Assembly: GCF_000730165.1 (NCBI RefSeq)
Contig: NZ_CP022110.1
Span: forward strand, 860,501 to 924,500
DNA: 64,000 nucleotides
From: Nitrospirillum viridazoti CBAmc
GTDB lineage: Bacteria; Pseudomonadota; Alphaproteobacteria; Azospirillales; Azospirillaceae
Direction: 5' to 3'
The notes beneath the pieces were generated by a model. The model saw only the letters and a program-made list of their open reading frames with translations, did not search any database and was not told the origin of the DNA. Position numbers and translations under genes: made by a program. Below are positions 1 through 64,000 of this stretch, in pieces (position 1 is the first letter of the stretch; each line of letters starts with the position of its first letter).

Positions 1-21
1 TCGGTATCGGAGGCTAAGGTC

Positions 22-552
22 ATGGCCGCGCGTTGGTACGTTGTTCACGTTTATTCCGGATTCGAAAAGAAGGTCTCTCAGTCGATTCGTGAGAAGGCCG
101 CCCAGAAGGGTCTGGAAGATCAGTTCGAGGAAATCCTGGTCCCGACCGAAGAGGTCGTGGAGGTGCGTCGCGGCGCCAAGGTGAACTCCGAACGCAAGTT
201 CTTTCCCGGCTATGTGCTGGTGAAGATGGAACTGACGGACGAGAGCTGGCACCTGGTGAAGAACGCACCGAAGGTGACGGGTTTCCTGGGTGGCGGCGGC
301 AAGCCGCAGCCCATCAGCGAGGCGGAAGCCTTGCGCATCATGAACCAGGTGCAGGAAGGGATCGAGCGGCCCAAGCCCTCCATCCACTTCGAAGTGGGCG
401 AGAACGTGCGTGTCACCGACGGCCCCTTCACCTCGTTCACCGGCCTCATCGAAGAGGTCGACGAGGACAAGGCGCGGGTCAAGGTGGCGGTGTCCATCTT
501 CGGCCGTGCGACCCCCGTCGAGCTCGAGTACGCGCAGGTCGAAAAGATTTAA
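22..552 (+). CDS. nusG: Transcription termination/antitermination factor NusG
   Basis: NusG binds RNA polymerase and modulates elongation, Rho-dependent termination and transcription-translation coupling. The 176-residue product opens with the typical NGN sequence ([15 protein letters not shown] at residues 3-17), contains the FPGYVLVKM core, and ends with a KOW domain ([25 protein letters not shown]). This is the usual length for the family. A GGAGG ribosome binding site lies at 8-12, ten bases before the ATG. secE is expected just upstream, outside the window. It heads the rplKAJL-rpoBC cluster, as in most Proteobacteria. Confidence 0.98.
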
Positions 553-561
553 GCGGGACGG

Positions 562-592
562 CGCCCCGGTTCTTCGGAAACCGGGGCGTCTT
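562..592 (+). terminator. Hairpin after nusG, possible partial terminator
   Basis: A perfect 10-bp stem (562-571 with 579-588) with a 7-base loop lies ten bases after the nusG stop and is followed by TCTT. The U tract is weak, so it may terminate only partially or act as an attenuator or processing site before rplK. Confidence 0.55.
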
Positions 593-733
593 CCCATTCC
601 CCGCGTGGGAGGCAAGCCCGAAGGTCCCGGCAACGGGGCCAAAGTCCATGGGGCAAGCCGAACCACGCATCCCGCAGATCCGGGTGGCGCCCCTTAATCG
701 GGGTTCCGTCCGGATTGTTGTTGAGGACGTATC

Positions 734-1168
734 ATGGCGAAGAAGATCGTCGGTTATATCAAGTTGCAGGTGCCGGCCGGCAAGGCCAACCCGTCGCCGC
801 CCATCGGTCCGGCCCTGGGTCAGCGCGGCCTGAACATTATGGAATTCGTGAAGGCCTTCAACGCGAAGACGGCCGACCTGGAGCAGGGCATGCCCATCCC
901 GGTCGTGATCACCGCCTACGGTGACCGTACCTTCACGTTCGTCACCAAGACCCCGCCGAACACCTACTTCCTGAAGAAGGCCGCCGGCATCACCAAGGGC
1001 GCCGTCCAGGTGGGCAAGGGCGCCGCGGTGGGCAAGGTGAAGATGTCGCAGATCCGCGAAATCGCCAAGACGAAGATGCCGGACCTGAACGCGAACGACA
1101 TCGAGGCGGCTGCCAGCATGCTGGTCGGCTCGGCCCGTTCCATGGGCCTGGAAGTGGTGGAGGATTGA
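734..1168 (+). CDS. rplK: 50S ribosomal protein L11
   Basis: L11 forms part of the GTPase-associated centre of the large subunit with L10 and L7/L12. The 144-residue product has the family N-terminus ([20 protein letters not shown]), the [17 protein letters not shown] motif, and the C-terminal rRNA-binding domain ending in [19 protein letters not shown] ribosome binding site precedes the ATG. It sits 181 bases after nusG and only two bases before rplA, so it is co-transcribed with rplA. The 5' leader (591-733) holds no gene; in many bacteria the region upstream of rplK-rplA carries the L1 translational operator, which I did not resolve here. Confidence 0.98.
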
Positions 1169-1170
1169 TC

Positions 1171-1872
1171 ATGGCCGGCAAGCGTCTCAAGAAGGCTAAC
1201 GCCACCGTCGACCGGAACAAGTTCTACGCCCTGGACGAGGCCGTCCAGTCGGTGAAGGGCAACGCCACCGCCAAGTTCGACGAGACCGTCGAGATCGCCA
1301 TGAACCTGGGCATCGACCCGCGTCATGCCGACCAGATGGTCCGCGGCATGGTCCAGCTGCCCAACGGCACCGGCAAGACCGTTCGCGTCGCCGTCTTCGC
1401 TCGCGGCGCCAAGGCTGACGAAGCCCTGGCCGCCGGCGCCGAGCTGGTGGGTGCGGAAGACCTGGCCGAGAAGATCCAGGCGGGCGAGATGAACTTCGAC
1501 CGCTGCATCGCCACCCCGGACCTGATGGCGCTGGTCGGCCGTCTGGGCAAGGTGCTGGGCCCGCGCGGCCTGATGCCGAACCCGAAGCTGGGCACCGTGA
1601 CGATGAACGTCGGCGAAGCCGTGAAGTCCGCCAAGGGTGGCTCGGTCGAGTTCCGCGCCGAGAAGACCGGTATCGTGCACGCCGGCGTGGGCAAGGCCAG
1701 CTTCAGCCAGGAAGCCCTGGCCGAGAACATCAAGGCCTTCGTTGGTGCCATCAACCGCGCCAAGCCGACGGGTGCTAAGGGCACCTACATCGAGAAGGTC
1801 AGCCTGAGCTCGTCCATGGGCCCGGGCCTGAAGCTCGACGTTGCCGCCCTGGTCGCCTCGATCTCGGCCTAA
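1171..1872 (+). CDS. rplA: 50S ribosomal protein L1
   Basis: L1 builds the mobile stalk at the E site and in many bacteria represses its own L11-L1 mRNA. The 233-residue product begins [17 protein letters not shown] and contains the two L1 domains with the signature [19 protein letters not shown] near residues 126-144. The ATG at 1171 is chosen over a TTG two codons upstream because it lies right after the rplK stop and gives the conserved N-terminus. The two-base spacing from rplK implies translational coupling. Confidence 0.98.
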
Positions 1873-2237
1873 GGCTGCAGAGAGTTTCCGTCCAAGCCGT
1901 CCGTTTCCGTAAGGGGGCGGACGGTGAGGGCGGCCGGAGGGCCGGAGCGATCCGTCCTTCCAACCCTGTCCAAGACTGCGGGCGCCAAGCCGGAACCGAT
2001 CATCCCTTCGGGGGCGTGACGACCGGGGCGGCTTAATGAACGCCGGCATAGACGGGAGTAACAAGCGTTTTGCAGGTGGACGGTTCCCCCCCCCGCTTGG
2101 ATTGGATGGCTTGTCGCTTCTGGGGCAGGTTCACCGGTTTCGGGTGAAACCCATTCGTGGGTGGAGGCTGAGGCTACATTTGGACCGGGAAGAAGGGCGT
2201 GACCCGCCCGTCTGTCCCAGTTGTTAGGAGGCGAACC
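1873..2237 (+). promoter_or_regulatory. Long untranslated leader upstream of rplJ (candidate L10 leader RNA)
   Basis: This 365-base gap has no convincing gene. It has several self-complementary stretches, including GTCCGTTTCC/GGGGGCGGAC-type pairing near 1897-1922 and a GGTTTCGGGTGAAACC hairpin around 2132-2147, and ends in the GGAGG of rplJ. In many bacteria an autoregulatory L10 leader bound by the L10-(L7/L12) complex sits exactly here. Assignment rests on position and hairpins; I did not fold it against the family covariance model. Confidence 0.5.
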
Positions 2238-2756
2238 GTGGATCGCACAGAAAAGCAAGCGACTATCGCGGCTCTGCATCAGGCGCTCTCCGCCACTTCC
2301 CTGGTCGTCGTGACCCGCCAGTCGGGCATGACGGTCGCCGAGGTGACGGACCTGCGCCGTAAGATGCGGGCCGCTGGCGCGAGCTTCAAGGTGACCAAGA
2401 ACCGGCTCGCCCGTATCGCCCTGAAGGGCACCCAGTTCGAAAAGCTGGACGACCTATTCGTCGGCGTGACCGCCATCGCTTACTCGAGCGATCCGGTCGC
2501 GGCGGCCAAGGTTGCGATCGCTTATGCCAAGGCCAATGACAAGTTCAAGATCATTGGCGGCGGCATGGGCGCTACCGTCCTGGACGACAAGGGCATCGAG
2601 GCTCTCTCGAAGCTCCCGTCCATCGAAGAACTGCGTGGTCGCCTGCTTGGCATGCTCCAGACGCCCGCCACCCGCATCGCCGGTGTGCTGCAGGCTCCGG
2701 GCGGCCAGGTGGCGCGCGTGCTGTCGGCTTATGCCAAGAAGGGCGAGGCGGCCTGA
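2238..2756 (+). CDS. rplJ: 50S ribosomal protein L10
   Basis: L10 is the base of the L7/L12 stalk and binds 23S rRNA next to L11. The 172-residue product from the GTG at 2238 starts VDRTEKQATIAALHQAL and carries the conserved TDLRRKMRAAGASFKVTKN segment. GTG at 2238 is preferred to an in-frame GTG at 2199 because an AGGAGG site lies at 2226-2231, six bases upstream, and because it gives the normal family length. It follows a long leader and precedes rplL by 54 bases. Confidence 0.97.
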   Translation: MDRTEKQATIAALHQALSATSLVVVTRQSGMTVAEVTDLRRKMRAAGASFKVTKNRLARIALKGTQFEKLDDLFVGVTAIAYSSDPVAAAKVAIAYAKANDKFKIIGGGMGATVLDDKGIEALSKLPSIEELRGRLLGMLQTPATRIAGVLQAPGGQVARVLSAYAKKGEAA

Positions 2757-2810
2757 GCCTCGCGTACTTTTCGTAAATCTCAAGACAAGACCTGATTTAG
2801 GAGAACATCC

Positions 2811-3191
2811 ATGTCCAAGCTGGAAAAGCTGGTTGAAGAGCTGTCCGCTCTGACCGTCATCGAGGCCGCCGAGCTGTCGAAGCTGCTGGAAGAGAAGTGG
2901 GGCGTTTCCGCCGCTGCTCCCGTCGCCGTTGCCGCCGTTGCCGGCCCGGCCGCTGAAGCCGCCGCTCCCGCCGAAGAGCAGACCGAATTCACCGTGATCC
3001 TCGCCGACGCCGGCGACAAGAAGATCAACGTGATTAAGGAAATCCGCGCCATCACCAGCCTCGGCCTGAAGGAAGCCAAGGACCTGGTCGAGGGTGCGCC
3101 GAAGACCGTGAAGGAAGGCGCCACGAAGGACGAAGCTGCTAAGATTAAGAAGCAGCTGGAAGACGCCGGCGCGAAGGTCGAGGTGAAGTAA
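2811..3191 (+). CDS. rplL: 50S ribosomal protein L7/L12
   Basis: L7/L12 dimers bind the L10 C-terminus and recruit translational GTPases. The 126-residue acidic product has the N-terminal dimerisation helix ([28 protein letters not shown]), an Ala/Pro-rich hinge (residues 35-55), and the C-terminal domain with [47 protein letters not shown] ribosome binding site precedes the ATG. A 7-bp hairpin begins at its last base, and the next gene, rpoB, is over 300 bases away. Confidence 0.98.
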
Positions 3192-3216
3192 GAAACGATC
3201 CCCTGTGGGCGTTTCT
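3191..3216 (+). repeat. Hairpin overlapping the rplL stop
   Basis: AGAAACG at 3191-3197 pairs perfectly with CGTTTCT at 3210-3216, and CCC/GGG can extend the stem inside the loop. There is no following U tract on this strand. It may be an mRNA stability or processing element at the 3' end of the ribosomal protein genes. Confidence 0.55.
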
Positions 3217-3504
3217 GAAAAAAAGATGGCGCTGGACGGTGGCACTCCCCATATGGGGGACCGCCGCCCGGCGCTGTCGCCTTTTTCTGGAGGATGTCGT
3301 ATGGTGATCCTCCAGTTTCTTCCCGAAGAAGGTTCCGCGATGGAATTTGGGGCGGGAAGGGCAGTTTGAGTGTTTGGCGCCGGACGGCGGCCGCTTCCGA
3401 AGGGGGCGGGGCCGGACGCGCCTATTTGTGTTTGTTTCGCTTGCCGTCGCATCCAAATCGGCCGGCGCAGTTGACCCGGGCCTAGTTCACGAGAGGCGCA
3501 TTTC
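3192..3504 (+). other. Non-coding rplL-rpoB intergenic region
   Basis: This 313-base gap contains no supportable gene. It holds three consecutive hairpins in its first 125 bases (entered separately, plus a perfect 9-bp CTGGAGGAT/ATCCTCCAG stem at 3287-3295 and 3307-3315 followed by TTTCTT). The remainder up to the rpoB ribosome binding site is GC-rich and shows no clear promoter. Confidence 0.6.
3228..3286 (+). terminator. Candidate attenuator between rplL and rpoB
   Basis: A 15-base arm at 3228-3242 pairs with 3261-3275, with wobbles and one mismatch, and encloses a CCCC-ATAT-GGGG hairpin. A run of five T follows at 3282-3286, seven bases after the stem. In Escherichia coli a partial terminator here makes rpoBC transcripts less abundant than ribosomal protein transcripts; I infer the same role by position and shape. 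Confidence 0.55.
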
Positions 3505-7692
<4,188 letters not shown>

Positions 7693-7712
7693 TCACCGGT
7701 TGAGCTTGGGCG

Positions 7713-7742
7713 GCGCCCTCGGGGGGATTCCCCCGGGGGCGC
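7713..7742 (+). repeat. Strong hairpin between rpoB and rpoC
   Basis: A 13-base stem (7713-7725 with 7730-7742, one G-U wobble) closes a four-base GATT loop. No U tract follows, so it is unlikely to be an intrinsic terminator and is more plausibly an mRNA processing or stability element. Confidence 0.55.
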
Positions 7743-7770
7743 TCGTCCGTCCCGGTTCGCAGCCAATTGA

Positions 7771-12000
<4,230 letters not shown>

Positions 12001-12027
12001 GGCGACCGACTGTCTGAGTAAAGTGAA

Positions 12028-12064
12028 GGGCCGCATCCCTGCCGGGATGCGGCCCTTTTCTCAT
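12028..12064 (+). terminator. Rho-independent terminator of the rpoBC transcript
   Basis: A perfect 12-bp stem (12028-12039 with 12044-12055) with a TGCC loop is followed by TTTTCTCATT. It separates the plus-strand cluster from the convergent minus-strand Sel1 gene. Confidence 0.9.
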
Positions 12065-12076
12065 TCCGGCGCGGCG

Positions 12077-12946
12077 TCACAGCGGATGTATGGCGCCTCT
12101 GGTCTGATCCGCCGTGGGCAGAGGCTGGCCAGGGTGCCAGGCGGCGGCCAGCTCATGGGAACGTTGCTGGACGTTGGCCGGCAGTTGCTGTTCCAGCGCG
12201 GCCCGCATCTTGGCGATGTCGGGGTCATCGCTGGGGCTCAGCAGCACCAGGATGTAGGCCCGTGTCGGGTCGTGCGGCGCGCCCTCGCCGGCCAGGGTCT
12301 GGACGGCCAGGAAACGCAGGGCTTCGGGATCGCCTTGAGTGGCGGCGCGCTCGCACCACATCAGCGCCGCCTGGGTGTCCTTCGCCACGCCCACGCCGTT
12401 GTAGTAGATCATGGTCAGGTTGTCCTGGGCCTGCAGGTCACCCTTGGCCGCCGCCTGCCGGAACAAGGTGATGCCCCTTGCCTGGTCTTCCGGCACGCCG
12501 CGCCCCAGGAAATAGAGCGAGCCCAGGTTGTTCAGGGCATGGGCTTGGCCCTGCGCGGCGGCCTCCTCATACCAGGCGCGGGCCTTGGCGTTGTCATGGA
12601 GGAACGGGGGCGGCGCGCCCTGGCCCGAGGCCGGCTCGATCTTCACCGGCGGTTCCTCATAAATCCAGCCGAGATAAGTTTGCGCCTCGGCGTCGCCCTT
12701 TTCCGCCAGCGGCGTCAGCAGGGCCACGGCTTCGGTCTCTTTCCCCGCCTCAAAGGCCGCGATACCCTGGTCCAGTGTGGATGTTGCGGCGGGTTGTACG
12801 GCTGGCATGCCGGATGTCGGTGGCGTGTCGGCCTGCATTGTCGCGGCACCGGCTGGTCCCACCGCCATGGTCAGTCCGGCGACGGCCCACGCCGCCACGA
12901 TTAAGGCGCGCGACGCGCACGGCCACCCCACCCTGTTGTTCCCCAT
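12077..12946 (-). CDS. Secreted Sel1-repeat (TPR-like) protein
   Basis: The 289-residue product starts with a Sec signal peptide (ALIVAAWAVAGLTMAVGPAGA) and then carries Sel1-like alpha-helical repeats (GDAEAQTYLGWIYE, GQAHALNNLGSLYFLG, GDLQAQDNLTMIYYNG). Sel1 repeats act as protein-protein scaffolds, so a periplasmic adaptor role is inferred; no catalytic motif is seen. A CCCCTCC on the plus strand (GGAGGGG on the coding strand) supports the ATG at 12946. It lies 82 bases downstream of a paralogue on the same strand and is probably co-transcribed. Confidence 0.88.
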   Translation of the reverse strand: MGNNRVGWPCASRALIVAAWAVAGLTMAVGPAGAATMQADTPPTSGMPAVQPAATSTLDQGIAAFEAGKETEAVALLTPLAEKGDAEAQTYLGWIYEEPPVKIEPASGQGAPPPFLHDNAKARAWYEEAAAQGQAHALNNLGSLYFLGRGVPEDQARGITLFRQAAAKGDLQAQDNLTMIYYNGVGVAKDTQAALMWCERAATQGDPEALRFLAVQTLAGEGAPHDPTRAYILVLLSPSDDPDIAKMRAALEQQLPANVQQRSHELAAAWHPGQPLPTADQTRGAIHPL

Positions 12947-13028
12947 CTGACATTCCCCTCCATTCGCCCGTTACCAGGCGTGTTAGGGAAGAATGTTAAA
13001 CAACTAAGGCGGGACAATGGCGGGCGTC

Positions 13029-13757
13029 TCACGTCCGCGTCGCCGTCGGCAGCGGTTGGCCCGGCTGCCAGGACTTGGCCAGGGTCTGCGCCTCCGCCTT
13101 TTGGGCGGTCGTCAGTTCACCGTCCAGGCGGGTGCGCAGGGCCTGGGCGTCGGGGTTGTCGCCGGACAGCATGGTCAGGGTGTAGGCCAGCACGGGGTTG
13201 CGCGGCAGTCCGGCGCCGGTGTCGTAGAGGCGGGCCAGCAGGGTCTGGGCGTGCGGGTTGCCCTGGCGGGCGGCGGCGCGGGCCCAGTGGGCGGCCTCCG
13301 CATCATCCTTGGGCGCGTCCTGACCAAGATAATAGATCATCGCCAGGTTCATCTGGGCCTGGGCGTCGCCCTTCTTGGCGGCCTTGCGGAACAGGCTGAT
13401 GCCCTTGGCCGCGTCCTTCGGAACACCGTTGCCCAGATAGTAGAGGGAGCCCAAGTTGTTCAGGGCGTGGGCGTGGCCCTTATCGGCCGCCTTCCGATAC
13501 CAGGCCTGGGCGCGGGCGTAATCCACCGGCACGCCCAGCCCCTTTTCATACATCCAGCCGAGATAAGTTTGAGCCTCGGCATCGCCCTTGTCGGCGGCGG
13601 GCGCGAGGTCGGCCAGGGCGGTGGGGTAATCCTTGCGCTCGAACGCGCCGACGCCTTTCTGTGTGTTGGCTAAGGCGACCCCGCCAGCCAGAGCGGCGCA
13701 CAGGGGCAGCAGGGTGGCCGCTAGCACGGCGGATTTGCGCCAGGAACCATGTTGCAT
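13029..13757 (-). CDS. Secreted Sel1-repeat (TPR-like) protein, paralogue
   Basis: The 242-residue product has a signal peptide (MQHGSWRKSAVLAATLLPL then CAALAGGVALA) and Sel1 repeats (GDAEAQTYLGWMYEKGLG, GHAHALNNLGSLYYLGNG, GDAQAQMNLAMIYYLGQD, GNPHAQTLLARLYDTGAG). The ATG at 13757 is chosen because GGAGGG lies seven bases upstream; an in-frame start 33 bases earlier lacks one. Repeat order and several blocks match the downstream neighbour nearly word for word, so the two arose by tandem duplication. Function beyond binding is unknown. Confidence 0.88.
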   Translation of the reverse strand: MQHGSWRKSAVLAATLLPLCAALAGGVALANTQKGVGAFERKDYPTALADLAPAADKGDAEAQTYLGWMYEKGLGVPVDYARAQAWYRKAADKGHAHALNNLGSLYYLGNGVPKDAAKGISLFRKAAKKGDAQAQMNLAMIYYLGQDAPKDDAEAAHWARAAARQGNPHAQTLLARLYDTGAGLPRNPVLAYTLTMLSGDNPDAQALRTRLDGELTTAQKAEAQTLAKSWQPGQPLPTATRT

Positions 13758-13897
13758 GCCCAAACCCTCCAATCGCTGCGGCCCCAACAAGGCCCACGCT
13801 GTACGTCAGCATCAGCGTGGGCAGCCATTGGGGCGGGAAAGGGGCAGGGGAAGGGATGCCCTGTGACCAGGCTGTGACATGCGATCGAGTGTCGAGC

Positions 13898-14353
13898 TTA
13901 TTTACCCATCTTCTTGACGGCGTTCACCGCCTGGTCCAGGGCCTGCAGGAACTGCGACTTGTCGCGCTTGGCCATGGGGGCGTTGCCGCCCTGGACCACG
14001 CCCATGGCGCGCAGGTCGCTCATCAGGGCGCGGGTGGCGATGGCCGTGCCGATGGATTGCGGGGTGAAGGGGCGCCCGGTGGGGCCGATGACCCTGCTGC
14101 CGGCCTTAAGGCTGCGGTCGGCCAGGGGGATGTCGGCGGTGATGACGATGTCGCCGACGCCGCAATGGGTGGCGATCCAATCGTCGGCGGCGTCGAACCC
14201 GTCGCTGACCACCACCAGCTGCACCAGGCCGCCGGGCGGTACCCGCAGCGGGCCGTTGGAGACCAGGTAGGTCTTCAGCTGATAGCGTTCCGCCACCTTG
14301 AACACCTCTTCCTTCACGGGGCAGGCGTCGGCGTCGACATAGATCTCCAGCAT
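13898..14353 (-). CDS. YaiI/YqxD family protein (DUF188)
   Basis: The 151-residue product begins MLEIYVDADACPVKEEVFKVAERY, the hallmark of the DUF188/UPF0178 family, and continues with GDIVITADIPLADR and the GPTGRPFTPQSIGTAIATR block. The family has a PIN-like nuclease fold with conserved acidic residues; its biological role is not established. Length is typical. It is divergent from ettA, with 123 bases between the starts. Confidence 0.9.
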   Translation of the reverse strand: MLEIYVDADACPVKEEVFKVAERYQLKTYLVSNGPLRVPPGGLVQLVVVSDGFDAADDWIATHCGVGDIVITADIPLADRSLKAGSRVIGPTGRPFTPQSIGTAIATRALMSDLRAMGVVQGGNAPMAKRDKSQFLQALDQAVNAVKKMGK

Positions 14354-14476
14354 AGGGTTTAAGGCTTTCGAATGCGTGCCGCCCGCGTTGCGCGCGGGTG
14401 GGATGGTGGGGTAAAAGGCGTCGCCGGCTGGGTTGCGACCCTGCCCTTGTTGCCACCCTTTGTGAAGAGACAGCCC

Positions 14477-16153
<1,677 letters not shown>

Positions 16154-16176
16154 GCGCCAGAGTCAGTGAAATGGGG

Positions 16177-16208
16177 AACGGGGAGCGGTGATGGCGCTCC
16201 CCGTTTTC
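16177..16208 (+). terminator. Rho-independent terminator after ettA
   Basis: An 11-bp stem (16177-16187 with 16195-16205) with a 7-base loop runs into TTTTC. It also lies at the 3' side of the convergent phosphatase gene and could serve both strands. Confidence 0.85.
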
Positions 16209-16217
16209 ATTGGTGAC

Positions 16218-17483
16218 TCATTCGTCCCGTGTGGCGCCTTCCACCACCCGTCGGAACTGTTCCACCGGGCAGTCCATCGCCGGGCCCGCTTGGCTGCACC
16301 CGGGAATGAAGACGGGTGTCGACAGGGGCGGCTGGGCTTCGGTCAGCGGGCTCAGGGCGCGCAGCTGGTCCAGGCTTTGCGCCGTGAAGCGGGCCCGGAT
16401 GACGGTTTGGCCGTCCGCCCGGCGCCAGCGCTCCAGCACCAGCGCCGATCCGGGGGGCACCTGATCGGGCTGATAGCCCGGCAGCACCCAATCCAGGCGC
16501 AGCAGGCCGGCCAGCAGCAGGAGGGTGCCGTCGTGACCCACCAGCACGGTGACGGCGGGGCCGTCGCCGGCCAACAGGTCCGCCAGATGCCGGGCGAGCG
16601 GCCCGGCGCCCACGCGGGCGATGTAGGGCGTGCGCAGCCGGGCGTCCAGATCGGCGGCATGCGCGGCCCCGGCGCGGTTCAGCGCGTCGGGGTTCACCCG
16701 CCCACCCAGCAGGCCGTCCAACGGTGCCCCATCAGCATAGGCCATGATCAGGCTTTCCGTCAGGCCTGACGCCGTGGCCAGCGGGCTTTGCAGCCTCAGC
16801 CAGTCCTCGCCTTGGCCCCGATCCAGCGACGACGGCACGTCGGTCAGCAGCCGGCGGCCGGCCAGCCTGCCGCCGGGCTGGACCTGCGCGCGGCACTCCA
16901 CCGGGGCGCAGTTCAGCAACAGGCGCTGCAGGGCCTCCACCGTGTCGGCATGCGCCGCCGTCCAGGCCGTGGCGTCACCGATGCGCCCGCGCACTGCGGC
17001 CAGGGCCAGGTCGGGATCCAGATGCGTGACCCCTGCCGGCACCGGGTCGAACAGCGGATCGGCCTTGGTCGCCACGGTGTCGACGCGGGCGGGGCAGCCG
17101 GGCAACAGCTGTTCGGCCAGCGCCCGCCCCGTCTCCACCGTGCGCTGGGGCAGGTTGGCGTGCACCTGGGCGGCGGCGCAGTCCCCGGCCGGCAGCAGGC
17201 CCAACGCCCGGTAATGCTCCCGGTAATAGGCGCCGAACAGGCTGGCCGCCTGGAAGCCGTGGGCCGTCAGATGCCCCGGCGGCACGGCGAAGGTCGGCCA
17301 GGCCTCCGCCGTCCAGCGGCCCAGCTCCTCCGGCGCCGACATGGCGGCGCGGATGCCATGCCGGGTGAGGATGACCACCCGCTCCAGATGGTCCGCCGGC
17401 GCCCCGGCCGCCTCCGGCCGGGTGGGGAGGGCCAGCAGCAGCATCGCCGCCGCCAGCCCCCGCAGCAGGGCCTTGCCGCGCAT
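16218..17483 (-). CDS. Periplasmic histidine acid phosphatase (phytase-like)
   Basis: The 421-residue product has a signal peptide (GLAAAMLLLALPTRPEAAGA) and the histidine acid phosphatase signature around R41-H42-G43 (ILTRHGIRA), which provides the nucleophilic histidine, plus the C-terminal HD pair (VLVGHDGTL, H317-D318) as proton donor. This matches the AppA/glucose-1-phosphatase/phytase branch; the residue after RHGIR is Ala where Pro is common. Its ATG overlaps the stop of the TonB receptor gene by one base (TGATG), so the two are translationally coupled. Substrate is inferred, not shown: an organic phosphate such as phytate. Confidence 0.88.
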   Translation of the reverse strand: MRGKALLRGLAAAMLLLALPTRPEAAGAPADHLERVVILTRHGIRAAMSAPEELGRWTAEAWPTFAVPPGHLTAHGFQAASLFGAYYREHYRALGLLPAGDCAAAQVHANLPQRTVETGRALAEQLLPGCPARVDTVATKADPLFDPVPAGVTHLDPDLALAAVRGRIGDATAWTAAHADTVEALQRLLLNCAPVECRAQVQPGGRLAGRRLLTDVPSSLDRGQGEDWLRLQSPLATASGLTESLIMAYADGAPLDGLLGGRVNPDALNRAGAAHAADLDARLRTPYIARVGAGPLARHLADLLAGDGPAVTVLVGHDGTLLLLAGLLRLDWVLPGYQPDQVPPGSALVLERWRRADGQTVIRARFTAQSLDQLRALSPLTEAQPPLSTPVFIPGCSQAGPAMDCPVEQFRRVVEGATRDE

Positions 17484-20416
17484 CAATACTTTGCCCGCAC
17501 GCCGAACCGGAAGGTGCGGCCGAAGTCGGTGTAGGTCGCGAAGATGCCGTTGTTCACATACTGGCTCTGGGCCGCACCGGTGACGTTGATGGCCTCCGCC
17601 GTCAGCGTCAGGTGGTCGTCCACCGCGTAGGTCGCGTTCAGGTCCAGGGTGCCGAAGGCCCGATCGTTGACCGAGGACAGGCCGTTGGTGCCCACCTGGT
17701 TCAGGATGTTGCCCGTCCAGCTGTAGGCGGCGCGCACGCCGATGGGGCCTTTCTCATAGAAGGCGGTCAGGTTGTAGCTGTGGCGGGCCACGCCGGCCAG
17801 GTCGGCCTCGAAGAAGCGGCCGGTGGTGATGTCGTGGTAGGTCGCCCCGGAGTTGGTGATGGTGAGGTTGGCCAGGAAGCCCAGGCCGTCGAAGGGGGCG
17901 GGCAGAAAGGTGAACAGCTGCTGATAGGCCAGTTCGCCGCCGATGACATGGGCGCCGCCGCCGTTGACGGGCGCGGTGAGCAGATAGCTCTGCCCGTCCA
18001 CCACCAGCGGGGTCACCTGGTTGAAGGTGAAGGTACTGATGTCCTTGTAGAAGAAGTCGGCGATCAGCGCGCTGCTGCGGGTGAAGTACCACTCGGCCGA
18101 GGCGTCGTACTGCCAGGCCTCGTAGGGGCGCAGCTGCGGGTTGCCGCCGCTGGCGGTGAAGATGGTGTTGGAGGAGTTCAGCGTGATCTGCGGGCCCAGG
18201 CTGGACAGCGACGGCCGGGTGATGACCTTGGAGGCCGCCAGGTGCAACTGCACGTCGGGCTGCAGCTCCAGCACCAGGTTGGCCGAGGGCAGGGCGTTGG
18301 TGTAGATGCGCTCGTACCGCACCGGGATGGCCTTGGTGCCGCTGGTGGCGCTGCCGCTGGACGTCTGGTCGGTGTTGGTGACGCGCACGCCGGCGTCGCC
18401 GCGCAGGGGCAAACCGAACAGGGTGGTGGACAGGCTGGTCATGACGTAGCCGGCGCCGATGGTTTCCGTCACCTTGTAGGAATTGCGCTGATCGGCGGCC
18501 GTCAGCGGCTGGTTCACCACAGCAGGGTCCATGCGGCTGTAGAAGGCGTTGGTGTCCGGCACCAGCCAGGTGCGGGGCAGGGTGCCGGAGGCGTCGGCCA
18601 GGAAGCCGCTGACCGGGAAGCTGTCGTAATAGCTGGCGGGGAAGTACTGGCCGGCGATGTTCTGGGTGATGGTCAGGTCGCGGCGGTCGTAGTCGCGGCC
18701 CCGATCGCGGTACTTGGCGCCCATCTGGATTTTGGAAAAGGGGCCCCAGTCCAGTTCATGCGCCGCGTCGAACTGGATGGCGCCTTCCGTGTCCTTGGCG
18801 TTCTCGGTACGCCATTCCAGGCGGCGGCCCGGCAGCAGGGTGATGGAGTTCAGGTCGGCGGTCAGATAGTTCAGGCTGGGCACGCCATCGTCCGACGACG
18901 GCATGCTGAAGCTGACCTGGCCGGCGGACCCCAGGATGCGGGACCGGCGGATGGGCGTGGGCGTGCCGCTGTCGGCTCGGTTGTAGGCGCCGTCGGCCGA
19001 CAGGGTCCAGCCGGCGATGCGGTATTTGCCGTTCAGCCCCACCTGGTAGTTGGTGTGCAGCAGGTCGGACTCCTCGCGCCCGATCTGCACGCTGACCGGC
19101 GCGGTCGCCGCCACGACAGCGCCATCCCGGATGGACACGCTGCCCGGCACCGCCTTGGATATGGTCCAGTCGGCGGAGTAGGTCTTCTCGTCGTAGTGCA
19201 TGTTCAGCCGGGTGAACAGCACGTCCAGCCCGACTTCCAGATTGTCGTTCGGCGCCCATTGCGCCGCCGCGTTCATGCCCACCCGGCGGCTGTGCTGCAT
19301 CTCCAGGGTCGGGCGCACGCCGCTGGCATCGATGACCGCGCCGCTGTCGGCCTTGCCGTCGCCGTTCGTGTCGATGCCGTTGGGGTAAAGGGTCCAGTTG
19401 CTGCCCAGCACGCGATCCTGGCGCACCGTGCGCTCGTCATACACGGCGGCCAGCAGGACGCCGAAGGTCCTGGCGTCGTTGTTCCAGCTGGTCAGACCGG
19501 AGACGTGGGGATCGGCGGCGTCGGCCAGCTGGGCATAGCTGCCGCTGGCGGAACCGGTGAAGGTCAGGTCGCCCAACTCCAGGGGGCGAAAGGTGCGGAT
19601 GTTCACCAGGCCGCCGATGGCGCCCTCATCCTGGCTGGCCAGGGGGCTTTTCACCACCTCGATGCCCGACACCAGCTCCGACGGCAGGGTATCGAAGCGG
19701 AAGTTGCGCCCCGACTGGCCGCTGTCGCGCACGTTCTCGTTCACCGCCATGCTGCGGCCGTTCAGGGTGGTGACCTCGAAATCGGGCCCCAGGCCGCGGA
19801 TGCGAACGAACAGGCCCTCGCCCCGGTCGCGGGAGATGGTGACGCCCGGGATGTGCTGCATGGCCTCGGCCACGTTCTGGCTGGGGAACTTGCCGATATC
19901 CTCCGCCGAGATGGCGTCCACCACGTTGTCCGCCTGGCGCTTGGTGTCCAAGGCGCGGGTGACGCTGCCGGCGAAGCCGGTGACGATGATCTCTTCCAGC
20001 GGGCTGGCGTCGGCGGTCGCCAGGCTGCTGGCGGCCGTCGCCGCCGGGGCGGCGGTCGCGGCCTTGGCGGCCCCGACCTTCAGCACGACGCTGTCGCCAT
20101 CCAGCGTGTAGTCCAGCCCGGTACCGGCCAGCAGGCGGTCCAGCGCGTCCGGCGTGCTGAAGGCGCCGGTGAGGCCGCCGGTGCGCTTGCCGTCCAGCAG
20201 CACCGGGTCGGCCAGCACCTGCATGCCGGTGGCGCGGGAAAAGGCGTTGAGGGCGGCACGCAGGTCGCCGGCGGCGATGGTGAACTGCGTCACGTTTTGC
20301 GCCGCCGGGGCGGCCGGCGCCGTGGCGGTGAGGGCGGCCGTGGCCAGGGCCAGGGCGGAGGCCGATGCGCGCAGGCGGCGCAGGGCGCGATTGAGCGGCG
20401 TGTCCAGGTTCTTCAT
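17483..20416 (-). CDS. TonB-dependent receptor with N-terminal signalling (STN) domain
   Basis: The 977-residue outer-membrane protein has a signal peptide, then a secretin/TonB short N-terminal domain (QFTIAAGDLRAALNAFSRATG, residues about 45-115) used for cell-surface signalling. It continues with a TonB box region (EEIIVTG), a plug (ALDTKRQADNVVDAISAEDIGKFP in two parts, PGVTISRDRGEG, RGLGPDFEVTTLNGR), and a C-terminal 22-strand barrel ending in FRFGVRAKY with a terminal aromatic. The style matches the Xanthomonas/Caulobacter receptor family often tied to nutrient scavenging. The ATG at 20416 follows GGGGACAAGA. It lies between fecR and the phosphatase gene, all on one strand. Confidence 0.93.
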   Translation of the reverse strand: MKNLDTPLNRALRRLRASASALALATAALTATAPAAPAAQNVTQFTIAAGDLRAALNAFSRATGMQVLADPVLLDGKRTGGLTGAFSTPDALDRLLAGTGLDYTLDGDSVVLKVGAAKAATAAPAATAASSLATADASPLEEIIVTGFAGSVTRALDTKRQADNVVDAISAEDIGKFPSQNVAEAMQHIPGVTISRDRGEGLFVRIRGLGPDFEVTTLNGRSMAVNENVRDSGQSGRNFRFDTLPSELVSGIEVVKSPLASQDEGAIGGLVNIRTFRPLELGDLTFTGSASGSYAQLADAADPHVSGLTSWNNDARTFGVLLAAVYDERTVRQDRVLGSNWTLYPNGIDTNGDGKADSGAVIDASGVRPTLEMQHSRRVGMNAAAQWAPNDNLEVGLDVLFTRLNMHYDEKTYSADWTISKAVPGSVSIRDGAVVAATAPVSVQIGREESDLLHTNYQVGLNGKYRIAGWTLSADGAYNRADSGTPTPIRRSRILGSAGQVSFSMPSSDDGVPSLNYLTADLNSITLLPGRRLEWRTENAKDTEGAIQFDAAHELDWGPFSKIQMGAKYRDRGRDYDRRDLTITQNIAGQYFPASYYDSFPVSGFLADASGTLPRTWLVPDTNAFYSRMDPAVVNQPLTAADQRNSYKVTETIGAGYVMTSLSTTLFGLPLRGDAGVRVTNTDQTSSGSATSGTKAIPVRYERIYTNALPSANLVLELQPDVQLHLAASKVITRPSLSSLGPQITLNSSNTIFTASGGNPQLRPYEAWQYDASAEWYFTRSSALIADFFYKDISTFTFNQVTPLVVDGQSYLLTAPVNGGGAHVIGGELAYQQLFTFLPAPFDGLGFLANLTITNSGATYHDITTGRFFEADLAGVARHSYNLTAFYEKGPIGVRAAYSWTGNILNQVGTNGLSSVNDRAFGTLDLNATYAVDDHLTLTAEAINVTGAAQSQYVNNGIFATYTDFGRTFRFGVRAKY

Positions 20417-20536
20417 TCTTGTCCCCAAATCCCGTGGCCACGTCCCCCCGTGGACGCGACCTCGGGCCGGAAGACGACCGGCGGTCCGGAAACCGGACAT
20501 CGAATTTTATGAAGCTTATAAGACGGGGCTCGGGGC
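20417..20536 (-). promoter_or_regulatory. Intergenic region between fecR-type gene and TonB receptor gene
   Basis: The 120-base gap contains a 6-bp hairpin (20484-20489 with 20493-20498, loop AAA) and an AT-rich near-palindrome (TTAT at 20507-20510, AAGCTT at 20512-20517, ATAA at 20518-20521). In FecI-type systems the cognate promoter of the receptor gene sits here; I could not assign -35 and -10 boxes with confidence. Confidence 0.35.
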
Positions 20537-21532
20537 TCAGGCCGCGGGAACCAGCAGCAGCCGGTCGGCCTGCCGGTCCACGGTGAAGCCATGCACCCGG
20601 CCCAGCGTGGCCAGCAGCCGCGCGGGATTATCCAGGCGGAAGCGGCCGGAGATCTGCCGCGTCGCCAGGCGGCTGTCGGTCAGCACGATGGGCAGCGCGC
20701 TGCGGCGGCTCAACCTTTCCGCCAAGCGGCCCAGGGTGATGCCCTCCGTCTCCAGCCAGCCTTGGCGCCAGTCCTCGGCGGCGGGGTTGAAGTCCGCCAG
20801 GGACTGGAGCTGGCCGTTGTGCACGGCGGCGCGCTGGCCAGCCGTCAATTCCCGGCCCGTGCCGGCGCCGGCGGCGGTGAAGCGCACTCGGCCGCGGTAA
20901 ACCGACAGTTCCACCACGTCGCGCGTCAGGTCGACGTCGAAGGCGGTGCCCAGCACGGTGATGGCGGCGCGGCCGCCAGCCTCGATTTCGAAGGGCCGGT
21001 CGCTGTCATGCGCCACGTCGAAATAGGCCTCCCCCCGGCTCAGGGTCAGCCAGCGATGGCCGTGGCCCAGGCGCGCCTCAACCACCGTGTCGCCGTTGAG
21101 GTTGAGGGCCGTGCCATCGGGCAGGGTGACGGTGCGGCCTTGGCCGCCGGCCGTCTCATAGCGCAGCGGTGTCGCCATGTAGCGGTCGACGTTGGGCCAG
21201 ACGACAATCAGCGCCAACGCGGCGCAGGCCGCCAGGGCCAGGCCGGGCAGCAGGCGCCGCGCCCGGGGGATCGTCCGGGGGACTGCACGGGACGCGGGCC
21301 GGCGGGCTGCGCGCGGCGCGGCGTTCAGCCCGGCCATCGCCTCGGCCAGGGCGGGGTCCTCCAGGGTGGCGTGCAGCGCCTGATAGCTGTCGCGATGGCC
21401 AGGGTCGGCCGCCAGCCAGGCCTGGAAGGCGGCTTCCTCCTCGGGCGTCAGGGGCGCGTCGGCACGGCGCAGCGCCCAGCGGGCCGCCTCTTCCACCGGG
21501 CTGGGGTTCCAGACAACGCGACGCTCGGCCAT
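20537..21532 (-). CDS. FecR-type anti-sigma factor / transmembrane regulator
   Basis: FecR proteins sit in the inner membrane, contact the STN domain of a TonB receptor in the periplasm, and activate or restrain the partner sigma factor. The 331-residue product has the cytoplasmic DUF4880-like start (AARWALRRADAPLTPEEEAAFQAWLAADPGHRDSY), one transmembrane helix (LLPGLALAACAALALIVVW, about residue 100), and the FecR periplasmic domain (TLPDGTALNLNGDTVVEARL, RGEAYFDVAHDSDRPFEIEAGG). The ATG at 21532 overlaps the sigma-factor stop by one base. Confidence 0.93.
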   Translation of the reverse strand: MAERRVVWNPSPVEEAARWALRRADAPLTPEEEAAFQAWLAADPGHRDSYQALHATLEDPALAEAMAGLNAAPRAARRPASRAVPRTIPRARRLLPGLALAACAALALIVVWPNVDRYMATPLRYETAGGQGRTVTLPDGTALNLNGDTVVEARLGHGHRWLTLSRGEAYFDVAHDSDRPFEIEAGGRAAITVLGTAFDVDLTRDVVELSVYRGRVRFTAAGAGTGRELTAGQRAAVHNGQLQSLADFNPAAEDWRQGWLETEGITLGRLAERLSRRSALPIVLTDSRLATRQISGRFRLDNPARLLATLGRVHGFTVDRQADRLLLVPAA

Positions 21533-22047
21533 CACGGCAATTCCTCCTGCCGCGTGGCGCGGGGGCGGGCGCGCTCACTGCGGGACATCTCCTGGTGCAG
21601 CCATTCCAAGGCGCGCACCACATGCTTTTCAGCCGCCGCCTCGCTGATGTCCAGCGTCTGGGCGATGTCGCGCAGGCTTTCCCCTTTCAGCCGGCGGCGG
21701 ACGAAGACCTCGCGGCGCAGGGGCGGCATGGCATCCAGCGCCCGTTGAAAGGCGGCGACGCGCTGACGATGCATGATCACCTCTTCCGCCCGGGGCGCTT
21801 CGCAGGGCAGGTCGTTGCCCAACTCCTCGGTGGACGCCCGGCGGCTGGCGCGGAAATGATCGCGCACCAGATTCTGGGCGATGCGGAAGCATAGGGCGGC
21901 GCTGTCGCCCACCGTGCTTTTCAGCCGGTAGGTGAACAGACGGATGAAGGTTTCCTGCACCAGGTCTTCGCTGACCCAGGGATCCCCCACGCGGCGCATG
22001 ATGAACCGGTAAAGGCTGGTACGTTCTGGAAGCGAATCCTCGGTCAT
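21532..22047 (-). CDS. ECF sigma factor, FecI-type
   Basis: The 171-residue product has only sigma regions 2 and 4. Region 2 is visible as WVSEDLVQETFIRLFTY and region 4 as LPPLRREVFVRRRLKGESLRDIAQTLDISEAAAEKHVVRAL in the form AMPPLRREVF onward. Such factors direct polymerase to the promoter of the partner receptor gene once FecR relays the signal. It is the first gene of the sigma-fecR-receptor-phosphatase unit. Iron is the usual signal for this class, but the phosphatase partner makes another nutrient possible. Confidence 0.92.
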   Translation of the reverse strand: MTEDSLPERTSLYRFIMRRVGDPWVSEDLVQETFIRLFTYRLKSTVGDSAALCFRIAQNLVRDHFRASRRASTEELGNDLPCEAPRAEEVIMHRQRVAAFQRALDAMPPLRREVFVRRRLKGESLRDIAQTLDISEAAAEKHVVRALEWLHQEMSRSERARPRATRQEELP

Positions 22048-22144
22048 GGCGTGCGCCTTTGGCCTTCGATGGCGCGGCCTCTATCACCAACCGCCACCAA
22101 TTGCGACCTCCGGCGCGTGACATTCTCATGACCGGCACCTCACC

Positions 22145-22924
22145 TTAAGGCGGAGGGGGCGCCGGCAGCAGGTGGGCCGCGACGGTGGTTTCGAAGCCTT
22201 GGTCTCGGGCGATTTCACCGGCGGGCGCGACGGTCCATGGCCAGGTGGCCAGCGGCTCCCCCGGCAGTGTCAGGCCGAACAAGGGGTCCTCGACCCTTTG
22301 GATGCGGCCTTGGCCGTCCAGCCACCGCCGCTCCACATCCGCCAGGATCAGGCACGGTGCGGCCAGGCGCGCGACATGGTCCAGGTGCGCCCGCACGATG
22401 TCCGCCGCCAGGACATCGGCCGCCGTTTCCCCGTCCTGCGCCGCCACCAGGCTGCGCGCCGCCAGCGGCAACTGCGAGGCCAGATTCAGGGAAAGAACCA
22501 GGTCCGGTGCTGTGTCGGCGTACGCGTCGCAATAGGGATTCAGTGGCCGGCCGGCAACGATGTCGGCCACCGTCCCCGTCAGATCCACCAGGTCCAGCGT
22601 GATTTTGGGATCGCGCCAGGCGCGCCACCGGGCTTCCGGCCCGTGGGCGATGTCGGCCAGGATGATGCGGCCGAAGCGGGGCGTCAGGATGTCCAGCGGC
22701 AGGTCCAGCAATGGCCCGGACCCCAGCACCAGCAGGGTGCCGCCCCGGCCGAAGCGCTGTGCCGCCTGCGCCACCGCGCGGTGGCTGTTGGCCAGATGGG
22801 ACGCCCACGCGACGCGCTGGCGCCGGGCCCGCGCCGTGATGGCGGCGGACTCGTGATGATAGCCCAGCCGCCGGGCGGCGGGTGAGCAGAGCGTCAGCCG
22901 GCTGGCGATCCATTCCCTAAGCAT
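22145..22924 (-). CDS. SAM-dependent methyltransferase-like protein of unknown substrate
   Basis: The 259-residue product has a Rossmann-type motif I (GGTLLVLGSGPLLDLPLDIL, about residues 61-80) and an acidic motif II end (RIILADIAHG), followed by LDLVDLTGTV and PDLVLSLNLASQLP at motif IV position. These support a class I methyltransferase fold. It has no recognisable substrate domain. It lies downstream of mlaC on the same strand, 99 bases away, but that does not define its job. The absence of a clear GxGxG (it reads GSGPL) makes enzymatic activity uncertain. Confidence 0.6.
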   Translation of the reverse strand: MLREWIASRLTLCSPAARRLGYHHESAAITARARRQRVAWASHLANSHRAVAQAAQRFGRGGTLLVLGSGPLLDLPLDILTPRFGRIILADIAHGPEARWRAWRDPKITLDLVDLTGTVADIVAGRPLNPYCDAYADTAPDLVLSLNLASQLPLAARSLVAAQDGETAADVLAADIVRAHLDHVARLAAPCLILADVERRWLDGQGRIQRVEDPLFGLTLPGEPLATWPWTVAPAGEIARDQGFETTVAAHLLPAPPPP

Positions 22925-23023
22925 GACGGAAGGCTACGGCGCCCCGCGCCAAAAGAAAATGGCGCCCCGGGGTCGTTGCCTCGGGACGCCATTCCAACTG
23001 CCAATTCTCTCGGATGCCGGCCT

Positions 23024-23677
23024 TTACTGGGCCACGCCGGCGTTGGCCTTCTGAATCCGGTCGCGCAGGGCTTCCAGCAGGGCGTTGAAGTCGCCGCCAT
23101 GGCTTTCGATCACCGACGCGAACTCCGACCGCTGGGTCAGGCTCATGCTGACGTTTTCCACCACCACGTCGATGATGCGGAAGCTGCCATCCTTGGACCG
23201 CAGGCGCCAATCGACGTTCACCGCCGGTCCGTTGGAACGGACCACCTGGCTGTTGACGATGGCATCCTTCTCGCCATCCGGCTGCGCGGCGCCGACCTTG
23301 AAGGTCTCGCCCGCGTACTGGCTGAAGCGCTCTGAATAGACCGAGACGATCATGGTCTGGAACAGCTTCATGTATTCCTGGCGCTGGGCGTCATTGGCGA
23401 CGTTCCAGTAGCGGCCCAGGACGAAGCGGCCGATGGTCTGCAGGTCGAAGTTCTGCTGCAGCAGTTGGGTGAAGGTGGACTGGACCTCCGCCTTCGAGGC
23501 GCCAGGCTTGGACAGGACGCCGATGGCCTTGTCGCCCAGGCCCTGGACGAACTTCACGGCGGCACCGGCATCCGCGGCGGCCTGGGCGGGGGTGGCGAGC
23601 GGCAAGCCCAGGGACAGGGCAAGGCCCATCGTGGCGGTGCCGAGCAAAAGGGTGCGGCGCGTCAGCATGTTGGTCAT
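23024..23677 (-). CDS. mlaC: Phospholipid-binding protein MlaC
   Basis: MlaC ferries phospholipids across the periplasm between MlaA in the outer membrane and the MlaFEDB transporter. The 217-residue product has a signal sequence that includes a twin arginine (TRRTLLLGTATMGLALSLGLPLATPAQA) and the MlaC/Ttg2D fold signature FDLQTIGRFVLGRYWNVAND, followed by YSERFSQYAGETFKV and WRLRSKDGSFRIIDVVVENVSM. Length is normal. It lies 136 bases downstream of mlaA on the same strand. The ABC components mlaFEDB are not in this window. Confidence 0.92.
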   Translation of the reverse strand: MTNMLTRRTLLLGTATMGLALSLGLPLATPAQAAADAGAAVKFVQGLGDKAIGVLSKPGASKAEVQSTFTQLLQQNFDLQTIGRFVLGRYWNVANDAQRQEYMKLFQTMIVSVYSERFSQYAGETFKVGAAQPDGEKDAIVNSQVVRSNGPAVNVDWRLRSKDGSFRIIDVVVENVSMSLTQRSEFASVIESHGGDFNALLEALRDRIQKANAGVAQ

Positions 23678-23813
23678 GGCCTTGTTGATCTCTTCGTGTG
23701 TCAGGACAGTCTGTCGGGGACGGGAACGGATGCAGTGATGGGTGTCACGGCGGGGCAGTACAGTTTCAACACCCGACCGATGCCGGTGATCCCCGGAGCC
23801 CGGCGCCTTTCTA

Positions 23814-24620
23814 TTACGGGTCAGGGTTCTGGGAGTAGTCGGGAATGCTGGGGTATTGGCGCGGATCTGCCTTGCCGTTCAGGACATAGCCATCACGCTG
23901 CTGCCGGTAGGCGGCGCGTATGGCGGCGTAATAGTCGACGCTGTTCTTGCGCAAATCGTCCAGCGCCTCGAAATAGGTCGAACGCACGTCCAGCACCGTC
24001 AGGCCCACGCGGGTATAGTTGGCCCAGTCATTGTTGGTGTTGCTGGACACGCGGGTGACCGGGTCACCCCATGCTTCAAGGCCGAAGCCCACGGCGTCGC
24101 GGACGGATGAGGCGCCCAGGAAGGGCAACACCAGGTAGGGCCCCTCGTCTATGCCCCAGACGGCGAAGGTCTGGCTCAGGCTCTCGTAATGATAGGGGAT
24201 GCCATTGGCCGCGGCCACGTCCACCAGGCCGCCGATGCCTACCGTGGAGTTGATGACGAAGCGTTCCACGGTCACGCCGGCGCCATCCCAGTCGCCCTGC
24301 AGCAGGTTGTTGGCCAGGGTGAGGGGGGAGCGCACGTTGTTCAGCACGTTGGACACGGCGTCGCGCAGCGCCGGCGGGATGGCCCAGCGGTAGGCCTGGG
24401 CCACGGGGCGCAGCACGGCTTGGTCCACCTGGTCGTTGAACCAGAAGATGCCCCGGTTCATGCCTTCCAACGGGTCGTTAGCCTCGGGCCCCGCGAGGGC
24501 CGGGTGCTGGGGCGTGCCATCGGGATTGTGGGCACAGGCCGAGACGCCCAGTAGCATCCCCACCGCAAGTAATGCGGGGGCCAATCGCCGCCGCCGGTTC
24601 GCAAGGAGCCATGTCGGCAT
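23814..24620 (-). CDS. mlaA: Outer-membrane lipoprotein MlaA (VacJ)
   Basis: MlaA removes mislocalised phospholipids from the outer leaflet of the outer membrane and passes them to MlaC. From the ATG at 24620 the 268-residue product has a lipoprotein signal ending in LLGVSAC (lipidated cysteine 29) and the family core DPLEGMNRGIFWFNDQVDQAVLRP, then FVINSTVGIGGLVDVA and WGIDEGPYLVLPFLGASSVRDAVG. An in-frame ATG at 24668 would lengthen the signal peptide to 45 residues and is less likely; neither start has a strong ribosome binding site. Confidence 0.93.
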   Translation of the reverse strand: MPTWLLANRRRRLAPALLAVGMLLGVSACAHNPDGTPQHPALAGPEANDPLEGMNRGIFWFNDQVDQAVLRPVAQAYRWAIPPALRDAVSNVLNNVRSPLTLANNLLQGDWDGAGVTVERFVINSTVGIGGLVDVAAANGIPYHYESLSQTFAVWGIDEGPYLVLPFLGASSVRDAVGFGLEAWGDPVTRVSSNTNNDWANYTRVGLTVLDVRSTYFEALDDLRKNSVDYYAAIRAAYRQQRDGYVLNGKADPRQYPSIPDYSQNPDP

Positions 24621-24998
24621 GAAAGAAACCAAGGGCCCGCCCTGCGGGATCGGCGACATCAGGCGCATGCGTCAACCCACGGTTAAGTTGGTTATTGATG
24701 AATGATTGGCATACTTTGTGGCCAAATCCAGGCGCCACTAAGAGGTGGGCCAAGGTGGGGCCATTTTCTATCTGACCTTCGATATAGGGGTCGGCCATCG
24801 AACGAGTGGGGCGGACGAGCGGGGTGGCGCACCCACGTTTTCGGGCCGGCGCTGGGATGTAGGCCATTATACCGCCTTGCCCGTCACCCGTGTGGCGCGT
24901 TGGTCGTCTCGTATCGTTGTCATTATTCTCTCGCATAAAGACATCTTTATATGTACAAATGATCCCCTAGACTGCGGTGGCATGGGGATCGTTGGACC
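24621..24998. other. Divergent intergenic region mlaA / ArsR-type regulator
   Basis: This 378-base gap has no supportable gene. It must hold the mlaA promoter on the minus side and the promoter of the regulator-metF unit on the plus side. The one clear element is the palindromic operator at 24935-24950, entered separately. The last 100 bases are clearly AT-richer than the surroundings. Confidence 0.6.
24935..24950 (+). promoter_or_regulatory. Palindromic operator upstream of the ArsR-type regulator and metF
   Basis: ATAAAGA-CA-TCTTTAT is a perfect 7-bp inverted repeat with a two-base spacer, 48 bases before the regulator ATG. The same sequence occurs in the same orientation relative to transcription upstream of metH (32357-32372). 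Dyads of this size are typical of ArsR-family operators, so autoregulation is inferred. Confidence 0.8.
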
Positions 24999-26929
<1,931 letters not shown>

Positions 26930-27130
26930 GCGTGCCCGAAATCGCGAACCCGCAGTCGCGGTCCCAAAATCCGGATGATGCCACCGCGTCGCCACGGGCT
27001 CGCCATTCTCGTGGCTTTAGGTTAAATCCGCCGGCAGGCATTCTTGCAAACGATGATTGCAAGGAATTGGGCCGGTACTGACTTGATCCGGCGGGCACGC
27101 CCGCTGGTCCGGACGACAGGGTGGACCGTC

Positions 27131-27832
27131 ATGACACGATTGATGCACCGAGTGATGGGGGCGGCCGTGCTGGCCGGCACCCTGATGACCGCTGGCGGTG
27201 CGCTGGCGGGGGAAATCACCCTGTACTCCGAAGCCTTCTTCCGGGGCGAGGCGCTGACCATCCGCGACGGCGTGGAAAACCTGGCCGACATGGGGCGCTG
27301 GAACGACCGCGCCAAATCCATGATCGTGCGCTCGGGCGAGTGGGAGGTGTGCAAGGACTCCGGCTTCCGCAACTGCAAGCGCGTGGGGCGCGGCACCCGG
27401 ATCGGCGATTTGGGCGAGATCGGGCTGTACAACGCCGTCTCCTCCGCCCGGCAGATCGATGGCCGCTACTACCAGCCGGAACCGCCTCCGCCGCCCGTCT
27501 ACGACCCGCCGCCCCCGCCCTCATACGGCCCACCGCCCGGTTATGGCGGCGGCATCACCTGGAACAATGCTCCCTCGGGCCCGCCGGCCTATGACCAGCC
27601 ACCGCCCCCACCGCCCAGTTATGGTGGTGGCGTCACCTGGAATGACGACCGGCGGGACGGCCCCCCGCCCATGGGCGACTGCCGCCGCCGCATCTATGAC
27701 GCCTTCGTCCAGCGCTTCGGCCCGCCGGGCGACGTCAATTTCCGGGGTGAGGAGTGGGAAGGCCGCATCTTCTGGAATGGGGATCGCTGGCACTATCGCT
27801 GCACGCCGGAGCAGATCAACATCTGGCAGTGA
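27131..27832 (+). CDS. Secreted beta/gamma-crystallin-like protein with Pro-rich linker
   Basis: The 233-residue product has a signal peptide (MHRVMGAAVLAGTLMTAGGALA within the first 27 residues). It is followed by a beta/gamma-crystallin-like Greek-key region (EITLYSEAFFRGEALTIRDG, GRWNDRAKSMIVRSGEWEVC, GLYNAVSSARQI). Next comes a Pro/Tyr/Gly-rich linker that twice repeats a GGGxTWN unit, and finally a short domain with DCRRRIYDAFVQRFG and WNGDRWHYRC. These folds bind calcium or act structurally in other bacteria; function here is unknown. ATG at 27131 follows AGGGTGGA. Confidence 0.75.
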   Translation: MTRLMHRVMGAAVLAGTLMTAGGALAGEITLYSEAFFRGEALTIRDGVENLADMGRWNDRAKSMIVRSGEWEVCKDSGFRNCKRVGRGTRIGDLGEIGLYNAVSSARQIDGRYYQPEPPPPPVYDPPPPPSYGPPPGYGGGITWNNAPSGPPAYDQPPPPPPSYGGGVTWNDDRRDGPPPMGDCRRRIYDAFVQRFGPPGDVNFRGEEWEGRIFWNGDRWHYRCTPEQINIWQ

Positions 27833-27841
27833 TGATGGGGG

Positions 27842-28441
27842 ATGGGAATGGCAGGGGTCACCGCGCGGCTGCTGATTTCCGCGGGCCTGATGTTGGGTGC
27901 CACCCTGCCCGGGACCGCATGGGCATACGACGCCATGGTCATCCTGTATTCGGGACAGGACCGGGGCGGAAGTACCCTCGATATTGAAGAGGATACCGAG
28001 AACCTGGCCGGCGACGGTTGGAACGACCGGGCGCGGTCCCTGGCGGTCACGGGCGGAACGTGGGAGGTGTGCCGCCACGCCGGCTATCGTGACTGTGAGA
28101 CGGTCAGGGCTTGGGACGTGGTCAACGACCTGTCCCGCATCGGCCTGGACCAGGCCATTTCCTCCGTACGCCGGATTGACCGGCCGGCGCCGGAACCGGC
28201 GGCGACCACCGGCACCGGTTCACCCATCGTGTGGAACACCAGACGGCCGGCGACCCTATGGTCCCTCACCAGCGCGGGCGACTGCCGGCCCGATATCCGT
28301 GCGGCCTTCGCCCAACGCTTCGACTCCGCCGGTGAGGGTGATTTCGACGGCGGCCCAAGTGACGGGCGCCTCACCTGGGACGGCAAGGTGTGGGGCTATA
28401 ACTGCGCCTACCGCCAAACCGACATTTGGCCGGAGGGTTAG
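27842..28441 (+). CDS. Secreted beta/gamma-crystallin-like protein, tandem paralogue
   Basis: The 199-residue product has a signal peptide (GLMLGATLPGTAWA) and the same layout as its upstream neighbour: a crystallin-like domain (MVILYSGQDRGGSTLDIEED, GWNDRARSLAVTGGTWEVCRHAGYRDC, GLDQAISSVRRI) and the C-terminal domain (DCRPDIRAAFAQRFD, WDGKVWGYNC), but with a much shorter linker. Four cysteines match in position. It starts nine bases after its paralogue, so they form a two-gene unit. The exact start is uncertain by two codons (ATG at 27842 or 27848). Confidence 0.75.
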   Translation: MGMAGVTARLLISAGLMLGATLPGTAWAYDAMVILYSGQDRGGSTLDIEEDTENLAGDGWNDRARSLAVTGGTWEVCRHAGYRDCETVRAWDVVNDLSRIGLDQAISSVRRIDRPAPEPAATTGTGSPIVWNTRRPATLWSLTSAGDCRPDIRAAFAQRFDSAGEGDFDGGPSDGRLTWDGKVWGYNCAYRQTDIWPEG

Positions 28442-28460
28442 CCGGACAAGGGGCGCAGCC

Positions 28461-31136
<2,676 letters not shown>

Positions 31137-31193
31137 GGCGGCTGATTCCGGAAGCGAAACGAGGGGCGGGGCGCCTGGGTCTGGATGGGTGGT

Positions 31194-32267
31194 TTAGAAT
31201 GCCGGCATCTCGAACGGCTCCAGCCCGGCCAGGCGCATGCGCGCCGGGCGGTCGGCGGGCGGGCGCGGGGTGATACCCTTCACCGCCTCGGCGATGGCGC
31301 GGATATGCACGGGGGTGGTGCCGCAGCAGCCGCCGACGATGTTCACCAGTCCGTCGCTGGCCCAGTGGCCCAGCGCGTCGGCCATCTGCTCCGGCGTCTC
31401 GTCATAGCCGCCGAACTCGTTGGGCAGGCCGGCATTCGGATGGGCGCTGACGTAAGTGTCGGCGACGCGGCTCAGTTCCTGAACATAGGGGCGCATCAGG
31501 TCGGCACCCAGCGCGCAGTTCAGGCCGATGCTCAGCGGCTTCACATGGCGCAGGCTGTTCCAGAAGGCCTCCGTCGTCTGGCCGGACAGGGTGCGGCCGG
31601 AGCGGTCGGTGATGGTGCCGGAGATCATGACCGGCAGTTCTAGCCCCTTTTCCTCAAGCACCTCGTCGACGGCGAACAGGGCGGCCTTGGCGTTCAGCGT
31701 GTCGAAGATCGTCTCGACCAACAGCATGTCGACGCCGCCGTCGATCAGGCCCTCCACCTGGGTGCGGTAGGCGGTGCGCAGCTCATCGAAGTCGACATTG
31801 CGGAAGCCGGGGTCGGTCACCACCGGGCTGATGGACGCGGTGCGGTTGGTGGGGCCGATGGCACCGGCGACGTAGCGCGGGCGCGTGGGGTCCGCATCCT
31901 CCAGCGCGTCGCCGGCGGCGCGGGCCAGGGCGGCGCCGGCCTTGTTGAACTCGTACGCCAGATCCTCCATGCCGTAATCGGCCAGGCTGATGCTGGTGGA
32001 GTTGAAGGTGTTGGTCTCGACGATGTCGGCACCGGCGTCGAAATACTGCTGGTGGATTTCCCGCACGATCTGCGGCTGCGTCAGGTTCAGCAGGTCGTTG
32101 TTGCCGCGCACGTCGCGGTGCCAGTCCTTGAACCGCTCCCCGCGATAGCCGGCCTCATCCAGCTTGTAACCTTGGATCATGGTGCCCATGGCGCCGTCCA
32201 GCACCAGGATGCGCTGCTTCAGCAGGTCCGGCAGGCGGGCCAAACGTTCGGAACGGGTCAGGGCCAT
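31194..32267 (-). CDS. metH: Methionine synthase homocysteine-binding subunit (split MetH N-terminus)
   Basis: The 357-residue product is the homocysteine methyltransferase barrel of Met[36 protein letters not shown], and zinc ligands C251 (GLNCALGA), C314 and C315 (GGCCGTTP). It would activate homocysteine for methyl transfer from the B12 subunit encoded next. The ATG at 32267 follows GGAG nine bases upstream; the in-frame ATG at 32288 is a possible alternative. The operator at 32357-32372 lies 90 bases upstream. Split MetH forms are known in Alphaproteobacteria. Confidence 0.94.
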
Positions 32268-32356
32268 GATCGCGTACTCCACCGGCATAAGGGCGCCGGG
32301 TATGTTCCAGGTAACAATGTTCGCCACCCTAGTCATCTGGGGATACAGATGCAAAC

Positions 32357-32372
32357 ATAAAGATGTCTTTAT
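32357..32372 (-). promoter_or_regulatory. Palindromic operator upstream of split metH
   Basis: ATAAAGA-TG-TCTTTAT on the plus strand (spacer CA when read toward metH) is the same dyad as at 24935-24950. Here the dyad extends one more base on each side (C...G), giving 8-bp arms. Read in the direction of the controlled gene, 17 consecutive bases are identical at both sites. Confidence 0.8.
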
Positions 32373-32478
32373 GTGATGCGTCGAGTGCAGGCGCCATGTG
32401 CTTTTGTGGTGGTGCGGATTGACGGCGGCGGGCGCCCATGCCTAGAAGCGCCTGAGATCATTATGGAAGGGTTGAGCG

Positions 32479-33741
32479 GTGCCGCAGACGGCAGGGCAAG
32501 AGGGGCGGGGGCGCCCGGCGGTGGCCATCATCGGTGCCGGCCCCGCCGGCCTCATGGCGGCTGAGGCGCTGGCCGGGAAGGGCATCGCCGTTACCGTCTA
32601 TGACGCCATGCCCTCACCGGCGCGCAAGTTCCTGATGGCCGGGCGCGGCGGCCTGAACATCACCCATTCCGAACCGCTGGACCGCTTTCTCACCCGCTAT
32701 GGCGCGGCGGCGGCGGTGGTGGCGCCGTGGATCAGGCGCTTCACGCCGGACGACCTGCGCGCCTGGGTGCACGGCCTGGGTATCGAAACTTTCGTGGGCA
32801 GCAGCGGCCGCGTCTTCCCCGTAGGCCTCAAGGCCTCCCCCCTGCTGCGCGCCTGGCTGCGCCGGCTGGATGGGCTGGGCGTGACGCTGAAGGCCCGTCA
32901 CCGCTGGACCGGATGGACCGACGACGGCGCGCTGGCCTTCGACACGCCGGAGGGGCCGCTGGCGGTGGCGGCGGACGCCACCCTGCTGGCCCTGGGGGGC
33001 GCCAGTTGGCCGCGCCTGGGCTCCGACGGCGGCTGGGCGCCCTTGTTGGCGGCGAAGGGCATCGACCTCGCCCCCTTCCGCGCCGCCAACGCCGGCTTCG
33101 ACGTCGCCTGGTCCCCCGCCTTCATCGAGCGGGCGGAGGGGCAGCCCCTGAAGCGCATCGCCCTGTCCTTCGCCGGCCAGACCAGCCGGGGGGAGGCGGT
33201 GGTGACCCGCACCGGCCTGGAGGGCGGCGCCCTCTACGCCCTGGGCGCGCCGCTGCGGGAGGCGATCGCCCGCGACGGCCAGGCGGTGCTGCATATCGAC
33301 CTCAAGCCCGACCTGGACCTGGCCGCCATTACGGCGCGTTTGGCCAAGGCGCCGCCGTCGGAAAGCCTGAAGAACCGCCTGCGCAAGGCCCTGGGGCTGG
33401 AGGGCGTGATCCCCGCCCTGCTGCGGGAAGGCGTCCCGCCCGCCGATCTCGCCACCCCGTCCGCGCTGGCCCAGCGCCTCAAGGCCCTGCCCATCACCCT
33501 GGCCGCCATCCGCCCTATGGATCGGGCCATCTCCACCGCCGGCGGCATCACGCTGACCGAACTGGACGATCACCTGATGCTGCGCCGCCTGCCGGGTGTC
33601 TTCGCCGTGGGGGAAATGCTGGACTGGGAAGCGCCCACCGGCGGCTATCTGCTGCAAGCCTGCTTCAGCGGGGCGGTGGCGGCGGCGGAGGGAATGGCGG
33701 GGTGGCTCAACGACTGGCGAGTAGGCGCATTTCCTGGATAA
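32479..33741 (+). CDS. HI0933/YhiN-family flavoprotein (NAD(P)/FAD-dependent oxidoreductase)
   Basis: The 420-residue product has an N-terminal dinucleotide-binding fold (VAIIGAGPAGLMAAEALAGKGIAVTVYD), the family motif KFLMAGRGGLNITHSEP, a second conserved block ALGGASWPRLGSDGGWAPLL, and the C-terminal FAVGEMLDWEAPTGGYLLQACFSGAVAAAEG. These place it in the HI0933-like family, whose substrate is unknown. The start is the GTG at 32479 with GGAAGG upstream. Its 3' end overlaps the convergent zinc-ribbon gene by 35 bases. The metH operator lies 106 bases before its start. Confidence 0.9.
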   Translation: MPQTAGQEGRGRPAVAIIGAGPAGLMAAEALAGKGIAVTVYDAMPSPARKFLMAGRGGLNITHSEPLDRFLTRYGAAAAVVAPWIRRFTPDDLRAWVHGLGIETFVGSSGRVFPVGLKASPLLRAWLRRLDGLGVTLKARHRWTGWTDDGALAFDTPEGPLAVAADATLLALGGASWPRLGSDGGWAPLLAAKGIDLAPFRAANAGFDVAWSPAFIERAEGQPLKRIALSFAGQTSRGEAVVTRTGLEGGALYALGAPLREAIARDGQAVLHIDLKPDLDLAAITARLAKAPPSESLKNRLRKALGLEGVIPALLREGVPPADLATPSALAQRLKALPITLAAIRPMDRAISTAGGITLTELDDHLMLRRLPGVFAVGEMLDWEAPTGGYLLQACFSGAVAAAEGMAGWLNDWRVGAFPG

Positions 33742-34156
33742 CCTTATCCACCTTGCCTTTTGCTTCGCCCCCAATGTCGAAGGCGGCGATCTGCCGCCCT
33801 TTCACGTTCTGTTTGGCGTTGCCCGAGGCTTCGAAATGGAACGGTTCCACTTCGTCGAAATAAATGGAGCCTGAAACACCGCTCCAGGAACCCCAGGTCA
33901 TCCCCGTCGTGAACGATACCAAGCCTGATGTCTCGTCCGCGGCATCGACTTTATAGTTCAATGACTGGATCGCTTTGACCGACAATTTGATGAGCAAGGC
34001 CTTGGTGCCGATGAACTTATCGCCAGAAACGGTGACCGTGGTCGGGGCTTCGGTGGCGGCGATATCCGCAGCGGCGATGGGGCAACCACAATTGGGGCAA
34101 GCTGGTGCCCGGTCGGAGACATCGCGGCCACAATCCTCGCACTGGATCAACGCCAT
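33707..34156 (-). CDS. Zinc-ribbon protein with uncharacterised C-terminal domain
   Basis: The 149-residue product begins with a four-cysteine zinc ribbon (C6, C9, C20, C23 in ALIQCEDCGRDVSDRAPACPNCG). It continues with a soluble domain rich in beta pattern (SLNYKVDAADETSGLVSFTTG, GVSGSIYFDEVEPFHFEASG) ending in a short helix. I do not recognise the C-terminal domain. It is in a visibly AT-richer stretch than its neighbours. Its 3' end overlaps the convergent flavoprotein gene by 35 bases. Confidence 0.75.
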   Translation of the reverse strand: MALIQCEDCGRDVSDRAPACPNCGCPIAAADIAATEAPTTVTVSGDKFIGTKALLIKLSVKAIQSLNYKVDAADETSGLVSFTTGMTWGSWSGVSGSIYFDEVEPFHFEASGNAKQNVKGRQIAAFDIGGEAKGKVDKVIQEMRLLASR

Positions 34157-34307
34157 CTTCGCTACCCCACATATGATTTATTTGCCAAAAATGCCGTTAT
34201 GCATTGGCGCCATCAAGGAAAATACAACCAAAGACAATTATCTCGCCAGACCATGAACCGTCGGGACGCGCGTCCATGTGCTGGCAAAGTTGGGGAAGCT
34301 ATAATCC
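34157..34307. other. AT-rich intergenic stretch
   Basis: No gene is supported here. The composition is AT-richer than nearly everywhere else in the window and presumably includes the promoter of the zinc-ribbon gene on the minus strand. Confidence 0.5.
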
Positions 34308-34723
34308 TCACAACGTTTTGAACGCTCTCTTGAGGAACAGCCGCAGGCGAATACGCGTGCTCAGATAATTGAGACCATACAAAATGGCCGTTAAAAGGAA
34401 GAACGGGGCGTGGGTCGCCATGGACAGGGCTGCTGAAACCTTGAAGAGGAAGCCAGCCCTCAACAAGCCTGAAGGGCATAGCGGAGGATCAGTCGGTTGT
34501 CCGCAACCTCATGCAAGCTGACCGTACCATTCTCGAAGCCGCTGAAAAGATCGGTGTTCCACCGCAAAGCTGGAATGCTGAAGAAGGAAAGCGTGGCGCC
34601 TTCCCTGGTCACGGCCATTTTCCGGGTCTCCAGGCTGATTGTCACCTGCCTGAAGGCTTCTTGTTCAATGTCCGCCGCCCTTCGCTGGTGCGTCACGCGC
34701 CCCTGAAGGCTTAATGGATACAT
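34308..34723 (-). pseudogene. Probably frameshifted gene for a small membrane protein
   Basis: An 87-codon frame (34723 to 34460) encodes a plausible soluble start (EAFRQVTISLETRKMAVTRE, LSFFSIPALRWNTDLFSGFE) and stops at QAC. A second frame, shifted at about 34466, continues to 34308 and encodes LLRAGFLFKVSAALSMATHA followed by a hydrophobic segment (PFFLLTAILYGLNYLS) and a basic tail (TRIRLRLFLKRAFKTL). The two read naturally as one protein of about 138 residues broken by an indel. I do not recognise the family. Two separate short genes remain possible. Confidence 0.4.
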
Positions 34724-34732
34724 GCCATCACC

Positions 34733-35218
34733 CTACCGCACCGGCACGGGTATGGCCGCCGTCGACTTCACCTCCTCCATCACCATATAGGTGTGGGTCT
34801 GGGCCACGCCCGGGATGCTGGACAGCTTGTCGCCCAGGAAGGCGCGGTAGGCCGCCATGTCGGCCACCCGCACCTTGATCAGGTAGTCGAAGCCGCCGGC
34901 CACCATGTGGCATTCCTGGATCTCGTCCATGGGGGCGATGGCGTCGGCGAAGATTTTGAAGACGTCGGGGCTGGTCCGGTCCAGCCGCACCTCGATGAAG
35001 GCCATCAGGCTGCGGCCCAGCCGTTCGGGGTCCAGCCGTGCCGCGTAGCCCTGGATATAGCCGTCGCGTTCCAGGCGCCGCACCCGCTCCAGACAGGGGG
35101 TGGGGGACAGGTTCACGCGGCGGGACAGCTCCACATTCGACAGGCGCCCATCCTCCTGCAGAATGCGCAGGATGTTCAGGTCGATGCGGTCCAACTGGTC
35201 GGCGGTTTGGCGGGTCAT
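34733..35218 (-). CDS. Lrp/AsnC-family transcriptional regulator (probable PutR)
   Basis: The 161-residue product has the Lrp helix-turn-helix (LDRIDLNILRILQEDGRLSNVELSRRVNLSPTPCLERVRRLERDGYI) and the RAM ligand-binding domain (VFKIFADAIAPMDEIQECHMVAGGFDYLIKVRVADMAAYRAFL). It is divergent from putA with 129 bases between the starts. In several alphaproteobacteria an Lrp-type activator (PutR) next to putA turns on proline catabolism when proline is present, so the same role is inferred. Confidence 0.9.
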   Translation of the reverse strand: MTRQTADQLDRIDLNILRILQEDGRLSNVELSRRVNLSPTPCLERVRRLERDGYIQGYAARLDPERLGRSLMAFIEVRLDRTSPDVFKIFADAIAPMDEIQECHMVAGGFDYLIKVRVADMAAYRAFLGDKLSSIPGVAQTHTYMVMEEVKSTAAIPVPVR

Positions 35219-35347
35219 ATTTTCATCGTCCGAAGGGCGTCTTCGCCGGATGATATACTGAAAAATTGCGCAAATCGGCGGGAAATATGCCGGTGATCTC
35301 GCCATAATCCGCGACATTATCGCCCCACCCAAGCCCCAGGCAGTGTC
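35219..35347. promoter_or_regulatory. Divergent lrp-putA control region
   Basis: The 129-base gap contains AT-rich blocks in an otherwise GC-rich context. ATTTTCA near 35219-35225 is mirrored by TGAAAAAT near 35258-35265, with GGATGATATA between, and a TTGCGCAA dyad begins at 35266. Lrp-family proteins bind multiple degenerate dyads of this kind; exact sites are inferred. Confidence 0.4.
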
Positions 35348-38300
35348 ATGTACCAGGCGACCGCCCCGTCCAGCTCTCCCTCCCCGGCCACGCCCGACCT
35401 TGACGGTCCCCGCGCGGCCCTGCGCCGGGCCAAACATCTGAATGAGGAGACGGCGGTGCGCGCCCTGCTGGCGGCGCACGGCCTGACGGCGGAGGAACGC
35501 CGGGCGATTGACGCCCAGGCGGTGGACGTGGTCAACGCCGCCCGCGCCCGCCGGTCGGAACTGGGGCCCCTGGACGCTTTCATGCAGGAGTTCGGCCTGT
35601 CCAACCAGGAGGGCATCGCCCTCATGTGCATCGCCGAATGCCTGCTGCGCATCGCCGATCCGGCCACGGCCGACCGGCTGATCGCCGAGAAGATCATGAA
35701 GGGGCAGTGGGACCAGCATCTGGGCCAGTCGGACAGCGCCTTCGTCAATGCCGCCGCCTGGGGCCTGATGCTGACCGGCCGGGTGGTGGAGGTCGACACC
35801 AAGAAGCAGGGTGACGCGCCCGGCCTGCTGCGCCGCCTGGTTCAGCGCTCGGGCGAGCCCGTCATCCGCGCCGCCATGATGAAGGCCATGCGGGTCATGG
35901 GCGAACACTTCGTCATGGGCCGCACTATTGCCGAGGCGGTGGCGGAAGCGAAGAAGGCGAAGCCGGAAGGCACCGTCCATTCCTATGACATGCTGGGCGA
36001 GGGGGCGCGCACCTGGGAACAGGCGGACCGCTACCAGGCCTCCTACCTCAACGCCATCGACACGGTGGGCAAGGCGGCGGCGGGCCGTGGCCCTTACGCC
36101 GCCCCCGGCGTCTCCATCAAGCTGTCGGCCCTGCATCCGCGCTATGTCTTCGCCAAGCGCGCCGACGTCATGGCCCAGCTGCTGCCGCGCGTGAAGGATC
36201 TGTGCCTGGCCGCCAAGCGCTGGGACATCAACCTGACCATCGATGCGGAAGAGGCGGACCGCCTGGACATCTCGCTGGACCTGCTGGAGGCCCTGGCGCG
36301 CGATGGCGACCTCGCCGGCTGGAATGGCCTGGGCCTGGCCATCCAGGCCTATCAGAAGCGCACCGCCCATCTGGTGGACTGGCTGGCGGCGCTGGCCCGT
36401 TCCGCCGGGCGCCGGCTGATGGTGCGCCTGGTGAAGGGCGCCTATTGGGACACGGAGATCAAGTTCTCCCAGACCCAGGGCCACGCCGACTATCCCGTCT
36501 ACACCAAGAAGGCGGCGACGGACCTCAGCTACCTGGTGTGCGCGCGGCGGATGCTGGCGGCCAAGGACGCGATCTACCCGCAGTTCGCCACCCACAACGC
36601 CTACACCATCGCCGCCATCCTGCACCTGGCGGGCGACAACCGCGACCTGGAGTTCCAGCGCCTGCACGGCATGGGCGACCTGCTGTACGCCGCCGCCCGC
36701 GACCGTCTGAAGGACGTGCCGCGCGTGCGCATTTACGCACCCGTCGGCACGCATGAGGACCTGCTGCCCTATCTCGTCCGCCGTCTCCTGGAGAACGGCG
36801 CCAACAGCAACTTCGTCAACGCCTACATGGACCCGGCCATTCCGGTGAGCCAGGTGGTTGCCGACCCGATCGCCCTTTTGGAGGCTTTGCCCGTGCTGCG
36901 CCATGCCGGTATCCCGACCCCCGACAAGCTCTATGGTGACGACCGCGCCAACTCCCGCGGTGTCGACCTGACGGACGAGGCCACGGTGCGCAGCTTGCGC
37001 GCCGGCATCGACGCCGCCCTGGCCCAGGCCTGGACGGCCGGCCCCATCGTCGGCGGCCAGGATCTGGCCGGCCAGAAGGCCCGCCCGGTGCTGGACCCGT
37101 CCGACCACACCCGCACCGTGGGCACCACCGCCGACGCCACGGCCGAGCATATCGACCGCGCCCTGGCGCTGGCCGCCCAGGCCCAGCCGGGCTGGGACGC
37201 GCTGGGCGGCGAGGGGCGCGCCCGCATCCTGGACGCCATGGGCGACGCGCTGGAGGCCGACACGCCGGCCCTGCTGGGCATCCTGATCCGCGAGGCGGGC
37301 AAGACCTGGGGCGACGCCGTGGCCGAGGTGCGCGAGGCGGTGGATTTCTGCCGCTACTACGCCGATCTCGCCCGCAAGCAGTTCGGCGCGCCCACCCGCC
37401 TGCCGGGTCCGACGGGCGAAAGCAACGAGCTGTCGCTGCATGGCCGCGGCACCTTCGTCTGCATCAGCCCGTGGAACTTCCCGCTGGCCATCTTCACCGG
37501 TCAGGTGGCGGCCGCCCTGGCCGCCGGCAACGCCGTGGCGGCCAAGCCGGCGGAGCAGACCACCCTGGTGGGCGCCCGCGCCGTGCGCCTGTTCCACACG
37601 GCCGGCGTGCCGGGTGACATCCTGCACCTGCTGCCGGGCGATGGCGAGACGGTGGGTGCGGCCCTGGTGGCCGACGCCCGCATCGGCGGCGTGGCCTTCA
37701 CCGGGTCCACCGAAACCGCGCGCCTGATCAACCGGGCCTTGGCCGCCCGGGACGGCGCCATCGTCCCCCTGATCGCCGAGACCGGCGGCCAGAACGCCAT
37801 GATCGTCGACAGCACCGCCCTGCTGGAGCAGGTGGTGGACGACTGCATCACCTCGGCCTTCCAATCGGCGGGCCAGCGCTGCTCCGCCATGCGCGTCCTG
37901 TTCGTGCAGGACGACGTGGCCGACCAGATGGCGCACCTGCTGAAGGGCGCCATGCAGTTGATCACCCTGGGCGACCCGCTGGATCTCGCCACCGACGTCG
38001 GCCCCATCATCGATGAGGACGCCCGCAAGATTCTGGTGGCCCATGGCGAGCGCATGGACCGCGAGGCCAAGCTGGTCCACGCCTGCCCCACGGGCGCGGA
38101 CCTCCCCAACGGCACCTTCTTTGGGCCGCGCCTCTATGAGATCGACAGCCTGAAGCGGCTGCCGCGCGAGGTGTTCGGCCCCATCCTGCACCTGGTGCGG
38201 TGGAAGGCCGACAGCCTGGACCAGGTGCTGGCCGACATCGATGCCACCGGCTACGGCCTGACCCTGGGCGTGCACAGCCGCCTGGAAGGCCGGGCGCAGG

Positions 38301-38518
38301 AGATCTTCAAGCGCCTGAACTGCGGCAACACCTACATCAACCGCAACATGGTGGGCGCCGTCGTCGGCGTGCAGCCCTTCGGCGGCCACGGCCTGTCCGG
38401 CACGGGTCCCAAGGCCGGCGGCCCGCACTATCTGCTGCGCTTCGCCACCGAGAAGACGCTGACCGTGAACATCACCGCCTTCGGTGGCAACGCCGACCTG
38501 CTGGGCCTGGGCGGCTGA
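35348..38518 (+). CDS. putA: Bifunctional proline dehydrogenase / L-glutamate-gamma-semialdehyde dehydrogenase
   Basis: PutA oxidises proline to glutamate in two steps, using FAD then NAD. The 1056-residue product has the proline dehydrogenase barrel (AIDTVGKAAAGRGPYAAPGVSIKLSALHPRY split, RLMVRLVKGAYWD, HNAYTIAAI, YAPVGTHEDLLPYLVRRLLE) and the aldehyde dehydrogenase domain (ISPWNFPLAIFTGQ, FTGSTETARLI, catalytic C845 in SAGQRCSAMR). It lacks the N-terminal ribbon-helix-helix repressor domain of enteric trifunctional PutA. Regulation therefore has to come from elsewhere, and the divergent Lrp-type gene is the obvious candidate. Confidence 0.96.
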   Translation: MYQATAPSSSPSPATPDLDGPRAALRRAKHLNEETAVRALLAAHGLTAEERRAIDAQAVDVVNAARARRSELGPLDAFMQEFGLSNQEGIALMCIAECLLRIADPATADRLIAEKIMKGQWDQHLGQSDSAFVNAAAWGLMLTGRVVEVDTKKQGDAPGLLRRLVQRSGEPVIRAAMMKAMRVMGEHFVMGRTIAEAVAEAKKAKPEGTVHSYDMLGEGARTWEQADRYQASYLNAIDTVGKAAAGRGPYAAPGVSIKLSALHPRYVFAKRADVMAQLLPRVKDLCLAAKRWDINLTIDAEEADRLDISLDLLEALARDGDLAGWNGLGLAIQAYQKRTAHLVDWLAALARSAGRRLMVRLVKGAYWDTEIKFSQTQGHADYPVYTKKAATDLSYLVCARRMLAAKDAIYPQFATHNAYTIAAILHLAGDNRDLEFQRLHGMGDLLYAAARDRLKDVPRVRIYAPVGTHEDLLPYLVRRLLENGANSNFVNAYMDPAIPVSQVVADPIALLEALPVLRHAGIPTPDKLYGDDRANSRGVDLTDEATVRSLRAGIDAALAQAWTAGPIVGGQDLAGQKARPVLDPSDHTRTVGTTADATAEHIDRALALAAQAQPGWDALGGEGRARILDAMGDALEADTPALLGILIREAGKTWGDAVAEVREAVDFCRYYADLARKQFGAPTRLPGPTGESNELSLHGRGTFVCISPWNFPLAIFTGQVAAALAAGNAVAAKPAEQTTLVGARAVRLFHTAGVPGDILHLLPGDGETVGAALVADARIGGVAFTGSTETARLINRALAARDGAIVPLIAETGGQNAMIVDSTALLEQVVDDCITSAFQSAGQRCSAMRVLFVQDDVADQMAHLLKGAMQLITLGDPLDLATDVGPIIDEDARKILVAHGERMDREAKLVHACPTGADLPNGTFFGPRLYEIDSLKRLPREVFGPILHLVRWKADSLDQVLADIDATGYGLTLGVHSRLEGRAQEIFKRLNCGNTYINRNMVGAVVGVQPFGGHGLSGTGPKAGGPHYLLRFATEKTLTVNITAFGGNADLLGLGG

Positions 38519-38804
38519 CCAGTCACGGCGCCGGATAGTCAAGACTCGGGCCAAGACTCGGGTCCTGATTACCCTTGGATGACGGGGTTCGGGCGGGGCG
38601 GGCACTTGTGGCGACTGGCCATGAGTGTCCGCCTCGCTCTTTTGGGGGAGGTTTTCCCGATTCCGCCCTGGCCATTTTCCCTATAGGAACGCCGCACAGC
38701 CTTGGTTCGCCAGGGACTTGCGTTGGCGGCCCGTGAGGGACATTCTGTCGCCAACGTCCGGCGGTGCATTTGGGGCAATGGCCGGCAGGGGGGTTGGAAG
38801 AGTC

Positions 38805-39530
38805 ATGACGGAGAGTGTGGAAGCGCCGCTGGTCCTGATCGTTGAGGACGAGCCGGCGACCAGGGCCTTGCTGGCGGGATACTTTCATCAGGCCGGTTTC
38901 ATGATCGCCGAGGCGGCCAATGGCAAGCAGACGCGGGAAGCCATCATCCGGCAACCCCCCGATCTGGTGCTGCTGGACATCGAACTGCCGGACGAGGATG
39001 GTTTCTCCATCGCCCGCGACATACGCGAGATTTCCAACGTCGGCATCATCATCGTCACCCGGCGCGCCAACGAGGACGACCGTGTCTTCGGTTTGGAAAC
39101 CGGTGGCGATGACTATGTGACCAAGCCGCCCAACCCGCGTGAGCTGCTGGCCCGGGCGCGCAACCTGCTGCGCCGCACCCATCCCAGCAAGATGCGCCGG
39201 GCCGAGGGTACCGTGCGCCGTTTCGGCGGCTGGACCATCGACCTCGCCCGTCGCCGCCTGATCGACACTCAGGGTGTCGAGGTACGGGTGACGCGGGGCG
39301 AGTTCGAACTGCTGGCCCTGCTGGTCCGTTCCGGCGGCCGGGTGGTGACGCGCGACCAGCTGATCGACGCGGTCAGCGGCACTGACCGCAATCCCAGCGA
39401 CCGCACCATCGACGTGCTGGTCAGCCGCCTGCGCCGCAAGATGAACGACGGCGGCGCCCAGCCGCGCCTGATCCTGACGGAAAAGGGCCTGGGCTATCGC
39501 CTGGGCGCCGACGTGACCGGCCCGGCGTAA
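38805..39530 (+). CDS. Orphan OmpR-family response regulator
   Basis: The 241-residue product has a receiver domain (LVLIVEDEPATRALL, phosphoacceptor D58 in DLVLLDIELPDEDGF, K107 in YVTKPPNPREL) and a C-terminal winged-helix DNA-binding domain (RGEFELLALLVRSGGRVVTRDQLIDAV, RTIDVLVSRLRRKM, YRLGADV). No histidine kinase gene is adjacent; an HPt protein gene is convergent 250 bases downstream. The ATG at 38805 follows GGAAG. It is similar in layout to TorR/OmpR regulators; target genes are unknown. Confidence 0.92.
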   Translation: MTESVEAPLVLIVEDEPATRALLAGYFHQAGFMIAEAANGKQTREAIIRQPPDLVLLDIELPDEDGFSIARDIREISNVGIIIVTRRANEDDRVFGLETGGDDYVTKPPNPRELLARARNLLRRTHPSKMRRAEGTVRRFGGWTIDLARRRLIDTQGVEVRVTRGEFELLALLVRSGGRVVTRDQLIDAVSGTDRNPSDRTIDVLVSRLRRKMNDGGAQPRLILTEKGLGYRLGADVTGPA

Positions 39531-39555
39531 TCCCCGCGACGGAGTCTGAAACGCC

Positions 39556-39590
39556 ACGGGCCCGATCCGGCTGGATCGGGCCCGTTTCGT
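39556..39590 (+). terminator. Rho-independent terminator after the response regulator gene
   Basis: A 13-bp stem (39556-39568 with 39573-39585) with a four-base loop ends in GTTTCGTT. It lies 25 bases after the stop codon. Confidence 0.85.
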
Positions 39591-39784
39591 TATGAGGCTG
39601 CGACGGAGCTGTGATGCCAGCGGCACGAGATGCGCCTCGCGCCGCTGTAGCCCGCGACTGCGGGTGCCGGAGATTTCCGGGGAGCCGAAGGCGGACTGGA
39701 AATCGAGGATAAGCCAAGGCCACGGATGTGGCCGCCCGGCACCTGAGGGGGCATTTGAGCGGTTACGATCAAATGCCGCACGCA
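39591..39784. repeat. Candidate dispersed intergenic repeat
   Basis: This stretch between two convergent genes has paired motifs: CGCGACTGCGGG, then GGAGATTTCC at about 39668-39677 and GGAAATC at about 39699-39705, and CATTTGA/TCAAATG arms (39752-39758 and 39769-39775). The sequence has the look of the short repeat units often scattered between genes in this lineage. Only one copy is in this window, so repetition is not shown. Confidence 0.35.
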
Positions 39785-40177
39785 TCAGTCCTTCAGACTG
39801 GCACGAAATTCGTCCAGCACGGCCAGGTCGCTGCCCACCCGGGCCAGCAGGCGGGTGGCCTCGCGGATGCCTTCGTCGTTGTGGCCCTGGCGCAACGCGT
39901 GCTCCGCCTTGCGGGCCTGGGCCGACAGGGCGGCCAGCCCCACGGTCTGCGCGCCGCCACCCAGGCGGTGGATCAGCTTCTGCAGCAGGGGCAGGTCCTG
40001 CGCCTCCAGGGCCGCACGCACCGCCGCCACGCTGGCCGGCGCGTCGTCCAGGTACTTCTCCGCAATCTGGCGCACCAGGTCCGCCCCCAAGTCGTTGATG
40101 TGGGCGGTCAGCACGCCACGGTCCAGGGTGGGCGTGTCTTCAAGTGGCCAGCTCTCGGCCTCTGGGTGCGCAGTCAT
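39785..40177 (-). CDS. HPt-domain phosphotransfer protein
   Basis: The 130-residue product is a single histidine phosphotransfer domain. H70 in the motif QKLIHRLGGGAQTVGLAAL is the phosphorylated residue, with the flanking helices typical of the four-helix bundle (LVRQIAEKYLDDAPASVAAVRAAL, LSAQARKAEHALRQG). It would relay phosphate between a hybrid kinase and a response regulator. The convergent orphan response regulator is a candidate partner. The gene starts at the ATG at 40177, which gives a normal length. Confidence 0.87.
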   Translation of the reverse strand: MTAHPEAESWPLEDTPTLDRGVLTAHINDLGADLVRQIAEKYLDDAPASVAAVRAALEAQDLPLLQKLIHRLGGGAQTVGLAALSAQARKAEHALRQGHNDEGIREATRLLARVGSDLAVLDEFRASLKD

Positions 40178-40463
40178 CGGCGTTTTCCGTTTGTTGTCTT
40201 GGTTCGTTGTCTTGTCTGGCTTCCGACCGGGGAACGTTATGGTCCCCGATGCCTTTATTTTCACACAATGGCGGATGATTTTGGGGCGGTTGTCGCCAGG
40301 CGCCTCCAAAGTCGCCGTCAGAGATACCCACTTCGTTTGGACGCAATGCAGCATGCACGGGGGCCGGCGGCTAAAATGCGCATGGCAAAGTGGCGTGAAT
40401 TGTAACACGCTGATCCGAAGTTTCCCCTGCCGTGACGTGACCTGGAAAGAGGATAGTTTCACG

Positions 40464-41372
40464 ATGTTCGACGCCCGCCGGCCCTTGTTCGCCTCTGCCA
40501 TCGCGGCGGTGATGCTGACCACGGCGGGCGCCGGCCTGGCGCTGGCCGCTCCGGCTGACACCAACGGTGGCGAGCCCAACAGCGCCACCATCCAGTGGGC
40601 TCAGAACATCCTGAAGGAAAAAGAGCTGTATGAGGGCCGCGCCTCCTCGCGCATGGACCCGCCTACCATTGCGGCACTGCGGCAATACCAGAAGGCCGAG
40701 GGACTGAAGGTCACCGGCAAGCTGGACCAGGACACCATCGCCCGCATGATGGAAGGCCGCCCGGTGGACAAGACGGTCGGCAACCTGGCCGACCCCACCA
40801 GCCGCGCCAGGGCCTCGCAGCCGCGCCTGAAGGAAGAGGATGTGCAGCCCAAGGCCGCCCGCTCCGCCGTGGGGGTGGAGAAAGGCGGCCAGGCCCAGGA
40901 AAGCACAGTGCTGAGCGTTTCGCGCAACCCGGGCCCCGCGGCATCGTCGGGGACGCCGGCCGATCTGTCCCCGCCGTCCGTCACCCAGCGCCCTGGCGGG
41001 ACGTCGAATGCTCAGCCGGCCCCGGGCCAGGACGCCACCAGCACCACCGGCGCCGGCCGCATCGCGGTGGAGACACAGTCCACCGGCGACACGCCGGAGC
41101 AGGCGCCGACCGAGATCACTGCGCCGGACTGGGCGCGCAACGCCCTGCTGGGTTTCGTCGGCGCCCTGCTGGCCCTGATGGCCGGCATCTGGTGGTGGAG
41201 CGGCCGCCGCCCCAGCCGCAAGGCGGCCAAGCGCGGCCGGCCGGGCGATGTCCGGCGTGAGCCGTCGCTGGGCGGGGAGGACACGCGCCTGCCCGATGGC
41301 CGCGTCATGCCCCGCCTGGGGGAGACCGCCGCCCGCCCCAGCCGTCCGCCGGGCTTGCGCGTCGGGCGCTGA
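40464..41372 (+). CDS. Peptidoglycan-binding domain protein with C-terminal membrane segment
   Basis: The 302-residue product has a signal peptide (FASAIAAVMLTTAGAGLALA), a PG_binding_1-type domain (AQNILKEKELYEGRASSRMDPPTIAALRQYQKAEGLKVTGKLDQDTI, residues about 45-95), a long Ser/Pro/Thr/Gln-rich linker, one transmembrane helix near residue 235 (ALLGFVGALLALMAGIWWW), and a basic cytoplasmic tail. Such proteins tether the membrane to the cell wall. AGAGGA lies upstream of the ATG at 40464. The only neighbour on this strand is the dehydrogenase gene, so there is no clear operon partner. Confidence 0.8.
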   Translation: MFDARRPLFASAIAAVMLTTAGAGLALAAPADTNGGEPNSATIQWAQNILKEKELYEGRASSRMDPPTIAALRQYQKAEGLKVTGKLDQDTIARMMEGRPVDKTVGNLADPTSRARASQPRLKEEDVQPKAARSAVGVEKGGQAQESTVLSVSRNPGPAASSGTPADLSPPSVTQRPGGTSNAQPAPGQDATSTTGAGRIAVETQSTGDTPEQAPTEITAPDWARNALLGFVGALLALMAGIWWWSGRRPSRKAAKRGRPGDVRREPSLGGEDTRLPDGRVMPRLGETAARPSRPPGLRVGR

Positions 41373-41629
41373 GCCGGCAATTTCCAGCCCACCGCGACCC
41401 GATTCCGGCGGAATTCCAGTCGCGGCACCAGCGGCGCGACAGGACATTGCACGGCGGACGCCCCAGCGTTCGCCAAAGCTGCGCTGCGCAATAAAACAAC
41501 GAAATCGACCCGGCCCAGGTCCCGCCCCTAAGCTTCGTCCTGCAGACAGTTCCGCCCCCGCCGCATGCGAACGGGCCGGATCACCGGCCCGGCGCCATGG
41601 TCCCGGGCCCCAGGCAGGAGAGTGCCCCC

Positions 41630-42697
41630 ATGTTGTTCGACGCTCCGGATTTCGACAATCACGAGCTGGTCCTGTTCGGCCGTGACCCGGAGAGTGGCCT
41701 CAAGGCCATCATCGCCGTCCACGATACCACCATGGGGCCCGCCTGCGGCGGCTGCCGCATGTGGCCTTACGCGACCGAGGCCGACGCCGTGAAGGACGTC
41801 CTGCGCCTGTCGCGCGGCATGAGCTACAAGAACGTCATGGCCGGCCTGCCCCTGGGCGGCGGCAAGTCGGTGCTGATCGGCGACCCCAAGACCGCCAAGT
41901 CCGACGCCCTGTTCCGCGCCTTCGGCCGTATGGTGGAAAGCCTGGGCGGCCGTTACATCGCGGCGGAGGACGTGGGCATCACCGTGGCCGACGTGCAGGT
42001 CATGGGCCGCGAGACCAAGCATGTAGCCGGCCTGAACCACGGCGCCGCCGCCAGCGGCGACCCGTCGCCCTTCACCGCCTATGGCGTCTATCTGGGCATC
42101 AAAGCCGCCGTGAAGCACCGCCTGGGCACCGACAGCCTGAAGGGTGTGCGCGTCGCCGTGCAGGGCCTGGGCAATGTCGGCAGCCACCTGTGCCAGCGCC
42201 TGGCCGATGACGGCGCCGTCCTGGTCGTCAGCGACATCTTCGCCGACCAGGCGAAGCAGGTGGTCGACCGCCACGGCGCCACGGCCGTGGACCCCTCCGT
42301 CATCCATGCCCAGGACGTCGACGTCTTCGCCCCCTGCGCCCTGGGCGGCGTGCTGAACGAACAGTCGCTGCCCCAGCTGAAGGCCAAGGTGGTGGCCGGC
42401 GGCGCCAACAACCAGCTGGCGGTGGACGCCATCGGCCGGCAGCTGCGGACCCTGGGTGTGCTCTACGCCCCCGATTACGTCATCAACGGCGGCGGCATCA
42501 TCAACGTCGCAGGCGAGGTCGGGGGCACCTACAGCAAGGAAGCCATCCTGGCGAAGGTGGAGGCCATCCATGGCACGCTGGCGGACATCTTCCGCCGCGC
42601 CGACGCCGAGGACCGCCCCACCAACGAGGTGGCGGACCAGATGGCGCGGGAACGCCTGGCCGCCGGCCGCGCCAAGGGCATGGCCAAGGTCGCCTGA
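41630..42697 (+). CDS. Leu/Phe/Val-type amino-acid dehydrogenase (NAD-dependent)
   Basis: The 355-residue product belongs to the Glu/Leu/Phe/Val dehydrogenase family and is of leucine-dehydrogenase size. It has the catalytic block MSYKNVMAGLPLGGGKSVLIGDP (K67 and K79), DVGITVADVQVMGRET, and the NAD-binding motif VAVQGLGNVGSHLCQRL followed by the acidic SDIF. It deaminates a branched-chain or aromatic amino acid to the 2-oxo acid, so catabolic use is likely. AGGAG precedes the ATG. An 8-bp hairpin (41572-41579 with 41584-41591) lies in the leader. Confidence 0.9.
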   Translation: MLFDAPDFDNHELVLFGRDPESGLKAIIAVHDTTMGPACGGCRMWPYATEADAVKDVLRLSRGMSYKNVMAGLPLGGGKSVLIGDPKTAKSDALFRAFGRMVESLGGRYIAAEDVGITVADVQVMGRETKHVAGLNHGAAASGDPSPFTAYGVYLGIKAAVKHRLGTDSLKGVRVAVQGLGNVGSHLCQRLADDGAVLVVSDIFADQAKQVVDRHGATAVDPSVIHAQDVDVFAPCALGGVLNEQSLPQLKAKVVAGGANNQLAVDAIGRQLRTLGVLYAPDYVINGGGIINVAGEVGGTYSKEAILAKVEAIHGTLADIFRRADAEDRPTNEVADQMARERLAAGRAKGMAKVA

Positions 42698-42717
42698 GGT
42701 CTCGAAGACCATGACGG

Positions 42718-42756
42718 AAAAGGCCGGCGCCCGGGTGGGCGACCGGCCTTTTTCGT
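42718..42756 (+). terminator. Rho-independent terminator after the amino-acid dehydrogenase gene
   Basis: GGCCGG (42722-42727) and CCGGCC (42743-42748), extended by the adjacent AA/TT and by an inner CGCCC/GGGCG stem with one bulged A, run into TTTTTCGTT. Confidence 0.9.
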
Positions 42757-42866
42757 TGTGAATCAGGATGATTATGATCCTTACGGTGGGGGTGACTTGG
42801 GTGTCGGCCCGCCTATATGATGCCGCCTGCCCCAATCAGGGGCAGGGGTATCCGAGGGGACGGGGC

Positions 42867-43232
42867 ATGCAGGAGCTGCGCGCGATCAGCTTCACCGAAC
42901 GGGAGCTGATGACGGCGATCGTGGAATTCACGGGGCGCCTGAATCGCAAGCTGCCCGTGGGCATGGTGAAGGATCCCGTCATCGTCGAGGGGCCGCCCAT
43001 CACCGTGCAGCTTCCCATCGAGGACGATTACGGCAAGATGCACGAAGCGACCTTCGCCGAGATGGAGGTGGCCGCGGCGCTGGTGAGCTATTGCATGACG
43101 CGCAAGATCCGCATGCCGGCCAAAGCCGAGAAGGTGCTGCAGATCATTTCCGGCGCCGCCACGCTGGTCATCTGGCTGGGCGAGCAGGAAGTGGGCGCCC
43201 AGCGCAAGAAAGCCACGCTGCGCAATCGCTGA
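42867..43232 (+). CDS. Uncharacterised small soluble protein
   Basis: The 121-residue product starts MQELRAISFTERELMTAIVEF and has no signal peptide or membrane helix. I do not recognise the family. A short segment (VGMVKDPVIVEGPPITVQLPIEDDYGKMHEATF) looks beta-rich and the C-terminal half helical. GAGGGGACGGGG just before the ATG at 42867 supports that start over an in-frame ATG 99 bases upstream. It stands alone between the dehydrogenase terminator and the SapC gene. Confidence 0.65.
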   Translation: MQELRAISFTERELMTAIVEFTGRLNRKLPVGMVKDPVIVEGPPITVQLPIEDDYGKMHEATFAEMEVAAALVSYCMTRKIRMPAKAEKVLQIISGAATLVIWLGEQEVGAQRKKATLRNR

Positions 43233-43421
43233 CAGGGGCGGCGCAAAGCCGGACTTGTCACAGTTCGTCACGCGTCCAAGTCATGGCTGGGTCGCGGGGC
43301 TGTTGACTCACGCATACAATTCCGGCACTCCAGAGCCCATCCTGTCGGGGGAGAGGGCGCACACATCAGGGTCCAATTCCCGGTCAGTTTGAATTTAACC
43401 GGTAAACCAGGACCTTTCGCC

Positions 43422-44189
43422 ATGACCGACGCCGCCGCCGCCAATTCCGAAGCCGGCCAGATGCCTCCGTTCTACCGGGAGCCCGTTCCCGTCGATATCA
43501 GCCGTCACGGGGACTGGAAGCTTAAGCAGCAGCGGACATTCTCTTACGCCGCCAACGCCAACGCCATCCCGATTGTGGGCGAGGAGTTTATCTCCCTCAA
43601 CGGCCACTACCCCATCGTCTTCACCCTGGGCAACAACCCGGCCGCAGTGGTTCTGACCGGCGTGCGCCCGGACGAGAACCTGTTCGTGGACGGCGAGGGC
43701 AATTGGCGCAAGAACACGCCGATCCCGGCCTATGTCCGCCGCTACCCCTTCCTGATGATGGAGACGCCGGACCGCGAGCGCCTGGTGCTGTGCCTGGAAG
43801 AGGATGCCAACCTGGTGGGGCCGGACGGCGACGTCCCCCTGTTCGAGGGCGACAAGGCCGGTGCCGCCGGCAACGACGCCCTGAACTTCTGCGCCACCTT
43901 CAACCAGTCCGCCGTTGCCACCAGCGCCTTCTGCAAGGAACTGCACGACCGCGGCCTGCTGGTGGAACAGCGCCTGGACCTGACGCTGTCGCACGACAAC
44001 AGCCGCATGACCCTCACGGGCTTCACCATCATCGATGAGAAGAAGTTCAACGAGCTGCCGGACGACGTCTTCCTGGACTGGCGCAAGCGCGGCTACCTGG
44101 GCCTGGTCTATTCCCACTTCATCTCGCTGTCCCGCTGGAGCATCCTGGCGGAACTGGCGTCTGAGCGGGTGCTGGCCAAGAAGGCCTGA
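43422..44189 (+). CDS. SapC-family protein
   Basis: The 255-residue product matches the SapC family first noted in Campylobacter S-layer gene clusters, with FYREPVPVDISRHGDWKL near the start, IPIVGEEFISLNGHYPIVFT, and NGHYP/ LPDDVFLDWRKRGYLGLVYSHFISLSRW near the end. The family is common in Proteobacteria and its function is not established. It has no clear signal peptide. It is monocistronic, followed by a strong terminator. Confidence 0.85.
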   Translation: MTDAAAANSEAGQMPPFYREPVPVDISRHGDWKLKQQRTFSYAANANAIPIVGEEFISLNGHYPIVFTLGNNPAAVVLTGVRPDENLFVDGEGNWRKNTPIPAYVRRYPFLMMETPDRERLVLCLEEDANLVGPDGDVPLFEGDKAGAAGNDALNFCATFNQSAVATSAFCKELHDRGLLVEQRLDLTLSHDNSRMTLTGFTIIDEKKFNELPDDVFLDWRKRGYLGLVYSHFISLSRWSILAELASERVLAKKA

Positions 44190-44212
44190 GGTCGACCGAC
44201 CCCATGAATGCG

Positions 44213-44248
44213 AAGGGCGCTGGTGAGGGATCACCAGCGCCCTTTGTC
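44213..44248 (+). terminator. Rho-independent terminator after the sapC-family gene
   Basis: A perfect 14-bp stem (44213-44226 with 44231-44244) with a GGGA loop runs into TTTGTCTTT. The convergent ferredoxin gene ends 20 bases further on. Confidence 0.88.
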
Positions 44249-44266
44249 TTTACGCGGTCACCGACC

Positions 44267-44584
44267 TCAACGGCGCGGCAGCAAGGTCAGGCGCAAGCCA
44301 TCCAGCTCGGACCTGAAGTCGATCTGGCAGGACAGGCGCGAGCGGCCGGGCTGGTAGGTCGGCTCCTCCTCCAGCAGGGCCTGCTCATCCAGGCTGGGTT
44401 CGGGCAGGCGGGCGGCCCAATCGGCGTCCACCAGGACGTGGCAGGTGGCGCAGGCGCAGGAACCGCCGCAGTCGGCGTCCAGCGGCAGGGCGTGATCGCA
44501 CAGGTTTTCCATCACGGAGGCCTTCATATCCCCCTCGATGACGTGCTCCGCGCCATCGGCATCGATAACGTGGATCGTGGGCAT
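44267..44584 (-). CDS. 2Fe-2S ferredoxin, adrenodoxin type
   Basis: The 105-residue product has the ligand spacing C39-x5-C45-x2-C48-x37-C86 (DADCGGSCACATCHV and RLSCQIDF), with an extra C43. This is the vertebrate-type/adrenodoxin-like class that serves cytochrome P450s and iron-sulfur cluster assembly. No partner reductase or iscU-type gene is adjacent, so its role is open. Confidence 0.93.
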   Translation of the reverse strand: MPTIHVIDADGAEHVIEGDMKASVMENLCDHALPLDADCGGSCACATCHVLVDADWAARLPEPSLDEQALLEEEPTYQPGRSRLSCQIDFRSELDGLRLTLLPRR

Positions 44585-44864
44585 GGGTCGTTTTCCTTGG
44601 CAGCGGCGACGGAAGGGGACCGTCCGCTGGGACGCCGGGGCCTGTGGGGACCCGTCGGCCAGCGAACGATCGGGCTGGTGATAGTGAAATCCACAGGCGC
44701 GCGCGAGGCGAAAATCCGCAAGTCCACCCCGAAAAACCATCGCGGCGGTGCCTCAGCCCCCTGTCAAGCGCCCGTGCCTCGGTTATATTGCCGGATATCC
44801 ATGGATGTGGCCCGCCGGCCCGGTGCCGGGCGGACCCCTCCGGGCCCTCTGACCGGGATAGCGC

Positions 44865-45281
44865 ATGACCTTGGAAATCCGCACCTTCTCCATCCGTGAC
44901 GCCACGCATGACGAGGACGAGACCCGCCTGGCCTCGTTCCTGCGCACGGTGGAGGTTTCGCGCATCGACACCGCCTATGCCGACGGGGCCTGGCGCGTGC
45001 TGGTCCAGTACCGGGACCTGCGCCGCAAGGAGGAAACCGCCCAGATCGAATCGGCCATCATCTCCGCCCTCAACAGCTGGCGGACCGAGGTCGCCAAATC
45101 GCTGGGCATCGACAGGGAAGAGGTTCTGTCCAACGCGGTTACGGCGGAGATCGCCCGTTACGCTCCCACGACGGAGATCGAGCTGTCGGTCATCAGCAGC
45201 GCTGCCGGCTTCGACGTGGCCGGCCGTGGCGGGCAGATCGTGCAGATCGTCCGCCAGACCATGGAAGACCTGACCAATTGA
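44865..45281 (+). CDS. Small protein with an HRDC-like domain
   Basis: The 138-residue product has an acidic N-terminal half and a C-terminal segment (residues about 62-110) reading ALNSWRTEVAKSLGIDREEV then NAVTAEIARYAPTTEIELSVI. This fits the HRDC pattern of RecQ and RNase D (helix, WR-x-E-A-x-x-x-G, conserved TxxELxR/PTT turn). HRDC domains bind nucleic acid. The match is by pattern only. Its stop overlaps the start of the creA-like gene by four bases. Confidence 0.65.
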   Translation: MTLEIRTFSIRDATHDEDETRLASFLRTVEVSRIDTAYADGAWRVLVQYRDLRRKEETAQIESAIISALNSWRTEVAKSLGIDREEVLSNAVTAEIARYAPTTEIELSVISSAAGFDVAGRGGQIVQIVRQTMEDLTN

Positions 45282-45769
45282 GGCGCCTGTTGCTCGCCGC
45301 GGCCCTGACGCTCGCCGGCTTGGCGGCGGGGGCCGCCCGCGCCGACGAGGTGGGGTCGTTCAGCAACGACTGGACGGGCAACGAGCTGACGGTGGAGGCG
45401 GTGCCCGACCCCGACATCCAGGGCGTGACCTGCCACATCGTCAGCTTCTCGCGCAGCGTCATCGACCGGCTGCGCAAGGGCAACTGGTTCGAGGACCCGT
45501 CCAACACCTCCATCGCCTGCCGGCAGACGGGCCCCATCGTCATCGGCAAGATCGACACCTCCAAGCATGGCGAGGAGGTGTTTTCCGAGCGCAAGAGCCT
45601 CATCTTCAAGTCCATCGCCGTCCGGCGCATCTATGACCGGGCCAACGACACCCTGATCTACGTCGTCTACAGCCGCCAGGTGAAGGACGCGTCAGCCAAG
45701 ATGGCCATTTCCACGGTGCCGCTGTTCAACGCCAACCCCACCTGGACGAAGGGCAAGCCGGAGCGTTAA
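45278..45769 (+). CDS. creA: CreA-family secreted protein
   Basis: The 163-residue product has a signal peptide (LLLAAALTLAGLAAGAARA) and the CreA family core: DEVGSFSNDWTGNELTVEAVPDPDIQGVTCHI, then GNWFEDPSNTSIACRQTGPI and DTLIYVVYSRQV. The two cysteines are conserved. Function is not known. The start is a TTG overlapping the upstream stop by four bases, which implies coupled translation with the HRDC-like protein; no ATG near the signal peptide fits. Confidence 0.88.
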   Translation: MRRLLLAAALTLAGLAAGAARADEVGSFSNDWTGNELTVEAVPDPDIQGVTCHIVSFSRSVIDRLRKGNWFEDPSNTSIACRQTGPIVIGKIDTSKHGEEVFSERKSLIFKSIAVRRIYDRANDTLIYVVYSRQVKDASAKMAISTVPLFNANPTWTKGKPER

Positions 45770-45990
45770 CGCCCTGTTCAATCGGGGAAAAAAAGCGTTC
45801 CCTCACCCACTCGGCATACATCATTCGGTTGACTACCTGATTGGGCCGCGTCACCCTGACGCACAGCATCCATACATCGGTGGTGCGTTCGGCTTAGTGG
45901 CGGGGCTGCCAACGGGCCGGAAGATGGCCTGGCGCGGACGGGGAAGGGGCTTCCCCGTCCCGCGGGCGCTATTGCCGGTCGGGGCGGGCG

Positions 45991-47781
45991 ATGGTCTTGG
46001 GATTGCTGCGGGACAAGGCGGACAGACCGCCGCCATTGAGTGAGCCGCGTGGCGTTTCCTTCGAGGTGCAATACCTGAAGGACGACCATTGGATCACCGA
46101 GCAGATCTGCCGCAAGGAGGAGGATGCCCGGGCGCTGGCCGCGCGCATCCTGCCCAACCGCACCGGTGTGCGTATCATCCGCGAATTCGTGCGCCCCGGC
46201 CGTGGCGGGGAAACCGTCGACACCATCATCCACACGGAATACCGACAGGAACCCAAGCGCCCCATCGCCCCGGTTCCGGTGGAGGAGGCGCACTATTGCA
46301 AGATGCCGCAGGAGTACCTGGCCTTCGACAGCCGGGTGCTGATCTCCCGCGTGCTGCGCCAGTATCTGGATGAGAAAGGCGTCACCGCGTCCGAGTTGCT
46401 GCATAACGCCGGCGAGGCCAAGCGCGTCCTGAACTTCGAGGCGCTGGTCCCCAACGCCGTCAGCCGCATCGCCGTCCTGCAGAGCAAGGAGACGGGTGAG
46501 GATAGCCGCGCCCGCCGCGACGTCATCCTGGGCGTGCTGGAGGAATTGCGCCAGCGGGCGGAGAAGGCGGTGGCCAACCGCGCCCTCCCGTATCCCAAGG
46601 AGATCGGCTTCGCCGCCACCATGCGCCAGGTGGACGAAATCCTGGGCACGGCCACGGCCGCCAGCCCGGACGTGGCGGCGGAAGAGGCGGCCTACCTGGG
46701 AAAGGTCATCGTCTGCCGTGACCTGGTGAACATCCGCGGCCTGCTGGGCAAGGCGGAGCTGTTGATCGACCTGGCGTCGGACGACAGCCTGCCGGCCGAC
46801 GACGCGGCCCTGCTGGACCAACTGCTGGCCGACGTGCTGGGCGCGCCTGACATGGTGCGCGACATGCTCGGCCGCCAGCCGGACCTGATGACGGCCCTGA
46901 ACCGCATGATCGACCTGATCGGCGGCACGTTCGAGCCCCAGGCGATCGAGATGTCGCCGCCCTGCACGGCCGCCATCAGCCGCTGGGTGGCGGGGCCCCA
47001 TGGCAACGAGACCCGCGCGGTGCTGCTGGATTTCCTGCGCCGTCAGGTGCGGGGCACCCAGCGCCTGTCGCATGGCGAGCCGTTGCAGCAGATCGCCAAG
47101 TATCGCAACCTGGTCACCCGCCTGCTGCGGCCCGACGGTCTGCTGGGCGGTCCGGCCATGGCCGAGGCGGTGCTGATGGGCTATCACCGCTTTATCGAGC
47201 AGGGCGGGGCCGAGGGGCGCCGGCTGGCACTGGAATCGGTGCTGCAACTGCTGCCCACGGGGGCGGAGAGGCTGGTCTATCTGGCCTGCCTCGCGCGATC
47301 GGACGTGGGCGCCAAGGACGGTGCCAGCATCGCCGCCCAGGCCCTGGAGATCGCCAACCGCGTGGGCGGCCTGAACGATCTGGTCGACCGCACCCTGCCG
47401 CTGAAGCCGAAGATGGAGGCCAGCGCCGCGCTCTATCGCCTGGTGACGGAGGGTGACGCCTTGCCGGGCGACATGGGCGAAAAGCTGGGTGCGCGCCTGG
47501 ATGACCTGGTGGCAACCTATATCGTCGACGGTCGGGTGATCGAACGGTTGGACGACCCGTCCGCCAGCCTGCGGGTGCGCGCCACCCGCCTGGTGCAGTT
47601 CGCGGGGGCGGAGGTGCTGGCCAGCCCGAAGGCCCGGCGCATCGTGCGCGACCAGATCATCAGCCATTTGCGCCAGCCCAATTTCGACACCAAGTTCGTC
47701 GAGGGCCTGGCGACGGAGGCCGAAAAGGCCGCCGTGCTGCGCAATTTCTATGATCTGCTGAACCGCGCCCAATTCATGTGA
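45991..47781 (+). CDS. Large uncharacterised protein
   Basis: I do not recognise this 596-residue protein. The N-terminal 85 residues look like a small alpha/beta domain (GVSFEVQYLKDDHWITEQIC, RTGVRIIREFVRPGRGGETVDTIIHTEYR). The remaining 500 residues are almost purely helical with regular Leu/Ala/Asp spacing (LPADDAALLDQLLADVLG), as in helical-repeat or armadillo-type scaffolds. There are no membrane segments or signal peptide. The ATG at 45991 gives the longest conserved-looking frame. It stands alone between two convergent or unrelated genes. Confidence 0.7.
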   Translation: MVLGLLRDKADRPPPLSEPRGVSFEVQYLKDDHWITEQICRKEEDARALAARILPNRTGVRIIREFVRPGRGGETVDTIIHTEYRQEPKRPIAPVPVEEAHYCKMPQEYLAFDSRVLISRVLRQYLDEKGVTASELLHNAGEAKRVLNFEALVPNAVSRIAVLQSKETGEDSRARRDVILGVLEELRQRAEKAVANRALPYPKEIGFAATMRQVDEILGTATAASPDVAAEEAAYLGKVIVCRDLVNIRGLLGKAELLIDLASDDSLPADDAALLDQLLADVLGAPDMVRDMLGRQPDLMTALNRMIDLIGGTFEPQAIEMSPPCTAAISRWVAGPHGNETRAVLLDFLRRQVRGTQRLSHGEPLQQIAKYRNLVTRLLRPDGLLGGPAMAEAVLMGYHRFIEQGGAEGRRLALESVLQLLPTGAERLVYLACLARSDVGAKDGASIAAQALEIANRVGGLNDLVDRTLPLKPKMEASAALYRLVTEGDALPGDMGEKLGARLDDLVATYIVDGRVIERLDDPSASLRVRATRLVQFAGAEVLASPKARRIVRDQIISHLRQPNFDTKFVEGLATEAEKAAVLRNFYDLLNRAQFM

Positions 47782-47793
47782 TCTGCTACCGCA

Positions 47794-48819
47794 TCACACA
47801 ATCCGCCCCAGCCGCACCGTGGTCTGTCCCCGGCGCGGGGTGCGCGTGGGCATGACCAGGACACAGTTGTCATAGGGCGTGTGGACGGCGCGCTTGCCGT
47901 CCAGGGCCAGCAGTGTGCCGGCGGCGGCGATGCGCTCCAGCCCCTGGAATTGCTTCACGAAGGCGAACTCATCCGTTTCCGCCCGGATGACGTGGGTCAC
48001 GTCCACCACGGTGGGCTTCGCCGGCGAGGCGGGGGCGTTGGCCTCCGCCAGCAAGGTGCGGGCGGTGGCGGCATCCAGGGTTTCCGACTGCGCCAGGAAA
48101 CGGATCAGGCCGCGCCAGGCCTGGACGCCGGCGGCCGGGGCCGAATGCTGGCCGCATTCCATAAGGATGGCGGCGGCGCTACTGCCCGGGGCGGAGAAAC
48201 GAGGATGGTCGATCAGGCGCATGCCATCGGCATGCCCGTCGTCCGCCACCACCCAGCCGGGATCGGCCAGCGCCACCGCCAGGGCACGGGCGCGGGGTGA
48301 GCGGCCGCACAGGGTCAGCGCAGGGGACGGCACCTGCATGGAATGCAGGTCCAGCAATAGGTCCGCCGTCAGGATCCAAGGGGCGATGGCCGCCACCCGC
48401 GCCTGTTCCCGGCCCTGGGGGTAGACCGGCGGCGGGCCCCGGGCGGGCACCTCCGCCCTGACGCCGGCCCACAGGCGGTTCATGTCGCGGTCCAGATAGC
48501 GCGCCGGCGTCCCCGCCGGCCCGAACAGGCGGCCGCCCGCCGCGGCGTCCGTGTTGGCGAAGGCCAGGGTCCAGGTGCCGCGCGCCGGCCGCAACCCCCG
48601 GCGCAACAGCCGATCCAGGGCCACGGCGCCGCAAGGCTCGTTGCCATGCATCAGGGCGACGACGGCGACGTGGGGGCCCTCGCCCTTGGCTTCGAACCGC
48701 CAGACATAGGGAACGCCGGTGTTGCCCGTGCGGTGGGCGCGCAGGTCCGGCATGGCCAGCGGCGGCTCGGGCGCGGCGGGGCCGGGGGGCTGGCTGAACC
48801 GGTCCCACATCACGAGCAT
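47794..48819 (-). CDS. Succinylglutamate desuccinylase / aspartoacylase family zinc hydrolase
   Basis: The 341-residue product has the zinc-binding motif HGNEP (H58, E61), RDMNRLW, and a second histidine in LLLDLHSM, as in AstE/AspA carboxypeptidase-like enzymes. These hydrolyse N-acyl amino acids. The substrate is not determined by the sequence. The N-terminus is Pro-rich and the start may instead be the ATG at 48810. It is convergent with the 596-residue protein gene, with 12 bases between the stops. Confidence 0.83.
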   Translation of the reverse strand: MLVMWDRFSQPPGPAAPEPPLAMPDLRAHRTGNTGVPYVWRFEAKGEGPHVAVVALMHGNEPCGAVALDRLLRRGLRPARGTWTLAFANTDAAAGGRLFGPAGTPARYLDRDMNRLWAGVRAEVPARGPPPVYPQGREQARVAAIAPWILTADLLLDLHSMQVPSPALTLCGRSPRARALAVALADPGWVVADDGHADGMRLIDHPRFSAPGSSAAAILMECGQHSAPAAGVQAWRGLIRFLAQSETLDAATARTLLAEANAPASPAKPTVVDVTHVIRAETDEFAFVKQFQGLERIAAAGTLLALDGKRAVHTPYDNCVLVMPTRTPRRGQTTVRLGRIV

Positions 48820-49004
48820 CCATCCCTGACTGTCGGGCCCGAACCCCTTGGAACCATCGCCGTCTTTTCCCTATTGGGCTGGTTGAGCAATAGTGACGGG
48901 TCCGACGCGTCAAGGAAAGGGACGGGATGCCCCAGCCTGCGCTATGGTAAAAGCTTATGACGGCTGGCTTTGTTGCCGCCGTCATCGGCGGTTGTGAGGT
49001 TGGC

Positions 49005-49865
49005 ATGAAATTCATCATAGATGATGTGCTGGTGCGCCATGACCCGGAAGGCACGCCCATTCCCGTCGTCTATGACTCGCCCCACAGCGGGTCCGCCTAT
49101 CCCCTGGGCTTCAGCCCCCGCTGCCCGCTCATGCTGTTGCGCCAGTCGGAAGACGCGCATGTGGACGAGCTGTTCGCCCGTGCCCCGGTCCTGGGCGCAA
49201 CGTTGCTGCAGGCCCTGTTCCCGCGCAGCTACATCGACGTCAATCGGGCGGAAGACGACATCGACCCGGCCTGCCTGGCGGACTCCTGGCCGGGCCCGTT
49301 GAACCCATCGGAGAAAAGCCGCCACGGCATGGGTCTGATACGCACCGTCAGCCGCCCGGGGGAGGCGCTGTACGCCGCCAAGCTGACGGTGAGGGAGGTG
49401 CAGGCCCGCATTGAGCGCTACTGGCGGCCCTATCACGCCCAATTGAAGGCGGCGCTGGACGGCTTGCACGCCCGCTTCGGCCAGGTCTGGCACATCAACT
49501 GCCACTCCATGCCGACCCTGGGTACCGGCGACGCCGGCGCCGATTTCGTGCTGGGCGACCGGGACGGCGCCTGCTGCGACCCGTCCTTCACCCGCTTCGT
49601 GGCCGCCACCCTGCGCGGCATGGGCTATCGTGTGCGCCACAACGACCCCTACAAGGGCGTGGAACTGGTGCGCCGCTACGGTATCCCCACCCGGGGCCGC
49701 AACAGCCTGCAGTTGGAAATAGACCGGCGCCTGTACATGGACGAGGAAACGCTGGAGCGCCACGACGGCTACTGGCGCCTGTCCCACGACCTGGAAGACC
49801 TGATGCGCGCCATCCACGCCTTTGCCCTGGCCCGGGTGGGCGACCGGCGCCTGGCGGCGGAGTAG
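49005..49865 (+). CDS. N-formylglutamate amidohydrolase family protein
   Basis: The 286-residue product has the FGase/HutG-type core: PIPVVYDSPHSGSAYP, YIDVNRAEDDID, VWHINCHSMPT, VRHNDPYKGVELVRRYG and SLQLEIDRRLYMDE, including the histidines and acidic residues expected of the zinc site. The family cleaves N-formylglutamate or related N-acyl amino acids. The ATG at 49005 follows GAGGTTGGC; an in-frame ATG at 48957 would add 16 residues. It is divergent from the aspartoacylase-like gene, another N-acyl-amino-acid hydrolase. Confidence 0.87.
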   Translation: MKFIIDDVLVRHDPEGTPIPVVYDSPHSGSAYPLGFSPRCPLMLLRQSEDAHVDELFARAPVLGATLLQALFPRSYIDVNRAEDDIDPACLADSWPGPLNPSEKSRHGMGLIRTVSRPGEALYAAKLTVREVQARIERYWRPYHAQLKAALDGLHARFGQVWHINCHSMPTLGTGDAGADFVLGDRDGACCDPSFTRFVAATLRGMGYRVRHNDPYKGVELVRRYGIPTRGRNSLQLEIDRRLYMDEETLERHDGYWRLSHDLEDLMRAIHAFALARVGDRRLAAE

Positions 49866-49894
49866 CACGGACTGCCACGGGGAAAATCGGGGTG

Positions 49895-50368
49895 TCAGTC
49901 CCCGACGGTCATTCCGGCGTGGCCATAAAGGCTGAGGGCGCCGGGATTGTCGCGCAGCACCTTCAGCTCCACCGCCGTGGCCCCCCGTTCGCGGAAGGAG
50001 GCGAAGACATGGAACAGCAGCGCGAGGCCGATACCGCGACGGTGCCACAGCGGATGAACCACCAGATCTTTCACAAAGGCGCTGGTCCAGCATTGCGCGG
50101 CCCCGACCAACCGGTCCTCTGAATCCCTCACCAGGAAAAACAGCGTGGGATCGTACTCGCCATCCGTGGAAAGGTCGGTCCACCAATCGTCGAAGCCGCC
50201 CACGTCGCCTCCGCCGTTGGCGTAACCAGCGGTGAAGAGGGCATGCGCCTCCCGGGCATCCAGGGGGGTGAAGGAAGTAAGCCGTACACCTTCCGGCCAA
50301 GCCGGGGCGGGCAACGGCCCCTCAAGCGCGCGCCTCATCCGGATCACGGTGCCGGGCATGGATGTCAT
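49895..50368 (-). CDS. GNAT-family N-acetyltransferase
   Basis: The 157-residue product has the GNAT core: LFFLVRDSEDRLVGAAQCW, then the acetyl-CoA loop VKDLVVHPLWHRRGIGLALL, where RRGIGLALL supplies the pyrophosphate contacts. It ends with LKVLRDNPGALSLYGHAGM. The substrate is unknown. It lies 19 bases downstream of nadK on the same strand, probably in the same transcript. Confidence 0.85.
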   Translation of the reverse strand: MTSMPGTVIRMRRALEGPLPAPAWPEGVRLTSFTPLDAREAHALFTAGYANGGGDVGGFDDWWTDLSTDGEYDPTLFFLVRDSEDRLVGAAQCWTSAFVKDLVVHPLWHRRGIGLALLFHVFASFRERGATAVELKVLRDNPGALSLYGHAGMTVGD

Positions 50369-50387
50369 GGGGCAGGTCCGGGTGCAG

Positions 50388-51254
50388 CTAAGGCGTGAAC
50401 TGTTCCTTCAAAATCCGTTCCTCCAGGTTCATCTCCGGATCGAACAGTAGGATGGACGCCACGCTACGGTCCTCGCAGACCTCCACCCGGGCCACGTCGC
50501 GGATTTCGGTGAAGTCCGCCACGGCGCTGACGGGGCGCTTGGCGCCTTCCAGGATGTCGAACTGCAGCTTGGCGGTGTGGGGCAGCAAAGCGCCGCGCCA
50601 GCGGCGGGGGCGGAAGGCGCTGATGGGCGTCAGCGCCAGGATGCCGGCGCCCAGGGGCACGATGGGGCCGTGGGCAGACAGGTTGTAGGCGGTGCTGCCG
50701 GCGGGGGTGGACACCAGGGCGCCGTCGCAGGCCAGTTCCGGCAGGCGCTCCACCCCATCGACGCTGATGCGCAGCTTGGCGGCCTGGCGCGTCTCACGCA
50801 GCAGCGACACCTCGTTGAAGGCCAGCGCCTCATGCCGGCCCTGGGCATTGACGGCCACCATGCGCAGCGGGTTCAGCGCCACGCGCTGCGCCCGGCGCAC
50901 GCGGTCGGTCAGACCCCGGGGGCTGAAGTTGTTCAGCAGGAAGCCGACGGAGCCGCGGTTCATGCCGTAGACGGGTTTGCACAGGGGCAGATGGCGGTGC
51001 AGCGTTTCCAGCAGGAAGCCGTCGCCACCCAGCGCGATGATGACGTCCGCATCCTCCGCCCGCACGGTGCGATAGCGCTCCGACAATGTGGTGCGGGCGG
51101 CCTCCGCTTCTGGCGTCTCCGCCGCGACGATGCAGAAGGCCGGCTTGGCGGGCAGGGGCACCGGGGCGCATTGCGCGGCCGCCTCCGCCGGGATGGACGC
51201 CTGGCCGGCTGGGCCTGGCGGGGGGGCGGCGGGGCGTGTGGGTTCGTCGAGCAT
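50388..51254 (-). CDS. nadK: NAD kinase
   Basis: NAD kinase phosphorylates NAD to NADP. The 288-residue product carries the signature [15 protein letters not shown] (GGDG at 76-79), [11 protein letters not shown], and the C-terminal [21 protein letters not shown]. The ATG at 51254 is chosen over an in-frame start 69 bases upstream; even so the first 37 residues are a Pro/Ala-rich extension not needed for the fold. The GNAT gene follows. Confidence 0.93.
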
Positions 51255-51407
51255 GGCGCTTTCGCCTGGGTCCAGGACTCGGGGGAGGGAAGGGCGGGCC
51301 TTTTGACCGAAATGGACGCACACCTTAACGGATTGATCCGAGTAAAGGAAATGCCCAGCTGCCCCGGAAACCGGTGTCTTTGAGAATGGATCGCGGTGGT
51401 GCCGGCC

Positions 51408-52508
51408 TCAGCCGCCGGTGACGCTCATGTGCCGGGAGACGGCCGGCGCCTTCTGCCGGCGGTCGATGATGAAGTCATGTCCCTTGGGCTTGCGGGCGAT
51501 GGCCTCCTTGATTGCGGCCAGCAGGGTGTCGTCGTCACCGGGCGCGCCGCGCATGACGGCGCGCAGATCGGCGGCGTCGTCCTGGCCCAGGCACATGTAC
51601 AGCATGCCGGTGCAGGTCAGCCGCACGCGGTTGCAGCTTTCGCAGAAATTATGGGTCATGGGCGTGATGAAGCCGACGCGGCCGCCCGTCTCGGCCACTC
51701 GGGCATAGCGGGCAGGGCCGCCGGTGCTGATGGGCAGGTCGGTCAGGGTCCAGCGCTTGGCCAGCTCGGCGCGCAGCATGGACAGGGGCCAATACTGGTC
51801 GGCCCGCACCGTGCCGCCCTGGTTGGTCCCCCCGGCGTCACCGCTGTCCATGTCACCCAGGGGCATGACCTCGATGAAGGTCAGGTCGTGACCCTCGCGC
51901 CCGCACCAGGCGACCAGATCGTGCACCTCGCCATCATTCACCCCGCGCAGGGCCACGCAGTTGATCTTCACGGATAGCCCGGCCTCCTTGGCGGCCTTGA
52001 TGCCATCCAGCACGGGGGCCAGCTTGCCCCAGCGGGTGATGGCCTGGAAGCGGTCGGGGTCCAGCGTGTCCAGGCTGACGTTCACCCGGCGCACGCCGGC
52101 CGCGTACAGCTCGGCCGCGTACTTGGCCAGCTGGCTGCCGTTGGTGGTCAGGGTCAACTCATCCAGGGATCCTGTGTCCAGGTGGCGACCCAAGCGGCGG
52201 ATCAGGTCCATGATGCCGCGGCGTACCAGGGGCTCGCCCCCCGTCAGGCGCAGCTTGCGCACGCCCGTCTGGATGAAGGCGCCGCACAGCCGCTCCAGCT
52301 CTTCCAGCGACAGCACTTCCGCCTTGGGCAGGAAGGTCATCTCCTCCGCCATGCAGTAGACGCAGCGGAAGTCGCAGCGGTCGGTCACGGAAACGCGCAG
52401 GTACCGGATGGACCGGCCGAAGGGGTCAACCAGCGGCGGCTGGCCGCTCGCCGGCATCGTCGTGCCGGAGGTGCCGTTGGCCATGGGTATCAGGGCGCCG
52501 TCCGCCAT
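51408..52508 (-). CDS. moaA: GTP 3',8-cyclase MoaA
   Basis: MoaA is the radical SAM enzyme that starts molybdenum cofactor synthesis. From the ATG at 52508 the 366-residue product has the radical SAM cluster C45-x3-C49-x2-C52 ([15 protein letters not shown]), the motif [13 protein letters not shown], and the second cluster ([14 protein letters not shown]). It ends in GG, as MoaA proteins must for activity. An in-frame ATG at 52526 would add six residues. No other moa gene is adjacent. Confidence 0.95.
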
Positions 52509-52703
52509 CGTCTCAACCGTCCTCAACCATGCTGCTCAGGGAGCCGTCCGCCCGGCGGCGGCGCATCCCCACCCTCATCTACGGCAAATATGGTGCGGCA
52601 ACCATAACAATGCAGCCCCCTCTTAGCGTCGAGGGGGACGCTGTGACGGCGGCAACGGTGCGATGGGGGCCGCGATGAGGGGCCATGGCAGGGTGGGCGG
52701 CGG

Positions 52704-52919
52704 TCAGGGCATCCAATCTTCCGGTTCCACCACCCGCAGGGGCACGACGCTGGCATCGATCAGCTGCTTGCCGGCGTGGGGGAAGTTGACGGTGACCCGC
52801 ACGCCCACGGCCGACTGCACCTGTCCCAGGCCCCAGTCCGGCTGGCCGGCATGCACGACATAGGTGCCGGGGGTCAGCAGTGCCGCGGCCGCGCCTGATT
52901 CGGGGGTGAAGGGAGGCAT
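52704..52919 (-). CDS. DUF3553-family small protein
   Basis: The 71-residue product carries the family pattern GTYVVHAGQPDWGLGQVQS, then GVRVTVNFPHAGKQLIDASVVPL. DUF3553 proteins are small beta-rich proteins of unknown function widespread in Alphaproteobacteria, related to the UvrD C-terminal tudor-like domain. Without that partner its role is unclear. It lies between moaA and the chpT-type gene. Confidence 0.82.
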   Translation of the reverse strand: MPPFTPESGAAAALLTPGTYVVHAGQPDWGLGQVQSAVGVRVTVNFPHAGKQLIDASVVPLRVVEPEDWMP

Positions 52920-53125
52920 GGGGCGTATATCCTAGGGCTAGAGGGTTGGGTGGACACCGGCAGCAGCGAAAAAAGCATCACCTATCCTTTTGCCCTTATC
53001 CGTTTGTTCTTGGGCAGGCGCTTCGCTAAATCCCTGCTATCGGGGCGGACGTCCACTATGCTGCGCCGTGCCCACTATGAACCGCCACGCCGCCCGGACA
53101 AGGCCCCAAAACAAGGCCCATACGA

Positions 53126-53761
53126 ATGACGGTCTCCCTGGAACTGCACGTTGTCGAGCTGCTTTGCTCCCGCCTTTGCCACGATTTGATCAGCCCGGTG
53201 GGCGCCATCGGCAATGGCGTCGAACTTATTGAGGAGATGGGCCAATCCATGGCCGAGGAGGCCATGTCCCTGATCGCGGACAGCGCCGACCAGGCGGCGC
53301 GGCGCCTGCGCCTGTTCCGCCTGGCCTACGGGGCGGCCGGCAACAGCGGCGCCTTCACCGCGGCCGAGGCGCGGACGGTGCTGGGCGCCTGGTTCCGGGG
53401 GGGGCGCACGCGCCTGGATTGGCCGGCCGACGTCATGCCCGGGTCTGATGGCGGCGTGCTGAAACTGGCGCTGAACCTGGGTTTGCTGGCGGAGGAGGCC
53501 ATGCCTTACGGCGGGGTGGTGACCGTCGCCGCCGGGGCTGGCGGCGCGGCGCTCTCGGTGACGGCGGAGGGGCGCACCGTCAGCTTGCGCGACGAGGTGC
53601 GCGAGGCCCTGGACGGGGCGGTGGCGCAAGCCGACCTGACCCCGCGCAGCGTGCAGGCCTATGTCACCGGCCGCTTCGCCGAACAGTGCGGCTGGGGCAT
53701 CATCACCGAGGCCAAAGGTGCGGAAGCATTGCGTTTCTGGCTGGACAGACGGGCCGGCTGA
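53126..53761 (+). CDS. chpT: ChpT-type histidine phosphotransferase
   Basis: ChpT relays phosphate from the hybrid kinase CckA to CtrA and CpdR in the alphaproteobacterial cell-cycle circuit. The 211-residue product has the phosphorylated H19 in the dimerisation segment RLCHDLISPVGAIGNGVELI and a degenerate ATPase-like domain (VLKLALNLGLLAEEAMPYGGVVTV). No ATP-binding N or G boxes are seen, as expected for this family. It lies 291 bases upstream of cheA and reads in the same direction. Confidence 0.88.
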   Translation: MTVSLELHVVELLCSRLCHDLISPVGAIGNGVELIEEMGQSMAEEAMSLIADSADQAARRLRLFRLAYGAAGNSGAFTAAEARTVLGAWFRGGRTRLDWPADVMPGSDGGVLKLALNLGLLAEEAMPYGGVVTVAAGAGGAALSVTAEGRTVSLRDEVREALDGAVAQADLTPRSVQAYVTGRFAEQCGWGIITEAKGAEALRFWLDRRAG

Positions 53762-54052
53762 CGGGGCCCGGGGGCCGTTTCACGCCGATAGCGAACCTTA
53801 ACGCGTTTATCGCTTGTCTTGTCGCACAGGGCACGCCATCAATCTCGCAGGAGTAACGTGTTCTTAATCGTCTTTCTGGAAAAGATGGGTGTAGGGAGTG
53901 GCGCCCCCTGTCACTATTAGGACACCCATCACGGCCGAAGGGGTTTGGCCGGGTGTTTTGATGTGGGGCGGGGTCGGGGGCTTAAACCTTATTCCAAACG
54001 GGGCCGCCCGTCGGGACGGCTTCGATACGCGCATGGCAACGGGACGTGGACC
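53762..54052 (+). other. Leader region of the chemotaxis operon
   Basis: This 291-base gap has no gene. It contains an imperfect hairpin (ACACCC at 53923-53928 with GGGTGT at 53951-53956, plus inner GGCC/GGCC) that runs into TTT, and a GC-rich region around it. I saw no convincing -35 and -10 pair. Confidence 0.5.
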
Positions 54053-56731
54053 ATGGATGATCTGCTGAGCGAATTTCTGACCGAGACCAATGAAAACATC
54101 GCGGTCTTGGACGTTGAGTTGGTGCGGCTTGAGCAGAACCCGAATGACCCCAGCCTGCTGAGCAACATCTTCCGGCTGGTACACACCATCAAGGGCACGT
54201 GCGGCTTCCTCGGCCTGCCGCGGCTGGAAGCGGTGGCCCATGCGTCGGAGAACGTGCTGGGCCGCTTCCGCGATGGCGAGCTGAACGTCAGCCCCTACGC
54301 GGTCACGCTGATCCTGGAATCCCTGGACGCCATCAAGTCGATCCTGCTGGTTCTGGAAAAGACCGAGGCCGAGCCGGCCGGCAATGACGAAGACCTGATC
54401 AACCGCCTGAACGCGCTGGCCGAAGGTCGGGAGGCGCCCGCCGCGGCCGCCCCTGTCGCCGCCGCACCGCCACCCCCGCCGCCGGCGCCCGAGCCCGTGC
54501 CGGAACCCGTGGCCCCGCCGCCGGCGCCCGTGGTCGCCGCCCCGTCGGTGCCGGCCGCCACCACCACCCGCGAAGTGGCGCCCGTGGCGGAGGCCGCCCC
54601 GCCGGCCCCGGCCCCGGCCGCCACCCAGGCGCCCCCGCCGCCGCCTCCCGCCGCCGGTGGCGGTGATGGTGGCGAATCGTCCCTGGCCAACCAGACCATC
54701 CGCGTCAACGTCGACCTGCTCGAAAACCTGATGACCATGGTTTCCGAGCTGGTGCTGACCCGCAACCAGTTGCTGCAGATCCTGCGCAGCCAGAAGGAAA
54801 GCGAGTTCGCGGTCCCGCTGCAGCGCCTGAACCACGTGACGTCAGAGCTGCAGGAAGGCGTCATGAAGACGCGTATGCAGCCCATCGGCAACGCCTGGGC
54901 CAAGCTGCCGCGCCTGGTGCGCGATCTGGCGCACGAACTGCACAAGAAGATCGACCTGCAGATGCTGGGCGCCGAGACGGAACTGGACCGTCAGGTGCTG
55001 GAGCTGATCAAGGACCCGCTGACCCACATGGTCCGCAACTCCGCCGACCACGGTCTGGAGCTGCCGGCGGAGCGCGTGGCCAAGGGCAAGTCCGAGACCG
55101 GCCGCGTCACGCTGAACGCCTTCCATGAGGGCGGCCACATCATCATCGAGATCTCCGACGATGGTAAGGGCCTGGCGATCGAGGCCATCAAGCGCAAGAT
55201 CCTGCAGAACGGCCTGGCCACCGAGGCCGAGCTGGCCAGCATGTCGGACCAGCAGATCCAGCAGTTCATCTTCAAGGCCGGTTTCTCCACCGCCGCCAAG
55301 GTCACCAGCGTCTCCGGCCGCGGCGTCGGCATGGACGTGGTGAAGACCAACATCGAGAAGATCGGCGGCACCATCGAGCTGAAGTCCGTCGAGGGCCGCG
55401 GCACCACCTTCACCATCAAGATCCCGCTGACCCTGGCCATCGTCTCGGCCCTGGTGGTCGAATGCGGCGGCGAGCGCTTCGCCATTCCGCAGATCAGCGT
55501 GATCGAGCTGGTGCGCGCCGCCAACGACAGCGAGCATAAGATCGAGCGGATCAACGGCACGCCGGTCCTGCGCCTGCGCAACCGCCTGCTGCCGCTGGTC
55601 AGCCTGGAACGGCTGCTGAAGCTGGGCGACGGCGACCAGGACAACCGCGAAACCTTCATCGTGGTGGCCCAGGTCGGCAACTATACCTTCGGCATCATCG
55701 TCGACCGCGTCTTCGACACGGAAGAAATCGTGGTGAAGCCGGTGGCCCCCATCCTGCGCCATATCGAGCTGTTCTCGGGCAACACCATCCTGGGTGACGG
55801 CTCCGTCATCATGATCCTGGATCCCAACGGTATCGCCAGCTTCTCCGGCGAGATCGCGGGGGGCGTGCACGACACCGCCGCCGCCGCCGCGGAGGAGAAG
55901 CAGGCCGCCCGCAAGGACGACCGCATGGCCCTGTTGCTGTTCCGCGCCGGCGATGGCGCCCCCAAGGCCGTCCCGCTGTCGCTGGTGGCCCGCCTGGAAG
56001 ACATCGACCTCAACCAGGTCGAGGCCTCCAACGGCCAGCCGGTGGTGCAGTACCGCGGCAAGCTGATGCCGTTGGTGCCCATCGACCCGTCCTGGCAGGT
56101 CCAGCGCGACAAGCGCCAGCCGGTCCTGGTGTTCGCTGACGGCGACCGCTCGATGGGTCTGGTGGTGGACGAGATCATCGACATCGTCGAAGACCGCCTG
56201 CAGGTGGAACTGGGCACGGAACGCGCCGGCTTCATGGGCAGCGCCATCATCGCCGACAAGGCGACGGACGTCATCGACGCCGGCTTCTACCTGACCCAGG
56301 CCTTCCGCGACTGGTTCGGCAACGCCACCGATCGCTTCGAGGACGAGCGCCTGCACAAGGTGCTGCTGGTCGACGACAGCCCCTTCTTCCGCAACCTGCT
56401 GACCCCGCTGCTGACCGTGTCGGGTTACGACGTCACGGCGGTGCAGAGCGCGGATGAGGCCCTGGGCCTCTGTGAATCCGGCGAGGATTTCGACGTCATC
56501 GTCAGCGACATCGAGATGCCGGGCATGAGCGGGCTGGAGTTCGCCCAGGCCGTCCGTGGCAACAGCCGCTGGCAGAACGTGCCGCTGGTGGCCCTGTCCA
56601 GCCACGCCACCCCGCGCGACCTTGACCGCGGCCGCCAGGCCGGCTTCACCGACTATGTGGCGAAGTTCGACCGCGACGCGCTTCTCTTCACGCTGCAGCA
56701 GACCATCTCCGAGACCAAGGGTGCCGCATGA
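54053..56731 (+). CDS. cheA: Hybrid chemotaxis histidine kinase CheA with tandem CheW and receiver domains
   Basis: The 892-residue product has an HPt domain with phosphorylated H44 (FRLVHTIKGTCGFLG), then a long Ala/Pro-rich linker in place of a clear CheY/CheB-binding domain. Next are the dimerisation helices, an ATPase domain (N box LTHMVRNSADHGLE, G box EISDDGKGL, SVSGRGVGMDVV), a CheW-type domain, a second CheW-like domain (RMALLLFRAGDG onward), and a C-terminal receiver (KVLLVDDSPFFRNLL, VIVSDIEMPGMSG). Extra receiver domains are seen in Azospirillum CheA1. No membrane segment is visible. Confidence 0.94.
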   Translation: MDDLLSEFLTETNENIAVLDVELVRLEQNPNDPSLLSNIFRLVHTIKGTCGFLGLPRLEAVAHASENVLGRFRDGELNVSPYAVTLILESLDAIKSILLVLEKTEAEPAGNDEDLINRLNALAEGREAPAAAAPVAAAPPPPPPAPEPVPEPVAPPPAPVVAAPSVPAATTTREVAPVAEAAPPAPAPAATQAPPPPPPAAGGGDGGESSLANQTIRVNVDLLENLMTMVSELVLTRNQLLQILRSQKESEFAVPLQRLNHVTSELQEGVMKTRMQPIGNAWAKLPRLVRDLAHELHKKIDLQMLGAETELDRQVLELIKDPLTHMVRNSADHGLELPAERVAKGKSETGRVTLNAFHEGGHIIIEISDDGKGLAIEAIKRKILQNGLATEAELASMSDQQIQQFIFKAGFSTAAKVTSVSGRGVGMDVVKTNIEKIGGTIELKSVEGRGTTFTIKIPLTLAIVSALVVECGGERFAIPQISVIELVRAANDSEHKIERINGTPVLRLRNRLLPLVSLERLLKLGDGDQDNRETFIVVAQVGNYTFGIIVDRVFDTEEIVVKPVAPILRHIELFSGNTILGDGSVIMILDPNGIASFSGEIAGGVHDTAAAAAEEKQAARKDDRMALLLFRAGDGAPKAVPLSLVARLEDIDLNQVEASNGQPVVQYRGKLMPLVPIDPSWQVQRDKRQPVLVFADGDRSMGLVVDEIIDIVEDRLQVELGTERAGFMGSAIIADKATDVIDAGFYLTQAFRDWFGNATDRFEDERLHKVLLVDDSPFFRNLLTPLLTVSGYDVTAVQSADEALGLCESGEDFDVIVSDIEMPGMSGLEFAQAVRGNSRWQNVPLVALSSHATPRDLDRGRQAGFTDYVAKFDRDALLFTLQQTISETKGAA

Positions 56732-57219
56732 GTACGAACCTGCCCGCCAAGCGCACCGCCAGCACCGAAGTCGCGGTCGTCAAGAACGAAGACTTCGTCA
56801 CCATGACCATCGCCGATCAGGTGTTCGGCATCCCGGTCCTGCAGGTGCAGGATGTACTGGGGCCGCAGCGCATCACCCGCATCCCCCTGGCGCCGCCGGA
56901 GGTTGCCGGTTCGCTGAACCTGCGCGGCCGCATCGTCACCGCCATCGACGTGCGCCTGCGCCTGGGCCTGCCGCCGCGTGCGGCGGACAAGCCCGGCATG
57001 AGCATCGTCGTGGACCACAAGGGTGAGCTTTATTCCCTGATGGTCGACAGCGTCGGTGAAGTCTTGAGCCTGACCTCGGATGACTTCGAACGCCAGCCGT
57101 CCACGATGGACGCGCGTTGGCGTGAAGTGTCCACGGGTATTTATCGTCTGCGGGAAAATCTTCTCGTTGTGCTTGACGTGTCGCGGTTGTTGAATTTCGC
57201 TAATACCGAAGCCGCCTGA
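56728..57219 (+). CDS. cheW: Chemotaxis adaptor protein CheW
   Basis: CheW couples receptors to CheA. The 163-residue product has the two-barrel CheW fold: FVTMTIADQVFGIPVLQVQDVLGPQ, ITRIPLAPPEVAGSLNLRGRIVTAIDVRLRLGL, VVDHKGELYSLMVDSVGEVLSL. Its ATG overlaps the cheA stop by four bases, so translation is coupled. Confidence 0.95.
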   Translation: MSTNLPAKRTASTEVAVVKNEDFVTMTIADQVFGIPVLQVQDVLGPQRITRIPLAPPEVAGSLNLRGRIVTAIDVRLRLGLPPRAADKPGMSIVVDHKGELYSLMVDSVGEVLSLTSDDFERQPSTMDARWREVSTGIYRLRENLLVVLDVSRLLNFANTEAA

Positions 57220-57274
57220 GCCTGGGCTTAAACCACCGGTGCTTTCGAGCGCTTAGCAACCCGAGGTCCTTTGC

Positions 57275-57640
57275 ATGAAGTCCTGCCTGGTCGTCGATGA
57301 CAGCCGCGTCGTCCGCAAGGTCGCGCGCAAGATCCTGGAAGAGCTGAACTTCACCTGTTCAGAAGCCGAGGATGGCAAGCAGGCGATGGAAGCGTGCGCG
57401 GCGGCCATGCCGGACGCCATCCTGTTGGACTGGAACATGCCGGTCATGACCGGCATCGAGTTCCTGCGGCGTCTGCGCAAGATGTCGGGGGGCCAGACGC
57501 CCAAGGTGGTGTTCTGCACCACCGAGAACGATCTGGCCCACATCCAGGAGGCGCTGTCGGCAGGGGCCAACGAGTACATCATGAAGCCCTTCGACAGCGA
57601 GATCATCCAAACCAAGTTCCAGCAGGTCGGGCTTCTCTGA
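57275..57640 (+). CDS. cheY: Chemotaxis response regulator CheY
   Basis: The 121-residue single receiver domain binds the flagellar motor or other output when phosphorylated at D52 (ILLDWNMPVMTG). The acidic pocket (VVDDSR), T82 (FCTTEND) and K104 (IMKPFD) are present. It lies between cheW and cheB in the operon, 55 bases after cheW. Confidence 0.95.
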   Translation: MKSCLVVDDSRVVRKVARKILEELNFTCSEAEDGKQAMEACAAAMPDAILLDWNMPVMTGIEFLRRLRKMSGGQTPKVVFCTTENDLAHIQEALSAGANEYIMKPFDSEIIQTKFQQVGLL

Positions 57641-57660
57641 CGCCCGGGAACCATAAGATC

Positions 57661-58878
57661 ATGAACGATATCCCCGGACGACCTCAGGCCGCGTCTTCGG
57701 CGGCCTCCACGACCGAGCCGTACCGGGTTATGGTCGTGGACGATTCGGCGGTCATCCGTGGCTTGCTGACGCGTACCTTGGAGGGTGACGGCACCATCCG
57801 TGTCGTCGCTTCCGTGGCCAACGGCCAGATGGCCATCAACACCCTGCAGCGCCAGACCCTGGACGTCATTGTCCTGGATATCGAGATGCCGGTGATGGAT
57901 GGGCTGACGGCCCTGCCGCAGCTGATCGCCGCGGATCCGGCGGTCAAGGTCATCATGGCCTCGACCCTGACGGCCAAGAACGCCGACATCTCGCTGCGGG
58001 CCCTGCGCGCCGGCGCCTCCGACTATGTCACCAAGCCGTCCTCGACGCGGGAGCTGACGGGCGCGGAAAGCTTCAAGGCGGAACTGGTCAGCAAGGTCCA
58101 GGCGCTGGGCGAGGCCGCCCGCCGGGCCGACCCGTCCAAGGGTGCGCCCTCACGACCGCTGGCCCCGCGTCCCGTCGCGGCGCCCGCTCCCGGCGCCGCA
58201 CCGGCGGCCGCCCCCACCGGTACCGCGGCACCGTCGCCCATCCGCAGCCGCTTGCTGGACCACGGTCCGGTGGTGCTGCGCCCGGCGCCCGACATCCGGC
58301 CGGACATCATCGCCATCGGCAGGTCCCCCGGCGGGCCCCAGGCCCTGTTCGAGGTGATGGCCAATTTCCGTGGCGGGCTGCACCAACCCATCGTCATCAC
58401 TCAGCATATGCCGGCGACCTTCACCACCATTCTGGCCGAGCACATCACCCGCCAGTGCGGGATCGAGTGCGCGGAGGCCAAGGATGGGGAGCCCATCGTC
58501 GGCGGCCGTGCCTATGTGGCACCGGGCGACAACCACTTCCTGCTGGTGTCGCGCAACGGCGTGACCACCGCGCAACTGACCAAGGACCCGCCGGAAAATT
58601 TTTGCCGGCCGGCGGTCGATCCGATGTTGCGCAGTATTGTTAAGATTTATGGGCGTAAGGTGTTGGCGGTCATCCTCACCGGCATGGGGCATGACGGTCG
58701 CGGCGGCTGCGACCAGGTGGTCCAGGCCGGGGGTATGGTTGTTGGCCAGGACGAGGCCAGCAGCGTGGTGTGGGGCATGCCGGGCGCCGTGGCAACGGCG
58801 GGCTTGTGCAGTTCCATCCTGCCCTTGAAGGAGATCGGTCCGTTTATCCGCAAGATCGCACTGAGGACGGCGGCATGA
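57661..58878 (+). CDS. cheB: Chemotaxis protein-glutamate methylesterase CheB
   Basis: CheB removes methyl groups from receptors. The 405-residue product has a receiver domain (VMVVDDSAVIRGLL, D73 in VLDIEMPVMDG, K125 in YVTKPSS), a Pro/Ala-rich linker (160-212), and a methylesterase domain with catalytic S222, H249 (QHMPATFT) and D345 (GMGHDGRGG). The sequence around the serine reads IAIGRSPGGPQAL, unlike the usual G-x-S-T-G-G. The start lies 20 bases after cheY and the stop overlaps cheR. Confidence 0.94.
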   Translation: MNDIPGRPQAASSAASTTEPYRVMVVDDSAVIRGLLTRTLEGDGTIRVVASVANGQMAINTLQRQTLDVIVLDIEMPVMDGLTALPQLIAADPAVKVIMASTLTAKNADISLRALRAGASDYVTKPSSTRELTGAESFKAELVSKVQALGEAARRADPSKGAPSRPLAPRPVAAPAPGAAPAAAPTGTAAPSPIRSRLLDHGPVVLRPAPDIRPDIIAIGRSPGGPQALFEVMANFRGGLHQPIVITQHMPATFTTILAEHITRQCGIECAEAKDGEPIVGGRAYVAPGDNHFLLVSRNGVTTAQLTKDPPENFCRPAVDPMLRSIVKIYGRKVLAVILTGMGHDGRGGCDQVVQAGGMVVGQDEASSVVWGMPGAVATAGLCSSILPLKEIGPFIRKIALRTAA

Positions 58879-59684
58879 AGGTCGAAGACTTCGACATGTT
58901 CTGCACGATGCTGAAGCAGCGTTCGGGCTTGGTCCTGACCAAGGACAAGGCCTACCTGCTGGAATCGCGCCTCATGCCCGTAGCGCGGAAGTGGAACCTG
59001 AAAACGCTGGACGAGCTGGCGGCCACGGTTCGCGCCCGCAAGGACGAAAATCTGCTGAAGGACATCACGGAGGCGATGACGACCAACGAGTCGTCCTTCT
59101 TCCGTGACCAGAAGCCCTTCGACCAGTTCAAGCAGGTGGTTCTGCCGGCCCTGCTGGAAAGCCGGGCTACCAAGAAATCCATCCGAATCTGGTCGGCCGC
59201 CTGTTCCAGCGGGCAGGAAGCCTATTCACTGGCCATGATGTTGTCGGAGGACTCCGTCCGCCTGAACGGCTGGCGCATCGAGATCGTGGGCACCGACCTG
59301 TCGTCGGAGATGGTGGAGAAGTCGCGCGCCGGCATCTACACCCAGTTCGAGGTGCAGCGCGGCCTGCCCATCACCATGCTGGTGAAGTATTTCAAGCAGA
59401 CCGGCGACAAATGGCAGCTGTCCCCGCAAATCCGGCAGATGGCCACCTTCCGGGAATACAACCTGCTGACCGACCTGTCGCCGCTGGGCCAGTTCGACGT
59501 GGTGTTCTGCCGCAACGTGCTGATCTACTTCGACCAGCCGACCAAGACCAAGGTGCTGGAGGCCATCGCCAAGCAGATGCCATCCGACGGCGTGCTGTAC
59601 CTGGGCGGTGCCGAGACCGTGCTGGGCATCACCGACAGGTTCAAGCCCATGGAAGGCCAGCGCGGCCTGTACGTCCTGCCCTGA
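58875..59684 (+). CDS. cheR: Chemotaxis protein methyltransferase CheR
   Basis: CheR methylates receptor glutamates using SAM. The 269-residue product has the CheR N-terminal helical domain (FCTMLKQRSGLVLTKDKAYLLESRLMPVA), the MTTNESSFFRDQKPF motif, SAM motif I IWSAACSSGQEAYSLAMML, and VVFCRNVLIYFDQPTK. Its ATG overlaps the cheB stop by four bases. It ends the operon and is followed by a terminator. Confidence 0.95.
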   Translation: MKVEDFDMFCTMLKQRSGLVLTKDKAYLLESRLMPVARKWNLKTLDELAATVRARKDENLLKDITEAMTTNESSFFRDQKPFDQFKQVVLPALLESRATKKSIRIWSAACSSGQEAYSLAMMLSEDSVRLNGWRIEIVGTDLSSEMVEKSRAGIYTQFEVQRGLPITMLVKYFKQTGDKWQLSPQIRQMATFREYNLLTDLSPLGQFDVVFCRNVLIYFDQPTKTKVLEAIAKQMPSDGVLYLGGAETVLGITDRFKPMEGQRGLYVLP

Positions 59685-59723
59685 GGGCGGGGCCTGAGGG
59701 CCGGAGATATCGATTTACGGCAG

Positions 59724-59755
59724 GGGCCGGCCCGGCGACGGGACCGGCCCTTTCC
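59724..59755 (+). terminator. Rho-independent terminator after cheR
   Basis: GGGCCGG (59724-59730) pairs with CCGGCCC (59744-59750), extended by an inner CCCG/CGGG with one bulged A, and is followed by TTTCCTT. Confidence 0.8.
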
Positions 59756-59890
59756 TTGACCGGGCTTTTCGCGGGGGCCGCCTACATCCTGTGGGTAGTG
59801 ACCCTGGCGGCCCGCTGCCTGCATACTACATCCACCAACCCATGAAGCGGCCCGCGCAACCGGGACCGTGCGAATAAAGGGGATGCGAGG

Positions 59891-60292
59891 ATGTGGGAAG
59901 AATTCAAGTCGTTCATCAGCCGGGGCAGCGTCATCGACCTGGCCGTCGGCATCATCGTCGGCGCCGCCTTCACCGGCATCGTCAATTCGCTGGTCAATGA
60001 CCTGATCATGCCCCCCATCGGCTATCTCATGGGCGGCATCGACTTCTCCAGCTATTTCCTGGCCTTGAACGGGGAGCACTACGCCAATCTGAAGGCGGCG
60101 CAGGACGCCGGGGCGGCCACCGTCAACTATGGCGTCTTCATCAACGTCGTCATCCGCTTCTTCATCGTCGCCGGTGCCGTGTTCCTGCTGGTGAAGCAGG
60201 TCAACCGCTTCCGCACCAAGGCGGTTTCCGCCCCGCCCCGGCAGGAGGTGCTGCTGGAGGAAATCCGCGACCTGCTGAAGGCCAGGAACTGA
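59891..60292 (+). CDS. mscL: Large-conductance mechanosensitive channel MscL
   Basis: MscL is a pentameric channel that vents solutes on osmotic downshock. The 133-residue product has the family N-terminus (MWEEFKSFISRGSVIDLAVGIIVGAAFTGIV) with the first transmembrane helix, a periplasmic loop, the second helix (FINVVIRFFIVAGAVFLLVKQVNR), and a C-terminal acidic helix (EILLEEIRDLL-like). Length is normal. It is a single gene between the che operon and a convergent membrane protein. Confidence 0.96.
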   Translation: MWEEFKSFISRGSVIDLAVGIIVGAAFTGIVNSLVNDLIMPPIGYLMGGIDFSSYFLALNGEHYANLKAAQDAGAATVNYGVFINVVIRFFIVAGAVFLLVKQVNRFRTKAVSAPPRQEVLLEEIRDLLKARN

Positions 60293-60333
60293 CCCGGGAA
60301 CTATCCCCTGGGCCCCGGGCCCCCGGCCGGCAC

Positions 60334-61107
60334 TTATCCGAACAGCTTCGTGTAACCATCCATAAGGGTCATCCAGGTGGCGCTGCCGGCGATAGGCACC
60401 ATGACCACCTGGTTCAAGATGGCCAGCGGCAAGCCATAGGCATAGACGGGATGAGGCCGTCCCCGTGTCCGCCAGTCATGGACCAGGGCGACGACCAGCA
60501 GCAGGTCGGCGACCAGGCCCGGGGGGATCGCCACGAAGGGCGGCGGGGGCGGACCCTCCGCCGCCGCGCCGGAGGGCGGGGCCAGCAGGGCCACGAAAAC
60601 GCGGGCGATGGCCGGCTGCATCAGCAGGGCCATGAGCAGGATCATGAGCCGCTTGTGCACCTCCGGCCGGCGGACCATGACGATGGCCAGCACGAAGACG
60701 GCGATGAACAGGGGCAGCGCCGTCAGCGAGACGGCGGCGAAGCGCTTGGCCGCGTCGCCGTACCCCAACTGGGCGTACAGGTTCAGCACGGCCACCTGGC
60801 TGGCCAGGATGGTGCAGATCATCACGCTGAACAGGGCGATGCCGGCCAAGCCCCAGCTGCGGTGGTCGGGCGTCCGGCCCCGCGCCGCCAGCAGCGTCTG
60901 CGCGAAATAGAACAGGCACCAGGAAAACAGGACGAAGCCGTGGATATGGACGATGGCCGGCCGGTGGAAGGTGCCGCTGATCACCGGCCGCCAATAGGTC
61001 GGCGTGAACCCGCCGAAGGCGATGGCCAGGAAGACGGCGGCCATGGCCACATAGAAGGTGTGCCGATTGGCCGTTGCGACAGGCCCAGAAGCGATCGCGG
61101 TTTCCAT
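60334..61107 (-). CDS. Multi-pass inner-membrane protein of unknown function
   Basis: The 257-residue product has about six or seven hydrophobic helices (TFYVAMAAVFLAIAFGGF, AIVHIHGFVLFSWCLFYFAQTLL, WGLAGIALFSVMICTILASQVAVL, AVSLTALPLFIAVFVLAIVMV, LMILLMALLMQPAIARVFVALL, LVADLLLVVALVHDW, LAILNQVVMVPIAG). Histidines in HIHGF and VHDW are typical of heme or metal-binding membrane domains but this is only suggestive. I do not recognise the family. Confidence 0.75.
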   Translation of the reverse strand: METAIASGPVATANRHTFYVAMAAVFLAIAFGGFTPTYWRPVISGTFHRPAIVHIHGFVLFSWCLFYFAQTLLAARGRTPDHRSWGLAGIALFSVMICTILASQVAVLNLYAQLGYGDAAKRFAAVSLTALPLFIAVFVLAIVMVRRPEVHKRLMILLMALLMQPAIARVFVALLAPPSGAAAEGPPPPPFVAIPPGLVADLLLVVALVHDWRTRGRPHPVYAYGLPLAILNQVVMVPIAGSATWMTLMDGYTKLFG

Positions 61108-61210
61108 GGCGTCCCCCCGCCGTTGCCATACCGCTTCAATTATGCGTGGCGGCGGGTTGCAGGTCCAACTATCGCAGGTTTAGACCCTAAATAGGTAGTC
61201 GGGGCACCCC

Positions 61211-61936
61211 TTACCGGGTACACGTCTCCACAGCCGCGCTGGGGGTCTCGAACACGCCGTCCCAGGCGTCGCGCATTGCCGCATCCACCTCGTGCAGGCT
61301 GACCAGGTGCCCCAGGGCATGCATGGAGGTGACGCCGAACTGGGTGATGCCGCAGGGCACGATGCCGCCGAAGTGGCTGAGATCCGGATCCACGTTCAGG
61401 GAAATGCCGTGGAAGGTGACGCCGCGGCGCACCCGCACGCCGATGGCGCCGATCTTGTCCTCCTGGCCCGGCAGCCCGCCATAGGGCTGCTTGTCCACCC
61501 AGATGCCCACCCGGCCGCAGCGCCGCTCACCCTTGATGTTGAACAGGGCTAGGGTGCGGATGATCCATTCCTCTAGGTTGGTGACATAGCGGTGCACGTC
61601 AGGCCCGCGCTTCACCAGGTCCAGCATGACATAGGCCACGCGCTGGCCGGGACCATGATAGGTGTATTGGCCCCCGCGCCCGGTCTGGAACACGGGGAAG
61701 CGGCCATGGTCCAGCAGGTCCTCCGCCTTGGCGCTGGTGCCGGCGGTGTACAGCGGCGGGTGTTCCAGCAGCCACACCAGTTCGGGCGCCGTCCCGGCGC
61801 GGATGGCGGCCACGCGTTCCTCCATGGCGGCCACCGCCTCGAGATAGGGCACCGGCTGGTCGCTGATGCGCCATTCGGGGCCGGCCAAGGGAGGGGAGGC
61901 GGGAACGGCGTCGGTTTCGGTCAGGGGCAGGGACAT
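61211..61936 (-). CDS. lipB: Octanoyltransferase LipB
   Basis: LipB transfers octanoate from acyl carrier protein to lipoyl domains. The 241-residue product has [44 protein letters not shown], catalytic K161 ([19 protein letters not shown]) and C195 ([16 protein letters not shown]). Length is normal for the family. It is divergent from the tRNA-Leu gene. lipA is not in the window. Confidence 0.95.
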
Positions 61937-62125
61937 CGCGGTTGCTTACCTGTCGTGCTAAGGCGGTTCCGGCGGGTGCGGCGCCGGGGTCTTTCCAGGG
62001 TCACACCTTTATATAGTGTGTCCCGATCCCGATGGGGCCACACGAGGGCTTGCTATGGGATCGGCGATTTGCTATTCCCCCGTTCACCCGTTGGCAAGCC
62101 CTTGCCGACGAGGTTCTGACATGAT
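61937..62125. promoter_or_regulatory. Divergent region between lipB and tRNA-Leu
   Basis: No gene is seen in this 189-base gap. TTGGCA at 62091-62096 followed after 17 bases by a weak -10-like hexamer at 62114-62119 is a possible tRNA promoter; a TATATA block near 62010 could belong to lipB. Both are weak matches. Confidence 0.25.
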
Positions 62126-62210
62126 GCGGTCATGGCGGAATTGGTAGACGCGCAGCGTTGAGGTCGCTGTGGGGCAACCCGTGGAAGTTCGAGTCTTCTT
62201 GACCGCACCA
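62126..62210 (+). tRNA. tRNA-Leu (anticodon GAG)
   Basis: The 85-base sequence folds as a class II tRNA. The acceptor stem is 62126-62132 with 62200-62206, the anticodon stem CAGCG/CGCTG closes a TTGAGGT loop with anticodon GAG, a variable arm follows, and the T arm contains TTCGAGT. The CCA end is encoded (62208-62210). GAG reads CUC/CUU leucine codons. The ending is followed by a terminator-like hairpin. Confidence 0.95.
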
Positions 62211-62217
62211 TCACCTG

Positions 62218-62247
62218 AAAGGCCGGCCCCTTGGGGTCGGCCTTTCG
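62218..62247 (+). terminator. Terminator-like hairpin after tRNA-Leu
   Basis: A 13-base stem (62218-62230 with 62233-62245, one G-U wobble) with a two-base loop ends in TTTCG. The U tract is short. Confidence 0.7.
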
Positions 62248-62456
62248 CGTTTGCGGATGGTCGCTTCCCGTCGGTTCCGCGCATGGCAGGTGGGCGCGCC
62301 GACGCCGAATGGCACCATAGTGCCCATGGCCTCTGGACAATGCCGGCCCCCCCGCCTTAAGCAGGAGGCAGACCGAACGGTTTACGACGCCCGTGGCAGC
62401 ATCGGCGCCCCGTGACGCCGCTCGCGACCCAGTCCCCCGCAGAAGAGACCGGCCCC

Positions 62457-64000
62457 ATGTCCGACGAGTTTCGCGAAGCCGCCCTTGACTATCACCGGCT
62501 GCCGACGCCGGGTAAGATCGCCGTCACGCCGACCAAGCCCCTGGCGACACAGCGCGACCTGGCCTTGGCCTATTCGCCCGGCGTGGCCTTCGCCTGCGAG
62601 GCCATCGTGGCCGACCCGGCCGAGGCCAGCCAGATGACCTCGCGCGGCAACCTGGTGGCCGTCATCACCAACGGCACCGCCGTGCTGGGCCTGGGCGACA
62701 TCGGTCCGCTGGCCGCCAAGCCGGTGATGGAGGGCAAGGGCGTCCTGTTCAAGAAGTTCGCCGGCATCGACGTCTTCGACATCGAGATCGACCAGAAGGA
62801 CCCCGACAAGCTGGTCGAGGTCATCGCCGCGCTGGAGCCGACGTTCGGCGGAATCAACCTTGAGGACATCAAGGCGCCGGAATGCTTCTACGTGGAAAGC
62901 AAGCTGCGCGAGCGCATGAAGATCCCGGTCTTCCATGACGACCAGCACGGCACCGCCATCATCGTCGCCGCCGCCATCACCAACGCGCTGAAGCTGCGCG
63001 GCCGCAAGATCGACGAGGTCAAGCTGGTGGCCAGCGGCGCCGGCGCCGCCGCGCTGGCCTGCCTGGATCTGCTGGTGGATATGGGCATGCCCGTGGACAA
63101 CATCTGGGTCAGCGACATCAAGGGCGTGGTCTATGATGGCCGCACCGAGCTGATGGACCCGCGCAAGGCGCGCTACGCCAAGAAGACCAACGCCCGCACC
63201 CTGGATGACATCATCGATGGGGCGGACATCTTCCTGGGCCTGTCCGCCCCGCGCGTGCTGACCAAGCCCATGGTGTCCAAGATGGCGGGGCAGCCGGTCA
63301 TCCTGGCGCTGGCCAACCCCACTCCGGAAATCATGCCGGAAGAAGCGCGGGAAGCGCAGCCCGACGCCATCATCGCCACCGGGCGGTCCGACTATCCTAA
63401 CCAGGTCAACAACGTCCTCTGCTTCCCCTTCATCTTCCGGGGTGCCTTGGACGTGGGCGCCACCCAGATCAACGAGGCGATGAAGATCGCCGCGGTGGAG
63501 GCCATCGCCCGTCTGGCCATGGCGGAACAGCATGACGTGGTGGCTGCCGCCTATGGCGACCAGCAGGCCGGTTTCGGCCCCGACAACATCATCCCCAAGC
63601 CCTTCGACCCACGGCTGATCCTGGAGATCGCGCCGGCGGTGGCCAAGGCCGCCATGGACAGCGGCGTGGCCACCCGGCCCATCACCGATTTCGACGCCTA
63701 CCGCGAGCGGCTGTCGCAGTTCGTCTTCCGCTCCGGCCTGTTGATGAAGCCGGTGTTCTCCCGCGCCAAGCAGGCGCCCAAGCGCCTGGTCTACTGCGAG
63801 GGCGAGGAGGAGCGGGTGCTGCGCGCCGTGCAGTTCGTGGTGGACGACGGCCTGGCCAAGCCCATCCTCATCGGCCGTCGCGACGTGGTGGCCCGCCGTA
63901 TCGAGAAGTTGGGCCTGCGCATCCAGCTGGACCGCGATGTCGAGCTGGTCGACCCACAGAACGATCCGCGCTATGCCGACTACTGGCAGAGCTACCACGC
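62457..64000 (+). CDS. maeB: NADP-dependent malic enzyme, MaeB type (partial, runs off the window)
   Basis: MaeB decarboxylates malate to pyruvate with NADP. The visible 514 residues include the malic N-terminal domain ([55 protein letters not shown]) and the NAD(P)-binding domain ([33 protein letters not shown]). They also include the start of the phosphotransacetylase-like C-terminal domain ([23 protein letters not shown]). The ATG at 62457 is chosen; an in-frame GTG at 62412 would add 15 residues. The 3' end is outside the window. Confidence 0.95.

Follow-up and report, generated by a model that had tools for sequence, protein, structure and literature searches.

Introduction

SahR of Desulfovibrio is reportedly negative-acting; its sensor domain is said to be methylase-like, and S-adenosylhomocysteine (SAH) is said to release the protein. 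We take the combination of an ArsR winged helix with a methyltransferase-like domain to be the build that defines SahR.

The portions of Leyn et al. 2014 (PMC4239095) used here describe SahR as an SAH-responsive regulator of the ArsR family that recognizes a 20-bp palindrome, list sahR, ahcY, metH, metH2, metF and metK as its core targets, and place it in seven of nine Rhodospirillales. The corresponding portions of a study of Ensifer aridi (PMC8877191) term SahR a predicted repressor; sahR is a 1023-bp gene there, and promoter activity was highest in the sahR deletion strain. Judged by title, none of the literature matches listed dealt with SahR in Azospirillum.

Here we analyse a SahR-type locus of Nitrospirillum viridazoti CBAmc, contained in a stretch of 64 kb (the window), for which a first-pass annotation had proposed a regulon of two sites controlling the methyl cycle. 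We compare it with the rest of the genome, with relatives and with the systems above.

Results

The sahR-metF and metH units

The genes and predicted operators of the locus, in window coordinates, are:

24935–24950, no strand: SahR-type operator 1 (predicted), an exact dyad 48 bp upstream of the sahR ATG and in the same place in relatives
24999–25928, plus strand: sahR, 309 aa, an ArsR winged helix with a class I SAM-methyltransferase fold (PF01022 at residues 14–57, PF08241 at 153–249)
25955–26929, plus strand: metF, methylenetetrahydrofolate reductase (PF02219; TIGR00676 and NF006950 above cut-off)
28461–31136, minus strand: metH second part, with the pterin-binding, B12-binding and activation domains (methionine synthase model positions 357–1233 of 1234)
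31194–32267, minus strand: metH first part, with the homocysteine S-methyltransferase domain (model positions 5–354 of 1234; ATG at 32267)
32357–32372, no strand: SahR-type operator 2 (predicted), an exact dyad 89 bp upstream of the metH ATG

sahR and metF, separated by 27 bp, probably form one operon. The two adjacent metH ORFs jointly cover the methionine synthase model, and a two-part metH in the same order is found in the loci of several relatives. Between metF and metH, tandem genes (27131–27832 and 27842–28441) encode beta/gamma-crystallin domains (PF00030). Divergent from sahR lies a gene whose product has an MlaA lipoprotein domain (23814–24668), which is also the neighbour of sahR in many relatives.

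SahR is a single protein in which the Pfam ArsR helix-turn-helix is followed by the methyltransferase domain. Its predicted structure (mean pLDDT 93.2, pTM 0.84, from 38 aligned sequences) starts with a winged helix, followed by a long helix (residues 92–128) and a Rossmann-like methyltransferase fold. The solved structures closest to the model are SAM methyltransferases, with TM-scores, taken on the query, of about 0.5. Of the 80 solved structures matched by sequence, 60 were listed, and every one of these aligns to the DNA-binding part or to the methyltransferase part, never to both. Two stretches stand out by their conservation, QSQPRVSRH in the recognition helix and DIGTGTGR at the SAM site; across 16 family members and across 38 wider ones, no change is seen in QSQPR.SRH of the helix or in D154, G156, G158 and G160 of the SAM site. 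Among named relatives, strains of Nitrospirillum amazonense are nearest, with SahR proteins 95–99% identical.

Three exact dyads mark methyl-cycle genes in the genome

The two dyads reported by the first-pass annotation are present at 24935–24950 (ATAAAGACATCTTTAT) and 32357–32372 (ATAAAGATGTCTTTAT) and, oriented toward sahR and metH, have CATAAAGACATCTTTAT in common, which reproduces the 17 identical bases counted earlier. Their description as a perfect 16-bp dyad was slightly generous, as the 7+7 arms pair but the two-base centre, CA/TG, is not palindromic. At up to three mismatches the window yields these two dyads only, against 0.09 expected, so that the 7.4 kb between them is indeed free of further copies; none of 100 dinucleotide shuffles of the window yielded two.

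A scan of the whole genome (7,382,386 bases on four contigs, 7.38 Mb) for ATAAAGA-NN-TCTTTAT returned three exact copies, the two of the window and one at 2867141–2867156 of contig C1, 107 bp before ahcY (the gene for S-adenosylhomocysteine hydrolase, identified from the sequence by eye). The earlier proposal of two sites, at sahR-metF and at metH, is thus one short. All three copies lie 48–107 bp upstream of methyl-cycle transcription units and have CA/TG at the centre, TA being usual elsewhere in the family. The annotation had suggested such a scan for further genes of the SAM cycle, and of ahcY, metK and metE, ahcY alone gained a site: metK, on the same contig as the ahcY site, is without a dyad (the best match across 6.1 kb has five mismatches), and no metE gene was found in the genome.

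Beyond the three exact copies, the genome holds no dyad with one mismatch, two with two mismatches and 28 with three. As a control, the reversed pattern gave one place against three real dyads at up to one mismatch, and 54 against 33 at up to three. Because the control outnumbers the real dyads at the looser threshold, we regard the weak dyads as noise and rejected the two-mismatch copies (loci L004 and L005, the former with its dyad 61 bp upstream of an ORF) and the 28 three-mismatch copies as targets. The frequency of three-mismatch dyads might invite the view that all the dyads are chance palindromes, but these copies are no commoner than in the control, whereas each of the three exact dyads stands at a methyl-cycle unit and the dyad is conserved throughout the family (below). 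A chance origin, which the annotation had already called unlikely, is extremely improbable, and for the exact copies we consider it refuted.

The site at 32357–32372 also lies 106 bp upstream of a divergent flavoprotein gene (32479–33741), which it could serve instead of metH. We think this very unlikely, since in other genera (L108, L111, L113, L131 and L134) the dyad occurs at metH in loci with no flavoprotein match.

The dyad is conserved across the family

At up to one mismatch the dyad was found in 77 of 79 family genomes, at 189 places, against 24 places for the reversed pattern in the same genomes (both totals summed by hand). The exact TA-centred dyad occurs in 71 of 82 genomes and its reversed control in none of the 82.

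We classified 128 of the 189 places, namely 124 distinct places from 125 loci and four chosen single-mismatch places. As many as 113 of the 128 lie 32–152 bp upstream of sahR(-metF), ahcY or metH. Among the 124 distinct places, 112 belong to these genes: 44 to sahR (32–115 bp upstream), 50 to ahcY (72–152 bp) and 18 to metH1 (45–117 bp). One of the four additional places is at sahR and three match no query gene. The dyad thus marks methyl-cycle genes in relatives as it does here, recurring at the promoter of the regulator, at ahcY and at metH, in line with the first reading of the locus. The remaining 12 of the 124 places comprise six exact dyads (L024, L091, L092, L129, L133 and L140) and six with one mismatch; given 24 control places against 189 real ones, the single-mismatch sites are at about the level of chance.

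Three of these exact dyads have other neighbours. One lies 29 bp upstream of a gene for a LysE-type exporter (L133, genome G012) and one where an M24 peptidase gene begins (L129, G034), each either a possible extra target or chance; a third stands directly before a 208-aa ORF that has no match in Pfam (L024, G061).

The association with sahR was also seen from the side of the gene. We scored the 200 bp ahead of sahR in the best 80 of 563 related loci from named genomes: 47 had an exact dyad, 16 a dyad with one mismatch, 11 with two and three with three, and three had no dyad. By comparison, 320 control windows inside sahR never had fewer than five mismatches, and shuffled sahR upstream regions reached one mismatch or better in 0.025% of cases. 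The regulator protein was present in 22 of 23 genomes checked, and the one without it (G030) is also without the dyad. These data bear on the possibility that the dyad is the site of a different transcription factor, with the ArsR-methyltransferase gene as just one of the targets of that factor. The assignment of the dyad to SahR is made from sequence, which leaves some room for such a factor, but the dyad accompanies this gene at up to three mismatches in 77 of the best 80 of 563 loci, G030 lacks both, and the same targets appear in the SahR assignments in the consulted part of PMC4239095. We therefore hold a different factor to be very improbable and assign the dyad to SahR.

One genus departs from the common pattern. 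In four genomes of this genus (G025, G016, G005 and G021; loci L143–L146) the protein is kept and the dyad is absent from the sahR promoter, where the upstream regions retain TTTACC, 17 bp and TATAT. At ahcY the dyad is exact in G016, has one mismatch in G005 and G021 and is absent in G025, a genome in which no dyad at up to one mismatch was found anywhere. From these sequences, autoregulation seems to have been lost in this genus, with control of ahcY retained in three of the four genomes. Having lost the dyad but kept promoter-like boxes, the genus offers a natural experiment on autoregulation.

Position of the dyad relative to putative promoters

Promoter boxes were sought in stacks of relatives' sequences anchored on the dyad and dereplicated (28 of 41 sequences for sahR, 37 of 43 for ahcY and 8 of 13 for metH). 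In the sahR stack, TTTAC and TATAT are 17 bp apart and the dyad occupies the spacer. In the ahcY stack the dyad is followed by GCTTGC, with TACACC-like boxes 17 bp further, and in the metH stack by GTTTGCAT, TTTGCAT after the dyad being conserved in the stack of eight dereplicated sites. The corresponding elements of the window are:

24948–24953, plus strand: TATATG as the putative −10 element of the sahR-metF promoter; it overlaps the end of the dyad (from the stack of 28 dereplicated relatives)
32326–32354, minus strand: putative metH promoter, with −35 TTGCAT (32354–32349), 17 bp and −10 TAGGGT (32331–32326)

At the −35 position of sahR the window has ATTCTC, a poor match, and this element is hard to place in the genus of the window. 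As a scan for sigma-70 consensus promoters returned none at either dyad of the window, the boxes are drawn from conservation. This geometry suggests that the dyad sits between the −35 and −10 elements at sahR and abuts the −35 element, on its upstream side, at ahcY and metH.

The difference in geometry raises the question of whether SahR might act in two ways, repressing sahR from within the spacer and activating ahcY and metH from sites centred near −45.5; a predicted dyad centre at that distance would by itself be compatible with activation. Such dual action depends, however, on the putative boxes, and it runs against both the negative action reported for the Desulfovibrio protein and the term predicted repressor in the part of PMC8877191 consulted. 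We consider it unlikely, and favour repression at all three units.

Dyads ahead of cobalamin riboswitches in relatives

At Rfam gathering scores, the window contains one tRNA only, and nothing was called in the ahcY and metK loci, whether SAM, SAH or other riboswitches. The Nitrospirillum genome has three cobalamin riboswitches, and their 3-kb loci contain no dyad better than five mismatches.

In some relatives the two elements are adjacent. An exact dyad is followed after 28 bp by a cobalamin riboswitch and metE in G002 (L247), and after 30 bp by a cobalamin riboswitch, folB and metF in G064 (L246). In G029 (L244), a one-mismatch dyad, 30 bp, a cobalamin riboswitch and folB adjoin LysR-type (metR-like) and metE-like genes, and in G043 (L245, 3501–4016) a one-mismatch dyad lies upstream of folB with metE-like and LysR-type genes nearby (metE of both genomes and the LysR gene of G029 were named by eye). 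No riboswitch was called in the folB leader of G043; the stretch 3501–4016 resembles the start of the G029 riboswitch leader and is perhaps a decayed riboswitch. All four have TTGAC 6–7 bp after the dyad. As single-mismatch dyads are near the number expected by chance, G029 and G043 are weakened as examples, and the case is carried by G002 and G064.

A search for the exact dyad followed by N5–8 and TTGAC found it in only three of 385 genomes of the class, in the sahR promoter of G007, near ahcY, and at L259, where it matched none of the query genes; there is thus no sign that the dyad-riboswitch pair is common. Among the literature matches listed, judged by their listing, nothing concerned a SahR operator paired with a cobalamin riboswitch; the passages of PMC3621897 consulted treat another subject.

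A tentative reading, which we put at somewhat below even, is that a SahR operator before a cobalamin riboswitch acts as a two-signal gate on a B12-free module for methionine and folate. SAH would have to accumulate before transcription began, and B12 would have to be scarce for the transcript to be completed or translated. If true, the gate would relieve both a lack of methionine and the locking-up of folate in its methyl form; if real, the pairs would stack an SAH sensor at the DNA level and a B12 sensor at the RNA level on one promoter.

Discussion

The above results make it highly probable that Nitrospirillum has a SahR regulon of three sites, in which SahR would bind and repress sahR-metF, metH and ahcY, and SAH would relieve the repression. 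A SahR dimer would bind ATAAAGA-NN-TCTTTAT at the three promoters and lower transcription. Because the dyad fills the predicted spacer between −35 and −10 at sahR, binding there may block RNA polymerase. SAH is the product of methyl transfer and is inhibitory; on building up, it would fill the methyltransferase-like domain and SahR would be released, yielding more AhcY, which converts SAH to homocysteine, and more MetH and MetF, which serve the conversion of homocysteine to methionine. The promoter boxes are predictions from our comparison; binding, repression and the part played by SAH are taken over from published work on other SahR proteins. Since no metE was found, the methyl cycle should depend on MetH and AhcY, and what is fixed in this plant-associated, nitrogen-fixing lineage would be a complete and small SahR regulon.

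By every feature tested except metK, the system is a SahR regulon. The protein combines the ArsR winged helix with the SAM-methyltransferase-like domain, its own gene is preceded at 48 bp by a palindromic 7-2-7 dyad comparable with the operator of about 20 bp, and the core targets ahcY, metH and metF have sites at all three units. metK lacks one, which does not exclude membership, because core membership is statistical in the portions of PMC4239095 considered.

Among alphaproteobacterial SahR systems (Rhodospirillales and Rhizobiales in Leyn et al. 2014, PMC4239095; E. aridi in PMC8877191), as far as the descriptions used here extend, the Nitrospirillum regulator shares the ArsR family, the palindromic operator and, as predicted, autoregulation, and, with PMC4239095, the predicted targets ahcY, metH and metF. 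The length of the E. aridi gene (PMC8877191) suggests the same helix-turn-helix and methyltransferase build. Unlike in those systems, metK here is without a site, metH consists of two adjacent genes and the dyad centre is CA/TG.

SahR of Desulfovibrio alaskensis, as cited in PMC4239095, is likewise an SAH-responsive ArsR regulator of SAM-cycle genes; its motif is reported, in the part of that paper used, to differ slightly between alpha- and deltaproteobacteria. SamR of Xanthomonadales, a distant SahR homologue adjoining metH1/metH2, has in the same source a 24-bp motif, ATC-10 nt-GAT, in place of ATAAAGA-NN-TCTTTAT, and the only SAM-cycle gene given there among its targets is metK, whereas in Nitrospirillum ahcY is a predicted target. 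With a different motif and a site at ahcY, the regulator does not fit SamR. The regulon is thus most likely of an already described type, known from Rhodospirillales among others, of which this locus is a clean fresh example and not a novel system.
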